Shown here: positions 1 through 44,304 of the stretch, piece after piece
Layout: each line of letters begins with the position of its first letter
Numbering within the stretch: position 1 is the stretch's first letter
DNA from: Nitrospinales bacterium
Lineage (GTDB): Bacteria > Nitrospinota_A > UBA7883 > JACRGQ01
Length of the DNA stretch: 44,304 bases
NCBI GenBank assembly: GCA_023248535.1
Contig: JAHFEJ010000007.1
Coordinates: 18,105 to 62,408, forward strand
Reading direction: 5' to 3'
The notes under the pieces: model-generated
Told to the model about the DNA's origin: nothing
What the model saw: the letters and a program-made list of their open reading frames with translations, nothing else
The model's database searches: none
Program-made: the position numbers and the translations under genes

Positions 1-1389
1 GGCGCTGTCTCCCGCCATCCGCTTGTTGTAGGCCGCATCGTCTTCCATCTCCTTCAGCCCGCCGTAGAACATACCGCGGGGGGAGTTATCCACCCGCACC
101 AGCGAGCCGCCCAAAACGAAGAGCGCGATAAGCGCCGCCGCTCCCGCGAACAACATGCCGCGCCTCTCCAGCACGGCGCCGGCGGCCCACTTCGATAAAC
201 CATCAAGCCAGGTCTTCTTCGACTCGCGCAGCCGCTCGCGCTCGCCCGGCGCCTTCAGCGAAGCGCGCAACGCGGGGATGAAGGTGAGTTCAAGGAACAT
301 TGCGCAGACGATGCCGGAGCCGGTGAAGATACCGAACGTCTGGATCGATTTGATGTCGAAAATCATCAGCGAGAAAAAGCCCATCGCCGCGATGGTTCCG
401 GCCGCCAGCATGACGGGGCCGACCTTTTCGATCGAGGCGACGACCGCCAACTGGTTCGCCTCCTGCGGCGGAAGAGAGGGGGATGCTTCCCTGATGCGGT
501 GGAATTCCTCGTAATAGCGCTTCATGATCTGCACCGCGTGCCCGGCACCCACCGCTAAAATGAGGATGGGGGTAGTCGCGTTAAAGGGATCAAGTTCCAC
601 CCCCGAAAGCCCCATCACGCCGAGGCTCCAGATAACGGACATCAGCGCGGTGACCAGCGGCAGCACCAACGCCTGTACGCTGCGGAACGCCTCGTAGAGC
701 ACCAACGCGATAATGATCAGCGCCAGCGGAAAGAAAAATCCCATCCGCGCCGAAAATTTCTCGATGAGGGCGTTGTACACCGGGCCGCCGGCGAACGTGA
801 TCTCCACAGAATCATCCATTTCAGGCGTGATAATGGCTTTCACCGCATCGGTTATCCGGGTGAATCCTCCAGGGCCATCCTTGAAATCCGCCACGACGGA
901 GATGGTGGAGAGATCGGACGAAACCACCAGATTCGAATAAAGAGGATTCCCGGTGATGGATTCTTTGAGAGCCGCCATCTGTGCCGCGTTTGACGGTACG
1001 CGCGCCATCAACTGGCGCACCTCCAACCCTTCCTCCGTTCCCTTGATGTCTTTGGCTTTGCGCGCCGCGAGGCTCATCACGTTATTGCGCACCACCCCTT
1101 TAATCGACGATACCGCGCTGGTTATCCGTTGCGCCTTGCCCAGTATTTCCGGGGTCAACGCCTCGCCGTGACGCGCGTGGATGCCGACAACCACGGTGTG
1201 CTTGTTGCCGAACAGCTCTTCCACGCGGTTGCCCGTGACCACCATCGGGTGCGACTGGGGCATTATTTTTGCCGGGTCGATAACGATGGCGAGGTTTTTA
1301 AGCTGGAAGAGCAGCCCCAGCGTGATGAGGATGGTAAACGCTATTACCGCCGCCCGGTGTTTAGTGACCCATTGGACAAACGCTTTCAT
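1..1389 (-). CDS. RND/MMPL-family exporter, 3' end cut by window edge
   Basis: The first 463 codons of an inner-membrane exporter of the RND/MMPL class; the rest lies beyond base 1. The start ATG at 1389 has a strong ribosome site (GGAGGAG) just upstream. Visible parts are a first membrane helix (residues about 13-30, IAFTILITLGLLFQL-like), a periplasmic loop (about 35-235), then a cluster of helices from about 240 (FFFPLALIIIALVLYEAF). The motif LILAVGAGHAVQIMKRYYEE around residue 305 is typical of the sterol-sensing-like helix block of hydrophobe/amphiphile exporters. In the family this block takes up protons to drive export of lipids or hydrophobic compounds; the substrate here is unknown. 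The gene lies downstream of a TetR gene on the same strand and an operator copy sits at 1459-1476, so TetR control is likely (inference). Confidence 0.85.
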   Translation of the reverse strand, partial: MKAFVQWVTKHRAAVIAFTILITLGLLFQLKNLAIVIDPAKIMPQSHPMVVTGNRVEELFGNKHTVVVGIHARHGEALTPEILGKAQRITSAVSSIKGVVRNNVMSLAARKAKDIKGTEEGLEVRQLMARVPSNAAQMAALKESITGNPLYSNLVVSSDLSTISVVADFKDGPGGFTRITDAVKAIITPEMDDSVEITFAGGPVYNALIEKFSARMGFFFPLALIIIALVLYEAFRSVQALVLPLVTALMSVIWSLGVMGLSGVELDPFNATTPILILAVGAGHAVQIMKRYYEEFHRIREASPSLPPQEANQLAVVASIEKVGPVMLAAGTIAAMGFFSLMIFDIKSIQTFGIFTGSGIVCAMFLELTFIPALRASLKAPGERERLRESKKTWLDGLSKWAAGAVLERRGMLFAGAAALIALFVLGGSLVRVDNSPRGMFYGGLKEMEDDAAYNKRMAGDSA

Positions 1390-1458
1390 GATCTCCTCCT
1401 GCAAAAAAATTGTTTTCCATCACGGCTGGATTTTTTACTCGGTGTAACGACGCAGCCC

Positions 1459-1476
1459 CTACCTTCCAGAAGGTAG
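1459..1476. promoter_or_regulatory. TetR-type operator copy 3 (upstream of exporter)
   Basis: A perfect 8-bp inverted repeat, CTACCTTC-CA-GAAGGTAG, in the gap before the exporter start. It shares the TACCT...CA...AGGTAG layout with the sites at 1629-1644 and 2320-2335, and all three are followed on the plus strand by GGCT. It is therefore the likely binding site through which the TetR protein controls the exporter. Confidence 0.7.
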
Positions 1477-1494
1477 GCTAAATGAATAATTTTT

Positions 1495-1560
1495 TTAGCA
1501 TGAGCCGCTCTCCAAGACTTGCGGATTAACACTGCCGGAATTATTAGCAAACTTTTTCAT
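1495..1560 (-). CDS. possible 21-residue peptide between tetR and exporter
   Basis: A short reading frame, MKKFANNSGSVNPQVLESGSC, begins at 1560 directly behind a strong ribosome site (GGAGGAGGAGAGC). It lies between two operator copies. A small hairpin (CGGCG-TTA-CGCCG, 1585-1597) sits in the presumed leader. The last 15 bases before the stop and the following A-tract resemble the end of the tetR gene (both end in a TGC codon, TAA, then A7-8). It could be a real regulatory or leader peptide, or the remnant of a duplicated tetR whose middle was lost. I recognise no family. The strong ribosome site is the main reason to list it. Confidence 0.4.
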   Translation of the reverse strand: MKKFANNSGSVNPQVLESGSC

Positions 1561-1628
1561 GCTCTCCTCCTCCAAATAAAATTTCGGCGTTACGCCGGAA
1601 TATGTATTACGGAACGAAATGCCCAGCT

Positions 1629-1644
1629 TACCTATCAATAGGTA
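1629..1644. promoter_or_regulatory. TetR-type operator copy 2
   Basis: Perfect inverted repeat TACCTAT-CA-ATAGGTA just downstream of the tetR stop and upstream of the small peptide frame. On the minus strand a TTGCCA (1653-1658) lies 18 bases from TAGGTA (1629-1634), so the site could cover a weak promoter that reads into the peptide and exporter. Confidence 0.65.
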
Positions 1645-1664
1645 GGCTATATTGGCAATTTTTT

Positions 1665-2294
1665 TTAGCATACGAGGCTCCCGATAATCTGCCGGACAAC
1701 GGTATCGTAATAAGCCGGGTTCTTGCTTTCGGCAGCCATGTTCAACGCCCCCATCGTGGCGGCGATAATGAAGAGCGCCTGCTCTTCGGGGGCGCCCCGT
1801 TTTTTGAATTCCCCTTTTTCCACCCCTTCTTTTACTTTTTGCGTGACGAGTTCAAGATGCCATTTTTCAAACCAGGCAAGTTTTTCGCGCAACACTTCCG
1901 GTAGGCTCCCCGCTTCGGAGAAGAAACCGTTCATGGGGCACCCCAATTCGCAACTCATCTTCGGTTCCGAAAAGAACCGGAAGTATACTTCCATCTTTTC
2001 CAACGCGGTCATTTTCTCAAGGTCATACTTGGAGAGCCAATCCAGGATGTATTGGTAGTACGCGGAAAGGACGGCCATGCCTAAGTCTTCTTTTTTGGGA
2101 AAGTGGTAATGGATGCTGGCTTTTTTGATACCAAGGCGCGTTGCGATATCCTGATAGCTGAACCCCTGATAGCCATTCTGCTGAATCAGCTCTGTAGCGA
2201 TCTCCACGATCAGCTTTTTTGTGTCCTGCTTTTCACCTGCGGGCACACGCCCAGTGTGGCACGCAGCAATTTTATTCCAGATCGTCTTGGTCAT
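1665..2294 (-). CDS. TetR/AcrR-family transcriptional repressor
   Basis: A 209-residue one-domain repressor. Residues about 22-70 form the TetR DNA-binding domain, with GFSYQDIATRLGIKKASIHY and HFPKKEDLG matching the family helix-turn-helix and the helix that follows it. The remaining all-helical part is the ligand and dimer domain, whose ligand cannot be told from sequence. Its own promoter carries an operator-like palindrome between -35 and -10, which points to self-repression, and two further copies lie between it and the exporter gene. The usual role for this arrangement is release of repression when the exporter's substrate binds. The N-terminal 20 residues before the domain are slightly long, so a later start is possible, but no better internal ATG is seen. 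Confidence 0.9.
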   Translation of the reverse strand: MTKTIWNKIAACHTGRVPAGEKQDTKKLIVEIATELIQQNGYQGFSYQDIATRLGIKKASIHYHFPKKEDLGMAVLSAYYQYILDWLSKYDLEKMTALEKMEVYFRFFSEPKMSCELGCPMNGFFSEAGSLPEVLREKLAWFEKWHLELVTQKVKEGVEKGEFKKRGAPEEQALFIIAATMGALNMAAESKNPAYYDTVVRQIIGSLVC

Positions 2295-2315
2295 AACTTC
2301 TCCAACCCTGACTCA

Positions 2316-2345
2316 AGCTTACCTACCAACAGGTAGGCTTGTCAA
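2316..2345 (-). promoter_or_regulatory. tetR promoter with embedded operator copy 1
   Basis: On the minus strand a consensus -35 TTGACA (2340-2345) is followed 18 bases later by TAAGCT (2316-2321). The spacer is almost entirely filled by the operator TACCTACCAACAGGTA (2320-2335). Binding there would block RNA polymerase, the classic layout of a self-regulated TetR gene. Confidence 0.7.
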
Positions 2346-2486
2346 GAATATTTGTTATTGTTAGTTACTCATTACAAAACATATAGATAGCTGCGAATTG
2401 CGTGTTGTGGATTCTGTTGGTTACAGATAAATCGGAAAAAACTTGGCTAATCTCTCCCCTAGCGCTGGAAAAAATGGCCTTAAAAA

Positions 2487-4487
2487 TCAGGCGGATGTGG
2501 TTTGGGCCAACGCGGCGTCGAGCAGCTTCTTCTCGCGCTTGTCGGGCCACATGGCGATGAGGGTGCCGACGCCCATGATAAAGCCGCCGATCCAGAGCCA
2601 GATCACCAGCGGGTTTATGAGCACCTTGATGGTGGCGGTATGGTCTTCGTTGAGCGCGGCGAAGATCACGTACAGATCCTCCTTCAGTGTGCTTCGGATG
2701 GCCACTTCGGAATTCGGCATCGGCATTTCATCCGTAAGCTGGTCGAGGTTGTGGTAAATGTTTTTTTCGGGGCGGAGGTAACCCAGCTTCTGACCGTCCT
2801 GCTCCAGCAGCAGCGTGGCGGCGTATTTTTCCTTGCTCGGTTTGGGCTTGGTGTATTCGGTTCCCATGTAGGTGACAGTATAGCCACCGATTTTGACCTG
2901 CTGGCCCGGCTTCACGCTGGCCTCCACCGACCGGTTCCATACGTTGCCGGTAAAACCGACGAACATCGCCACCATCCCGGCGTGGATGACATAGCCGCCA
3001 TAGCGCCGCTTGTTGCGCGCCACCAGGTTGTACGTGCCGGTGACGGCGTTCTCCTTGCCACCGGCGGTGCGGCTACGGACGCCGCGGATGAATTCCATCA
3101 CGATGGTCGCCATCACGAAAACGGCAGCCACAAAAAACAGCCACGCCATGATCTCCCTCATGCCGAGCGCCAGCATCGCCGCGCCGCCCAGCACCGCCGC
3201 CAGGAACGGCAGGAGGAAGTTCCTTTTCAGGTTATCCAGCGAAGCCTTCCGCCACGCGATGAGCGGGCACAGGCCGGTAAGGACGAGCAGGAACAGCCCT
3301 ATCGGCACCATCACGATATTGAAGAACGGCGGGCCGACGGTGATCTTCACGCCGCGCACCGCCTCGGAGATCATCGGGAAGGTGGTTCCCCACATCACGG
3401 CGAACGCCGCGCCGAGCAGTATCAGGTTATTGAAAAGGAAGCTGGATTCGCGCGAGAGGATGGAATCAAGCTGGTTTTCGCTTTGCAACATATCGCGCCG
3501 CATCGCGATCAGCGTCACCGAAAAAACGACGACGAGAATGAGAAAGAAGCCGAACTGCGTACCAACGGTGCTGGCCCCGAAGGAGTGCACCGAGGAAATA
3601 AGACCGGAACGGGTAATGAAGGTGCCGAACATGGTGAGGCAGAAGGTGACGGCTACCAGCGACACGTTCCAGAATTTCAGCATGTTCTTTTTTTCCTGGA
3701 TCATCACGCTATGCAGATAGGCGGTGCCGACAAGCCACGGCATGAACGAAGCGTTTTCCACCGGGTCCCACGCCCAGTAGCCGCCCCATCCCAGTTCCAC
3801 ATACGCCCAGTTGGCCCCCAGCAGGTTTCCCATGAGAAGGAAGAACCAGCTGAAGATCGTCCAGCGCCGGGTGGAGCGTATCCAGACATCCCCCTCCTGC
3901 CGCCGCATCAGCGCCGCCATGGCGAACGCGAACGGTATGGCGAAGCCGACGAAGCCGATATAGAGCGTCGGCGGGTGGAAGATCATGCCCGGGTTTTGCA
4001 ACATCGGGTTGAGGCCGTGACCGTCGGGCGGGATGAGCGACATCCTCTCGAACACCGGCGAAGCGAAGATCATCAGGCTGCTGAAGTGGATCAGCGAAGC
4101 GGAAAGGATGCCGGTGACGTACGGCATGATGTGCCGGTTCTTTTTGCGGTTTTGCAGGATGGCGATGGTGCCGAACAGCGAGAGCATCCAGGCCCACAGC
4201 AGCAGCGAGCCTTTCTGCCCCGCCCAAAAAGCGGAGATGGTGTAAAACATCGCCAGGTCGCGGCTGGAATAGTTGTAGACGTATTCCACCGTGAAATCGC
4301 GCGAGGTGAACGCATGCAGCAGCACAACCGAGGCCAGGGTGAAAAGTCCCAGCATGGCGAAATAGGCGTTCTGTCCGCTGCGGATGAGAACGTCATTGTC
4401 CGTCCGCCCCCCCCAGAACGAGGCGATGGTGGCGTAGACCGATACGGCCATGGCAAGCGCGAGTGAAAGTTCGCCGATCTCAATCAT
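2487..4487 (-). CDS. ccmF: cytochrome c-type biogenesis protein CcmF
   Basis: A 666-residue polytopic inner-membrane protein of the haem-handling (CcmF/CcmC/CcsA) family. The Trp-rich haem-binding motif WGGYWAWDPVENASFMPW sits at residues 234-251, and HPPTLY at 171-176 belongs to the conserved segment before it. About 14-15 membrane helices can be counted, with a larger periplasmic region near 515-610 and a last helix near 625-650. CcmF takes haem from holo-CcmE and, with other Ccm proteins, joins it to apocytochrome c in the periplasm. Length agrees with the family (about 650). It follows ccmE by 21 bases on the same strand. No ccmA, B, C, D, G or H is in the window, so the rest of the system is elsewhere. 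Confidence 0.95.
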   Translation of the reverse strand: MIEIGELSLALAMAVSVYATIASFWGGRTDNDVLIRSGQNAYFAMLGLFTLASVVLLHAFTSRDFTVEYVYNYSSRDLAMFYTISAFWAGQKGSLLLWAWMLSLFGTIAILQNRKKNRHIMPYVTGILSASLIHFSSLMIFASPVFERMSLIPPDGHGLNPMLQNPGMIFHPPTLYIGFVGFAIPFAFAMAALMRRQEGDVWIRSTRRWTIFSWFFLLMGNLLGANWAYVELGWGGYWAWDPVENASFMPWLVGTAYLHSVMIQEKKNMLKFWNVSLVAVTFCLTMFGTFITRSGLISSVHSFGASTVGTQFGFFLILVVVFSVTLIAMRRDMLQSENQLDSILSRESSFLFNNLILLGAAFAVMWGTTFPMISEAVRGVKITVGPPFFNIVMVPIGLFLLVLTGLCPLIAWRKASLDNLKRNFLLPFLAAVLGGAAMLALGMREIMAWLFFVAAVFVMATIVMEFIRGVRSRTAGGKENAVTGTYNLVARNKRRYGGYVIHAGMVAMFVGFTGNVWNRSVEASVKPGQQVKIGGYTVTYMGTEYTKPKPSKEKYAATLLLEQDGQKLGYLRPEKNIYHNLDQLTDEMPMPNSEVAIRSTLKEDLYVIFAALNEDHTATIKVLINPLVIWLWIGGFIMGVGTLIAMWPDKREKKLLDAALAQTTSA

Positions 4488-4508
4488 CTGTCATTCTCCG
4501 GAGCAGGG

Positions 4509-4907
4509 TTACTTGGGATGTCCCTGCTCGGACGCCTCGTACTTCGAGGGGCAGCTGGTAAGCAGCGTGTGGGCGTGAAAAACGCCGGCCTGATCGAGCT
4601 TTCCCTGCACCACCACCTTGATATCGTCTTTGAACATATCGGGCATGGTGCCGCGGTAGTTGATCGAAATGTTTTTCACCTTGTCGGTGATGGAAAATTC
4701 CGCCCCCAGCGAATCCGGGGCGACCTTGATGGTGCCGGGAACCACCGTCCCCTCCATCCGGAACTCTTTTCCTTCGGCCATTTTTTGGGATTCGGATACG
4801 GTGAGGTAATAGACGGAGGTCTCCTTGATCCCCATATACATCAGATAGGCGACGGCGCAAACAATAACAAGGCCGCCAACCAAAAACTTGGTTTGGTTCT
4901 TTTTCAT
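4509..4907 (-). CDS. ccmE: cytochrome c-type biogenesis haem chaperone CcmE, CxxxY type
   Basis: A 132-residue haem chaperone with one N-terminal membrane anchor (about 8-26) and an OB-fold periplasmic domain. The usual haem-binding histidine of CcmE (HxxxY) is replaced by cysteine: CPSKY at residues 119-123. This CxxxY form is known from archaeal and Desulfovibrio CcmE, a variant of maturation system I in which haem is bound through Cys. The protein binds haem delivered by CcmC and passes it to CcmF. It is the first gene of a ccmE-ccmF pair. The ribosome site is weak (AAAGGTAA). The end of the protein, after the Tyr, is short and polar. Confidence 0.93.
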   Translation of the reverse strand: MKKNQTKFLVGGLVIVCAVAYLMYMGIKETSVYYLTVSESQKMAEGKEFRMEGTVVPGTIKVAPDSLGAEFSITDKVKNISINYRGTMPDMFKDDIKVVVQGKLDQAGVFHAHTLLTSCPSKYEASEQGHPK

Positions 4908-5166
4908 TCGCGAATTACCTTTTCAAAATGTCACATAGCCTGATGCAGCCAGGCTCTGCCGGAGTCCGTGCCAGTGGAGAGATACTATAGCATCTATGCC
5001 GCCCAAGTTAAATATCCGCCCGGCACCCGGAAGGGTAGCGCAATAATGGCGTTGCGCGCAAATCATTTGGCGCACGCCGTAAAACTTGCAATAATCGGGA
5101 TGTCCCTGGTGCCGTGGGAGCATCTTGAGCAGCGGCTGGATTCAGGCTTATTGACCGGACGGGAAC
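4908..5166. other. divergent intergenic region ccmE/mtgA
   Basis: A 259-base gap between two divergent genes. It must hold both promoters, but no convincing pair of -35/-10 boxes, hairpin or small gene stands out. A short open frame on the minus strand (4923-5123) has no ribosome site or recognisable protein and is not called. Confidence 0.4.
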
Positions 5167-6012
5167 ATGCGGACGATCTTGAGGTTTTTTTTAAAAATCG
5201 TTGTGGGCATTTTTGCCCTGATCGGTTTTATTGTTGTGGGTATCGCCGGGTGGCTGACCACATTCTTCATTTGGCCGGACATCACGTATCTCAAAACCGC
5301 CCCCCCTCAAAAAACGGCATTCATGGAATTCCGCGAGCGGCAATGGGCGGCAATGAACCAAAAAACAAAGTTGCGCTACACGTGGGTGCCGCTTGCCAAG
5401 ATCAGCCCGTTCCTGCAGGATGCGGTGCTGATCTCCGAGGACGACAAGTTCTGGCAACATTACGGCTTTGACCTGGCGGGTATTCAGGAAGCGCTGGAAA
5501 AAAACATGCGCTCCGGAAAGATGAAGGCGGGGGGGAGCACCATCACCCAACAACTGGCGAAAAACATTTTTCTCTCGCCGGAAAAAACCCCCACGCGCAA
5601 ACTGAAAGAGGCGCTGCTAACCCTCCGGCTTGAGCGGGAACTGGGGAAAAAACGGATTCTGGAACTTTACTTGAATGTGGCGGAATGGGGCCCCGGCATT
5701 TTCGGCATCGAAGAGGCCGCATTGCACTATTACGGCAAACATGCCAGCCAACTGATGCCGGATGAGGCGTGCCGGCTGGCCGCGGTGCTGCCGAACCCGA
5801 TACGCTTTTCACCCATCAGCGATTCGCGCTACCTGAACACCCGCGCCAAGGTCATCCTCAAAGTGATGCAGAAACGCGACCAGGGACTTTCCACCTGGGA
5901 AGATTTGCAGAGTAATTCTTCTCCTGAAGCCGAAACGGAAAATGAGGAGTCCCCTTTCATCCCCGCCCTTCCCGGCGGGCCGGAGACGGAAGAAGCCCCC
6001 CCGGCGCCATAA
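5167..6012 (+). CDS. mtgA: monofunctional biosynthetic peptidoglycan transglycosylase
   Basis: A 281-residue GT51 enzyme anchored by one N-terminal helix (about 8-35). It polymerises lipid II into glycan strands on the periplasmic face. The family motifs are present in order: SEDDKFWQHYGFD (90-102, with catalytic Glu91), GGSTITQQLAKN (122-133) and RKLKE (144-148). There is no transpeptidase domain, so it is the MtgA type and not a bifunctional penicillin-binding protein. A low-complexity acidic and proline-rich tail of about 40 residues follows the domain. The start ATG at 5167 directly precedes the basic-hydrophobic anchor; the ribosome site is poor (GGGAAC). Confidence 0.93.
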   Translation: MRTILRFFLKIVVGIFALIGFIVVGIAGWLTTFFIWPDITYLKTAPPQKTAFMEFRERQWAAMNQKTKLRYTWVPLAKISPFLQDAVLISEDDKFWQHYGFDLAGIQEALEKNMRSGKMKAGGSTITQQLAKNIFLSPEKTPTRKLKEALLTLRLERELGKKRILELYLNVAEWGPGIFGIEEAALHYYGKHASQLMPDEACRLAAVLPNPIRFSPISDSRYLNTRAKVILKVMQKRDQGLSTWEDLQSNSSPEAETENEESPFIPALPGGPETEEAPPAP

Positions 6013-6044
6013 TGCGGCCCCCCGCCAAGGCATGGCAATGCAAG

Positions 6045-6073
6045 TTGCAAACGGCGGTTCCACCGCCTACAAT
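6045..6073 (+). promoter_or_regulatory. likely promoter of the aldolase gene, with palindromic spacer
   Basis: TTGCAA (6045-6050) and TACAAT (6068-6073) are 17 bases apart. The spacer itself is an inverted repeat, GGCGG-TTCCA-CCGCC. The leader to the start codon would be about 100 bases. A near copy of this palindrome lies upstream of era on the opposite strand (18399-18420). Confidence 0.55.
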
Positions 6074-6181
6074 CGAATGGTGTCTTGCCCAGGAAAAAAC
6101 GGGGAAAAGCGGCGTTCATAACGGCCACCGGGATACCGCCCGGCGTATGGCAAGGGATCCGGAGACTAGAAGGAGAGCATT

Positions 6182-7621
6182 ATGACGAAGGGATTTATGT
6201 CGCTGGCGGATATGGAGCAGTATCTTGCGCCGTGTGTGCAGACCAAGGGGACGGTGAAAATACTCGACCGCGCGAAACTGCGCGGCGAACCCATCGACCG
6301 TCTCGTCTACAACGCGGTTTTTAATGAAAGCCAGGAAGTGCGCGGCACCGCCCGTGCGCTGATCAAAGAGATCGCGCTGGCCGCCGGCGCCGTGCCCGCC
6401 TCGATACAGGGGCTGTACGAAGCGATGGGACGCGGCGAAGTGAAAGGTTTCACCGTGCCGGCCGTGAACATCCGCGGCATGACCTACGATGTGGCGCGCG
6501 CGCTCATCCGGGCCGCGCTGAAGAACAACGCCCCCTCCTTCATATTTGAAATCGCCAAATCCGAAATGGGCTACACCCTTCAGGAACCTGCCGAATACGC
6601 CGCTGTGCTCCTCGCCGCCGCCATCAAGGAGGGATACGAAGGCCCCGTCTGCATCCAGGGCGACCACTTCCAGTTCAACGCCAAGAACTTCAAGGCCGAT
6701 CCGGTCAAGGAAGCCGACGGCATCAGAAAGCTCATCAAAAAGGCGGTTGCCGCCGGTTTTTACAATATCGATATCGACAGCTCCACGCTGGTGGAGATGG
6801 AGCATGCCACCCTGGACGAGCAGCAGCGCCACAACTACGAGCAGGCCGCCGCCATGACCGCCTATATCCGCGAGGTCGAGCCGAAAGGGGTCACCGTCTC
6901 CGTCGGCGGCGAGATAGGCGAAGTGGGCGGACACAACAGCACGGTGGAGGAGCTTCGCGCCTACATGGACGGCTACAGCCGCGTACTGAAAAAAGGAATC
7001 AAGGGCATTTCAAAAATATCGGTCCAGACCGGCACCTCGCACGGCGGCGTGGTGCTGCCGGACGGCTCCATCGCCAAGGTGAAACTGGATTTCGACACGC
7101 TGGAAAAAATAAGCAAAGCGGCCCGTGCCGAGTACGGCATGTCGGGCGCGGTGCAGCACGGCGCATCCACCCTGCCGGACGATGCGTTCGACCACTTCCC
7201 CAAATGCACCGCGGCCGAAGTGCACCTTGCCACCGGCTTCCAGAACATGACCTTTGACCATCCCCAGTTTCCCCTCGAATTCAAGAAAAAGATGGCGGAA
7301 TGGCTGCACAGGGAATGCGCCGGTGAAAAGAAGGCGGGCGAAACGGAAGAGCAGTTCATCTACAAAACCCGCAAAAAAGGGTACGGTCCGCTGAAAAAGG
7401 ACCTGTGGCTCATGGCGGAAGGGCCGCGCAACGCCATCGCCAAATCGCTGGAGGACAAGTTTGATTTCCTTTTCAAGAAGCTCAACGTGGTGAACACCAG
7501 GCCGCATGTGAATAAACATGTACAACTGGCGCCGGTAAAACCGGACTTGCGGGCCGAGATAGCCGCCGCGGCCGACAGTAAAAAACCGGTGGAAAAAGAC
7601 GATAACCCCCGAGCCGATTAA
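6182..7621 (+). CDS. class II aldolase family protein (fructose-bisphosphate aldolase-like), long divergent form
   Basis: A 479-residue TIM-barrel protein of the zinc-dependent class II aldolase family, longer than the usual 280-360. An extra N-terminal part of about 85 residues precedes the barrel. Barrel motifs include QGDHFQ near residue 159 (zinc His), NIDIDSSTL near 195, GGEIGEVGGHNS near 242 (zinc Glu) and TGTSHGG near 283 (zinc His). The usual NxDTD substrate loop appears to be replaced by HLATGFQN near 348. The family cleaves fructose 1,6-bisphosphate or similar sugar phosphates to DHAP and an aldehyde; the changed loop makes the exact substrate uncertain. A good ribosome site (AGGAGAGC) precedes ATG 6182. 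It stands alone between mtgA and yajQ. Confidence 0.8.
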   Translation: MTKGFMSLADMEQYLAPCVQTKGTVKILDRAKLRGEPIDRLVYNAVFNESQEVRGTARALIKEIALAAGAVPASIQGLYEAMGRGEVKGFTVPAVNIRGMTYDVARALIRAALKNNAPSFIFEIAKSEMGYTLQEPAEYAAVLLAAAIKEGYEGPVCIQGDHFQFNAKNFKADPVKEADGIRKLIKKAVAAGFYNIDIDSSTLVEMEHATLDEQQRHNYEQAAAMTAYIREVEPKGVTVSVGGEIGEVGGHNSTVEELRAYMDGYSRVLKKGIKGISKISVQTGTSHGGVVLPDGSIAKVKLDFDTLEKISKAARAEYGMSGAVQHGASTLPDDAFDHFPKCTAAEVHLATGFQNMTFDHPQFPLEFKKKMAEWLHRECAGEKKAGETEEQFIYKTRKKGYGPLKKDLWLMAEGPRNAIAKSLEDKFDFLFKKLNVVNTRPHVNKHVQLAPVKPDLRAEIAAAADSKKPVEKDDNPRAD

Positions 7622-7653
7622 CAACAGAGGGTGCCGCGGGATCGAGGCAGCGG

Positions 7654-7674
7654 CGCGCCGCGGGGAGCGGCGCG
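7654..7674 (+). terminator. GC-rich hairpin after the aldolase gene
   Basis: An 8-bp perfect stem, CGCGCCGC-GGGGA-GCGGCGCG, lies 33 bases after the stop. Only GATTT follows, so it lacks a clear T-run. It may be a weak terminator or a processing barrier between the aldolase gene and yajQ. Confidence 0.4.
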
Positions 7675-7716
7675 GATTTACACCCCCTGACAATGCATGT
7701 ATTTGGAGAACAGCAA

Positions 7717-8214
7717 ATGGCCAGCGAACACTCGTTCGACATCGTATCCAAGGTAAGCATACCCGAAGTGGTGAACGCCATCGACCAATCGATGCGCGAA
7801 ATCAAAAACCGCTACGACTTCAAAGGATCGATCAGCAACATTGAGTTGAAGGAGAAGGACAACAAGATCATCCTTACCGCGGACGACAATATGCGTATGA
7901 AAAGCGTGGTGGACATCCTGCAAGGAAAACTGGTGAAACGCAACGTGCCGCTGAAAAACCTTATCTACGGCAAGGTGGAAAACGCCGCTGGCGGCACCAC
8001 GCGGCAGGAGATCACCCTGCAGCAGGGGCTTACCCCGGAAAAGGCCAAAGAAGTCGTCAAGCTGATAAAAGACACCAAAATGAAGGTGCAGGCCCAAATA
8101 CGCGAAGGGGAAGTGCGCGTGAGCGGCAAGGCGATTGACGACCTCCAAACCGCCATCCAGACGCTCAAGCAGAAGGATTTCGGCGTGGACCTCCAATACC
8201 TCAACTTCCGCTAA
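7717..8214 (+). CDS. yajQ: YajQ-family nucleotide-binding protein
   Basis: A 165-residue UPF0234/YajQ protein. The start is placed at 7717 because GGAGAAC lies six bases upstream and the family begins with (M)xxxxSFDIVSKV; an in-frame ATG at 7693 would add eight residues with no ribosome site. The conserved NRYDFKGS motif is near residue 30. Family members bind nucleotides, and some act as cyclic di-GMP effectors; there are also reports of tRNA binding. Length and sequence fit the family closely. Confidence 0.92.
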   Translation: MASEHSFDIVSKVSIPEVVNAIDQSMREIKNRYDFKGSISNIELKEKDNKIILTADDNMRMKSVVDILQGKLVKRNVPLKNLIYGKVENAAGGTTRQEITLQQGLTPEKAKEVVKLIKDTKMKVQAQIREGEVRVSGKAIDDLQTAIQTLKQKDFGVDLQYLNFR

Positions 8215-8228
8215 GCGCCCGCGGGCGC
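8215..8228. terminator. palindrome between convergent yajQ and PATAN genes
   Basis: GCGCCCGCGGGCGC is a perfect 14-bp palindrome between the two stop codons, which are only 18 bases apart. It could act as a two-way hairpin terminator but has no T-run on either side. Confidence 0.35.
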
Positions 8229-8232
8229 GGCG

Positions 8233-9420
8233 TTACTCGGTGAACGTCACGTCGTCGGCGGAGGGGACGCCATCCGCCCCCAGCGAGGAAAGGCTGAATT
8301 GGTCCTGCCCCGGTTGATAGAGGTAGTCGCGTTTCCACGGGTCTTTCAGCGAACTATCGCTTATGATGCCGCTTCGGGTAAGTTCCAGGATGCTGCTGGG
8401 CATCTGCCCTTTTTGCAGGTAATAGATGCCGATCGCTTCCCGGATGCCGTCAAGGTCATTCCGCGCCCTCGATTCGGCGATGGAACCGCACAAGGCACGC
8501 CAGTTCGCCATCTGCAGCGGGTGCCAATAGGAAGCCCGGTGGAAAACCCCAAAGCCGAGCAGCAACAGCGCAAAGACGATGGCGACATACCCGCCGGTGG
8601 CGGATTGCGCCCGCGGCTTTTCAAACGCCAACACCTCGTTCGGCGTCATTTCCACGATCACCTTCTTGTTCAACAGGGAAAGAACGGCATTGGACGCGTC
8701 AAAGCTGGAAAGATCCGCCATGTTCAAAATAAGCTTAAGCTGGCGGGGACGGCCCATCACGGAAAGGATTTTCACCTCGTGATCGGTTATCTCCACGCCG
8801 CGCGCGGAAAGAATGGCGAATTCCATCGTATCGCGGAAATCGGGCGGTTCGCTTTCGTTTTTCGCGGCGCGCTTCGCCTTCATCTCCTCCTCGCTCAAAA
8901 TCGACCGGCGGATGAATCTGTCCGGTTTGGGCAGCTGCTTTTCGATCATGCCGAATTCATCGGCGATGCGGCATCCCTCCATCAGCAAAAAGTCGACATC
9001 CATCGGGTTAATGAGCTGGTTGGGGTACTCCACGCTTTTCATGGCGGTGAAAATATAGGTGCCCCGTTTATAGCGCAGAAGGTCGAATAGCGTATCGGTG
9101 ACTTGCCGCCGCAGCGCCGCGGAGGCGGATTCGGGCTGAATCACGTTTGCCAACGAAGGCCAGAAATGTTCCGGCGCACCGGCATATTGCTCCAGCGATT
9201 TCCAGACCTCCGGCGTGACCAGGCGCGCTGAACCGAGCATGTCGCGCAGGCGGGTAAACCAGCCGTTATCCCCGTACTGGGCATACACCACGTTCCCCCC
9301 CAGGAAAGAAACAAGGATTGTGCGGTTCTCCCCTTTTACTTCCAGCAAGCCGGTTTTTGTTTCCGCCTTGATAATGGGGAGGATGTTGGTAATGCTGAAA
9401 TCCTTTAAATTCCCCTGCAT
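8233..9420 (-). CDS. PATAN (DUF4388) protein with membrane helix and GspG-like periplasmic head
   Basis: A 395-residue protein joining parts not normally found together. Residues 1-70 match the PATAN/DUF4388 domain (GNLKDFSITNIL, TGLLEVKG). A second region, 95-265, resembles the helical extension of such proteins. Residues 277-294 form a single membrane helix (GYVAIVFALLLLGFGVF). The tail, about 318-395, resembles the head of the type II pseudopilin GspG: a helix (LDGIREAIGIYYLQKGQMPS), DPW at 360-362, a Tyr pair, then SLGADG at 379-384 and an acidic end, the calcium-site region of GspG. There is no pilin leader, so it should be anchored and not assembled. It is the last gene of the MglA/roadblock operon, one base after its neighbour, with GAGGAGGAAAT as ribosome site. 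Confidence 0.8.
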   Translation of the reverse strand: MQGNLKDFSITNILPIIKAETKTGLLEVKGENRTILVSFLGGNVVYAQYGDNGWFTRLRDMLGSARLVTPEVWKSLEQYAGAPEHFWPSLANVIQPESASAALRRQVTDTLFDLLRYKRGTYIFTAMKSVEYPNQLINPMDVDFLLMEGCRIADEFGMIEKQLPKPDRFIRRSILSEEEMKAKRAAKNESEPPDFRDTMEFAILSARGVEITDHEVKILSVMGRPRQLKLILNMADLSSFDASNAVLSLLNKKVIVEMTPNEVLAFEKPRAQSATGGYVAIVFALLLLGFGVFHRASYWHPLQMANWRALCGSIAESRARNDLDGIREAIGIYYLQKGQMPSSILELTRSGIISDSSLKDPWKRDYLYQPGQDQFSLSSLGADGVPSADDVTFTE

Positions 9421-9421
9421 C

Positions 9422-11296
9422 TCATTTCCTCCTCATCGAAAGCGGGACGGCCACCAGATAAAACAGCGCCATGGCTCCCAGCAACGCGGCGTAAACCGGC
9501 CACGGCGCGGGCCGGTATCCGGCCAACAGCAAAGCCCCCCACCCGATAACGGGCGCCCAAAACGACGCGGAGAGAACCAGTAACATGGCGCCCCCCGCAT
9601 AGGAGCCGTACCATACGCTTCCGAGGCCGGGCATGATGAAGTTGAGCATATTGGCCGTATCCCGGCGTCCGGTCTGATAGTTCAGAATCTGACGGACCTT
9701 GTTATCCTTCAGGCCGAATATGCCGCTCTTTTTAGGGGATCCCATCGCCACGCATTGATTGCATTTGACCACGCCTTTGACGGCTTTGGAGAACATCGGC
9801 ATAAAGGTGGCCCCGCACGATGGGCATATAATGTGAAGGCCGAACATCCCCCAGAAGGCGATGGCGGCGGCAAACGCGATAATAGCCCCGCCCGCCAGCA
9901 TGAAGTGTGCGTTGGCGGTGGTATCCCATAGAAAAAAGGCGGAGGCCTTTTTGGCCAATCCGGCCGCCGCTTCATCAGCCGATGTCTCCACCGAGGCCGG
10001 AAAATCCGACATCCCCAGCCGCACGCTCACCACCTTCGGGGCGAATTTATTTTCCTTCGCGGCAATCATGGCATTGGCGCGGGGGCCGTTCAGCCGCGCG
10101 ACCACATCCAGCTCGGCGTTCGATTCCGCCGTGCGAAACTGCTCCAGATAGGCCGCGCCAAGGTTGTAATGCCCTTCAAAGGAGGAAGGGGCCAGCCCCA
10201 GCGCGTTTTTGTACATGATCTCGGCATCGCGGAATTCGCCGCGGTTGAAATTCAGGTTTCCCATTTCCACCAGCGCCGGAATGTTTTTGGGATCAAGCTG
10301 GATGGCGCTCTTCAGGTACCCCTCCGCGGCGTCGTAGCGCGCAAGGCGGCGGTTCATCGCCCCTAGCATGAACATCAGGCGTGTATCGCCGGGGTGTTTT
10401 GCCAAAGCGGCTTCCAACTCCTTCATGTCGTCCGGCTCGAAACCGCCGGTGATAAACCGGTTGGCCGCCCCCGCGTCGCGCCCGGCAAGCAGGGCTATCC
10501 CCTTCCCCGCCGTCACGCCCATCAGCGGAAACGCCGCGAAAAAAACGAGAAACGCCATCAGCACGGCCCTTCCCTGCCACGTCAGATAACCGGCCAGCAA
10601 CAACGGCACGGCAAGTACCGCGGCAAACCAGCCCATCCCGGTGGCCAACGCCAGCAATAACAGCATCAACGCTATAGCGGCCGCTTTCGCGTCGGCTTCC
10701 ATCGGGAACAAACGCCGTATATCCCGTATCAGGGGTTGCCTGAACGCGGCGACGGTGGCGGCGATATACGCGGCGAAGGCCATGGTGACAGCAAACACCG
10801 CCAGCGCGATCAGGTTATAACCCAGAACACGCTTGGCCAGCGGATCGGCGAAGTATGATGTGGCGGCCCTCACCAATGGATTGAACCATCCGCCATACTC
10901 GGCGGTGGAAACGGCGAAATTGCGCTCGGCGAGAAATGCCCATGCCCGGGGATAATCCGGCGAAATATCCGCCGCCATCCGCGCGGCAACCGCCCCTTCG
11001 GCCGTCTTTCCTTCGCGCGTCAAGGTATAAGAACGGACAAGAAAATAATCCGAAACAAAATAGAGGTCTTGGGCGGAGAGCCGCCCTTTCCAATCATGTA
11101 TTGCCGCAAGCTTCTGCCCGGCGTCGGAGCCGTTGCCGGCAGTGACCGCCGCATCCAGTTGGCGCACGGCATCGGCCAGCTCGGGCAGGGAAGCGAGTCC
11201 TCCTTCGGTCACGGCGGTTACCGGTATCTGTGGGGCGGCGAACGCCAAGGTATGAACCACCGCCATGACCGCGATAAACAAGCCCAGCCGTCTCAT
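9422..11296 (-). CDS. multi-pass membrane TPR protein with CxxC zinc ribbon
   Basis: A 624-residue membrane protein of unassigned function. It starts with a signal-like segment (MRRLGLFIAVMAVVHTLAFA). Helices follow at about 157-185, 205-238 and 243-265. TPR-like repeats span about 284-400 (AIQLDPKNIPALVEMGNLNF, MYKNALGLAPSSFEGHYNLG). Another helix at about 465-488 leads straight into a four-Cys ribbon, CPSC (491-494) and CNQC (512-515), probably binding zinc. Two or three helices end the protein. The TPR block between helices suggests a scaffold. It is co-transcribed with the GTPase and roadblock genes, three bases after the preceding stop. Confidence 0.75.
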   Translation of the reverse strand: MRRLGLFIAVMAVVHTLAFAAPQIPVTAVTEGGLASLPELADAVRQLDAAVTAGNGSDAGQKLAAIHDWKGRLSAQDLYFVSDYFLVRSYTLTREGKTAEGAVAARMAADISPDYPRAWAFLAERNFAVSTAEYGGWFNPLVRAATSYFADPLAKRVLGYNLIALAVFAVTMAFAAYIAATVAAFRQPLIRDIRRLFPMEADAKAAAIALMLLLLALATGMGWFAAVLAVPLLLAGYLTWQGRAVLMAFLVFFAAFPLMGVTAGKGIALLAGRDAGAANRFITGGFEPDDMKELEAALAKHPGDTRLMFMLGAMNRRLARYDAAEGYLKSAIQLDPKNIPALVEMGNLNFNRGEFRDAEIMYKNALGLAPSSFEGHYNLGAAYLEQFRTAESNAELDVVARLNGPRANAMIAAKENKFAPKVVSVRLGMSDFPASVETSADEAAAGLAKKASAFFLWDTTANAHFMLAGGAIIAFAAAIAFWGMFGLHIICPSCGATFMPMFSKAVKGVVKCNQCVAMGSPKKSGIFGLKDNKVRQILNYQTGRRDTANMLNFIMPGLGSVWYGSYAGGAMLLVLSASFWAPVIGWGALLLAGYRPAPWPVYAALLGAMALFYLVAVPLSMRRK

Positions 11297-11299
11297 TTG

Positions 11300-11818
11300 T
11301 CAGTCCTCGAAAAGCTGGTCAAGTTTTTCCTGCAAAGAAACGTTGTACTCTTCGCCCAACGGCTCGGTATCATCCTTCGCTTTCATCGCCTGTTGGCGTT
11401 CCGCCACATCCAGCAGCTTTGCCACCTTATCACCCAGCTCTTTGAGGTACAGCGCCACCATCCCGGCGGTGGTCTTTTCATCAAACAGCACGACCAGCAT
11501 TGAACGGCGGCCCACGAGGATTACATTGATCTGTCCCTTGGCCCCTTTGTGCGACATGGTATTGAATTCCGTCTCGCCCAGCACCTTGGCCAGTTCGCGC
11601 GTGGCGGAGAAACTGCCAGCCACGAGGGCGGAAAGCGCCTCGGCGTTAACGCCTGCGGTGTCTCCCATCTGGGTCACGGCGTGCCCTTCCTTGTCGATGA
11701 AATAAATGCTCTTCGCCTTCGACAGGCGGAGGAAATCCTTTAGCAACGCATCGATCTGGTCGATGGTCTCCTTATAGAAGATCAGCCGCCGGGATCTTAA
11801 ATTCTCATCGGTTGTCAT
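11300..11818 (-). CDS. roadblock/LC7-domain protein (MglB-like)
   Basis: A 172-residue protein with a central roadblock/LC7 fold (about 35-135), seen in IYFIDKEGHAVTQMGD and INVILVGRRSMLVVLFDE. Roadblock proteins such as MglB dimerise and act as GTPase-activating partners of MglA. It directly follows the GTPase gene (two bases), which supports that pairing. Helices flank the fold on both sides; the C-terminal 35 residues are charged. Confidence 0.85.
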   Translation of the reverse strand: MTTDENLRSRRLIFYKETIDQIDALLKDFLRLSKAKSIYFIDKEGHAVTQMGDTAGVNAEALSALVAGSFSATRELAKVLGETEFNTMSHKGAKGQINVILVGRRSMLVVLFDEKTTAGMVALYLKELGDKVAKLLDVAERQQAMKAKDDTEPLGEEYNVSLQEKLDQLFED

Positions 11819-11820
11819 CG

Positions 11821-13038
11821 CTATAGTTTATCCTCAAATATTTCAATTTTCGCGTCTTTTCTCAAGACCGCGAAAAGGTCATCCAGCATTTTCTTTTTCT
11901 TCTTGTTTTTCAGTATCTGGGCGATCCGGTCCTGATGCTTTTCCATGCCGCCGGGAAACGCCTGCTGATGCGAATCGTAATAGGCGGCGGTTTCGGCGGG
12001 AGCAACGGCCAATTCCGCCGCCACGTCCCCGTATTTGCCCTTGAGCATCATGGATATGACGATATTTTTCACCGCCTCGTTTTTCACCGCGTCCATGGTG
12101 AGGTGGCGCTCGTCAAGCCATTGGTTGAATTTCTCCATCGATCCGAATTTCCGCCCGAACGACACCACCTGCGCCTCGATCTGCTTCTTGTCGAGGGCCA
12201 TGGCGCTTTTCTTGGCTTCCTGCATCAGCAGCATCTGATTGATAAGGCCGTTGAGTTGGGCCAACTCCTCCTCGCGCGAGAAGCGCTTGAAATCCTCCAC
12301 CTCGCCGGACGCGGTGAGCCGGTACTGCGTTTGGCAATAGTTCACAAAATAATTACGGGTCACCTTGCCGCCGTTCACCAGCGCCACCAGCGCTTCTTCC
12401 TTTTTGGGAGCCGCCGGGGCCGCGGCCGCCGCCGGGGATCCCGAAATTTCGCTCCCCTTGGAGTTGATATGATCCAGCACCAGCTTGGCAGCCACTTTGA
12501 GCGTTTGCATCACTCCGTCGCCCCGGGCCGCCACCGCCTCGGTCGTGACGGCCTTCGTCCAGTTAATATTCTCTTCCAGCCAGGGGATGTCCCCCGCATC
12601 GGGCAAATCCCGTTTGTTCCACTGGATGACCAGCGGAAAATTTTTCATGTCAATGCCGTACTCTTTGAGGCTCGTCTCAAGGTCCTTAAGCGCTTCGATA
12701 TTCTCTTCCAGCTTTTTCTTTTGCGAATCGGCCACGAACACCACGCCATCGGCCCCTTGCAACACCAGCTTGCGGGTGCTGGCATAGTAGACCTGCCCCG
12801 GCACGGTGTAGAGCTGGAATTTGGTGTTCATCCCCTTTACCTGCCCCAGATCAAGCGGCAAAAAGTCGAAAAAAAGCGTTCGATCCCCTTCCGTGGCGAT
12901 AGCGATAAGGTCCCCTTTGCTCTCCTTGGGGGCCTTTTGATGGATCACCTGGAGGTTGGTGGTCTTGCCGCTCATGCCTGGGCCGTAAAAAACGATCTTG
13001 CAGCTTATTTCCCGGCGGGCAAAATTTATTTGAACCAC
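11821..13038 (-). CDS. MglA-type GTPase fused to SurA/PpiC N-terminal-like domain
   Basis: A 405-residue protein, twice the length of MglA (about 195). Residues 1-195 are a Ras-like MglA GTPase: P-loop GPGMSGKTT (19-27), TVPGQ in place of DxxG (78-82) and NKRD (141-144). An Ala/Pro linker (200-214) leads to a helical domain (216-405) with the pattern of the SurA/PpiC N-terminal chaperone region: ALVNGGKVTRNYF, then LNGLINQMLLMQEAK, FGSMEKFNQWL, AYYDSHQQAF, and a closing helix-strand DDLFAVLRKDAKIEI. No parvulin domain and no signal peptide are present. GTG at 13038 is the start. MglA family GTPases set cell polarity with a roadblock partner; the added domain may bind an unfolded or envelope client (inference). 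Confidence 0.85.
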   Translation of the reverse strand: MVQINFARREISCKIVFYGPGMSGKTTNLQVIHQKAPKESKGDLIAIATEGDRTLFFDFLPLDLGQVKGMNTKFQLYTVPGQVYYASTRKLVLQGADGVVFVADSQKKKLEENIEALKDLETSLKEYGIDMKNFPLVIQWNKRDLPDAGDIPWLEENINWTKAVTTEAVAARGDGVMQTLKVAAKLVLDHINSKGSEISGSPAAAAAPAAPKKEEALVALVNGGKVTRNYFVNYCQTQYRLTASGEVEDFKRFSREEELAQLNGLINQMLLMQEAKKSAMALDKKQIEAQVVSFGRKFGSMEKFNQWLDERHLTMDAVKNEAVKNIVISMMLKGKYGDVAAELAVAPAETAAYYDSHQQAFPGGMEKHQDRIAQILKNKKKKKMLDDLFAVLRKDAKIEIFEDKL

Positions 13039-13047
13039 ACGGGGATT

Positions 13048-13407
13048 CTACCCCAAATTGGCGTGTTTTTTTATTTCGTTTGCGGTTTGGAATATCTCGG
13101 CGTTAATGGCGGCCGCATCGGCCCCGCCGGACAACACCGCCACAAAGAGGCCCCTGCCCAGATCGCTGATAACCAGCGAGCCATTTTGGGAAGTCATCTG
13201 GAAGCGGTTCGCGCGGCCATACTTGAAATCCTCCACGCAGTTCCCCACCGCCAGATGGACCGATGAAACGAGCGCGGCCATTTCATGGGAATTAAACCTC
13301 TCCGCAAGCGCCGACTCCACCACAATGCCGTCGTGCCCGCAGATAAGCGCGCCCTCCACCCCTTCGTTACGGTTGAATTTTTCAAGGATCGCCTTAAGCC
13401 GGCTCAT
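13048..13407 (-). CDS. small roadblock/LC7-domain protein
   Basis: A 119-residue stand-alone roadblock protein (MSRLKAILEKFNRNEGVEGA, then a five-strand core ending in LFVAVLSGG). The start is set at 13407 because its ATG overlaps the TGA of the upstream gene (ATGA), a sign of translational coupling; a much longer open frame upstream is merely the shadow of that gene. The fold typically forms dimers that bind small GTPases. It is followed nine bases later by the MglA-type GTPase. Confidence 0.85.
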   Translation of the reverse strand: MSRLKAILEKFNRNEGVEGALICGHDGIVVESALAERFNSHEMAALVSSVHLAVGNCVEDFKYGRANRFQMTSQNGSLVISDLGRGLFVAVLSGGADAAAINAEIFQTANEIKKHANLG

Positions 13408-14279
13408 TCCGCCAATGCCTCCACATACCGGTTGATGCGAGTTTCCACAACCTTGAGGTCGGCATCGGTATCCAGCTCCAGCGCCAGCAAACCGTAGAAC
13501 ACGTTTACGATAATGATGTTGCCGGCGGGAGTGAGCAGTGTCCCGCGCTGCAGGGTTCCCAGCCCCGACTTCCGCATGCAAAGCCGCGAGGCCGAGTAGA
13601 TGTTTGACACGTTCGTGGCGAGGTTCGGAAGGCCGCGGGAATCCCCTTTCAACACGCTTTTGATTTCAACCCCCGCGTGGTCGATCAGGTGGATGCCCCG
13701 CACCCCCTCAAGCTTGGCGAAGATGGAAAACCGCGTAATGAGATTTTCATACTCCCCCTCGCTTCCCCCCTGCAACCCCTCGATGCTCTCTTTGGCTATC
13801 GCCTCCTCGCCGAACTCTTCGGTATCTGCCGCCGCGGGCGCGGTTTCCTTTTCGTCCGGGACGGCGGCGGATTTGGCCTGAGTCTTCATCTTCTGAACCG
13901 CGGTTCTCAATTCCAGCGCGCGCGGGTCGGAAGGGCTCATTTTCAGGATGGCGGCCAGCTTTTCCTCGGCGCGGATCCATGCCCGCCCCTTGTAGTAAAT
14001 GCGGGCGGCCAGAAGGTTCGCCATGTAGTGGCGCGGATTTACCTTGAGAATCTTTTCAAAACAGACCAGCGCCGCTTTGAGATGTTCCGGCTTTTTCGTC
14101 TGGTTGAAGCAATCGATCCGCACCTCGCCGTAAATGAACAGGATGTCCATTGAATCGGGAAACGCCTGCAATCCCTTGGCGCACGCTTCCATCGCCCCCT
14201 TCAGGTCGGCCTCTTTACGGCGTCCCCTGATAGCCGCAACCCATTCCGCCGGGCTAGCCAGCGCTTTTTCCCCAACCAT
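13404..14279 (-). CDS. TPR-roadblock protein
   Basis: A 291-residue protein with TPR-like helical repeats at about 24-125 (FEKILKVNPRHYMANLLAARIYY), an acidic, low-complexity linker (135-172) and a C-terminal roadblock/LC7 domain (176-291; IHLIDHAGVEIKS, LLTPAGNIIIVNVFYGLLAL). It is the first gene of the minus-strand operon that continues through the small roadblock, GTPase, MglB-like, TPR-membrane and PATAN genes. AAGGAGACGC precedes the ATG. The TPRs offer a protein-binding surface attached to the GTPase-regulating fold. Confidence 0.85.
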   Translation of the reverse strand: MVGEKALASPAEWVAAIRGRRKEADLKGAMEACAKGLQAFPDSMDILFIYGEVRIDCFNQTKKPEHLKAALVCFEKILKVNPRHYMANLLAARIYYKGRAWIRAEEKLAAILKMSPSDPRALELRTAVQKMKTQAKSAAVPDEKETAPAAADTEEFGEEAIAKESIEGLQGGSEGEYENLITRFSIFAKLEGVRGIHLIDHAGVEIKSVLKGDSRGLPNLATNVSNIYSASRLCMRKSGLGTLQRGTLLTPAGNIIIVNVFYGLLALELDTDADLKVVETRINRYVEALAE

Positions 14280-14309
14280 GCGTCTCCTTCATAATCCGCG
14301 AGGAACCAT

Positions 14310-14339
14310 TTGCCAAATGGCAACATATAGAACTATATT
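14310..14339 (+). promoter_or_regulatory. promoter of the Ser/Thr kinase gene
   Basis: TTGCCA (14310-14315) and TATATT (14334-14339) are 18 bases apart, 40 bases before the GTG start. The -35 lies in a TTGCC-AAAT-GGCAA palindrome. The opposite strand of the same 99-base gap must also hold the promoter of the roadblock/GTPase operon. Confidence 0.55.
14325..14338. promoter_or_regulatory. AT-rich palindrome in the divergent kinase/roadblock promoter
   Basis: ATATAG-AA-CTATAT is a perfect palindrome overlapping the kinase -10 box. A sequence matching 12 of 14 bases (ATATAAAACTATAA, 18303-18316) lies between -35 and -10 of the oxidoreductase gene beside the MarR gene. A shared regulator is possible. 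Confidence 0.45.
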
Positions 14340-14378
14340 TAGTTAAGTCTATTTGTATTTATAGGGGAGAGTCAAACC

Positions 14379-15758
14379 GTGTCCACCGTATTGGAATTTA
14401 CCAACATAGGGCGCTACCGGATTATTGAGAAGCTGGGGCAAGGCGCCATGGGGGTGGTTTACCTCGGCCTGGACGAAATGATTGACCGCAAAGTCGCCAT
14501 AAAAATGCTCCGGCTGGACAAAATTAAATCGGATACCGAGCGCAAAAAGGCCTATGACCTGATATTCCAGGAAGCCCGCATCATCGGCAAACTCGCCCAC
14601 AGCCACATTACCGCCATCTATGACATGGGAGTACAGGACAACAGCCCCTACCTGGTGATGGAATTCGTGGAGGGGAAGGACATCGCCTCCGCCATCAAAA
14701 ACCAAACGCCGATGAGCATGTCCGAAAAACTCAGGCTGGTGGCGATGGCGGCGCGCGCGCTGCACTACGCCCACCAGCGCGGCATTCTGCACCGCGACAT
14801 AAAACCGGCCAACATCATGATCCTGCCCAACAACGCGCCGAAGATCATGGATTTCGGCATTTCCCGCCTGAAAGACGCCGCCGCCGAAGCCTGGGGCGCG
14901 GGCGCGGGGGAGGAAGAAGGGATCATCCTGGGCACACCCAACTACATGTCGCCCGAACAGATACGGGGAAAGGAGCTGGATCAGCGCAGCGACCTTTTCT
15001 CGCTCGCCATCCTCACCTATGAATGGCTCGCCGGCCGCAAACCGTTCACGGGGCCGGATCTCAAGGATCTGCTGAAATCGATTTTGAAAGGAACACCCGA
15101 CCCGCTGGCAAAGGCCGTCAACGGGGCCGATAACGACCTGGACGCCATCATCTACAAAGCGCTGGAGAAGGAGCGGGAAAACCGCTACCGCACCACCGAG
15201 GATTTCTCGGAAGCGATCGAGCTTTACCTGAACAAGCTGGAAATGAAAAACAGCGCGCAATCAACGGCGATTTTCCCCTACGACAAGAAAAAGGTGGTGG
15301 ATCAGCTGCGGAAAAATTATTTCTTTTTCGCCGATTTTTGCGATGAAGAGCTTTTTTCCATATTCAAAATGAGCGGGAAGGAGCGGTACGGCACCGGCGA
15401 AGCAATCGTACAGGAGGGAACTTCCGGCACCAAAATGTACATCATCGTCAGCGGCATGGTGAAAGTGGTGAAAGACGTCAACGGCAAGGAGATCGAGTTC
15501 AAGCGGCTGGGCGAAGGGGACTGCTTCGGCGAACTGTCCATTATCGACAAGATGCCCCGCTCCGCTTCAGTGGTGGCGGTGGAACCGACGGTGGTCATCG
15601 CCATCAACGAGGTGGTGCTGCGCACCTCCGAACCGGCGCTCTGCATGAAGCTGTACAAGAACCTCGCGGCGATCATCTCGGAAAAACTGCGGTGGAGCGA
15701 TGCGCGGGTGCTTGACCTCCTCACCAACCAGCCCGAAGGCACCACCCGGAAGATTTAA
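14379..15758 (+). CDS. Ser/Thr protein kinase with C-terminal cyclic-nucleotide-binding domain
   Basis: A 459-residue soluble kinase. The Hanks-type domain (about 13-285) has the Gly loop GQGAMG (20-25), VAIK (Lys42), HRDIKPAN (138-145), DFG (158-160) and GTPNYMSPEQ (185-194), so all catalytic residues are present. The C-terminal CNB domain (about 313-435) has a phosphate-binding cassette, FGELSIIDKMPRSASV (383-398), with the Glu and Arg that contact cyclic nucleotide. There is no membrane helix, unlike most bacterial kinases of this family. GTG at 14379 follows GGGGAGAG. Divergent from the roadblock/GTPase operon, it may phosphorylate members of it in response to cAMP or cGMP (inference). 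Confidence 0.92.
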   Translation: MSTVLEFTNIGRYRIIEKLGQGAMGVVYLGLDEMIDRKVAIKMLRLDKIKSDTERKKAYDLIFQEARIIGKLAHSHITAIYDMGVQDNSPYLVMEFVEGKDIASAIKNQTPMSMSEKLRLVAMAARALHYAHQRGILHRDIKPANIMILPNNAPKIMDFGISRLKDAAAEAWGAGAGEEEGIILGTPNYMSPEQIRGKELDQRSDLFSLAILTYEWLAGRKPFTGPDLKDLLKSILKGTPDPLAKAVNGADNDLDAIIYKALEKERENRYRTTEDFSEAIELYLNKLEMKNSAQSTAIFPYDKKKVVDQLRKNYFFFADFCDEELFSIFKMSGKERYGTGEAIVQEGTSGTKMYIIVSGMVKVVKDVNGKEIEFKRLGEGDCFGELSIIDKMPRSASVVAVEPTVVIAINEVVLRTSEPALCMKLYKNLAAIISEKLRWSDARVLDLLTNQPEGTTRKI

Positions 15759-15768
15759 CCGGCCCGGC

Positions 15769-17181
15769 CTACGCCTCGGGCTTTTTCACGTCGATGCCGA
15801 GCTTCTTCACCTTGTACCAGATGCTGCGCTCGGTTATCCCCAGCTCTTCGGCCGTTTTGTTCTGCTTCCAGCGGTTGCGTTCCAGCGCGTCGAGCAGGAT
15901 GCGGCGCTCGAATTCCGCCACGCGGTCGTCTATGTTCTTGCCATTGCCGCTGGCGGGGGGCGGCGCGTCCTCTCCCGCTGGAGCCGCCACGCCGGCGGAT
16001 GCCGATGCCGCCGGCACCATATAGCTGTCCGCCACGTCGGTGATATTGATCGCCCCGCCGTCGCTCACCCCGACGGCCCGCTCGATGACGTTTTCCAGTT
16101 CACGGATGTTGCCGGGCCAGGGGCGCTCCACCAGCCAGTCCATCGCGCGCGGCTCCACATCCTTCACCGGCATGCCGTTTTCATCGCAGTATTTTTTCAC
16201 GAAGTGCTCCACCAGCAGCGGGATGTCCGCCTTGCGGCGCGCCAGCGGCGGCACGTGAATGTGAAACACGTTCAGGCGGTAAAAAAGGTCTTCCCGGAAT
16301 TTCTTGTCCGCCACCGCCCGCGCGATGTCGATATTCGTGGCGGCGATAACGCGCACGTCGATCTTCTTCGACCGGACGCTGCCGATGCGGTCCACCTCCC
16401 GCTCCTGCAGCACCCGCAACAGCTTCACCTGCATGGCGGACGGCATCTCGCCGATCTCATCCAAAAAAATGGTGCCGCCATCGGCCATCTCGAATTTGCC
16501 GGGACGCTGCGCCACGCCGGTGGCGGTGTTTTTTTCGATACCGAACAGCTCCGCCTCCAGCATCGATTCTGGAATTGCGGCGCAGTGCACTTTGACAAAC
16601 GGCCCTGCGGCGCGGCTGCTGTTGTAGTGCGCGGCGCGGGCGATCAACTCTTTGCCGGTACCGCTTTCGCCGGTGATAAGGATGGTGCTCTTGGTCCGCA
16701 CCGCCTTGTCCAGCACGGCAAAAACCTCTTCCAGCGCGCCGGAACGCCCGATCACATTATCGAAACGGTATCGGACGTTCAATTCTTCCTTCAGCCGCCG
16801 GTTCTCTTCTTTCAGGGCTATCCCCTCGGCGATCTTATCGACGATGCTGTACAACTCGTCCGGCTGTATCGGCTTGGTGAGGTAGTGATACGCTCCGGCT
16901 TTGATAGCCTCCACGGCATCGTTCACGTCGCGGCTGGCGGTGAGAATGATAACCGGCAGGACAGCATCTTTTTCATGCAGCCGTTTCATAAGTTCCACGC
17001 CGCTGCCTTCGGGCATGTAAAAATCGACGACGGCCATATGGGGCTTGATGGCATCGAACTTGGCCAGCGCGTCCGCCCCTGAAAGGTGCGGATACACCTC
17101 GTGATGGCGCAATGCCAACAGATCCTCGACCGACTTCAATATATTGATGTCGTCATCGACCGTTATTATTCGTACCCCCAT
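15769..17181 (-). CDS. NtrC-family response regulator with altered GAFTGA loop
   Basis: A 470-residue regulator: receiver (1-120; acidic pocket VDDD 8-11, phospho-Asp53, Thr81, Lys103), AAA+ domain (about 140-370; Walker A GESGTGKE 171-178, FLDE 239-242) and Fis-type helix-turn-helix (about 425-465). The GAFTGA loop, which contacts sigma54, reads NTATGV (218-223). Proteins with such changes may not activate sigma54 promoters and can work in other ways. An Ala/Pro-rich linker (388-413) precedes the HTH. No adjacent histidine kinase; the gene converges on the Ser/Thr kinase with a 10-base gap. Confidence 0.9.
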   Translation of the reverse strand: MGVRIITVDDDINILKSVEDLLALRHHEVYPHLSGADALAKFDAIKPHMAVVDFYMPEGSGVELMKRLHEKDAVLPVIILTASRDVNDAVEAIKAGAYHYLTKPIQPDELYSIVDKIAEGIALKEENRRLKEELNVRYRFDNVIGRSGALEEVFAVLDKAVRTKSTILITGESGTGKELIARAAHYNSSRAAGPFVKVHCAAIPESMLEAELFGIEKNTATGVAQRPGKFEMADGGTIFLDEIGEMPSAMQVKLLRVLQEREVDRIGSVRSKKIDVRVIAATNIDIARAVADKKFREDLFYRLNVFHIHVPPLARRKADIPLLVEHFVKKYCDENGMPVKDVEPRAMDWLVERPWPGNIRELENVIERAVGVSDGGAINITDVADSYMVPAASASAGVAAPAGEDAPPPASGNGKNIDDRVAEFERRILLDALERNRWKQNKTAEELGITERSIWYKVKKLGIDVKKPEA

Positions 17182-17188
17182 TGGGGGT
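17174..17188. repeat. perfect palindrome across the response-regulator start codon
   Basis: ACCCCCA-T-TGGGGGT is a 7-bp inverted repeat with one central base, and the start ATG lies in it. No Shine-Dalgarno is visible upstream. The transcript could form a tight but minimal-loop stem, or the DNA could be a protein-binding site. Confidence 0.45.
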
Positions 17189-17235
17189 TATTCTATATGA
17201 ATTTTTCCGGCACGGAAAAAAAGATTCAACCCCAT

Positions 17236-17691
17236 TCAGGGCCGCGCGTTCTTCTCGGCATCTTCCAGATTCGCGTAGATACGTTTAAGCGTTTCATCAA
17301 AGAGGGCGCATTCCCCTTCCGAAAGCCCTTTGTAAAACAGCTCGGCCATTTCCGCGGAAACCTGCTCGAATTTCTTCTCCAGCTTGGCATGGGAAGGAGA
17401 CAGGGAAATAAGAATTGTCCGCCGGTCTTCTAGCGACCGCCGCCGATGAACCAAACCTTTGCGCTCAAGCCGGTCCAGCATGGCAGTTAAGGTGGATTTT
17501 TCCAAAGCGGTCTTGCGGGCCAAATCGCTTATCGGAATGCCGTCTTTTTGCCATAGCACGAACAAAATACGCCCCTGCGCCGAATTTATCGACCCCAGTC
17601 CTTGGGCTTTCAGCATTTTGGAAAAAATCCGCTTCGCCGCGTGGTGAATCTTGGCGATAAGGAATCCGCCCACTCGTTTTGGTTTTATCAT
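17236..17691 (-). CDS. MarR-family transcriptional regulator
   Basis: A 151-residue winged-helix regulator. The HTH (about 55-75) reads ISDLARKTALEKSTLTAMLD, followed by the wing RRSLEDRRTILISLS. Both fit MarR proteins, which are dimers that release DNA when bound by phenolic or oxidising ligands. The start is supported by AAGGAG five bases upstream. A flavin-type oxidoreductase gene lies 102 bases upstream on the same strand, a common neighbour of MarR genes. Confidence 0.9.
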   Translation of the reverse strand: MIKPKRVGGFLIAKIHHAAKRIFSKMLKAQGLGSINSAQGRILFVLWQKDGIPISDLARKTALEKSTLTAMLDRLERKGLVHRRRSLEDRRTILISLSPSHAKLEKKFEQVSAEMAELFYKGLSEGECALFDETLKRIYANLEDAEKNARP

Positions 17692-17793
17692 CTCCTTGCA
17701 CCTTCACGTTTCGCATATCATATACCATGGCAACATTCCCTTAGGTGAAAGGCCTCATAAAACCTCTATGGCAAAACCTGCTGTCAGACCCCT

Positions 17794-18267
17794 CTATGGC
17801 TTGCTTTTGAAAATAAGCTCTTCCCGCGCGAGGCGGTGATAGTAAATCCCCCGAACCGGCGCCAGCCGTAACACGGCATTGTCGGGGTCTTCCACCCCGC
17901 CGGGGTAGTACAATTCCCAGCCCTTCTGCCAGATGCGCCGTTTTGTCTCCACGTCACTGACTATTTCCATGTCTCCCGCAAGCGACAGCCCGCGAAAATC
18001 CGATGGAACCGCATAATACACGGCGACCCTTGGATTTTTTGCGATTTGCCCTACCTTGCGCGATCCGGTGTTGGTGGTGAAATAAAGCAGGTGATCTTCG
18101 TCATGCCCTTCAAACACCGCCGCCAAACCGGGGAACTGCGCCTCCCGCCGGAGGTTGAACATCGCGCGGATATCGGGATAACCATCCTCCCCTATGGTGC
18201 TGACAAATGCCGCTTCGGCAATTTTGAGAAGCTCGATGGTTGGCTTTAGGCCGTATTCCTTCTTCAT
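17794..18267 (-). CDS. pyridoxamine 5'-phosphate oxidase-like flavoprotein
   Basis: A 157-residue split-barrel protein of the PNPOx-like family that usually binds FMN or F420. AAFVSTIGEDGYPDIRAMFN and LLYFTTNTGSRKVGQIAKNP are the two best matches to the fold. The start is placed at ATG 18267, six bases after GGAGGG; an in-frame ATG 12 bases upstream overlaps that ribosome site. The substrate is unknown; many relatives are general-stress or detoxification proteins. It has a strong promoter of its own and is followed by the MarR gene. Confidence 0.85.
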   Translation of the reverse strand: MKKEYGLKPTIELLKIAEAAFVSTIGEDGYPDIRAMFNLRREAQFPGLAAVFEGHDEDHLLYFTTNTGSRKVGQIAKNPRVAVYYAVPSDFRGLSLAGDMEIVSDVETKRRIWQKGWELYYPGGVEDPDNAVLRLAPVRGIYYHRLAREELIFKSKP

Positions 18268-18294
18268 AACGCCCTCCATTTGGTTTTGATTTGA

Positions 18295-18322
18295 ATTATA
18301 CTATATAAAACTATAAAGTCAA
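18295..18322 (-). promoter_or_regulatory. sigma70-type promoter of the PNPOx-like gene
   Basis: On the minus strand TTGACT (18317-18322) and a perfect TATAAT (18295-18300) are 16 bases apart, 28 bases before the start. The spacer carries the AT-rich element (18303-18316) that resembles the palindrome at 14325-14338. Confidence 0.75.
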
Positions 18323-18395
18323 GCCGGAAAGGCCAAGTTAAACTCTCCCCCCTCCCGAAAAATCATTTACAATAGGCTCTATGAACTATACACAA

Positions 18396-18416
18396 CCGCC
18401 TGTAGGCGGAACCGCC
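18396..18416 (+). promoter_or_regulatory. two mutually exclusive hairpins upstream of era
   Basis: CCGCCT-GT-AGGCGG (18396-18409) and GGCGG-AA-CCGCC (18405-18416) share the same GGCGG arm, so only one can form at a time. They lie 33 bases before the era start. They may be part of a dispersed palindromic repeat also seen at 6049-6072. Confidence 0.4.
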
Positions 18417-18448
18417 GTTGACATCCACTATCATTCCATGTGTGACGC

Positions 18449-19342
18449 TTGACCGCCTACCGCTCCGGCTACTGCTGCATCCTGGGCCGCCCCAACGCCG
18501 GCAAAAGCACCCTGCTCAACCGCTTTTGCGGCGAAAAGGTCGCCATCGTCACCGACAAGCCGCAAACCACCCGCGACATGATCACCGCCATCAAAACCAC
18601 CCCGGCGGCGCAGATCATCTTCCTCGACACGCCGGGCCTGCATGAAAGCCCCAAGGAACTGAACAAAGTCATGCAGGCCGCCGCCAAGGAAGCCGCGGAA
18701 TCCGCCGATATGCTGCTGGTGATCTTCGATCCGCGTGATACATCAGCCCGCGAAGACCTGCATCTCGCCCGGCAGCTGGCCGGCTCGGCCAAACCGGTCA
18801 TCGCCGCCATCAACAAAATCGACCTCGTGGAGAAGGTAAGGCTGTTGCCGGTGATGCAGCTGCTGGCCGACGAAGGGATCGCGGAGATATACCCCATCTC
18901 GGCAAAGACCGGCGAAGGGGTGGAAGAACTGGAACGGGGGATCGCGGCCTGCCTGCCGGAGGGGCCGATGCTCTACCCCGAAGACCAGCTCACCGACCAG
19001 AACGAACGGTTTCTCGCTTCCGAGATCATCCGTGAAAAGCTTTTCCAATACACCCACAAGGAAATACCCTACTCGTCCGTGGTGATTGTGGAGGAATACA
19101 AGGAGCGCAGCGAAAGCCTGAACGCCGTGCGCGCCGTCATCTATGTGGAAAGGGATTCGCAACGCGGCATCGTGGTCGGCCAGGGGGGGCAGATGATAAA
19201 ACAGATCGGCCAGGCGGCGCGCGAAGAGCTGGAGCAACGCTTTGGGAAGAAGTTTTTCCTCGAGCTTAATGTAAAAACCCGCAAAGACTGGACCAAGGAC
19301 GAAAAATTCCTCAAGGAAATCGGACGCCAGTATAAAGGATAA
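18449..19342 (+). CDS. era: GTPase Era
   Basis: A 297-residue ribosome-assembly GTPase that binds 16S rRNA. G motifs are GRPNAGKST (13-21), KPQTTRD, DTPG and NKID; the C-terminal KH domain contains VVGQGGQMIKQIG. TTG at 18449 is the only start that keeps the P-loop region intact, because TGA lies two codons upstream. A four-codon frame (ATG TGT GAC GCT TGA) overlaps this TTG and could deliver ribosomes to it. recO follows after three bases. Confidence 0.95.
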   Translation: MTAYRSGYCCILGRPNAGKSTLLNRFCGEKVAIVTDKPQTTRDMITAIKTTPAAQIIFLDTPGLHESPKELNKVMQAAAKEAAESADMLLVIFDPRDTSAREDLHLARQLAGSAKPVIAAINKIDLVEKVRLLPVMQLLADEGIAEIYPISAKTGEGVEELERGIAACLPEGPMLYPEDQLTDQNERFLASEIIREKLFQYTHKEIPYSSVVIVEEYKERSESLNAVRAVIYVERDSQRGIVVGQGGQMIKQIGQAAREELEQRFGKKFFLELNVKTRKDWTKDEKFLKEIGRQYKG

Positions 19343-19345
19343 GCC

Positions 19346-20128
19346 GTGCCGCTTTTCAACGACGAAGCGATAACCCTGCGCCATTTCGATTTCGGCGAAG
19401 CGGACCGCATCGTCAGTTTCTTCGGCAAAAAACATGGCAAGGTCCGCATCGTCGCCAAGGGGTGCCGCAAACTCAAAAGCCGGTTCGCCGGGCGGCTGGA
19501 ACCGTTCCACACCGTCGACATCGTCTATTTCGGCCGGGAACACGCCAGTCTCTTCAAGCTCTCCAGCGTGGACATGAAAGATATGCGCCCCGCCGCGGGG
19601 GAAGGATTGGAGCGTTACGGCCGCGCATGCTATGTGACCGAGTTGATGGAAGCGGGCCTGCGCGAGGGGGATCCGAACCCGAAGGCGTGGATGGCCGCCG
19701 AAGCGGCGCTTAACCTTCTCATGCGGGAAACACGCGTGGCGGAACTGGACTGGATCGTACGTTTTTTCGATGTAAAATTCTTAAGCCACATCGGCTACAC
19801 CCCCACGCTGGACCGCTGCGTGGTCTGCCGCGGATTGCTGCCGGAACTGCCACAGGCGCTGTTCGACGCCGAAAAAGGGGGTCTCACCTGCCCGCGCTGC
19901 AAGCATAAGAGCAACGGACTTATCCCCCTCTCGGCGGGGGCGGCCAAGTTTCTGGCCAGGATACTCACGACCACATTCGCCGACGCCGCGCGGCTGAAGC
20001 CGTCGCCTCAAATATTGGGCGAAATCGTCCGCTGCATCACCGCCTTCCGCAACCAGCGGCTGCATGCAAAATTTAATAGCGAAAAATTCTTTTCCCCCGC
20101 TAATATAGCGTATACGGGAGAACCATGA
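19346..20128 (+). CDS. recO: DNA repair protein RecO
   Basis: A 260-residue recombination mediator: N-terminal OB fold (about 1-80; GKVRIVAKGCRKLKSRFAGR) and a helical domain with a four-Cys zinc site (CVVC and CPRC in the 150-190 region). RecO helps RecR load RecA on SSB-coated single-stranded DNA. Starts at GTG 19346. The era-recO order is common. The last codons overlap the PII-like start (ATGA). Confidence 0.93.
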   Translation: MPLFNDEAITLRHFDFGEADRIVSFFGKKHGKVRIVAKGCRKLKSRFAGRLEPFHTVDIVYFGREHASLFKLSSVDMKDMRPAAGEGLERYGRACYVTELMEAGLREGDPNPKAWMAAEAALNLLMRETRVAELDWIVRFFDVKFLSHIGYTPTLDRCVVCRGLLPELPQALFDAEKGGLTCPRCKHKSNGLIPLSAGAAKFLARILTTTFADAARLKPSPQILGEIVRCITAFRNQRLHAKFNSEKFFSPANIAYTGEP

Positions 20129-20460
20129 AAAAGATACAGGCCATCATAAAGCCGCTTAAACTTGACGACGTGAAAGAAACGTTGAACGAGATAGGCATCG
20201 GCGGCCTGACCATCAGCGAAGTGAAAGGGGTGGGCAAACAGGCCGGCAAGGGAGGCCCCTTTGTAAGCGCTCCAACAACCGCAGGACTCCCCAAGGTCTG
20301 CCTTGAAATCATCGTCGAAGACGACCGGGTGGAAGAGGTTATCGCCGCCATTCTGCGGTCGGGAAGCGCCGGCCGCGTGGGGGACGGCAAAATATTCGTC
20401 ACCGGCCTGGATGATGTGATCCGCGTGCGCACCGGCGAACGCGGCTCCTCGGCGGTTTAG
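20125..20460 (+). CDS. PII-family signal protein with unusual T-loop
   Basis: A 111-residue protein of the GlnB/GlnK family. The core is well kept: MKKIQAIIKPLKLDDVKE at the start, GRVGDGKIFV and VIRVRTGE at the end (nucleotide-binding edges). The T-loop (about 36-55; GKQAGKGGPFVSAPTTAGLP) keeps Gln39 but has no Tyr at the usual uridylylation position (Tyr51) and is about one residue shorter than GlnB. It could not be modified by GlnD in the normal way, so it may sense only ATP/ADP/2-oxoglutarate or have other partners. Translational overlap with recO (ATGA); no glnA or amtB next to it. Confidence 0.88.
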   Translation: MKKIQAIIKPLKLDDVKETLNEIGIGGLTISEVKGVGKQAGKGGPFVSAPTTAGLPKVCLEIIVEDDRVEEVIAAILRSGSAGRVGDGKIFVTGLDDVIRVRTGERGSSAV

Positions 20461-20470
20461 CGGGTTCCCC

Positions 20471-21682
20471 CTACAAAGATATCTCCGGTATCGGCAAACC
20501 GTACCGCACGTGGGCCATGTAGTAGCGTTCAAACGCCTCTTTCATATAATGAAAGAGCGCTCCCTTTTTATGGATAAGGCGGTTGCGCGGCGGTTGGAGC
20601 GGACTGGCCCCCGCCAAAAAAGCGGTATCCCCGGCATCGGCGATGCAAATCACGCTGAAATCAATGCCGCGCGCTTTCGAGCCCCCCTGTATGTCGGCGG
20701 CGATGTTGTGCGCGGCCCGCATGGCCATAACCTCGGTCATCTGTCCCGTTTTCGGCACCCCCACCGGCACCGGCGTAGCCTCCTTCGGCGGGATGGCGAG
20801 CGAAACGCCAACCGCGTAGATATTCGGATAACGGGGGTTGGCCAGATATTCATCCGCCAAAAGGAACCCGCGCGGATTCGCCAATCCCTCTTCCCCCATA
20901 TATGCATGGCTGCCGTAAAACGCCGGGGTAATGAGGGAGAAATCGCAGGCGAGCCTTCTCCCCCCTTCCAGTTCCACATGATTCGGCGACACCCCGGCAA
21001 GGCGGGCGTTGGTGATGCATTCAATATCACGGTCGGCGAATTCATCCTCCAGCATCCGCCGCATCGCCCCAAACCCCCCAACGCCGAAATGCCCCGCGAA
21101 GGGTTCGTTGGTGAACAGGGAAATCAAAAATTTGCCGCGGAGTTTTTTCCGGCGCAGCATGGTATCGATTAAAAATGCCATCTCATACACCGGCCCCAGA
21201 CAGGAAGCTCCCTGCACATTTCCCAGCACGATGGAACCGCCGCCACGGGCACAAAGCCTCTCCAACGCACCCCGCACCGCCAGCGCCTGTTCCACCGTGA
21301 AGAGGGCGTGGCGCTGCCCGCCATCAGGCTCCAGCCCCGGAGCCGCCGCGAAATCCAGTTCAGAGCCGGTAGCCGCCACAAGATAGTCGTATTCATAAAC
21401 TCCGTTCTTCCCGATGGCGCGGCAGGCGGCCGGATCCAGCCGGGTGATGGTGTCTTGCGTATGGCGGATGCCCGCGCTCCACAACCGTGCCGCGACCGGA
21501 TGCTGAATGGCGGACGGCTCACGCCAACCGAGCGCCACCCACGGCAGGGATGGTATGAATGTAAAGAGGGGGTCGGCGGAAATGACGGTAATTTCGTGCG
21601 CGCCGCCCAGCAGTTTCCGCAGGCGCATCGCGGCGTTGAAACCGCCGAATGAGGAACCAAGAACCAGAATGCGCTTCCCCAT
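20471..21682 (-). CDS. FAD-dependent sulfide:quinone oxidoreductase-like protein
   Basis: A 403-residue flavoprotein with the NADH dehydrogenase-2/SQR fold: dinucleotide motif GSSFGGFNAA near the start, ATGSELD near 105 and a second FAD segment IYAVGVS near 300. ASCLGPVYE holds a Cys in the position typical of SQR proteins; I do not see a clear second redox Cys in the C-terminal third, so true sulfide oxidation is uncertain. The start is ATG 21682, overlapping the stop of the DsrE-like gene (TAATG). The two genes together suggest sulfur or persulfide metabolism. Confidence 0.82.
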   Translation of the reverse strand: MGKRILVLGSSFGGFNAAMRLRKLLGGAHEITVISADPLFTFIPSLPWVALGWREPSAIQHPVAARLWSAGIRHTQDTITRLDPAACRAIGKNGVYEYDYLVAATGSELDFAAAPGLEPDGGQRHALFTVEQALAVRGALERLCARGGGSIVLGNVQGASCLGPVYEMAFLIDTMLRRKKLRGKFLISLFTNEPFAGHFGVGGFGAMRRMLEDEFADRDIECITNARLAGVSPNHVELEGGRRLACDFSLITPAFYGSHAYMGEEGLANPRGFLLADEYLANPRYPNIYAVGVSLAIPPKEATPVPVGVPKTGQMTEVMAMRAAHNIAADIQGGSKARGIDFSVICIADAGDTAFLAGASPLQPPRNRLIHKKGALFHYMKEAFERYYMAHVRYGLPIPEISL

Positions 21683-22038
21683 TAGAACGTAACCACTTTG
21701 TCGGAAACCATCATCCAATCATACAGGATTTGCATGGAGCCGGGTCTCACGGACTCGATCATTTCCCCCGTGCCGATGCCACAGCGGTCGATGCATGTTT
21801 TGCAGTAGCGGATTTCCGCACCCGCCGCCGCCTCTTCCGCCAGCATCGCCGCGAGGTTGAAATAGCCCTTCGGCGGCTCAAGGCCGTTCCGCGCTGCGTC
21901 CACCCCGGCGTTAATGAGGAAGATGCGCGTTTGGCTTCCGTTTTCCCGCGCCGTTACGGCAAGCCGGATGGCGTTCCACGCCGCGTCCGAGCCGCCATAC
22001 GGGGCCGAACTTATGATGATGAGAAGCGATTTAGCCAT
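21682..22038 (-). CDS. DsrE/DsrF-like sulfur-relay protein
   Basis: A 118-residue DsrE-like protein (MAKSLLIIISSAPYGGSDAA). CKTCIDRCGI near residues 80-89 offers three Cys residues; one conserved Cys in this place is the sulfur carrier in DsrE/TusD-type proteins. ATG 22038 is chosen as start because GGGAGGGGG lies directly upstream; an earlier in-frame start adds seven residues. It precedes an SQR-like gene with overlapping stop and start. Confidence 0.85.
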   Translation of the reverse strand: MAKSLLIIISSAPYGGSDAAWNAIRLAVTARENGSQTRIFLINAGVDAARNGLEPPKGYFNLAAMLAEEAAAGAEIRYCKTCIDRCGIGTGEMIESVRPGSMQILYDWMMVSDKVVTF

Positions 22039-22093
22039 GGACCCCCTCCCTGCAAACAAACGCTAATTACCCGCGGACAACACTCACACATGA

Positions 22094-22123
22094 AAGATAA
22101 TATAGCTAACAATTAATTGTCAA
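22094..22123 (-). promoter_or_regulatory. promoter of the dsrE-like/SQR pair with palindrome
   Basis: On the minus strand TTGACA (22118-22123) and TATCTT (22094-22099) are 18 bases apart. A perfect 12-bp palindrome, ACAATTAATTGT (22109-22120), overlaps the -35. The long spacer is close to what MerR regulators use, and a MerR gene ends 38 bases upstream. Confidence 0.55.
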
Positions 22124-22160
22124 GTATTTCCGCGCCGCCCCAAACGGCGATCGATGCCGC

Positions 22161-22628
22161 CTACCGCTTTTTTCCGCCTTTTGCCGGCACGAAGCACTTG
22201 GGGCCGATATCCTTTCCCTGATGCATCCGCATGGCCCGGTTCTGCCGGTAGGTGAGACGGATGGGGCACCCTTGGCAGGTGCGGGCGTCCGCCTCGCCCG
22301 ACCCTTTGATCGCTTCCCAGCATTTTTGCCGGTAGTTGCCATACGCCGGACATGCCGGCTGGTTGCACTGCTTGATCTCCCAGCAGGGGGCCATCATGTA
22401 AAGCAGTTTGAGGCCGTTGATGGTCATCCCCACTTCGTCGAGATAAAACTTTATGTTCTTGATGAACTGGATATCATTGTTGGAATAGCGCCGCTGCCCA
22501 TTCACCCGCGCCGGTTGTATGAATCCGGCCTTCTCGTATTCTCGCAACATCCGCGGCGTCGTGTCGGTGAGGGTAGCCGCCACCGCCATGGCGTAAAGCG
22601 GTTTGGCGCTGTCAATGTCGATAGCCAT
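22161..22628 (-). CDS. MerR-family regulator with Cys-rich C-terminal domain
   Basis: A 155-residue protein. Residues 10-75 are a MerR helix-turn-helix with wing (TPRMLREYEKAGFIQPAR, NGQRRYSNNDI), close to HspR-like members. The C-terminal part has seven Cys (82, 88, 93, 103, 118, 121, 145), including two CWE motifs and CPAY/CQGCP, a pattern like the two-CW metal-binding domain. It may hold an Fe-S cluster or zinc and sense redox or sulfur state. Start chosen at 22628; 22646 is possible, and neither has a strong ribosome site. Likely regulates the adjacent dsrE-like/SQR pair (inference). Confidence 0.82.
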   Translation of the reverse strand: MAIDIDSAKPLYAMAVAATLTDTTPRMLREYEKAGFIQPARVNGQRRYSNNDIQFIKNIKFYLDEVGMTINGLKLLYMMAPCWEIKQCNQPACPAYGNYRQKCWEAIKGSGEADARTCQGCPIRLTYRQNRAMRMHQGKDIGPKCFVPAKGGKKR

Positions 22629-22683
22629 ACCGTCAATATAACCCATGGGGACGGCGGGATGAAATGCCCGGCGGCGATGCGCG

Positions 22684-23091
22684 CTATTTTTTCTGCCGGG
22701 CCGCTTCGCCGATGAAGTAGGCGACCATCCAGTCCTGCACGTCCGGATGAATGAGAACATACCGGGTGATACAACGGAATACCTGTTTTCCCTTCAGTTC
22801 ATCCGGCAGGTTGCGCACGACCTCGGCGACCGCCTGCACCGGATCCTTGCCGTGCGGCAGGGTGATTTCGATATAGAGGAAAAACCCCGGCGGAATATCC
22901 TTGGCTATCTTGAAGGCGCAGCCGCCGCCCGAAAAATCGACCCCCACCCCGTTGGAGAATGGAGAGAGCTGATACCGCCCGTCCTCCTGACGCACCGCCA
23001 CGCGGTAGCGGATCATCAGCGGCATCTCGACCCGGAAATCCGCCCGCTTGCTGGCCCCCTTGCCGGGGCCCGGCACTGGCGCCGCGCTCAT
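22684..23091 (-). CDS. PilZ-domain protein (cyclic di-GMP receptor)
   Basis: A 135-residue single PilZ domain. The RxxxR element is in KRADFRVE (about 16-22) and the DxSxxG element in VDFSGGG (about 51-57); both contact cyclic di-GMP in the family. It overlaps the motB stop (ATGA), so it is made with the motor proteins. As with YcgR, it may slow or steer the motor when cyclic di-GMP is high (inference). Confidence 0.87.
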   Translation of the reverse strand: MSAAPVPGPGKGASKRADFRVEMPLMIRYRVAVRQEDGRYQLSPFSNGVGVDFSGGGCAFKIAKDIPPGFFLYIEITLPHGKDPVQAVAEVVRNLPDELKGKQVFRCITRYVLIHPDVQDWMVAYFIGEAARQKK

Positions 23092-23804
23092 TTCTTTTCC
23101 GATGTCATGATCACGATCTCGACGCGGCGGTTCTTGGGGCGGTTCTCGGGGGTGGCCGGGAACCGCGGCTTGAACTCGCCGTAGCCCGACACGATAAAGC
23201 GCTTGGGATCGATCTTCTTTTCCTCAACGAGATACTTCACCACTGCCGCGGCGCGCGCGGTGGAAAGCTCCCAGTTACTGGGGAACTGGACGGTATGCGT
23301 CGGCACGTCGTCGGTGTGCCCTTCCACCAGCACGGTGTTCGGCACGCTCCGGACGATGTCGGCCACCTTATCCAGGAACAGCCGCGTATCAGGCAGCAGG
23401 TCGGAGGTTCCGGAGGGGAAGAAAAAATCGCCCCGGGAAAAGAGCACAACCCCGCGGGAATCCGAGGTCAGCTCGATATCATTGGCGAGGTTGTTATCGG
23501 TGATAAGCGATTTCATGTGTTTTTTGACGAACGCTTCCGGGTCTTGGGCGCCGGTGACCGCTTTTTTGGCCCCCCCTTTGGCGCCGCCGTAGCCCTGCAT
23601 CATATCGGAAAGCTTCTTCTGGTCCGGCACGGAAATGGCGAACAGCATAACAAAGAACGTGAGCAACAACGTTAAAAGATCGCTGAGCGAGAAGAGCCAG
23701 CGCGCCTCATCCATCGCCTCGGCGGAAGCTTCCTCCTGGATGCCCGCGAGGACCGATGGCCGTATCTTCGGCTTGGGCCCGGGTGCCCGGCGTTCCTCTA
23801 ACAT
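23088..23804 (-). CDS. motB: flagellar motor stator protein MotB
   Basis: A 238-residue stator subunit. One membrane helix (about 38-58; SDLLTLLLTFFVMLFAIS) includes the Asp expected to carry protons or ions. A C-terminal OmpA-like domain (about 115-235) binds peptidoglycan; VEGHTDDVP and NRRVEI are its signatures. GGAGGGCGT precedes ATG 23804. Follows motA by 13 bases and overlaps the PilZ gene. Confidence 0.93.
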   Translation of the reverse strand: MLEERRAPGPKPKIRPSVLAGIQEEASAEAMDEARWLFSLSDLLTLLLTFFVMLFAISVPDQKKLSDMMQGYGGAKGGAKKAVTGAQDPEAFVKKHMKSLITDNNLANDIELTSDSRGVVLFSRGDFFFPSGTSDLLPDTRLFLDKVADIVRSVPNTVLVEGHTDDVPTHTVQFPSNWELSTARAAAVVKYLVEEKKIDPKRFIVSGYGEFKPRFPATPENRPKNRRVEIVIMTSEKK

Positions 23805-23817
23805 ACGCCCTCCTTAA

Positions 23818-24633
23818 TTACGGCGTGGCCGTCCGCTGGCGTTTGAGGTATTCATCGTACACTTTCACCCGCTGTTGCGGCGAGAGGTACGAGTTGAGTT
23901 TCCGTTCGATGATACGGGGATTCACCCCGGACTGGAGCATTAGTATTCCTTCGATGGCTACCTGGGTGTTGAGATGCTCTTCGTCCGTTTTTACATGCAA
24001 CTTTTCGGCGATCGGCGCAAAAAAGAGATTCGACAAAAGGATGCCGTAGAACGTGGTCATAAGGGCCACCGCCATACCGCGGGCCAGCACTTCGGTGGCG
24101 TTCGACCCGGCGGCGCTCGCATCGGCCAGACCCAACAACATCTGGACTAGGCCGATAACCGTCCCCATCAACCCAAAAGCTGGAGCCAGCTTGCCGGCGG
24201 TGCGGAAGATATGCTCCCCTTTTCTGTGGCGCACCTGTACAAAGTCAAGTTCGGTTTCCAGCACCTCGCGGATAAGATGGCCGGGATGGCCGTCTATCAC
24301 CATCTCAAGCCCCTGTTTAATGTACCGGTTTTCGATCCGCTTCATGTCCTCTTCGAGGGAGAGGAGCGACTGCTGGCGCGCCTTGAATGAGAGGCGGACG
24401 AAAAGGGCGATGATGCTTCCCGGCCCCGCGTCGTCCGCGCGGAAAATCTGGCGTAATACGCCGAAAACGCGCATGATCTGTGGCAGCGGAAAGCAGATAA
24501 ACATCGCCGATGCGGTGCCGCCCGCCACGATCAGGAATGCCGGAAGATCCCAAAAGTGCCTGATCCCCACTTCCCAACTCATGGCGATAAGCACCAGGCT
24601 GATGCCGGCTATGAACGCAAATAATGTACTCAC
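23818..24633 (-). CDS. motA: flagellar motor stator protein MotA
   Basis: A 271-residue membrane protein with four predicted helices (about 3-20, 28-50, 150-175 and 188-212). LAPAFGLMGTVIGLV is the conserved third-helix segment of MotA/ExbB-type stators, and the long cytoplasmic loop between helices two and three contacts the rotor FliG. It starts at GTG 24633 with GGGAGG upstream. Located between fapA and motB. Confidence 0.93.
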   Translation of the reverse strand: MSTLFAFIAGISLVLIAMSWEVGIRHFWDLPAFLIVAGGTASAMFICFPLPQIMRVFGVLRQIFRADDAGPGSIIALFVRLSFKARQQSLLSLEEDMKRIENRYIKQGLEMVIDGHPGHLIREVLETELDFVQVRHRKGEHIFRTAGKLAPAFGLMGTVIGLVQMLLGLADASAAGSNATEVLARGMAVALMTTFYGILLSNLFFAPIAEKLHVKTDEEHLNTQVAIEGILMLQSGVNPRIIERKLNSYLSPQQRVKVYDEYLKRQRTATP

Positions 24634-24655
24634 ATGCCTCCCATTATTTTACCGC

Positions 24656-25897
24656 TTAAATATACCCCATCCCGATCTCCGCGTACTTATCGTCGCCGGA
24701 GGCGGGCTTATAATAAAATGATACCCTTTCCTGCTCGCGGTCCAGCCGCAGCACAGCAGTTGCCATCTTGATGATGGTTCCGGGGTGGGCGATCTTCGCC
24801 ACGGTGACCTTTGCCTTGGCATAAAAACCGCCGCCATCCTCGGCGGCGCCGGTCAACTCCTTCCGCTCCTGCTCCAGCCGCGTTTGCAGCCGCATATATG
24901 ACATGATGGAAGCGCCAAATTTATGCAGGTCCTCTTTCTTTTCGTCGCTCAGGGATGCCCCTTGCTGGCGCATCGCCTCGGCAGCGGTGAACAGCGAAGT
25001 CGGCAGGTCGGCTTCGTCAAAACGCACCATGCCCCCCATCTGTTTCGATATATACTGCGCCAATCCGGTGACCGTGGCGATATCCTTTTCCAGGTTCTGC
25101 ACCGTTTCGTTAGCCTCTTCGATACGCACCAGTTGAAAGGGGTTGCCCCCCACTTCGATCTCGGTGACCACGGCCGCCTCGGAACCAATGCGGCTCACTT
25201 CGACCCCTTCGTGGGCAATCACCTTTCCCCCCACTAAAAATCCGTTGCCGCGCACCACCAGTTTTTTGCCGCAGAGGATGTTGGCGTTCATAATGCTGCC
25301 GTCCACCACGATATTCCCCGGCGCTTCCAGCGTTCCCTGCTGCACGAACTGGCAATAAAGATCCTTTCCGGCGGAAAGCTTTCCCTTTTCGCCGCCGTTA
25401 AAGCCCCCTTTGGCCACAATGCTGCCGGCCGCTTTTATGTTGGCGTCATCAATAAGGCCGCGCACCTCCACGTCACCGCCGGACATAATGGTAACCCCTT
25501 GGCTGAGGGACCCATGCACCAGCACCGACCCGGAAGTCTCCACGCCGCCGGTCCGGCTGTTGAGATCGCGGGCAACCTCGTAAACACCCCCCACCTTGAT
25601 CTTTTTTTCCGTTGCGCTGACAAACCCTTTTTTCGCCGCCGCCAACATCGGGTATTCACCCTGCGAAATGGTCATCCCCTCTCCCGCCACCTCGCGGGCT
25701 GTAACCCCCGCGGGCAAGTGCCACTTCACGGCGGAGCGGAATTGATCCGGGATTTCCTTGCCCTCCCCCACATAAATAGCGATTGGCTGCTGCGCTTCGA
25801 CCGGAATCGGAAGAGAAATGATGGCGCTCAGCGGGTCAGTCGGCCCGGCCGCCTTGATAAGCTCTGGCGGCAAAGCGAATATCAGCATATTTGGCAT
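24656..25897 (-). CDS. FapA-family (DUF342) protein
   Basis: A 413-residue DUF342/FapA protein. The central part (about 115-245) is a right-handed beta-helix of repeats such as VLVHGSLSQGVTIMSGGDVEVRG and NIVVDGSIMNANI, here broken into shorter matches. A coiled coil follows (about 265-370; NETVQNLEKDIATV). Members have been linked to flagellar assembly and to septum-site placement (FapA-FtsA studies). It is the first gene of a unit with motA, motB, the PilZ gene and perhaps merR, and has a sigma28-type promoter. Confidence 0.85.
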   Translation of the reverse strand: MPNMLIFALPPELIKAAGPTDPLSAIISLPIPVEAQQPIAIYVGEGKEIPDQFRSAVKWHLPAGVTAREVAGEGMTISQGEYPMLAAAKKGFVSATEKKIKVGGVYEVARDLNSRTGGVETSGSVLVHGSLSQGVTIMSGGDVEVRGLIDDANIKAAGSIVAKGGFNGGEKGKLSAGKDLYCQFVQQGTLEAPGNIVVDGSIMNANILCGKKLVVRGNGFLVGGKVIAHEGVEVSRIGSEAAVVTEIEVGGNPFQLVRIEEANETVQNLEKDIATVTGLAQYISKQMGGMVRFDEADLPTSLFTAAEAMRQQGASLSDEKKEDLHKFGASIMSYMRLQTRLEQERKELTGAAEDGGGFYAKAKVTVAKIAHPGTIIKMATAVLRLDREQERVSFYYKPASGDDKYAEIGMGYI

Positions 25898-25939
25898 CTG
25901 CTAAATCCCTCTCCCTCTAAATAAAACAGCGTTCCTGTC

Positions 25940-25966
25940 TTATCGGCAATCTATTTCTTTTCTACA
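25940..25966 (-). promoter_or_regulatory. sigma28 (FliA) promoter of the fapA-motA-motB-pilZ unit
   Basis: On the minus strand GCCGATAA (25940-25947) matches the FliA -10 consensus at all eight positions. TGTAGAAA (25959-25966) lies 11 bases upstream, a partial match to TAAAGTTT. The leader to the fapA start is about 33 bases and contains GGGAGAGGG. Confidence 0.75.
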
Positions 25967-26161
25967 GTGTAATGATCTTACATTTAACTGTTACGATTCG
26001 ATATTTTATATGAAAACCGCTTGATTTAAAAGCGCTTGAATTTTATGCGCCTCGATGACATCAAACCATTATTAATTTAACCTGGGCAAATAGGTTGTAT
26101 CTGGAGCACACAGCGGGGGATTGCCCCCCTTTCAATGCAGGATTACGGCACATAGCCGGGG
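25967..26161. other. intergenic, fapA promoter flank and ftsY end
   Basis: Mostly AT-rich sequence with no gene. GGGGG-ATTG-CCCCC (26115-26128) is a strong hairpin 34 bases past the ftsY stop and may end ftsY transcription although no T-run follows. AACCT...AGGTT around 26080-26097 is a weak inverted repeat. Nothing else seen. Confidence 0.4.
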
Positions 26162-27079
26162 TTACTGCAACAGCGCCTCGGAAAAAAGGGCGGGGTCGAA
26201 CGGCTGGAGGTCTTCGATGGATTCCCCCACGCCGATGTAGCGGATCGGTATTTTGGTTTCGTTCACAATGCCGATAACGGCTCCCCCTTTCGAGGTGCCA
26301 TCCAGCTTGGTGATAACAATGCCGGTAAGCGGTACGCTCCGGTTGAATTCCTTCACCTGATTGATCGCGTTCTGCCCGGTGGAGCCGTCGACCACCAGTA
26401 GCGTCTCATGCGGAGCGCCAGGAAGCTCGCGGTCGATGATCCGGCGTATCTTCTTCATCTCTTCCATGAGGTTGTTGCGGGTGTGCAACCGGCCGGCGGT
26501 ATCGATGATGATGAAATCCTTGCCGCGCGCGATGCCGGCTTTCATGGCGTCGAAGGCCACCGCGGAGGGATCGCTCCCCGCCGCATGACGGACCAGATCG
26601 GCCCCGGTCCGCTTCCCCCATTCGGCCAGTTGCTCGATGGCGGCTGCGCGAAAGGTGTCCGCCGCCGCCAGCAACACGCTTTTCCCCTCGGCGGCGTAAA
26701 GGGCGGAAAGCTTGCCGATGGTGGTGGTCTTCCCCGCGCCATTCACGCCGGTCATTAGGATCACATGGGGTTTGCCCCCGGATGCCCCCTTGGGCGGCAC
26801 GGTTAACATCGCCTGTATCCGCTTCGTTAAAAAGGGGCGCACCTCGTCAACGGAAGTCAGCTCCTTCTTTTTCACCGCGGCCTTTAACTGATCGATCAGT
26901 TCCATGGTGGTCGGCATACCGGTATCGGCGGCAATGAGGGCGTATTCCAGCTCTTCCAGCAATTCATCGTCAAGATGCACCCTGCCGGTGATGGCGGCGA
27001 TCTTCCCCACCAGCGCGTTGTGGGTTTTCGCCAGCCCGCTTTTAAGCCGCGCGAACAACCCTTCTTTTGTGTCAGCCAT
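26162..27079 (-). CDS. ftsY: signal recognition particle receptor FtsY
   Basis: A 305-residue SRP GTPase that receives ribosome-SRP complexes at the membrane. P-loop GVNGAGKTTT (111-120), DTFRAAA (141-147), DTAGR (193-197) and TKLDG near 255 are all present. The N-terminal acidic A domain of proteobacterial FtsY is missing, so it is the short NG form. Divergent from the secretin gene. Confidence 0.96.
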   Translation of the reverse strand: MADTKEGLFARLKSGLAKTHNALVGKIAAITGRVHLDDELLEELEYALIAADTGMPTTMELIDQLKAAVKKKELTSVDEVRPFLTKRIQAMLTVPPKGASGGKPHVILMTGVNGAGKTTTIGKLSALYAAEGKSVLLAAADTFRAAAIEQLAEWGKRTGADLVRHAAGSDPSAVAFDAMKAGIARGKDFIIIDTAGRLHTRNNLMEEMKKIRRIIDRELPGAPHETLLVVDGSTGQNAINQVKEFNRSVPLTGIVITKLDGTSKGGAVIGIVNETKIPIRYIGVGESIEDLQPFDPALFSEALLQ

Positions 27080-27223
27080 GATCCATACAGTTTAGCCGCA
27101 AGCGGGCCGGGGATGAAAGGGGCATGGCGCTTTTTTTCCGCGCCGCTATTCTTCATGATGGCGGGGACACTCTGTGTTAAGATAACCCAAATTTAATGGC
27201 AGACGCTAAAAGGGGGTATTGAG

Positions 27224-29386
27224 GTGCGGCGTTCGCGCAATTGGATGCCGGCGGCGATAGCCGCTGCAATAACCTTGCTGTCACCCCATGGCGCGCGGGG
27301 GGAGAATCTTTCCCTGTCCGGCGCGCAATCCGCCCCCCCCGTCACCCTGCAACAGGCCGCCCCCCTTCCGGCCCCGCCCGCGGGGGCACCGTCCGGCATT
27401 TCACACCAAAAGATCGAACGGGAAAGCGGCGCTGCCATTACTCCCGCATCCGGCACGCGAAAACCCGCTGAGAACGGGCAATCCATGGCCCTCAACTTTG
27501 AATCGGCCCCCATACGCGAAGTGATCAAAAACATCTGCGAGCTGCTCAACATGAACTACATCATCGAGCAGGACATCAAGGGATTTGTCACCATCCGCAC
27601 GCTCAACAAAATACCGGTCGCCAGCGCGCTCGACCTTTTGGACCAGCTGCTGATCCTCAACGGAATCACCCGCGTGAAAATCGGCAACTACTGGCGGTTC
27701 CTTCCCGCCGCCACCGCCATCAAAGAGCCGTTGCAGGTTTATAAGGATCCCGCCCCCAACGAATTCGCCGCGCGCGACCGCTACGCCATCCAGATACTCA
27801 CCTTCAACTACGTGGGGGCCGACCAAATACTTGAGCTTATAAAACCATTCCTCTCCAAGGACGCGTCCGCCACGGTGATCCAACGGCAGAATATGCTGCT
27901 GGTGGTCGAGCGCGGCACCAAGCTGCCGGAAATCGAAAGCCTTTCACGCGCCATCGATGTCGACACGCTGGACTCCATGCAGGTGAAACTCTTTGACCTG
28001 AAAAACGCCGGCGCCGGTGAAGTGGCCCAGGAATTGACCGCCGTCTACGCCAGCATGGGCTATGTAAAACCCCCTCCCGGCCAAGGTATCGTGTTCCTGC
28101 CGCTTGACCGGCTCAACAGCATTCTGATGGTGAATCCCTTTCCCAACCTCTATCCCGGCATCAAGGAGTGGCTGGAAAAACTCGACACCGGCTCCATAGG
28201 AAGTTCCGAGGTGACCACCCACATTTACCATGTGCAGCACGGCGACGCGGAAAACCTCGCCGGCATCCTGCGCCAGCTTTACGTGGAAGACAAAAAGCAG
28301 AAGGGGGCACAGCCCGCCACGGCGACAGCAGCCGCGGCGGCCGGCATGGCCATGGCCGGAGCGGCCATGGTGGAAGGACCGGTATTGATACTGCATCACC
28401 CGGACACAAACTCAATCATCATCCGCACGGCCGAGCGCAATTTCCAGATCATCTCGGAAACCCTGAAGCGGCTCGATCAGATGCCGCAGCAGGTTCTGAT
28501 AGAAGTGCTCATCGCCGAAATCCAGCTTACCGACAACCTTGAGTTCGGCATTGAATGGGCCCTGAATTCCTCCGGCGGCGGCACCGACGTAACAACCGCC
28601 AACAATCTCGGCGGACTCTCCCCAGCGGGGGCCACCAGCGTCGCGGCGAATCTGGGAAACACCGCGTTCAATCCGGTGGGCAACGCGCAAGGGCTGTCGG
28701 TTTTCGCGCGGAACAGCACGAACGTAATGGGGCTTCTTCACTCGCTGGCCGCCAAATCGAAACTCGACATCAAGGCCAGCCCGATCCTGATGACCTCCAA
28801 CAACAAAGCCGCCTCCATCGATATCACCAACGAAGTGCCGATCTCCACCATCACCACCACGCAAACCGGGGCCACCGCCCAGAACATCCAGTACCGCTCG
28901 GTCGGCATCCGGCTTTCCGTCACGCCAAAGATAAACGAGCAAAACCTCGTCTCGCTTGCGGTGGATCAGGAGATAAGCCAGATCGACGATGGCCGCAAGG
29001 CGGAATTCAAAGCGCTGGGGATATCCGCCATGCCGCTGCTCCGCCGCCAGGCAAAAAGCAGCATCGTGGTGAAAGACCGCGAAACGCTCATCCTGGGCGG
29101 CATGATCAGCGAAACGAAGGGCGGGGGTACGTCGGGCATTCCGTGGCTTACCGATATCCCCTTTCTCGGCTGGCTCTTCGGAACCAACAGCAGAACAAAC
29201 AATAAAACGGAACTGCTGATCCTCTTAACCCCGCGCGTGGTCGGCTCGGAAGAAGAGGCGAAAGCGATCACCGAACGGTACAAAGAACAGATCAAAGACC
29301 TGCAGCTTTCAACCAAAACCGGCAAAACCGAAGCCACCGCCCCCGAAGCCCCCCTCGCCCCCGGCGAAAAAGTGCTGGCCAAATAA
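27224..29386 (+). CDS. gspD: type II secretion-type secretin (GspD)
   Basis: A 720-residue outer-membrane secretin. A signal peptide covers about 1-26 (cleaved near ARG-EN). A Pro-rich stretch (35-85) leads to N0 (about 88-160; NFESAPIREVIKNICELLNM), three N1-type repeats (about 180-430) and the secretin domain (about 430-680; VLIEVLIAEIQL, VPISTITTTQTG, LILGGMISE, PFLGWLFG). An Ala/Gly insertion (about 365-385) lies in the third N repeat. GTG 27224 follows AGGGGG. No other type II genes are adjacent. A pilotin-binding S domain is not evident in the charged tail. Confidence 0.9.
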   Translation: MRRSRNWMPAAIAAAITLLSPHGARGENLSLSGAQSAPPVTLQQAAPLPAPPAGAPSGISHQKIERESGAAITPASGTRKPAENGQSMALNFESAPIREVIKNICELLNMNYIIEQDIKGFVTIRTLNKIPVASALDLLDQLLILNGITRVKIGNYWRFLPAATAIKEPLQVYKDPAPNEFAARDRYAIQILTFNYVGADQILELIKPFLSKDASATVIQRQNMLLVVERGTKLPEIESLSRAIDVDTLDSMQVKLFDLKNAGAGEVAQELTAVYASMGYVKPPPGQGIVFLPLDRLNSILMVNPFPNLYPGIKEWLEKLDTGSIGSSEVTTHIYHVQHGDAENLAGILRQLYVEDKKQKGAQPATATAAAAAGMAMAGAAMVEGPVLILHHPDTNSIIIRTAERNFQIISETLKRLDQMPQQVLIEVLIAEIQLTDNLEFGIEWALNSSGGGTDVTTANNLGGLSPAGATSVAANLGNTAFNPVGNAQGLSVFARNSTNVMGLLHSLAAKSKLDIKASPILMTSNNKAASIDITNEVPISTITTTQTGATAQNIQYRSVGIRLSVTPKINEQNLVSLAVDQEISQIDDGRKAEFKALGISAMPLLRRQAKSSIVVKDRETLILGGMISETKGGGTSGIPWLTDIPFLGWLFGTNSRTNNKTELLILLTPRVVGSEEEAKAITERYKEQIKDLQLSTKTGKTEATAPEAPLAPGEKVLAK

Positions 29387-29457
29387 TCTTTCAGCATTCT
29401 CTTTTCGATCCCCATAAAACGGGCGGATTATCACAATAACCGCGATTCAAGCCCCTC

Positions 29458-29488
29458 CCGCGGCGCACGCCAAAAGGCGCGCCTGCGG
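29458..29488 (+). terminator. possible terminator after the secretin gene
   Basis: Nested arms CCGC...CGCC-AAAA-GGCG...GCGG form an imperfect GC-rich hairpin 72 bases past the stop. It is followed by a short T-rich stretch (CTTCACTTTTCCC). Confidence 0.4.
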
Positions 29489-29515
29489 CGGCTTCACTTT
29501 TCCCGTAAAAAAAAA

Positions 29516-29544
29516 TTGACCCAACCCCCGGACTTGTGTAGTCT
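29516..29544 (+). promoter_or_regulatory. rpmH promoter
   Basis: TTGACC (29516-29521) and TAGTCT (29539-29544) with a 17-base spacer directly upstream of rpmH. An A9 tract just before the -35 may act as an UP element. Confidence 0.55.
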
Positions 29545-29553
29545 TACGGGGTT

Positions 29554-29688
29554 ATGAAAAGAACATACCAACCAAGCAAGATACGAAGAAAAAGGACTCA
29601 CGGCTTTATGGCCAGGATGGGCACAAAGAACGGACGCGCCGTGTTGAGCCGCAGAAGGGCAAAAGGCCGAAAACGGCTGGCCGTCTGA
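29554..29688 (+). CDS. rpmH: 50S ribosomal protein L34
   Basis: A 44-residue, highly basic protein. It begins [18 protein letters not shown] and ends [10 protein letters not shown], the universal L34 pattern; length is normal. It stands at the head of the conserved rpmH-rnpA-yidD-yidC-jag cluster. Confidence 0.98.
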
Positions 29689-29693
29689 GTCCT

Positions 29694-30026
29694 TTGTCCG
29701 GCAAATTTAGGAATTCCCGGCTCACCGGCCAAACCGCTTTCAGCGCGGTCTACGCCGGAGCCAGGTACGCCACCGCCGACTTGGTGTATTACTACACCCG
29801 ATCCTCGTTGCCGCAAGGCCGCGTGGGAGTCGTCGTCGGCAAAAAAGCCTTTGCCGGCGCAGTGGTGCGCAACCGGATCAAGAGACGGTTGCGCGAACTC
29901 TACAGACAGTTTGTGGCCGTCTTTGTGGGTCTTGACCTCGTGATTGTGGTCAAGAGCGGACGGCGGGAGCCTGAATACGGGAGCCTGGAGCGCCAGTTTG
30001 AAACCCTGGCGGGGAAAATACGGTGA
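29694..30026 (+). CDS. rnpA: ribonuclease P protein component
   Basis: A 110-residue basic protein that assists the RNase P RNA in tRNA 5' processing. The RNR motif is in [11 protein letters not shown] (about 60-70). TTG 29694, five bases after the rpmH stop, is the likely start. The stop overlaps the yidD start (GTGA). Confidence 0.93.
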
Positions 30027-30235
30027 TAAAGAGTTTTTTATTGCTCCTCATCAGGGGCTACCAGTTGGCGGTCAGCCCTCTGCTGCCACCGGCATGCCGC
30101 TTCCTCCCCACCTGTTCCTGCTACAGCCACGAAGCCGTCCACAAATATGGCGCATTGCGCGGCGGCTGGCTTGGCGTCAAGCGCCTCGCAAAGTGCCATC
30201 CGTTCCACCCCGGCGGGTACGACCCCGTTAAATGA
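30023..30235 (+). CDS. yidD: membrane protein insertion efficiency factor YidD
   Basis: A 70-residue protein with an amphipathic N-terminus and the family core [20 protein letters not shown], then [13 protein letters not shown] and [12 protein letters not shown]. It is thought to aid YidC-dependent insertion. GTG start overlapping rnpA. Confidence 0.93.
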
Positions 30236-30248
30236 GCCGAAAGGACTA

Positions 30249-31862
30249 ATGGAAAAGAAAACGATCTTGGCGGTGGTTCTATCACTGGCCATTGTACTGG
30301 GCTGGAACTTCTGGTACTACCACCGCTACAAAGATACCCTGGAGGCTAACCGCAAGACCACCGAACAGCAAATGCTGGCAAAGGAAACAAAGCCGTCCGA
30401 GACCCCGGCGCCCGCGGTGGGTGCGCCCGCGATGACGGTATCAGCCCCTGGAACAGTTGACCCGATGGCGGCCGTCACCGCTCAGCAGCCGGTCAACGCA
30501 AAAACAGTGGTTGTTGATACCGGCGTTACCCGCGTTACCCTCTCTAACACGGGAGGCGTGATCCAATCGCTCCAACTCGTCAAATTCAACAACGACAGCG
30601 GGGGTACGCTCGACTTGGTCGATCCAAAATCGCCGCTCAAACCACTGGCGCTGAAATTCGCCACCGCCGAGGCGACCCAAAAAATCAACGCGGCGCTTTT
30701 TGTGACCGACGCGCCGGAAAGCATCACCCTTTCCCCCGAACATCCGGATGCCGCCGTCGTCTTCAGCCTTATCCTCGATAACGGGGTGGCCATCACCAAA
30801 AAACTCTCCTTCAGCCACGGGTCGTACCGGATAGGCCTGGACATGGCAGTTAATGTGCCCGGCGGAAACGTAACCGGCTCCACCTTTGGCCTCGCCTGGA
30901 CCGGACTGGGAGGGGATAAAGACACGATCAGCTATCACGGCCCGGTGGTACTGGTGGACGGCAAGCGGCTGGCGGAAGCCCCCAAAGAGAACGAGCCGAA
31001 AGACTACGAAGGAAAAGTGCTCTGGGGCGGGCTGACGGGCAAATACTTCTGCGGCGCATTTCTGCTCGACGCGGATAAATCGAAGGTGACCGTGACCCAA
31101 CCCTATAGCAAAGGCTACGAGATTACCGTGCACCTGGCCTCTAACGCGGGGCCGAACAAACTTTTCCTTTATGCCGGCCCGAAAGACCATGTCATCATGG
31201 ACAAGGAAGGGCACGATCTCGACCGGATAATCAACTACGGCTGGTTCAACATTATCGCCAAACCGATCTATATGGCGCTTCTTTGGATCAACGGCTTCGT
31301 GGGGAATTACGGCTGGACCATCATCATCCTCACCGTCCTCATCAAATCGCTCTTCTGGCCAATGACCCAGAGCAGCTTCCGTTCCATGGAAAAAATGCGC
31401 GCCGTTCAGCCCCAGCTTAAAAAACTCCAGGACCGCTACAAAAACGACAAGGCGAAGCTGAATGAAGAGATGATCGCCCTCTACCGCGAGCACCGGATCA
31501 ATCCGTTATCCGGCTGCCTCCCCATCATCCTGCAAATACCGGTATTCGTGGCGCTGTACAAAGTGTTGCTGGAATCGATAGAGTTGAAAGGCGCGCCCTT
31601 CCTGCTCTGGATACACGACCTTTCCATGAAAGACCCCTACTACGTGTTTCCCGTCCTGATGGGCATATCCATGTTCGTGCAGCAGAAGATGTCGCCCGCC
31701 TCGACCGATCCCGTTCAACGGAATATCATGCTTATCCTTCCGGTGGTTTTCACCGTGATGTTTATCAATTTCCCGGCGGGGCTGGTGGTCTACTGGCTGG
31801 TGAATAACCTGCTCTCGATCCTCCAGCAATATATGATACGGTTACAAAAGAAAGAGGGCTAA
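30249..31862 (+). CDS. yidC: membrane protein insertase YidC
   Basis: A 537-residue insertase. First helix at about 6-23 (ILAVVLSLAIVLGWNFWYY), a large periplasmic beta domain (about 65-330) and the five-helix insertase core from about 340. The cytoplasmic helical hairpin (QPQLKKLQDRYKNDKAKLNE) and the conserved groove Arg in TQSSFRSMEKM are present. ATG 30249 with AAAGGA is the true start; an earlier in-frame start at 30147 would overlap yidD. Size matches Gram-negative YidC. Confidence 0.95.
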   Translation: MEKKTILAVVLSLAIVLGWNFWYYHRYKDTLEANRKTTEQQMLAKETKPSETPAPAVGAPAMTVSAPGTVDPMAAVTAQQPVNAKTVVVDTGVTRVTLSNTGGVIQSLQLVKFNNDSGGTLDLVDPKSPLKPLALKFATAEATQKINAALFVTDAPESITLSPEHPDAAVVFSLILDNGVAITKKLSFSHGSYRIGLDMAVNVPGGNVTGSTFGLAWTGLGGDKDTISYHGPVVLVDGKRLAEAPKENEPKDYEGKVLWGGLTGKYFCGAFLLDADKSKVTVTQPYSKGYEITVHLASNAGPNKLFLYAGPKDHVIMDKEGHDLDRIINYGWFNIIAKPIYMALLWINGFVGNYGWTIIILTVLIKSLFWPMTQSSFRSMEKMRAVQPQLKKLQDRYKNDKAKLNEEMIALYREHRINPLSGCLPIILQIPVFVALYKVLLESIELKGAPFLLWIHDLSMKDPYYVFPVLMGISMFVQQKMSPASTDPVQRNIMLILPVVFTVMFINFPAGLVVYWLVNNLLSILQQYMIRLQKKEG

Positions 31863-31866
31863 TGCT

Positions 31867-32568
31867 ATGGAGTGGACAACGGCTGAAGGAAAATCGTACG
31901 AAGAGGCGGTCGCCACCCTGCTGAAAAGCATGGGGGCCGACAGAAGCGAAGTTGAGATAGAAGACCTGGGTGACACAAAAAAGCTTTTTGGCCTGGGCGG
32001 AACGGTGGCAAAGGTCCGGGGACGTCTTTTGGAAGAATCGTTCGCGGAGGCTCCTGCCAGACACCGCCCCAAAGCAAACGGCTCCGCGCCGAAATCCATT
32101 GACGCGGACGCGCTGGGCGACATTCCTGAAAAAATGCGGGCTTTCCTCGAAGACATCGTGGAAAAAATGAATATAAAAAACGCGGCGGTTGAAATCCGCT
32201 CCGCCGAAGGGGAGATTGTCCTCAACATAACCGGCGTTGACGGCGGCGTACTGACGGGTAAAAACGGCGAAACGCTGGAAGCATTGCAGACGCTGGTGGA
32301 AATCTATGCCGGACGGCTCAACGGTTCAAAACTCCCCTTTGTGGTGGACGCCGAAGACTACCGGCAACACCGCGAAGAAAAACTGCGCGGCCTGGCCGAA
32401 AAATCGGCGGAAAAGGCCGTTAAGACGGGCCGGAAGGTTTTCCTCGGCCCGATGAAACCATCCGAGCGCAAAACAATTCATGCATTCCTTCAAAACGACA
32501 CGCGGGTGAAGACCCATAGTCAGGGAACGGGCGATAACCGCCAAGTGGTTATTTATCCGGAAAAATAA
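31867..32568 (+). CDS. jag: RNA-binding protein Jag/KhpB
   Basis: A 233-residue protein with an N-terminal Jag domain (1-52; GKSYEEAVATLLKSMGADR), a variable linker (55-90), a KH domain (about 95-165; LTGKNGETLEALQTLV) and an R3H domain (170-232; MKPSERKTIHAFLQNDTRVKT). Jag proteins bind RNA and are tied to cell-wall growth. Starts four bases after yidC. mnmE, which often follows, is absent here. Confidence 0.93.
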   Translation: MEWTTAEGKSYEEAVATLLKSMGADRSEVEIEDLGDTKKLFGLGGTVAKVRGRLLEESFAEAPARHRPKANGSAPKSIDADALGDIPEKMRAFLEDIVEKMNIKNAAVEIRSAEGEIVLNITGVDGGVLTGKNGETLEALQTLVEIYAGRLNGSKLPFVVDAEDYRQHREEKLRGLAEKSAEKAVKTGRKVFLGPMKPSERKTIHAFLQNDTRVKTHSQGTGDNRQVVIYPEK

Positions 32569-32616
32569 CGCGGGCGGCGCCGAAATCTCCTGTTACAGAA
32601 CGGCTATTGTTCCCGG

Positions 32617-32640
32617 CGGTAAATACCGGTAGAATCTACC
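32617..32640 (+). promoter_or_regulatory. two abutting palindromes upstream of the fliA-type gene
   Basis: CGGTA-AA-TACCG (32617-32628) and GGTAGA-A-TCTACC (32628-32640) are perfect and share one base. They sit 46 bases before the start codon in a 118-base gap and look like paired protein-binding sites. Confidence 0.4.
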
Positions 32641-32686
32641 CGATGAATTTAATGGAATTCGGCGCAGCATTTCCCTTGCACACGGG

Positions 32687-33472
32687 ATGGACGCGGTGAA
32701 AAAGACATATTCCGAACCGACGGTGGGCATAAGAATCGGCACCCCGGAAGCCGACAAACTCATCGTCGAGTACGCCCCCCTTATCAAGTTCATCGCCCAG
32801 CGTATCGCCGTGCGCCTCCCCCCCCACATCGAGCTGGATGATCTCAGCAGCGCCGGGGTGATGGGACTTATCGACGCCATCGGCAAATTCGACCCGTCGA
32901 AAGACACCCAATTCAAGACTTATGCTGAAATCCGCATCCGTGGAGCGATATTGGACGAGCTGCGGTCGCTGGACTGGGTGCCGCGCTCGGTGCGCCAGCG
33001 CGCCACCGAAATCTCCCAGGCCTATGCCGCGGTGGAACAACGGATGGGACGTGCCGCCACCGACGAAGAGATAGCCGGTGAGCTTGGCCTGCCGCTGGAA
33101 GAATTCTATAAACAGCTGGGAAACGCCAAAAGCGCCCCGCTTCTGAGCATTGAAGACCTCGGCGGCTTGGGCAAGGACGGCGAAAAACGCGACATCATGG
33201 AAGTGCTGGCCGGATCGCCCGACACCGACCCGCAAATGATGGCCCGCGTGAGCGAAGTGCGCGAGATCATCGGACGCGCCATCGACCAACTCCCAGAAAA
33301 AGAACGGCTGCTGGTATCCCTGTATTACTACGAAGAATTGACCATGAAAGAAATCGGCGAAGTGCTCGGCATCACCGAGTCCCGTGTTTCGCAGTTGCAC
33401 ACCCGCGCCGTCATGCGCCTGCGCGGCAAATTGCTCCGCTACATCCAGACCGACGACGACCTGCGCGAGTAA
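32687..33472 (+). CDS. fliA: FliA/WhiG-type sigma factor (sigma28)
   Basis: A 261-residue sigma70-family factor with regions sigma2 (about 25-100; DLSSAGVMGLIDAIGKFDP, RIRGAILDELR), sigma3 (about 105-185; DWVPRSVRQRATEI) and sigma4 (about 205-258; LTMKEIGEVLGITESRVSQLHTRA). Region 1.1 is missing, as usual for FliA. It should direct late flagellar and chemotaxis genes; a matching promoter precedes fapA-motA-motB. No flagellar gene is adjacent. Start at ATG 32687, GGG upstream. Confidence 0.92.
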   Translation: MDAVKKTYSEPTVGIRIGTPEADKLIVEYAPLIKFIAQRIAVRLPPHIELDDLSSAGVMGLIDAIGKFDPSKDTQFKTYAEIRIRGAILDELRSLDWVPRSVRQRATEISQAYAAVEQRMGRAATDEEIAGELGLPLEEFYKQLGNAKSAPLLSIEDLGGLGKDGEKRDIMEVLAGSPDTDPQMMARVSEVREIIGRAIDQLPEKERLLVSLYYYEELTMKEIGEVLGITESRVSQLHTRAVMRLRGKLLRYIQTDDDLRE

Positions 33473-33484
33473 CCCGCCCCGGCT

Positions 33485-35965
33485 TCACCCATTTTCCTGG
33501 TTTTCCGCCGGCGCCGGCAACACAACGGTAAAAAGAACGCCGCCATCCTCATTCCGCGCGGAGATCGTTCCCTGATGGTTTTTGATGATCCCGTGCGAAA
33601 CGGATAATCCCAGCCCGGTTCCTTTCCCCACCTCTTTGGTGGTGAAAAACGGGTTGAACACTTTTTCCACCGCCCCGTCGGGTATCGGGGGACCGTTGTT
33701 CCATATCCGCGCTTCGACCGTTTCACTGTTATTGAGCGTGCTGATTTTGATGAGCCGCTTGCCCGGCTGACTCTTCAGGAAGAAAAACGCATTGTTCAGA
33801 ATGTTCATGAACACCTGCTGCAGTTGATACTGATCCCCTGTCACCCGCCGCAGGCCGGGGGCGTAATCCCTTTCCAGCGCCACGTTATTCACCCTGAATT
33901 CGTATTCGATCACCTCCGTGGTCGCCTGCAGCACGTCATTGAGCGATATCGCCCCTTTACGCGGCTTGTGCCGGTGGGAAAATCTCAGCAGGTTCTGCAC
34001 GATGCGGGAACAGCGGAGCGCCTCGCCATGTATCTTTTTCACGTCGGCGAGCGGCCCTTCCTGCCCCTTTAGCTCCTCCAGCAGGAACTCGGCATACCCG
34101 ATGATACCGGCCATCGGATTGTTCAGTTCGTGGGCGATGCCGGCCGCCAGCTCGCCGATAGAGGCCAATTTCTCGCTCTGCAAAAGCTGCGACTGGAGGT
34201 TCCGGTTCTCCGTCACATCGATAACAAGCTCGATGGCTTGGGTGACCGTGCCAACGGCATCCAACACCGGCGTCGTGCTGATGAAATAGTGGCGGACATC
34301 ACCCGGTCCGGCCGTGATGCTCACTTCCTCTTTTACCGTCTTTCTTGTGTTGAACGCGCGTAGCGCCAAACAGTCGGCCTCTTTGCCAATGAGGCAGAGC
34401 AAACAATCCCCCATGCGGCCCACTGCTTTTTCAGCCGAAGCGAGAATGTCACGGTAGCGGCTGTTGCTCCACTCCATCTGGAGGCCGGGCCGGAAAACGG
34501 CGATACCCGCCCCCATTGAGCTGACAATGCGGTCCAGGTTCTCTTTTTCGCGCCGCAGCATCAATTCATATTCGCGCCGTTCGGTCACGTTGCGCAGATA
34601 CACCTGATAGATGAAACCGCCCTCCTCTTTGCGGGGCAAAAGCGCCGTACTGCTTTCAAAATGGAGCGCACGGCCTTCCGCGGTGGTGATGATTTGTTCA
34701 TTGGTCAGCGTTCCTTCCTTCCCCGCGAGGCGGCGGATGTTTTCCATAAATGCATCCGCATTGCCCAGCAAATCGGTAAATGGCGCGCCAAGCAGTTCAT
34801 CGCGCGATTTCTTGCCGAAGGTATTCACCGCGCCGGTATTCGCATCGGTGATAAGAAGCCCGGCATCGAGGATAACTATCGGGTCCGGGTCGGCTTCTAT
34901 GAGCATATGGTACTTGTTTTCCTCGGCCGACAAGGCCGCCCCCAGGCGGGTCTTTTGTTCGGCCATCAGCTTCCCGATCGCCAGCCGGTAAAACAGGAAG
35001 CCCCCCGCCACCACCAACAACAACAGGATAAACACAACCGCTGTGCGCATCCGCCGCACATCGCGCACCAGCCCCATCACTTCGTTAAAGCCGGTTTCGG
35101 AAACGATCACCCACCGGTTTTCCCCCAATTCTATCGGCATGGTGGCTAACAGATCGCGCTGGGCGCCGCCGTGCGCCATCACATCGTAGGTGCCCGCCTC
35201 TTTTTTCAGCAGGAGGCCAAGCTCGCCGGCGTGATATTCGTGCGACATTACCATCGAGCAATACACCAGGTTCCCTTCGCGGTCGAAAATCCACCGGTGG
35301 TCGTACGTTTGCGTCCCCTTGTCGTAATCGGATATGACGCTCTCCACAAATTTCATATCAATGGAAAGAAATAACCGCCCCACGGTTTTCCCCCCGTACA
35401 GCAGCGGTGCCGATACGTCAATGAGGCGCGGCAGGGACACCCCTCCCCCGATTGGAGCCTCCACAACATGCGGCTTTGATATCAGGGGTCCATGCTCCGC
35501 CAGCCTTTCGGCGGGCTGGAAAATACCTTCCGCACCATCCTGAACCGTTTTCACGCCCAGCCCCACATTCACCATGTTGACCAACGGATGGCCGTCAGCA
35601 TCAATGAGGGCGAACCGGATATGCGTGGGGCTGTGCTCCATAAAGGGACGCACTTCGTTCTGCGCAAACTGGATAAGGACGGGGGATGACGGATTCAGCC
35701 CGCCCGTGGCCAGCCGCGCGGTGACATCCGTCGCCGCCAGGCGCGACGCGAATATCTGAAGTATCCCCTGGGTGGCGCCAAAATGATCGACGATGTGATT
35801 CTTAAGATGCTTCGTGAGGCGGAACTGCTCCTCGTTGAACTTCTGCGCCATGTAGTGTTCGATACTGCCGCTGATGTTATCGAACATAAATCCGATGGCC
35901 GCCACAAAGGCCACGAGAACCGCAACCGCAATCCCGAAAATGCGCTGGATTTTCTTTTCCGTCAT
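33485..35965 (-). CDS. membrane sensor histidine kinase (Cache-PAS-PAS-HisKA-HATPase)
   Basis: An 826-residue sensor. Two membrane helices (about 8-26 and 318-338) flank a periplasmic dCache-like domain of about 290 residues that may bind a small molecule. Two PAS domains follow (about 355-470 and 485-595); the second has DCLLCLIGKEADC, which may bind metal or be redox-active. HisKA has HELNNP (phospho-His) near 622; the ATPase domain carries NILNNA and GKGTGLGLSVS. Start set at ATG 35965; a TTG at 35989 is less likely. No response regulator adjoins, so the partner is unknown. Confidence 0.9.
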   Translation of the reverse strand: MTEKKIQRIFGIAVAVLVAFVAAIGFMFDNISGSIEHYMAQKFNEEQFRLTKHLKNHIVDHFGATQGILQIFASRLAATDVTARLATGGLNPSSPVLIQFAQNEVRPFMEHSPTHIRFALIDADGHPLVNMVNVGLGVKTVQDGAEGIFQPAERLAEHGPLISKPHVVEAPIGGGVSLPRLIDVSAPLLYGGKTVGRLFLSIDMKFVESVISDYDKGTQTYDHRWIFDREGNLVYCSMVMSHEYHAGELGLLLKKEAGTYDVMAHGGAQRDLLATMPIELGENRWVIVSETGFNEVMGLVRDVRRMRTAVVFILLLLVVAGGFLFYRLAIGKLMAEQKTRLGAALSAEENKYHMLIEADPDPIVILDAGLLITDANTGAVNTFGKKSRDELLGAPFTDLLGNADAFMENIRRLAGKEGTLTNEQIITTAEGRALHFESSTALLPRKEEGGFIYQVYLRNVTERREYELMLRREKENLDRIVSSMGAGIAVFRPGLQMEWSNSRYRDILASAEKAVGRMGDCLLCLIGKEADCLALRAFNTRKTVKEEVSITAGPGDVRHYFISTTPVLDAVGTVTQAIELVIDVTENRNLQSQLLQSEKLASIGELAAGIAHELNNPMAGIIGYAEFLLEELKGQEGPLADVKKIHGEALRCSRIVQNLLRFSHRHKPRKGAISLNDVLQATTEVIEYEFRVNNVALERDYAPGLRRVTGDQYQLQQVFMNILNNAFFFLKSQPGKRLIKISTLNNSETVEARIWNNGPPIPDGAVEKVFNPFFTTKEVGKGTGLGLSVSHGIIKNHQGTISARNEDGGVLFTVVLPAPAENQENG

Positions 35966-36057
35966 TGACCGTGAACCCCGCTCTCCCAATCCCGGTGGAA
36001 TGAAATAAATCCATCCCCCGCCCTGCTCTTATCGGGTTAGTATTGCATAAAGGCAAG

Positions 36058-36741
36058 ATGACCGAAAAACATAATTTAAAGATCAAAAAGGTCAAAAAAG
36101 GGTTTCCCCTCGGCCGCGCGATAGCGATACTGCGCCGGGAGATGCCGCGCTATGCCGTGCCGATAGTGAGCCACTATGTGGAATCCCCCTTCAGGGTGCT
36201 GATCTCCACGCTCCTTTCGCTCCGTACCAAGGACAAGACCACCGCCGCCGCAGCCCAGCGGCTTTTTGCACAGGCCGATACGCCAGAAGCCATCTTGCGG
36301 ATTCCGCTCGAATCCCTGGAGAAGATCATCTATCCGGTCGGTTTTTACAAAAACAAAGCCGCCACCCTGCACCACGTTTGCCGGACGCTCCTGGAAACAT
36401 ATGGCGGCAAGGTGCCCAGCGATTTGGATGAGTTGCTTACGATAAAGGGGATCGGGAGGAAAACCGCCAATCTGGTGGTGACGCTCGGTTTCAACTTGCC
36501 GGGAATATGCGTCGACATTCATGTGCACCGGATCAGCAACCGCTGGGGCTACGTTAAAACCGCCGTGCCGGACGAAACCGAAACCGCGTTGCGGAAAAAG
36601 CTGCCGAAAAAATACTGGATCGAGTACAACGACCTGCTGGTGACCTACGGGCAGAACGTCTGTCTGCCGGTATCCCCCCACTGTTCAAAATGCCCGCTGG
36701 CGGCGTTCTGTCCCAAGGTTGGCGTAACGCGCCACCGCTGA
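36058..36741 (+). CDS. nth: endonuclease III
   Basis: A 227-residue DNA glycosylase/AP lyase for oxidised pyrimidines. Helix-hairpin-helix motif LLTIKGIGRKTANLVV contains the catalytic Lys135, with Asp153 in CVDIHVHR. C-terminal [4Fe-4S] loop with Cys 202, 209, 212 and 218 in the standard C-X6-C-X2-C-X5-C spacing. ATG 36058 with AAAGG upstream is preferred over a TTG 15 bases earlier. The basic N-terminus is normal. Confidence 0.95.
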   Translation: MTEKHNLKIKKVKKGFPLGRAIAILRREMPRYAVPIVSHYVESPFRVLISTLLSLRTKDKTTAAAAQRLFAQADTPEAILRIPLESLEKIIYPVGFYKNKAATLHHVCRTLLETYGGKVPSDLDELLTIKGIGRKTANLVVTLGFNLPGICVDIHVHRISNRWGYVKTAVPDETETALRKKLPKKYWIEYNDLLVTYGQNVCLPVSPHCSKCPLAAFCPKVGVTRHR

Positions 36742-36744
36742 CCC

Positions 36745-36794
36745 GCTTATTAAGCGCCTCAAACGGAGCCACGGAAAAACCCTCTCTGTGGCTC
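36745..36794. terminator. two hairpins between convergent nth and DUF4124 genes
   Basis: GCTTA-T-TAAGC (36745-36755) and GAGCCAC...GTGGCTC (36766-36794; 15-base loop) lie in the 78-base gap. The second could end transcription from both sides. Neither has a strong T-run. Confidence 0.4.
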
Positions 36795-36819
36795 GTGTGC
36801 CTCAGTGGTTAGTTTTGAT

Positions 36820-37497
36820 TTACTTTTCGCCGGCCGGCGGCGCGGCGGGATGGTTGCGGGTACGGTACCGTTTCGCCGGCGCGGGAAGAGGCGCCTGCGT
36901 AGAAGGAGTTTCCTTCGGCGCGGCGGCCTGTGCCGGCGGTTGTTGCGCCGTCCTCGCGGGAGCGGCTTCCACAATGGTTGTTTGCCACGTGACGTTGAAT
37001 GAGTAACCCGCCAGTTCTGCGGCAGGCACGTCCGCCACATACGTCACGTTCACCGTTTCTCCGGGGTTCAAAGCGCCCGCCGTCCCGACCGGAACCTCGA
37101 ATGATTTTGTCTGCTCCTTCGCCTTAATATCGATGTGCAGCTTTACCGCCTCCACCTTTGCCTTCATTTCGTTTTTCACTTCGCCTTTGAATCCGCATTT
37201 TCCATCTTCCGTCGCGGTCAAATTGAGGGAAAGCGCCTTTACGGCATTGCCGTTGGCGGTCTCCTCCTTCGCTGAGCCGGAACTTTCCGGTTCGGCGGGT
37301 GGAACGTCTTTGATCACCACCGCCGTGCTGGCGGAAAGACGGAATTCGGCCGGCACATCCTCCATCGAATTGACGAAAACCCGCTTTCCGTTGGCATCGG
37401 TGTAGCGGTACATCTTATACGACTCCGCCGAGGCATCGGCGCAATACCACAGGAATGCGGCAGTACAGAGGGTCATTAGAAAGAGTTTTTTTAACAC
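36820..37497 (-). CDS. secreted DUF4124-like protein with Pro/Ala-rich tail
   Basis: A 225-residue exported protein. Signal peptide about 1-24 (cut near ASA-ES). YKMYRYTDANGKRVFVNSMEDVP (28-50, shown in parts) resembles the DUF4124 domain found in periplasmic proteins. Residues about 85-175 form a beta-rich region with a lone Cys; the last 45 residues are Pro/Ala-rich and basic, ending in a low-complexity tail. Function unknown. It stands alone on the minus strand. Confidence 0.7.
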   Translation of the reverse strand: MLKKLFLMTLCTAAFLWYCADASAESYKMYRYTDANGKRVFVNSMEDVPAEFRLSASTAVVIKDVPPAEPESSGSAKEETANGNAVKALSLNLTATEDGKCGFKGEVKNEMKAKVEAVKLHIDIKAKEQTKSFEVPVGTAGALNPGETVNVTYVADVPAAELAGYSFNVTWQTTIVEAAPARTAQQPPAQAAAPKETPSTQAPLPAPAKRYRTRNHPAAPPAGEK

Positions 37498-37611
37498 GGG
37501 CTTTATTCTACCCCACCGGCGGGGCCGGATTCAAAATATGAACGATCCGTGCGGACTCTTGGTAGGGGCGGCACTCCTGCCTCCCATTGGCGCATTCGCG
37601 CAAAGAGAGGG

Positions 37612-37648
37612 TCGGCCCGTTGGGCCGATATACCCAAAAAATTGGGTA
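37612..37648 (-). terminator. twin hairpins ending the gcv operon
   Basis: TACCCAA-AAAA-TTGGGTA (37631-37648) and TCGGCCC-GTT-GGGCCGA (37612-37628) follow the gcvPB stop by 25-60 bases. The first contains a T6 run on the minus strand; together they make a plausible terminator. Confidence 0.55.
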
Positions 37649-37672
37649 CCCACTCAAAAACAGGCCCCGCCG

Positions 37673-39151
37673 TTACCGGCGGTAGCGCAGGTCGGGCTGG
37701 CGCGCCGCCTGTGTTTCATCCAGGCGTTTCACCTTCGCCGTCACCGGCGCGGCGGCCAGCGATTCGGGATCGCTCTTCGCCACCTCGGCGATCTCCTTCA
37801 TGGCGGCGATGAACGCATCCATCGTCTCCACGCTTTCGGTTTCGGTCGGCTCTATCATCATCGCCCCTTTCACGATCAGCGGAAAATAGATCGTGGGGGG
37901 ATGGAAACCCCGGTCGATCAGCCCCTTGGCGATATCGAGGGTGCTTACGTGGTGTTCCTGCTGAAACTTGTCCGAAAGCACGCACTCATGCATGCAGGTC
38001 CCTTCGTACGGCACGTGGTAGGCGCCCCGCAGCTTCGCCAAAATATAGTTGGCGTTGAGCACCGCCGTTTCGGATGCTTCTCTCAGCCCCGCGCCCCCCA
38101 TCGTCAACACATACGCATAGGCGCGCAGATATACGCCGAAGTTGCCCCAGAACGCGTTAAGCGCCCCGATGCTTTTGGGCCGGTTGAAATCCAGGTCATA
38201 GCGCCCGTCGCGCAGCGTCACCCGCGGCGCGGGCATATACGGTTCGAGGAATTTCTTCGCCAGCACCGGCCCGCTGCCCGGCCCGCCGCCGCCGTGCGGG
38301 GTGCTGAAAGTCTTGTGCAGATTCATGTGGCAGACGTCGATCCCCATGTCGCCGAACCGGGCCTTGCCCAGCACGGCGTTGAGGTTCGCGCCGTCGCCGT
38401 ACACCAGCCCGCCTTTGGCGTGCACGATATCGCAGACCTTTTTGATGTTCTTTTCAAACATCCCCAGCGTGTTGGGGTTGGTCAGCATCAGCGCGGCGGT
38501 TTCGCCGTCCATCTCCTTTTCCAGCAACGCCAGGTCGATCATGCCATCCGGCCCGCTGGGAAGCGTGACGGTGGCATAATCGCACAGCGAGGCGGAAGCC
38601 GGGTTGGTGCCGTGGCCCGAATCGGGGATGATCACCTTTTTGCGGGGGTTCCCTTTTTCGGTGTGATACGCGCGGATAAGCAGCAGTCCCGCAAATTCAC
38701 CCTGCGCGCCGGCGGCCGGTTGTAGCGACGCCGCATCCATGCCAACGACTTCGCACAGCATCCTTTCCAGATCGTACATCACCCGCAACGCTCCCTGCGC
38801 GGTGGATGCGTCCTGCAACGGGTGCAGGCCGGCGAAACCTTCCAGCCGGGCGGCGGCCTCGTTCACCTTCGGGTTGTACTTCATGGTGCAGGAGCCAAGC
38901 GGGTAGAAATTGCTGTCCACCCCGTAATTCCACTGGGAGAGCCGGGTGAAATGGCGCACCGCTTCCGGTTCGCTCACCTCGGCCAGCCCCTCCACCGGGC
39001 CGCGCAACAGCGCGGGCGGCATCGTGGCGGCGGGATCGGTTTCGGGAAATTCGCTCTTCGGAACGTCACAGCCCTTGCGCCCCTTGCGGCCGTGCTCGAA
39101 AATCAGCGGTTCGTTGAATACCAGTCCGCGCGCGCCCGGTTGTTGCGCCAT
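37673..39151 (-). CDS. gcvPB: glycine dehydrogenase (decarboxylating) subunit 2
   Basis: A 492-residue PLP enzyme half of the split P-protein. The PLP Lys is in NLHKTFSTPHGGGGPGSGP. With GcvPA it decarboxylates glycine and transfers the aminomethyl group to lipoyl-GcvH. ATG 39151 is chosen because it lies one base after the gcvPA stop with GGGAG upstream; an in-frame ATG 21 bases earlier would overlap gcvPA. Last gene of the operon. Confidence 0.95.
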   Translation of the reverse strand: MAQQPGARGLVFNEPLIFEHGRKGRKGCDVPKSEFPETDPAATMPPALLRGPVEGLAEVSEPEAVRHFTRLSQWNYGVDSNFYPLGSCTMKYNPKVNEAAARLEGFAGLHPLQDASTAQGALRVMYDLERMLCEVVGMDAASLQPAAGAQGEFAGLLLIRAYHTEKGNPRKKVIIPDSGHGTNPASASLCDYATVTLPSGPDGMIDLALLEKEMDGETAALMLTNPNTLGMFEKNIKKVCDIVHAKGGLVYGDGANLNAVLGKARFGDMGIDVCHMNLHKTFSTPHGGGGPGSGPVLAKKFLEPYMPAPRVTLRDGRYDLDFNRPKSIGALNAFWGNFGVYLRAYAYVLTMGGAGLREASETAVLNANYILAKLRGAYHVPYEGTCMHECVLSDKFQQEHHVSTLDIAKGLIDRGFHPPTIYFPLIVKGAMMIEPTETESVETMDAFIAAMKEIAEVAKSDPESLAAAPVTAKVKRLDETQAARQPDLRYRR

Positions 39152-39152
39152 A

Positions 39153-40475
39153 CTATGCTCCCACCGCTTCAATAAGCCTGTCCATATCCCGCTTCGCCGT
39201 CAACTCGGTGACGGCCAGCAGCATTTTGTTCGTCATCTCTGGATAGTCGCGCGAAACGTCGTACCCGCCGATGATCCCCTGTTCGGCCAGCCGCCGGTTC
39301 ACATCCGCGGCAGGCCGGTTCAGTTCCACCAGCATTTCGTTGAAAAACGGATGCCGGTGGACGGGCCGCATGCGGCGGCGCAGTTCGGCGGCGGCGTAAT
39401 AACAGTTTTTCGCCATATCGGCGAACCCTTGCCGCCCCATCAACGTGAGGTAGATGGTGGCGGTCAGCGCGCAGAGCGCCTGGTTGCTGCAGATGTTCGA
39501 GGTCGCCTTCTCGCGGCGGATGTGCTGTTCGCGCGCCGAAAGGGTGAGCACGAAGCCGGGCCGCCCGTCCCTATCCACCGTGCGGCCGCAGAGGCGGCCC
39601 GGCATCTGGCGCATATGTTTTTCGCGCGTGGCGAACATGCCGGCGTACGGCCCGCCGAATGACAGCGGGATGCCGAGCGACTGCCCCTCCCCCACCACGA
39701 TATCGGCGCCGAAATCGCCCGGCGGGGCGAGAAAACCGAGCGAGGCCGCCTCGGCCACCGCCACGATGAAAAGAACTTTTTTGGCGCGGCACATTTCGCC
39801 AATGGCTTTAAGGTCTTCCACGTTGCCGAAGAAGTTGGGCGATTGCACCACTACGGCGGCGGTATCGCCAGTGATGAGCTTTTCAAGGGATGCCGCCTCG
39901 CTGCGCCCCGTGATATGGTCGGCGGTATCCTTAAGGGTTATCCCCCGGTTTTCCGTATAGCTGCGCGTCACTTGCCGCCAGCGGGGGTGGATGCAATTGG
40001 ACATGACGATCTCTTCTTTGCGCGCGGTACGGCAGGCCATCAGGGCCGCCTCGGCCAGCGCGGAGGCGCCGTCGTACATCGAGGCGTTCGCCACTTCCAT
40101 GTTGAACAGGGAGCAGACATAGCTCTGCCATTCGTAGATCGCCTGCAAGGTTCCCTGGCTGATCTCGGGCTGGTACGGGGTGTACGAGGTGTAGAACTCG
40201 CTGCGGCTGATGAGCTGATCCACCGCCGACGGGATGAAATGGTTGTACGCACCGGCCCCCAAGAACGTGGCGGCGGATGTGGCGGGCCGGTTTTGCCGCG
40301 CCAGCTCTTTCAGGTGAGCCATCAAAGGCTGCTCCCCCATCGGCGCGGGGAGGTTCAATTCCCCCTTGAAACGGACATCCGCGGGGATGGCCGTGAAAAG
40401 ATCGTCCACCGATGCCACGCCGATGGCGGCGAGCATCGCGGTTTTCTCGTTGGGCGTAAGCGGGATGTATCTCAT
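39153..40475 (-). CDS. gcvPA: glycine dehydrogenase (decarboxylating) subunit 1
   Basis: A 440-residue partner of GcvPB. MRYIPLTPNEKTAMLAAIG at the start and SRSEFYTSYTPYQPEISQG near 95 are family signatures. It lacks the PLP Lys but builds the active site with subunit 2. Normal length. Ten bases after gcvH. Confidence 0.95.
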   Translation of the reverse strand: MRYIPLTPNEKTAMLAAIGVASVDDLFTAIPADVRFKGELNLPAPMGEQPLMAHLKELARQNRPATSAATFLGAGAYNHFIPSAVDQLISRSEFYTSYTPYQPEISQGTLQAIYEWQSYVCSLFNMEVANASMYDGASALAEAALMACRTARKEEIVMSNCIHPRWRQVTRSYTENRGITLKDTADHITGRSEAASLEKLITGDTAAVVVQSPNFFGNVEDLKAIGEMCRAKKVLFIVAVAEAASLGFLAPPGDFGADIVVGEGQSLGIPLSFGGPYAGMFATREKHMRQMPGRLCGRTVDRDGRPGFVLTLSAREQHIRREKATSNICSNQALCALTATIYLTLMGRQGFADMAKNCYYAAAELRRRMRPVHRHPFFNEMLVELNRPAADVNRRLAEQGIIGGYDVSRDYPEMTNKMLLAVTELTAKRDMDRLIEAVGA

Positions 40476-40485
40476 CGCCCGTATC

Positions 40486-40872
40486 TTACTTCAGCGATTT
40501 GATGTAGTCGGCGTACTGTTCGGCGGAAAGGAGCTCACCGAGTTCCTTTTTGTTGCTTACCGCGATCTTCATCATCCATCCGGCGTCATAGCAGGACGAG
40601 TTCACCAATTCCGGCTCGCCTTCAAGATCGTGATTCACTTCCAGCACTTCGCCGCTCACCGGACAGTAGAGGTCGGAAACCGATTTCACCGATTCCACCA
40701 CGCCAAACGGCTCGCCCGCCTTGATCACGGTGCCCTCTTCGGGAAGCTCCACGAAAACCACGTCGCCCAATTCGCTCTGGGCGTAGTCCGTAATGCCAAT
40801 GGTCACCACACCTTCCTCTTCGAGCGCCCACTCGTGATCTTTGGTGTAACTGAGACCGTCAGGATATTCCAT
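40486..40872 (-). CDS. gcvH: glycine cleavage system H protein
   Basis: A 128-residue lipoyl carrier. The lipoyl Lys is in ESVKSVSDLY (near 65), followed by PVSGEVLEVN and the family end (SCYDAGWMMKI). ATG 40872 with GGAG seven bases upstream is preferred to a GTG two codons earlier. Confidence 0.95.
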   Translation of the reverse strand: MEYPDGLSYTKDHEWALEEEGVVTIGITDYAQSELGDVVFVELPEEGTVIKAGEPFGVVESVKSVSDLYCPVSGEVLEVNHDLEGEPELVNSSCYDAGWMMKIAVSNKKELGELLSAEQYADYIKSLK

Positions 40873-40881
40873 CGCCACTCC

Positions 40882-41964
40882 TTACTTAAACACGCCGGGA
40901 TTAATAAACGGAAGTTTGCAAACCCGCGCGGGCAACTGCTTGCCGCGGATATCCACCGCAATGGTTGCGCCGGGTGAAACCCCCTTATCTGCCGCAATAT
41001 ATCCGATTCCAATCGGCTTTTGCAAAGACGGTGAGAACGTGCCGCTGGTGACCGTTCCCGCCGGAACGCCGTCTACCAACAGCGGGAACCCCTGGCGGGG
41101 AATATTCTTCCCCTCCAGCGTGAACGCGATCTTCTTCCGCGCCGGGATAAGCCCCTCCAGCGCCTCCTTGCCGATGAATTCGTGATCCATCTTCACCACC
41201 CAGCGCAACCCCGCCGTCAGCGGGTCGATATCGGCCTCCAATTCGTGCCCGTACAGCGAGTAGCCCGCCTCTATCCGCAACAGGTCGCGCGCGGCCAACC
41301 CGCACGGGGCAATGCCGGCCTCTTTGCCGGCGGCCATCAGCGCATCCCACAACGCCACGGTTTTTTCGGCGGGGACCATCAGCTCCACGCCATCCTCGCC
41401 GGTATAGCCGGTGCGGGAAACGATCACCTCGGCCCCTTCGAACGAAGCCAAGGCGAAATGGTAATACTTCAATTCTTTAGGGAACGTGATCACCGCGCTG
41501 GCAATGACCGCCGCTTTGGGACCCTGCAGCGCCAGCAGGCCGAAATCGGCCGAGCGGTTCTGCACCGTCACCCGCGCCCCGTCCGTGTGCGACGCCATCC
41601 ACACATAATCCTTTTCGCAATTCCCCGCGTTGACGATCAGCAGCCAGCTTTGCGGCCCCAGGCGGTAAACCAGCAAGTCGTCGAGGGCGTTCCCATTTTC
41701 ATCGCACATTACGGAATAGAGCACCTGCCCCGCCGCCATGCCGGCGACGTTGTTGGTTTGGATGCTGTTGACGTACGCGGTGGCATCGGGGCCGCTGATA
41801 AACACTTCGCCCATATGGCACACATCGAACAGCCCGGCACGTTGGCGCACCGCCTCATGTTCCGCGATCACCCCCGCGTACTGCACCGGCATTTCCCAGC
41901 CGCCGAACGGCACGATCCGCGCTCCCAGCGCCACGTGCCGGTCATACAACACCGTCCGCTTCAT
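40882..41964 (-). CDS. gcvT: aminomethyltransferase (glycine cleavage T protein)
   Basis: A 360-residue folate enzyme that releases ammonia and makes 5,10-methylene-THF. [20 protein letters not shown] at the start and [16 protein letters not shown] near 188 are diagnostic; the Asp in [10 protein letters not shown] is in the expected place (about 95). Overlaps the yjbQ stop (TAATG). Confidence 0.96.
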
Positions 41965-42377
41965 TATTCCCCCATTGCCTTTACGATAATCCGTTTCTTG
42001 CGCTGGCCGTCAAACTCGGCATAAAAGACCCGCTGCCACGGTCCCAGATCAAGCCGCCCGCCCGTCACCGGCACGATCACCTGATGGTGCACCAGCATCG
42101 ATTTCAGGTGGGCGTCGCCGTTGGTCTCGCCGGTGCGGTGGTGCAGGTAATCGATGTTGAAAGGGGCCAGCTTTTCCAGCCAGGCATCCATATCCTGTAT
42201 CAGGCCGTCTTCCGCGTCGTTCACGTACACCCCGGCGGTGATGTGCATGGCCGATACCAGGATCATCCCCTCTTTGATGCCGCTTTTTTTCAGCATGTCA
42301 TCCACCTTGCCGGTGATATCGATATATTCGCGCTTTCGGCTGGTGTTGAAGGTGAAGTATTCCGTGGTGGCTTTCAT
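41964..42377 (-). CDS. yjbQ: YjbQ-family (UPF0047) protein
   Basis: A 137-residue UPF0047 protein. [19 protein letters not shown] near 46 and [18 protein letters not shown] near 112 are characteristic, with His residues ([15 protein letters not shown]) in the conserved site. Some members show weak thiamine-phosphate synthase activity; the true role is open. It leads the gcv operon, an unusual place, with its stop overlapping gcvT. Confidence 0.9.
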
Positions 42378-42427
42378 CGTCCGGCCCTTTGCGTCGCGCG
42401 CATTTAATTATCCGTTTACGGTTCTCC

Positions 42428-42496
42428 GCCCGCGCTATCCATGGGATAAAGCGGGCCAAGGTGCAAAATCTTACCCCCAAAGCCCCGCGCTGGCAA
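42428..42496 (-). promoter_or_regulatory. promoter and leader hairpin of the yjbQ-gcv operon
   Basis: On the minus strand TTGCCA (42491-42496) and TAAGAT (42468-42473) are 17 bases apart. In the leader, GCCCGC..TATCC-AT-GGGATA..GCGGGC (42428-42456) forms a long hairpin. It does not show the conserved cores of a glycine riboswitch. The rest of the 150-base gap is featureless. Confidence 0.5.
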
Positions 42497-42527
42497 CGGT
42501 AATTATCGCCGTGGCCGCAAAACGAAT

Positions 42528-44304
42528 TTATCCGATGAACCTTCTTATTCGCGGGAAGAAGTCTTCCATATCGATCCTGTTCTTGGTCACGAAATCGTCA
42601 CCGCCGAATTTGAACACCGTATCCCGTATTTCCATGCCATATTCGCCGCTGACCACGATCACCGGTATATCCTTGGTATCGGGCGTCCCTTTGATCCGCT
42701 TTAACAACTCGATCCCGTCCATCACCGCCATCTTGATGTCGGTGATGACCAGATTGGGCCGGATGCTGGCGATCATATCCAGCGCGTCCTTCCCATTCTC
42801 CGCCTCGAGGATATCCGCGTTCAGCTCCCGCAAACGATGCATTTGGAGATACCGGGAGTGCGTGTCGTCGTCCACAAGAAGTATCTTGGGGCGGACGTAG
42901 GGGAGGCTAAGGCTGAAGAGGCTCCCCTTGCCGGGTTCGCTGTCGACCTTCAAGCCGCCGCCGTGAAGATCCATAATGCTTTTAACCAGCGGCAGGCCGA
43001 AACCGGTACCGGTCTCGCCGGCGGTTCCGGTGGTGGATGTCTTTTTCTCGAACCTGAAAAGATCGCCCAGAATATTGGGTTTGATGCCCGGCCCGGTATC
43101 CCGCACACAAATTACCGGCGCGTCCCCTCTCACGGCGGCGATGGTTATGCGGTCGCCGCTCTTGCAGAACTTGATGGCGTTGGTGACGAGATTCTGTACC
43201 GCCTCGGTCAGCAGGGTCTTATCGCCATAAATACGGTAGTTCGCCGGTATTATGTTCTCCAGCTCAATCCCCTTTTGCGCCGCCACGCCGGCATAATTGG
43301 CGGCCATCATCGCGCCCAGATATTCCGCATCGAAAAACTGCCGGTTCAGTTTCAGTTGGCCCGTCTCGAACCTGCTTATCGTCAAAAGGTCATCGATGAG
43401 ATGAACCATCGCGTCTCCTGATTCCGCCGCCCTGTCCAATATCAGTTTCGCGCCGTCGCTTAACGGCTCGCCATGATCATGGCGCACCAACTTCAGAAAT
43501 CCGATCATCGAGGCCAGCGGAGTCTTCAGGTCATGGGACACCATGGCAATGAACTTGTCCTTCAGTTTGGTCGCTTCTTCCGCGGCTTCTTTGGCGGCTT
43601 TCAATTCCGTTTCCGCCTTCTTTTGTTCGGAAAGGTCGGTTATGGCCCCAATGATCTTTTTTCGGTCATTTTCATAAAACACGCCGGAATATATCGTTGC
43701 CGGAAAAACCGATCCATCTTTCTTTTTCAAGTAACGCAGAGGGACTTGAATGGATTTTCCTTCGATAACGGCGTTTACGGCGGCATCGGTTTTTTCCGCC
43801 TCCGCGGAAATATCCCTTGGCGTCAGGGAAAGCAGTTCTTCTTTCGTATATCCAAATAGTTTCAAGCTGGCTGAATTGGCGTCCTCATACCGCAAGGTTT
43901 CAGCGTCGAAGACCACAACCGCGTTCGACGTATTTTCAAAAAATCCCCGGTACCGTTCCTCGCTTTTTCTGAGCGCATCTTCGGCGCGCTTTTGCCTGGT
44001 CAAATCGCGCACGGCGGTAATCCTCACGGGCCTCCCATTCCAAGTGGCGTTTGTGCCATGCACCTCGACGGGGAAACGGGTGCCGTCTTTTTTTATCATG
44101 GTTATTTCATACGGCCTATCGTCTCCGGACGCAAGCCTTTGGAGCACGATTTCCCGGCATTCCGGCGCCGTTATATCCATCACCTTCAACCCCTTAACCT
44201 CGGACAACTCATATCCAAATATACTGGCCAAGGCCCGGTTGCAGGTGATGACTATGCCATTTTCGGAAACGCCAATACCCTCGAATGCCGAGTCCGAAAG
44301 CTGG
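42528..44304 (-). CDS. hybrid sensor kinase (PAS-PAS-HisKA-HATPase-REC), 5' end cut by window edge
   Basis: At least 591 residues; the frame stays open to base 44304, and the segment beyond 44231 (LSDSAFEGIGVSENGIVI) is clearly the start of a PAS domain, so the gene continues outside. Then come the rest of PAS 1, PAS 2 (FFENTSNAVVVFDAETLRYE), a short coiled coil, HisKA with SHDLKTP (phospho-His), an ATPase domain with NLVTNAIKF and GTGFGLPLVK, and a C-terminal receiver (ILLVDDDTHSR, phospho-Asp in VITDIKM). The receiver at the tail suggests internal phosphotransfer. No membrane helix is seen in the part present. Confidence 0.92.
   Translation of the reverse strand, partial: QLSDSAFEGIGVSENGIVITCNRALASIFGYELSEVKGLKVMDITAPECREIVLQRLASGDDRPYEITMIKKDGTRFPVEVHGTNATWNGRPVRITAVRDLTRQKRAEDALRKSEERYRGFFENTSNAVVVFDAETLRYEDANSASLKLFGYTKEELLSLTPRDISAEAEKTDAAVNAVIEGKSIQVPLRYLKKKDGSVFPATIYSGVFYENDRKKIIGAITDLSEQKKAETELKAAKEAAEEATKLKDKFIAMVSHDLKTPLASMIGFLKLVRHDHGEPLSDGAKLILDRAAESGDAMVHLIDDLLTISRFETGQLKLNRQFFDAEYLGAMMAANYAGVAAQKGIELENIIPANYRIYGDKTLLTEAVQNLVTNAIKFCKSGDRITIAAVRGDAPVICVRDTGPGIKPNILGDLFRFEKKTSTTGTAGETGTGFGLPLVKSIMDLHGGGLKVDSEPGKGSLFSLSLPYVRPKILLVDDDTHSRYLQMHRLRELNADILEAENGKDALDMIASIRPNLVITDIKMAVMDGIELLKRIKGTPDTKDIPVIVVSGEYGMEIRDTVFKFGGDDFVTKNRIDMEDFFPRIRRFIG

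Follow-up and report, generated by a model that had tools for sequence, protein, structure and literature searches.

MglA-type GTPases are widespread. To our knowledge, their outputs are mostly unknown beyond a few well-studied bacteria. In Myxococcus, MglA stimulates formation of type IV pili (T4P; PMC7519303). Genes encoding PATAN proteins occur near mglA and mglB (PMC4316618) and, according to work cited in PMC7690835, PixE, a PATAN regulator, reportedly binds PilB1, an ATPase of the pilus. PATAN proteins with ties to MglA and to pilus machinery are already known.

Here we describe a protein, named PATAN-G, in which a PATAN domain is joined by a membrane helix to a head resembling GspG, the major pseudopilin of type II secretion systems (T2SS). 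The gene lies in a 44,304-nucleotide stretch of Nitrospinales DNA (the window). The simplest reading suggested by our data is that PATAN-G serves an MglA-type switch as a membrane adaptor. More fully, PATAN-G may be a single-pass inner-membrane adaptor that connects such a switch, via its head, to a T2SS or T4P machine. We place the probability of this reading at roughly 0.4. In a literature search, no title or abstract described a PATAN-membrane-GspG protein. The layout, and its constant pairing with a TPR membrane protein (TPRm), appear new.

Results

PATAN-G joins a PATAN domain to a GspG-like head

The features of the PATAN-G gene are as follows.

8233..9420, minus strand: PATAN-TM-GspG-head protein (PATAN-G, P0001), 395 aa; DUF4388 at residues 2-155 and T2SSG at residues 317-390 by Pfam
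8956..9417, minus strand: DUF4388/PATAN domain, residues 2-155; PF14332, E 4.6e-21; predicted to be cytoplasmic
8542..8598, minus strand: single transmembrane helix, residues 275-293, by hydropathy; the sole membrane helix of PATAN-G
8251..8472, minus strand: GspG-like head, residues 317-390; PF08334 (T2SSG), E 1.3e-8, 35.2 bits (cut-off 21)

The PATAN domain scored 75.5 bits with PF14332, for which the Pfam gathering cut-off is 25, and DUF4388 was matched in all 18 of the aligned family members. Hydropathy placed a membrane segment at the same position in all 34 members scanned. An earlier note on this DNA had described a PATAN domain, one internal membrane helix and a GspG-like head. The Pfam domains and hydropathy confirm that layout, which is kept across the host's class and in many other families.

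The family fits an N-in/C-out topology. When the 20 residues on each side of the helix were summed for the 34 members, 152 Lys/Arg were found before the helix and 83 after it. By the positive-inside rule, these counts favour a PATAN domain inside and a head outside. The flanks of the window protein, taken alone, are neutral (2 before and 2 after). The prepilin motif is absent from PATAN-G and its 33 relatives, and the host genome's own GspG carries it as GFTLVE. Thus, as had been proposed, PATAN-G lacks a prepilin leader and would not be processable as a pilin.

Several comparisons bear on the nature of the head. PATAN-G was also recovered by a whole-genome search with the T2SSG family PF08334. 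A profile of 13 heads from the class matched the GspG profile with a probability of 97.7% (E 2e-12, hhalign). When a profile of 14 heads was compared with PDB sequences, eight GspG sequences were returned (E 9.6e-8 to 3.2e-4) and, apart from GspG, nothing matched below E 0.5. These 14 aligned heads all have G351, D360-P361-W362, Y366, S379, G381 and D383, as well as an Asp that aligns with D389. Individually, 11 of 18 family members matched T2SSG; in many relatives, the head has diverged too far for a match. The earlier note had put the GspG-like C-terminus at 80 residues, with DPW and SLGADG elements. Both elements are present, at residues 360-362 and 379-384, and the length is better given as about 75-80 residues. 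AlphaFold models of full PATAN-G and of residues 262-395, built with three close sequences only, had mean pLDDT values of 52.5 and 37.1, too low for use. With the GspG equivalog model, TIGR01710, PATAN-G scored 23.6 bits, under the cut-off of 88.85. This makes it a GspG relative, not a GspG itself. Taken together, the profile comparisons indicate that the PATAN-G head is homologous to GspG.

PATAN-G is encoded with an MglA-type GTPase

PATAN-G is the last gene of a six-gene operon in which neighbouring genes are separated, or overlap, by a few bases. In order of transcription, the other five genes are as follows.

13404..14279, minus strand: TPR protein, first operon gene; TPR_14, 5.4e-7, and a weak C-terminal roadblock match (Robl_LC7, 0.038)
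13048..13407, minus strand: second roadblock-like protein, 119 aa; start MSRLK at 13407; roadblock assigned by eye
11821..13038, minus strand: MglA-type GTPase with a SurA_N-like C-terminal domain; Arf, 9.2e-7; SurA_N_3, 3.1e-9
11300..11818, minus strand: MglB-like roadblock protein; PF03259, 1.7e-11; NF052242 (MglB), 6.8e-18, under the cut-off
9422..11296, minus strand: TPRm, TPR membrane protein; TPR matches in Pfam, several membrane helices and a ribbon with two CxxC motifs

The same order was found in the class loci read: TPR protein, roadblock-like protein, MglA-SurA_N-like protein, MglB, TPRm and PATAN-G. The frame of the 119-aa protein is conserved across all class loci. Motifs of an MglA-type GTPase could be read in the third gene product (P-loop GPGMSGKT, TVPGQ and NKRD). 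The fusion of this GTPase to a SurA_N-like domain was found in 17 of 23 class genomes; SurA goes unmentioned in the survey PMC4316618. The gene immediately upstream of PATAN-G encodes TPRm in 12/12 class loci and 22/22 loci outside the class. We favour a signalling adaptor because the constant partner is TPRm and, within the class, the MglA/MglB GTPase set.

Divergent from the operon is a gene for a PknB-like Ser/Thr kinase (14379-15758, plus strand) whose C-terminal part matches CRP-type cyclic-nucleotide regulators. An ORF at 14349-15260 on the minus strand was rejected as an operon gene, being antisense to the kinase gene. The frame antisense to the kinase gene also gives matches upstream in several relatives.

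PATAN-G co-occurs with MglA and GspG

Of 388 genomes sampled, 36, belonging to 25 families, carry PATAN-G. Full-length members are widespread outside the class. Within the class (Nitrospinota-like), 16 of 23 genomes had a strong match, two of these being cut by contig ends. No relative was present in the viral contigs searched. The MglA-SurA fusion and PATAN-G were both present or both absent in 22 of the 23 class genomes; in the sole exception, G020, some 2 kb separate the fusion gene from the end of a contig.

MglA was present in all 36 carriers and in 110 of 352 other genomes (31%; p 2.5e-17, uncorrected for relatedness). GspG was present in 31 of the 36 carriers and in 118/352 others (34%), a strong GspG being missing from five carriers. 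Among the 388 genomes, none of the 84 that were GspG-positive and MglA-negative carried PATAN-G. All of these co-occurrence tests are confounded by phylogeny, relatedness being handled to family level at most. A PilT-family ATPase was found in 36/36 carriers and in 311 of the 388 genomes overall.

When genomes were collapsed to families, PATAN-G went with GspG among those bearing MglA (odds ratio 7, p 2e-4). This association argues against the main rival to the adaptor reading, that the head is a borrowed fold binding only TPRm or a periplasmic ligand. The TPRm/PATAN-G pair would then serve the MglA set as a signalling receptor, making no contact with T2SS or T4P. Several distant groups retain the DPW element and the loop motif, which also speaks against this rival. 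Within the class, we found no dependence on T2SS, since GspG occurs whether or not a genome carries PATAN-G, and T4P ATPases, present almost throughout, do not separate carriers from non-carriers. Class genomes without the operon retain T2SS genes and mostly T4P genes; the machines therefore need no operon. That retention favours a head confined to TPRm or a periplasmic ligand, as does the standing of TPRm as the one constant neighbour. So does the poor conservation of head sequence and loop in distant members. We regard this rival as a real, if doubtful, possibility.

The calcium-loop-like stretch is not constant

In GspG, calcium is bound through the motif G-x-D-G-x-x-[GN]-[TN]-x-D-D (PMC3396595). 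In EHEC GspG (3G20), the ion is bound within PGPDGVPNTEDD by three side chains (D117, T122 and D125) and by two oxygens of the main chain (PMC3396595). The corresponding part of PATAN-G is as follows.

8251..8283, minus strand: calcium-loop-like stretch LGADGVPSADD, residues 380-390; motif from PMC3396595

On alignment, D383 of PATAN-G corresponds to D117 of GspG, and D389 or D390 to D125, but the PATAN-G loop (GADGVPSADD) falls one residue short of the motif and has Ala in place of the Thr ligand. In other class members the loop reads GPDxxxxTD[DN]. The motif is complete, or nearly so, in several distant relatives (GPDGKEGTEDDI and GADGVEGTSDDI are examples), and many others end ahead of the loop. 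Calcium binding by the PATAN-G head is possible. Judged from these alignments, the loop is no constant feature of the family.

It had been proposed that the head could bind a pseudopilus, or serve as a fixed decoy or calcium sensor. A pseudopilin decoy or sensor, acting on the pseudopilus, would accord with a GspG-like head that has no processing site. The invariance of D383, and an acidic partner for it that is kept within the class, would suit a sensor. The shortened loop, the Ala in place of Thr and the loss of the loop from many members do not, and the operon points instead to GTPase signalling. Hence, we consider such a role improbable.

Secretion genes and other neighbours

Elsewhere in the window is one secretin gene.

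27224-29386, plus strand: GspD-type secretin; TIGR02517, 403 bits, cut-off 351

This gene is near ftsY-like and yidC-like genes and apart from the main T2SS genes. The earlier note had pointed to a solitary GspD 18 kb from PATAN-G. The gene is of GspD type and locally solitary, but it is one of four secretins in the genome. One of the three others is on contig C108, which also bears a GspE/PilB-family ATPase, and a pseudopilin cluster led by GspG is on contig C122. Because a T2SS gene set is present elsewhere in the genome, the 18 kb distance is no evidence of a functional link. The window also encodes a FapA beta-solenoid protein (PF03961; 24656-25897, minus strand) that has no NCBIfam match.

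Outside the class, the TPRm/PATAN-G pair is often beside mazG, phoH, 7TM-HD, corC and lnt (L048, L050, L098-L100, L102, L104), and phoH and a 7TM-HD gene often come after it. A general envelope-stress or nucleotide-signalling module is very unlikely: PhoH and/or 7TM-HD adjoin the pair in about 14 of the 22 outside loci, but such neighbours are absent from the window's class and from about eight outside loci.

Discussion

We favour PATAN-G as the membrane adaptor of an MglA-type switch. The PATAN part would be cytoplasmic and used by the switch, either directly or via roadblock proteins. The head would be periplasmic, held by TPRm, and would dock where pseudopilins or pilins are assembled. There it could be an anchor or gate, letting the GTPase place or time the T2SS or T4P machine, and not a filament subunit; we suggest this since the head, tethered to a cytoplasmic mass, is neither cleavable nor polymerisable. 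Its target is probably the T2SS or the T4P, by a mechanism that we infer; this is the most likely yet least proven step.

Support for the adaptor comes from the homology of the head to GspG, the kept operon order, the co-occurrence with MglA and GspG, and the PATAN literature. It is weakened by the operon-less genomes that keep their machines, the five carriers without a strong GspG, the diverged heads and the loci outside the class, where the pair often adjoins phoH/pgpH-like and not mgl genes. A stronger proposal is that PATAN-G belongs to a transmembrane coupler not described before, through which a Ras-like GTPase module in the cytoplasm would control T2SS (or pili) by way of a membrane-locked periplasmic pilin mimic. 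This we think rather unlikely.

If the adaptor reading is true, an MglA-type switch would have a physical path to secretion or pilus machinery, and the cytoplasm would have a means of keeping a non-polymerising pilin mimic where assembly takes place. The TPRm/PATAN-G pair is widespread enough for tests in cultured relatives.

Three known systems are closest. Like GspG/PulG (PF08334, TIGR01710), PATAN-G has a membrane helix preceding a homologous head, a DPW element and a calcium-loop-like stretch. Unlike GspG/PulG, it has neither a prepilin leader (G|F) nor E5, and it carries a PATAN domain on the opposite side of the helix. Its head is also shorter, without the long insertion ahead of the DPW element. 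As in the MglA/MglB polarity module of Myxococcus, an MglA-type GTPase accompanies an MglB-like roadblock protein, here in a single operon. Conversely, the GTPase described here bears a SurA_N-like domain, and the operon adds extra roadblock-like proteins, TPRm and PATAN-G. Finally, the PATAN proteins encoded near mglA/mglB (PMC4316618) and the PATAN-CheY regulators PixE/PixG (PMC7690835) share with PATAN-G the PATAN domain and a link to MglA and pilus control. They differ in that the PATAN domain of PATAN-G has no receiver domain beside it and is joined, via a membrane helix, to a pilin-like head.

Follow-up and report, generated by a model that had tools for sequence, protein, structure and literature searches.

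A cysteine-rich, HspR-like MerR protein as a candidate local regulator of a dsrE-sqr gene pair in Nitrospinota

Results

Genes and features at the locus

The window analyzed here is a 44,304-nucleotide stretch of a contig from the genome of a Nitrospinales bacterium (G000; 2.87 Mb in 132 contigs). Three of its genes, merR, dsrE and sqr, lie co-directionally on the minus strand (Table 1), and the ATG of sqr overlaps the stop codon of dsrE (TAATG). An earlier note, made from the letters of the sequence, had described a MerR gene beside a DsrE-like/SQR-like pair, and this arrangement is borne out: all three genes lie where that note placed them and their Pfam domains agree. A gene for a PII-like (GlnB-type) protein is found at 20125-20460 on the plus strand, convergent with sqr; we take the usual tyrosine-containing T-loop of this protein to have been exchanged, as it appears, for QAGKGGPFVSAPTTAG.

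Table 1. Features of the merR-dsrE-sqr locus, in window coordinates.
Feature	Position	Strand	Description
merR	22161..22628	-	155 aa: HspR-like winged HTH (residues 9-78) and Cys-rich CW domain (residues 82-145)
Cys-rich domain coding region of merR	22194..22385	-	C82, C88, C93, C103, C118, C121, C145
dsrE-like (YchN-type) gene	21682..22038	-	118 aa; CxxC = C79, C82
Sulfide:quinone reductase gene (sqr)	20471..21682	-	403 aa; redox Cys C161 and C346
Putative dsrE promoter TTGACA-18-TATCTT	22094..22123	-	18-bp reading kept in G004, G005 and G006
Conserved element ACTTGACA-N6-TGT (ACTTGACAATTAATTGT)	22109..22125	-	35 nt past merR stop; overlaps the dsrE -35 box; sole exact match in G000
Perfect 12-bp palindrome ACAATTAATTGT	22109..22120		Inner part of the element; perfect in G000 only

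The SQR and DsrE proteins

The sqr product (P0002) matches Pfam Pyr_redox_2 with 62 bits and gives full-length alignments with the SQRs of Aquifex aeolicus (PDB 3hyv, 283 bits) and Acidithiobacillus ferrooxidans (272 bits). Its two redox cysteines, which are invariant in 12 rows, align with cysteines that we take to be the redox-active pair of both reference enzymes; the position of the third A. aeolicus cysteine (presumably Cys124) is occupied by Phe128. With both redox cysteines present, P0002 is, as judged from the alignment, a genuine sulfide:quinone reductase.

The dsrE product (P0001) matches PF02635 with 63.4 bits and has E. coli YchN as its closest solved relative (96 bits). Its two CxxC cysteines are invariant across 17 rows, and the protein is assigned by these features to the DsrE-fold family with conserved, predicted sulfur-carrying cysteine. 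The CxxC is common to P0001 and the YchN/DsrE sulfur carriers (PDB 1jx7, 2hy5); it differs from them in its coupling to sqr via the overlapping stop and start codons, and the Nitrospinota subfamily differs in a third cysteine (C86). The SQR-like and DsrE-like labels of the earlier note were right: P0002 has both SQR redox cysteines, and P0001 has the CxxC of DsrE/YchN.

The MerR protein and its cysteine-rich relatives

The merR product (P0003) matches MerR_1 (PF13411) over residues 12-74 with 42.4 bits (cut-off 21.6) and PF00376 with 32.8 bits (cut-off 28.2), and a MerR-type winged HTH at its N terminus is predicted from these profiles, which places it in the MerR superfamily. The best NCBIfam match of the HTH is HspR (53.6 bits, cut-off 105), a score that leaves the protein outside the HspR family itself, and the closest solved structure is that of GlnR. 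The SoxR model is matched by the HTH only, with 13.7 bits against a cut-off of 116.9, and the protein is not a SoxR; the cysteines of the SoxR 2Fe-2S cluster have a spacing unlike that seen here. Seven cysteines in CW and CP contexts follow the HTH, as had been noticed earlier. The cysteine domain starts 8 residues past the Pfam HTH match, and its low-confidence model (built from 6 sequences; pLDDT ~50-60 there) is without a long helix.

A search of contigs for merR orthologs returned six loci. Two lie outside Nitrospinota, one in a Spirochaetia metagenome-assembled genome (MAG; locus L013) and one in a Syntrophobacterales MAG (L014), and no further close orthologs were found in the phyla of these two; none were found on viral contigs, and plasmids gave HTH-level matches only. 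A profile built from the ortholog clade (A3, 7 rows) matched, at E 1e-20, proteins in up to 67 of 395 sampled genomes of Desulfobacterota, the phylum of L014, with some of these matches spanning little beyond the HTH. The Desulfobacterota homologs score at most ~120 bits with this profile, against 299 for the true ortholog. Thirty-seven proteins were aligned: the 7 A3 rows, 29 loci (L075-L103) and L074, a second, weaker match in the Spirochaetia genome (L072 and L073, duplicates of A3 rows, were left out). C82, C88 and C93 are retained in all 37, C118 and C121 in 36 and C103 in 35, a conservation that was partly selected for, because the search profile itself held these cysteines; C145 is present in 7 of the 37, all from the ortholog clade. 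When the stored flanks of L072-L103 were searched with tblastn, the window DsrE was matched solely behind the Spirochaetia ortholog (L073) and the window SQR was not found. Apparently, the cysteine-rich MerR proteins form a large, undescribed family that is found mostly in Desulfobacterota; the open-access papers searched contained no account of such a regulator. In the 14 loci listed, the Desulfobacterota homologs adjoin other genes, among them ones for multihaem cytochromes, MobA/MobB-like proteins and a radical SAM protein (names read from translations).

Linkage of merR, dsrE and sqr across Nitrospinota

Of 24 Nitrospinota genomes, 14 encode a close DsrE (at least 57% identity), and its gene lies directly before sqr in 13 of the 14, the exception being G018; to judge from gene order, dsrE-sqr is an old pair in the phylum. 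Full-length merR is present in five of the 24 (G000, G004, G005, G006 and G014); G008 has a shortened copy. The dsrE-sqr pair has an intact merR next to it in three genomes only, all of one genus (G000, G005 and G006), and in the other two with full-length merR the gene is unlinked to the pair. Conservation of the gene trio had been named in the earlier note as a check on its proposal. With adjacency in 3/24, a stable trio is not found and the trio is rejected as a conserved module; it is a local arrangement of one genus. In G004, merR is kept with a pilZ gene, and on a different contig dsrE-sqr is kept with a glnB-recO-era block, which places the break between merR and the dsrE promoter. Four small genes stand between pilZ and merR in this genome and different DNA lies right behind merR (L057:1951-4247), which suggests insertions on both sides. 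The truncated merR of G008 (L015:4234-4545) comprises the HTH part only and runs directly into dsrE, with the cysteine domain and the promoter element lost.

Genes for ArsR-rhodanese proteins lie close to dsrE in G014, G018 and G012 (in G012 with two genes between); in G010 such a gene adjoins an sqr without dsrE, and G000 also has an unlinked copy, on C55. Because either merR or an ArsR-rhodanese gene is found at that place and the dsrE-sqr pair is kept, the regulator beside the pair has, on this comparison of loci, changed hands, with the sulfur pair as the stable part. The ArsR-rhodanese fusions close to dsrE(-sqr) (L067:4009-4659, L069:2477-3133 and L064:8157-8831), some of whose promoters bear TTCAA/TTGAA-type repeats by eye, are candidates for a second sulfide switch.

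Orthologs in two other phyla

In the Spirochaetia locus, behind merR come a gene for a 4Fe-4S protein with a broken frame, a DsrE gene, a gene for a NifS-like cysteine desulfurase and one for an SQR-type flavoprotein, which scores 249 bits with the type III SQR model, under its cut-off of 525. Because the DsrE and SQR proteins encoded there are only ~34% and ~27% identical to those of the window, the association of merR with dsrE and sqr at this locus appears to have arisen with different family members. The shift of reading frame in the 4Fe-4S protein gene lies within L013:6557-7260, and before dsrE there is a fragment that, as we read it, looks like the end of a nucleoside phosphorylase. In the Syntrophobacterales locus, merR is followed by genes for a redoxin and an MMPL transporter, and neither dsrE nor sqr follows. 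An in-frame TGA, possibly encoding selenocysteine, interrupts the redox motif of the redoxin gene (L014:5142-5585; FWKSL-stop-GRC); no clear hairpin emerged when the RNA behind this codon was folded (z -0.38). The regulator gene stands before sulfide genes in two of the three lineages and before a thiol-redox gene in the third.

A conserved element behind merR

Alignment of the region 3' of merR revealed one conserved block, which is also present behind merR in the two far relatives, with the core ACTTGACA-N6-TGT. An exact search of nine genomes (G000, G004-G008, G014, G024 and G025) gave nine matches, five of which lie 20-35 nt past the merR stop codon on the merR strand. These five belong to G000, G005 and G006 and to the Spirochaetia and Syntrophobacterales MAGs (G024 and G025), which hold the only two merR orthologs found outside Nitrospinota. 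The sixth match is in the dsrE promoter of G007, a genome (82% complete) in which merR was detected neither by protein nor by profile. The remaining three are unlinked to merR or dsrE: two are inside coding sequence, and one lies immediately behind an unrelated open frame and ahead of what we take to be an isoleucyl-tRNA synthetase gene. G014 has its sole match inside an unrelated gene and no element beside its intact merR; the dsrE promoter of G004, where merR is on another contig, has the element with one changed base; and G008 gave no match in the exact search. With the pattern reversed as a control, these nine genomes yielded 13 matches, so the element is not enriched genome-wide, and its placement alone is unusual. 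A wider regulon was also considered and none was seen, with a single exact match in G000 and the unlinked matches near unrelated genes.

The merR DNA of the outside pair is only ~64% identical to that of the window's genus, and the flanks of the element agree between the Nitrospinota loci and L013/L014 at the level of chance (2-8 of 30 nt before it, 6-10 of 40 nt after it). With one or two matches per genome, the chance that one falls on the merR strand and no more than 60 nt from merR is estimated at ~1e-5 per genome. However, because TTGACA is the -35 consensus and the motif was picked after being seen, a fairer figure, which counts the five shared bases outside TTGACA, is ~1 in 1000 between two independent groups.

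Within the putative dsrE promoter, the element overlies the -35 box, and the dyad of the element (ACA-N6-TGT) is centered ~3 nt after that box. The best -10 boxes give spacers of 18 bp in G000, G004, G005 and G006, of 19 bp in L013 and L014 (the L013 box matching at only 4/6 positions) and of 16 bp in G007. A 15-bp reading with a better -10 box is possible in G000 (TATTAT, 5/6) and G005; between the two readings, the relatives preserve the 18-bp one better. Two sites of the TTGACA-18-TATCTT type were found in 2.6 kb where shuffled sequence would give 1.3, and the promoter pattern alone is no evidence because it is as frequent as in shuffles. The earlier note had drawn attention to a long 18-base spacer and a perfect palindrome. 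The promoter-like sequence is indeed present, but its spacer is not long, 18 bp being in the normal range; the palindrome is real but is not the conserved feature, which is ACTTGACA-N6-TGT. Perfect 12-bp palindromes number 19 in the window and arise by chance in ~2% of shuffled AT-rich 50-nt blocks, and the relatives keep four or five of the six pairs (Nitrospinota) or three or four of the six (the two outside loci); the perfect palindrome was rejected as the operator. A separate repeat was observed in G002 (e.g. L125-L132), where ~18 copies of a ~150-bp MITE-like element, eight of which were read, carry GTAGTGCCTCAGTTTGAAA... as terminal repeats and ATGACAANTANTTGTCAT as a central palindrome.

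Discussion

Gene order, domain content, the conserved cysteines and, across three phyla, the conserved position of the element were observed directly. We propose, with a probability of about one half, that the merR product is an HspR-like local regulator of dsrE-sqr that acts through predicted binding of the element at the dsrE -35 box. MerR control of the dsrE promoter is plausible because the element 3' of merR is conserved in three phyla. The recurrence of a DsrE gene and an SQR-type gene behind the Spirochaetia ortholog also favors this model, as does the retention of six of the seven cysteines in nearly all of the 37 aligned proteins. The MerR protein would bind TACTTGACA-N6-TGT and, since this site takes in the -35 box and the protein is HspR-like, repression would be the default state. 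Derepression would come about when the cysteine cluster is modified, or when it loses or gains a ligand; candidate signals are reactive sulfur, a thiol oxidant and a metal. SQR would then oxidize sulfide with quinone and, by analogy with its family, the DsrE/YchN-like protein may take up or pass on sulfane sulfur via a CxxC cysteine. Against this model stand the linkage of intact merR to dsrE-sqr in 3/24 genomes only, the small number of informative shared bases, the redoxin gene in place of dsrE or sqr behind the Syntrophobacterales ortholog, the elements kept in G007, where merR was not detected, and, with one changed base, in G004, where merR lies elsewhere, and the absence of the element beside the merR of G014. 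The regulatory switch envisaged in the earlier note, a sulfur- or redox-responsive one for persulfide handling, is partly supported: the cross-phylum element speaks for local control, sensing of sulfur or redox state by the cysteines is conjectural, and the cysteine-rich family mostly adjoins other genes in Desulfobacterota.

The persistence of the element in G007 would be expected if another factor, for example an ArsR-rhodanese protein, bound the element and controlled dsrE-sqr, or if dsrE-sqr were uncontrolled, with merR a neighbor by history. The element of G004, with merR elsewhere, also favors this explanation, as do the ArsR-rhodanese genes near dsrE in three genomes and the unlinked copy in the window genome. 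However, it leaves the element behind merR in two other phyla, ahead of different downstream genes, unexplained, and the regions upstream of the dsrE genes that lie beside ArsR-rhodanese genes bear, by eye, different repeats; we consider it unlikely, though it is the strongest of the alternatives.

Less likely again is a classical MerR activator, which would untwist an over-long spacer of 18 bp here and 19 bp in the two outside loci. Classical MerR promoters have a spacer of 19-20 bp with the dyad within it. The constancy of the 18-bp spacer in four genomes of the genus, the 19 bp of L013 and L014 and the 16 bp of G007, where merR was not detected, are all consistent with such a mechanism. Nevertheless, the genus has a spacer of ordinary length and a dyad over the -35 box instead of mid-spacer, the -10 box that defines the spacer is poor in L013 and has a better competitor at 15 bp in G000 and G005, and the cysteine domain follows the HTH almost at once, without a long dimerization helix in the low-confidence model. 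On promoter geometry, an HspR-like repressor is slightly favored over a spacer-twisting activator. Finally, that the element is a mere strong vegetative promoter for constitutive dsrE-sqr expression, its palindrome and spacing having no regulatory meaning, is improbable: the perfect -35 consensus within it and the commonness of such palindromes and promoter-like sites would suit this explanation, but the AC before TTGACA and the TGT six bases after it are common across phyla where the -10 boxes and all flanks differ, and a 19-base run identical between G006 and G007 ends, by eye, right after TGT.

Comparison with known systems

In PMC6102357, the operator of HspR, HAIR, is given as CTTGAGT-N7-ACTCAAG. 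The element shares with HAIR the CTTGA of its left half, and the site overlaps the promoter; the right half-site is not HAIR-like and the cysteine-rich domain lies outside the part of the protein matched by the HspR profile. No heat-shock genes were seen beside merR in the frames read. Two CW motifs and further cysteines are common to the window protein and the two-CW domain NF045718, but the protein scores 16.9 bits with that model (cut-off 35), matched from the second CW on, and falls outside it; three of six Desulfobacterota homologs scanned gave weak, near full-length alignments, all below the cut-off. More tentatively, the domain with six or seven cysteines and CW motifs may mark a large class of MerR regulators, HspR-like and so far undescribed, whose signal would be reactive sulfur, a metal or the redox state; the clade of the window would then be the first case of a MerR-family protein switching sulfide oxidation, spread over three phyla with its operator just after its own gene. 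We hold this broader reading to be possible but doubtful. A function found for the window regulator would help to annotate a broad cysteine-rich family in anaerobes.

SqrR, CstR and FisR are regulators of the ArsR, CsoR and sigma-54 types, respectively. All three are named as sulfane-sulfur sensors in PMC11211675, which names direct sensors of the ArsR, CsoR, MarR, OxyR and FisR kinds. The window regulator would share with SqrR, CstR and FisR the same kind of target gene and differs from them in being, by sequence, of the MerR type. A MerR-family regulator of sqr would, if confirmed, add a separate solution to the known sulfane-sulfur sensors.
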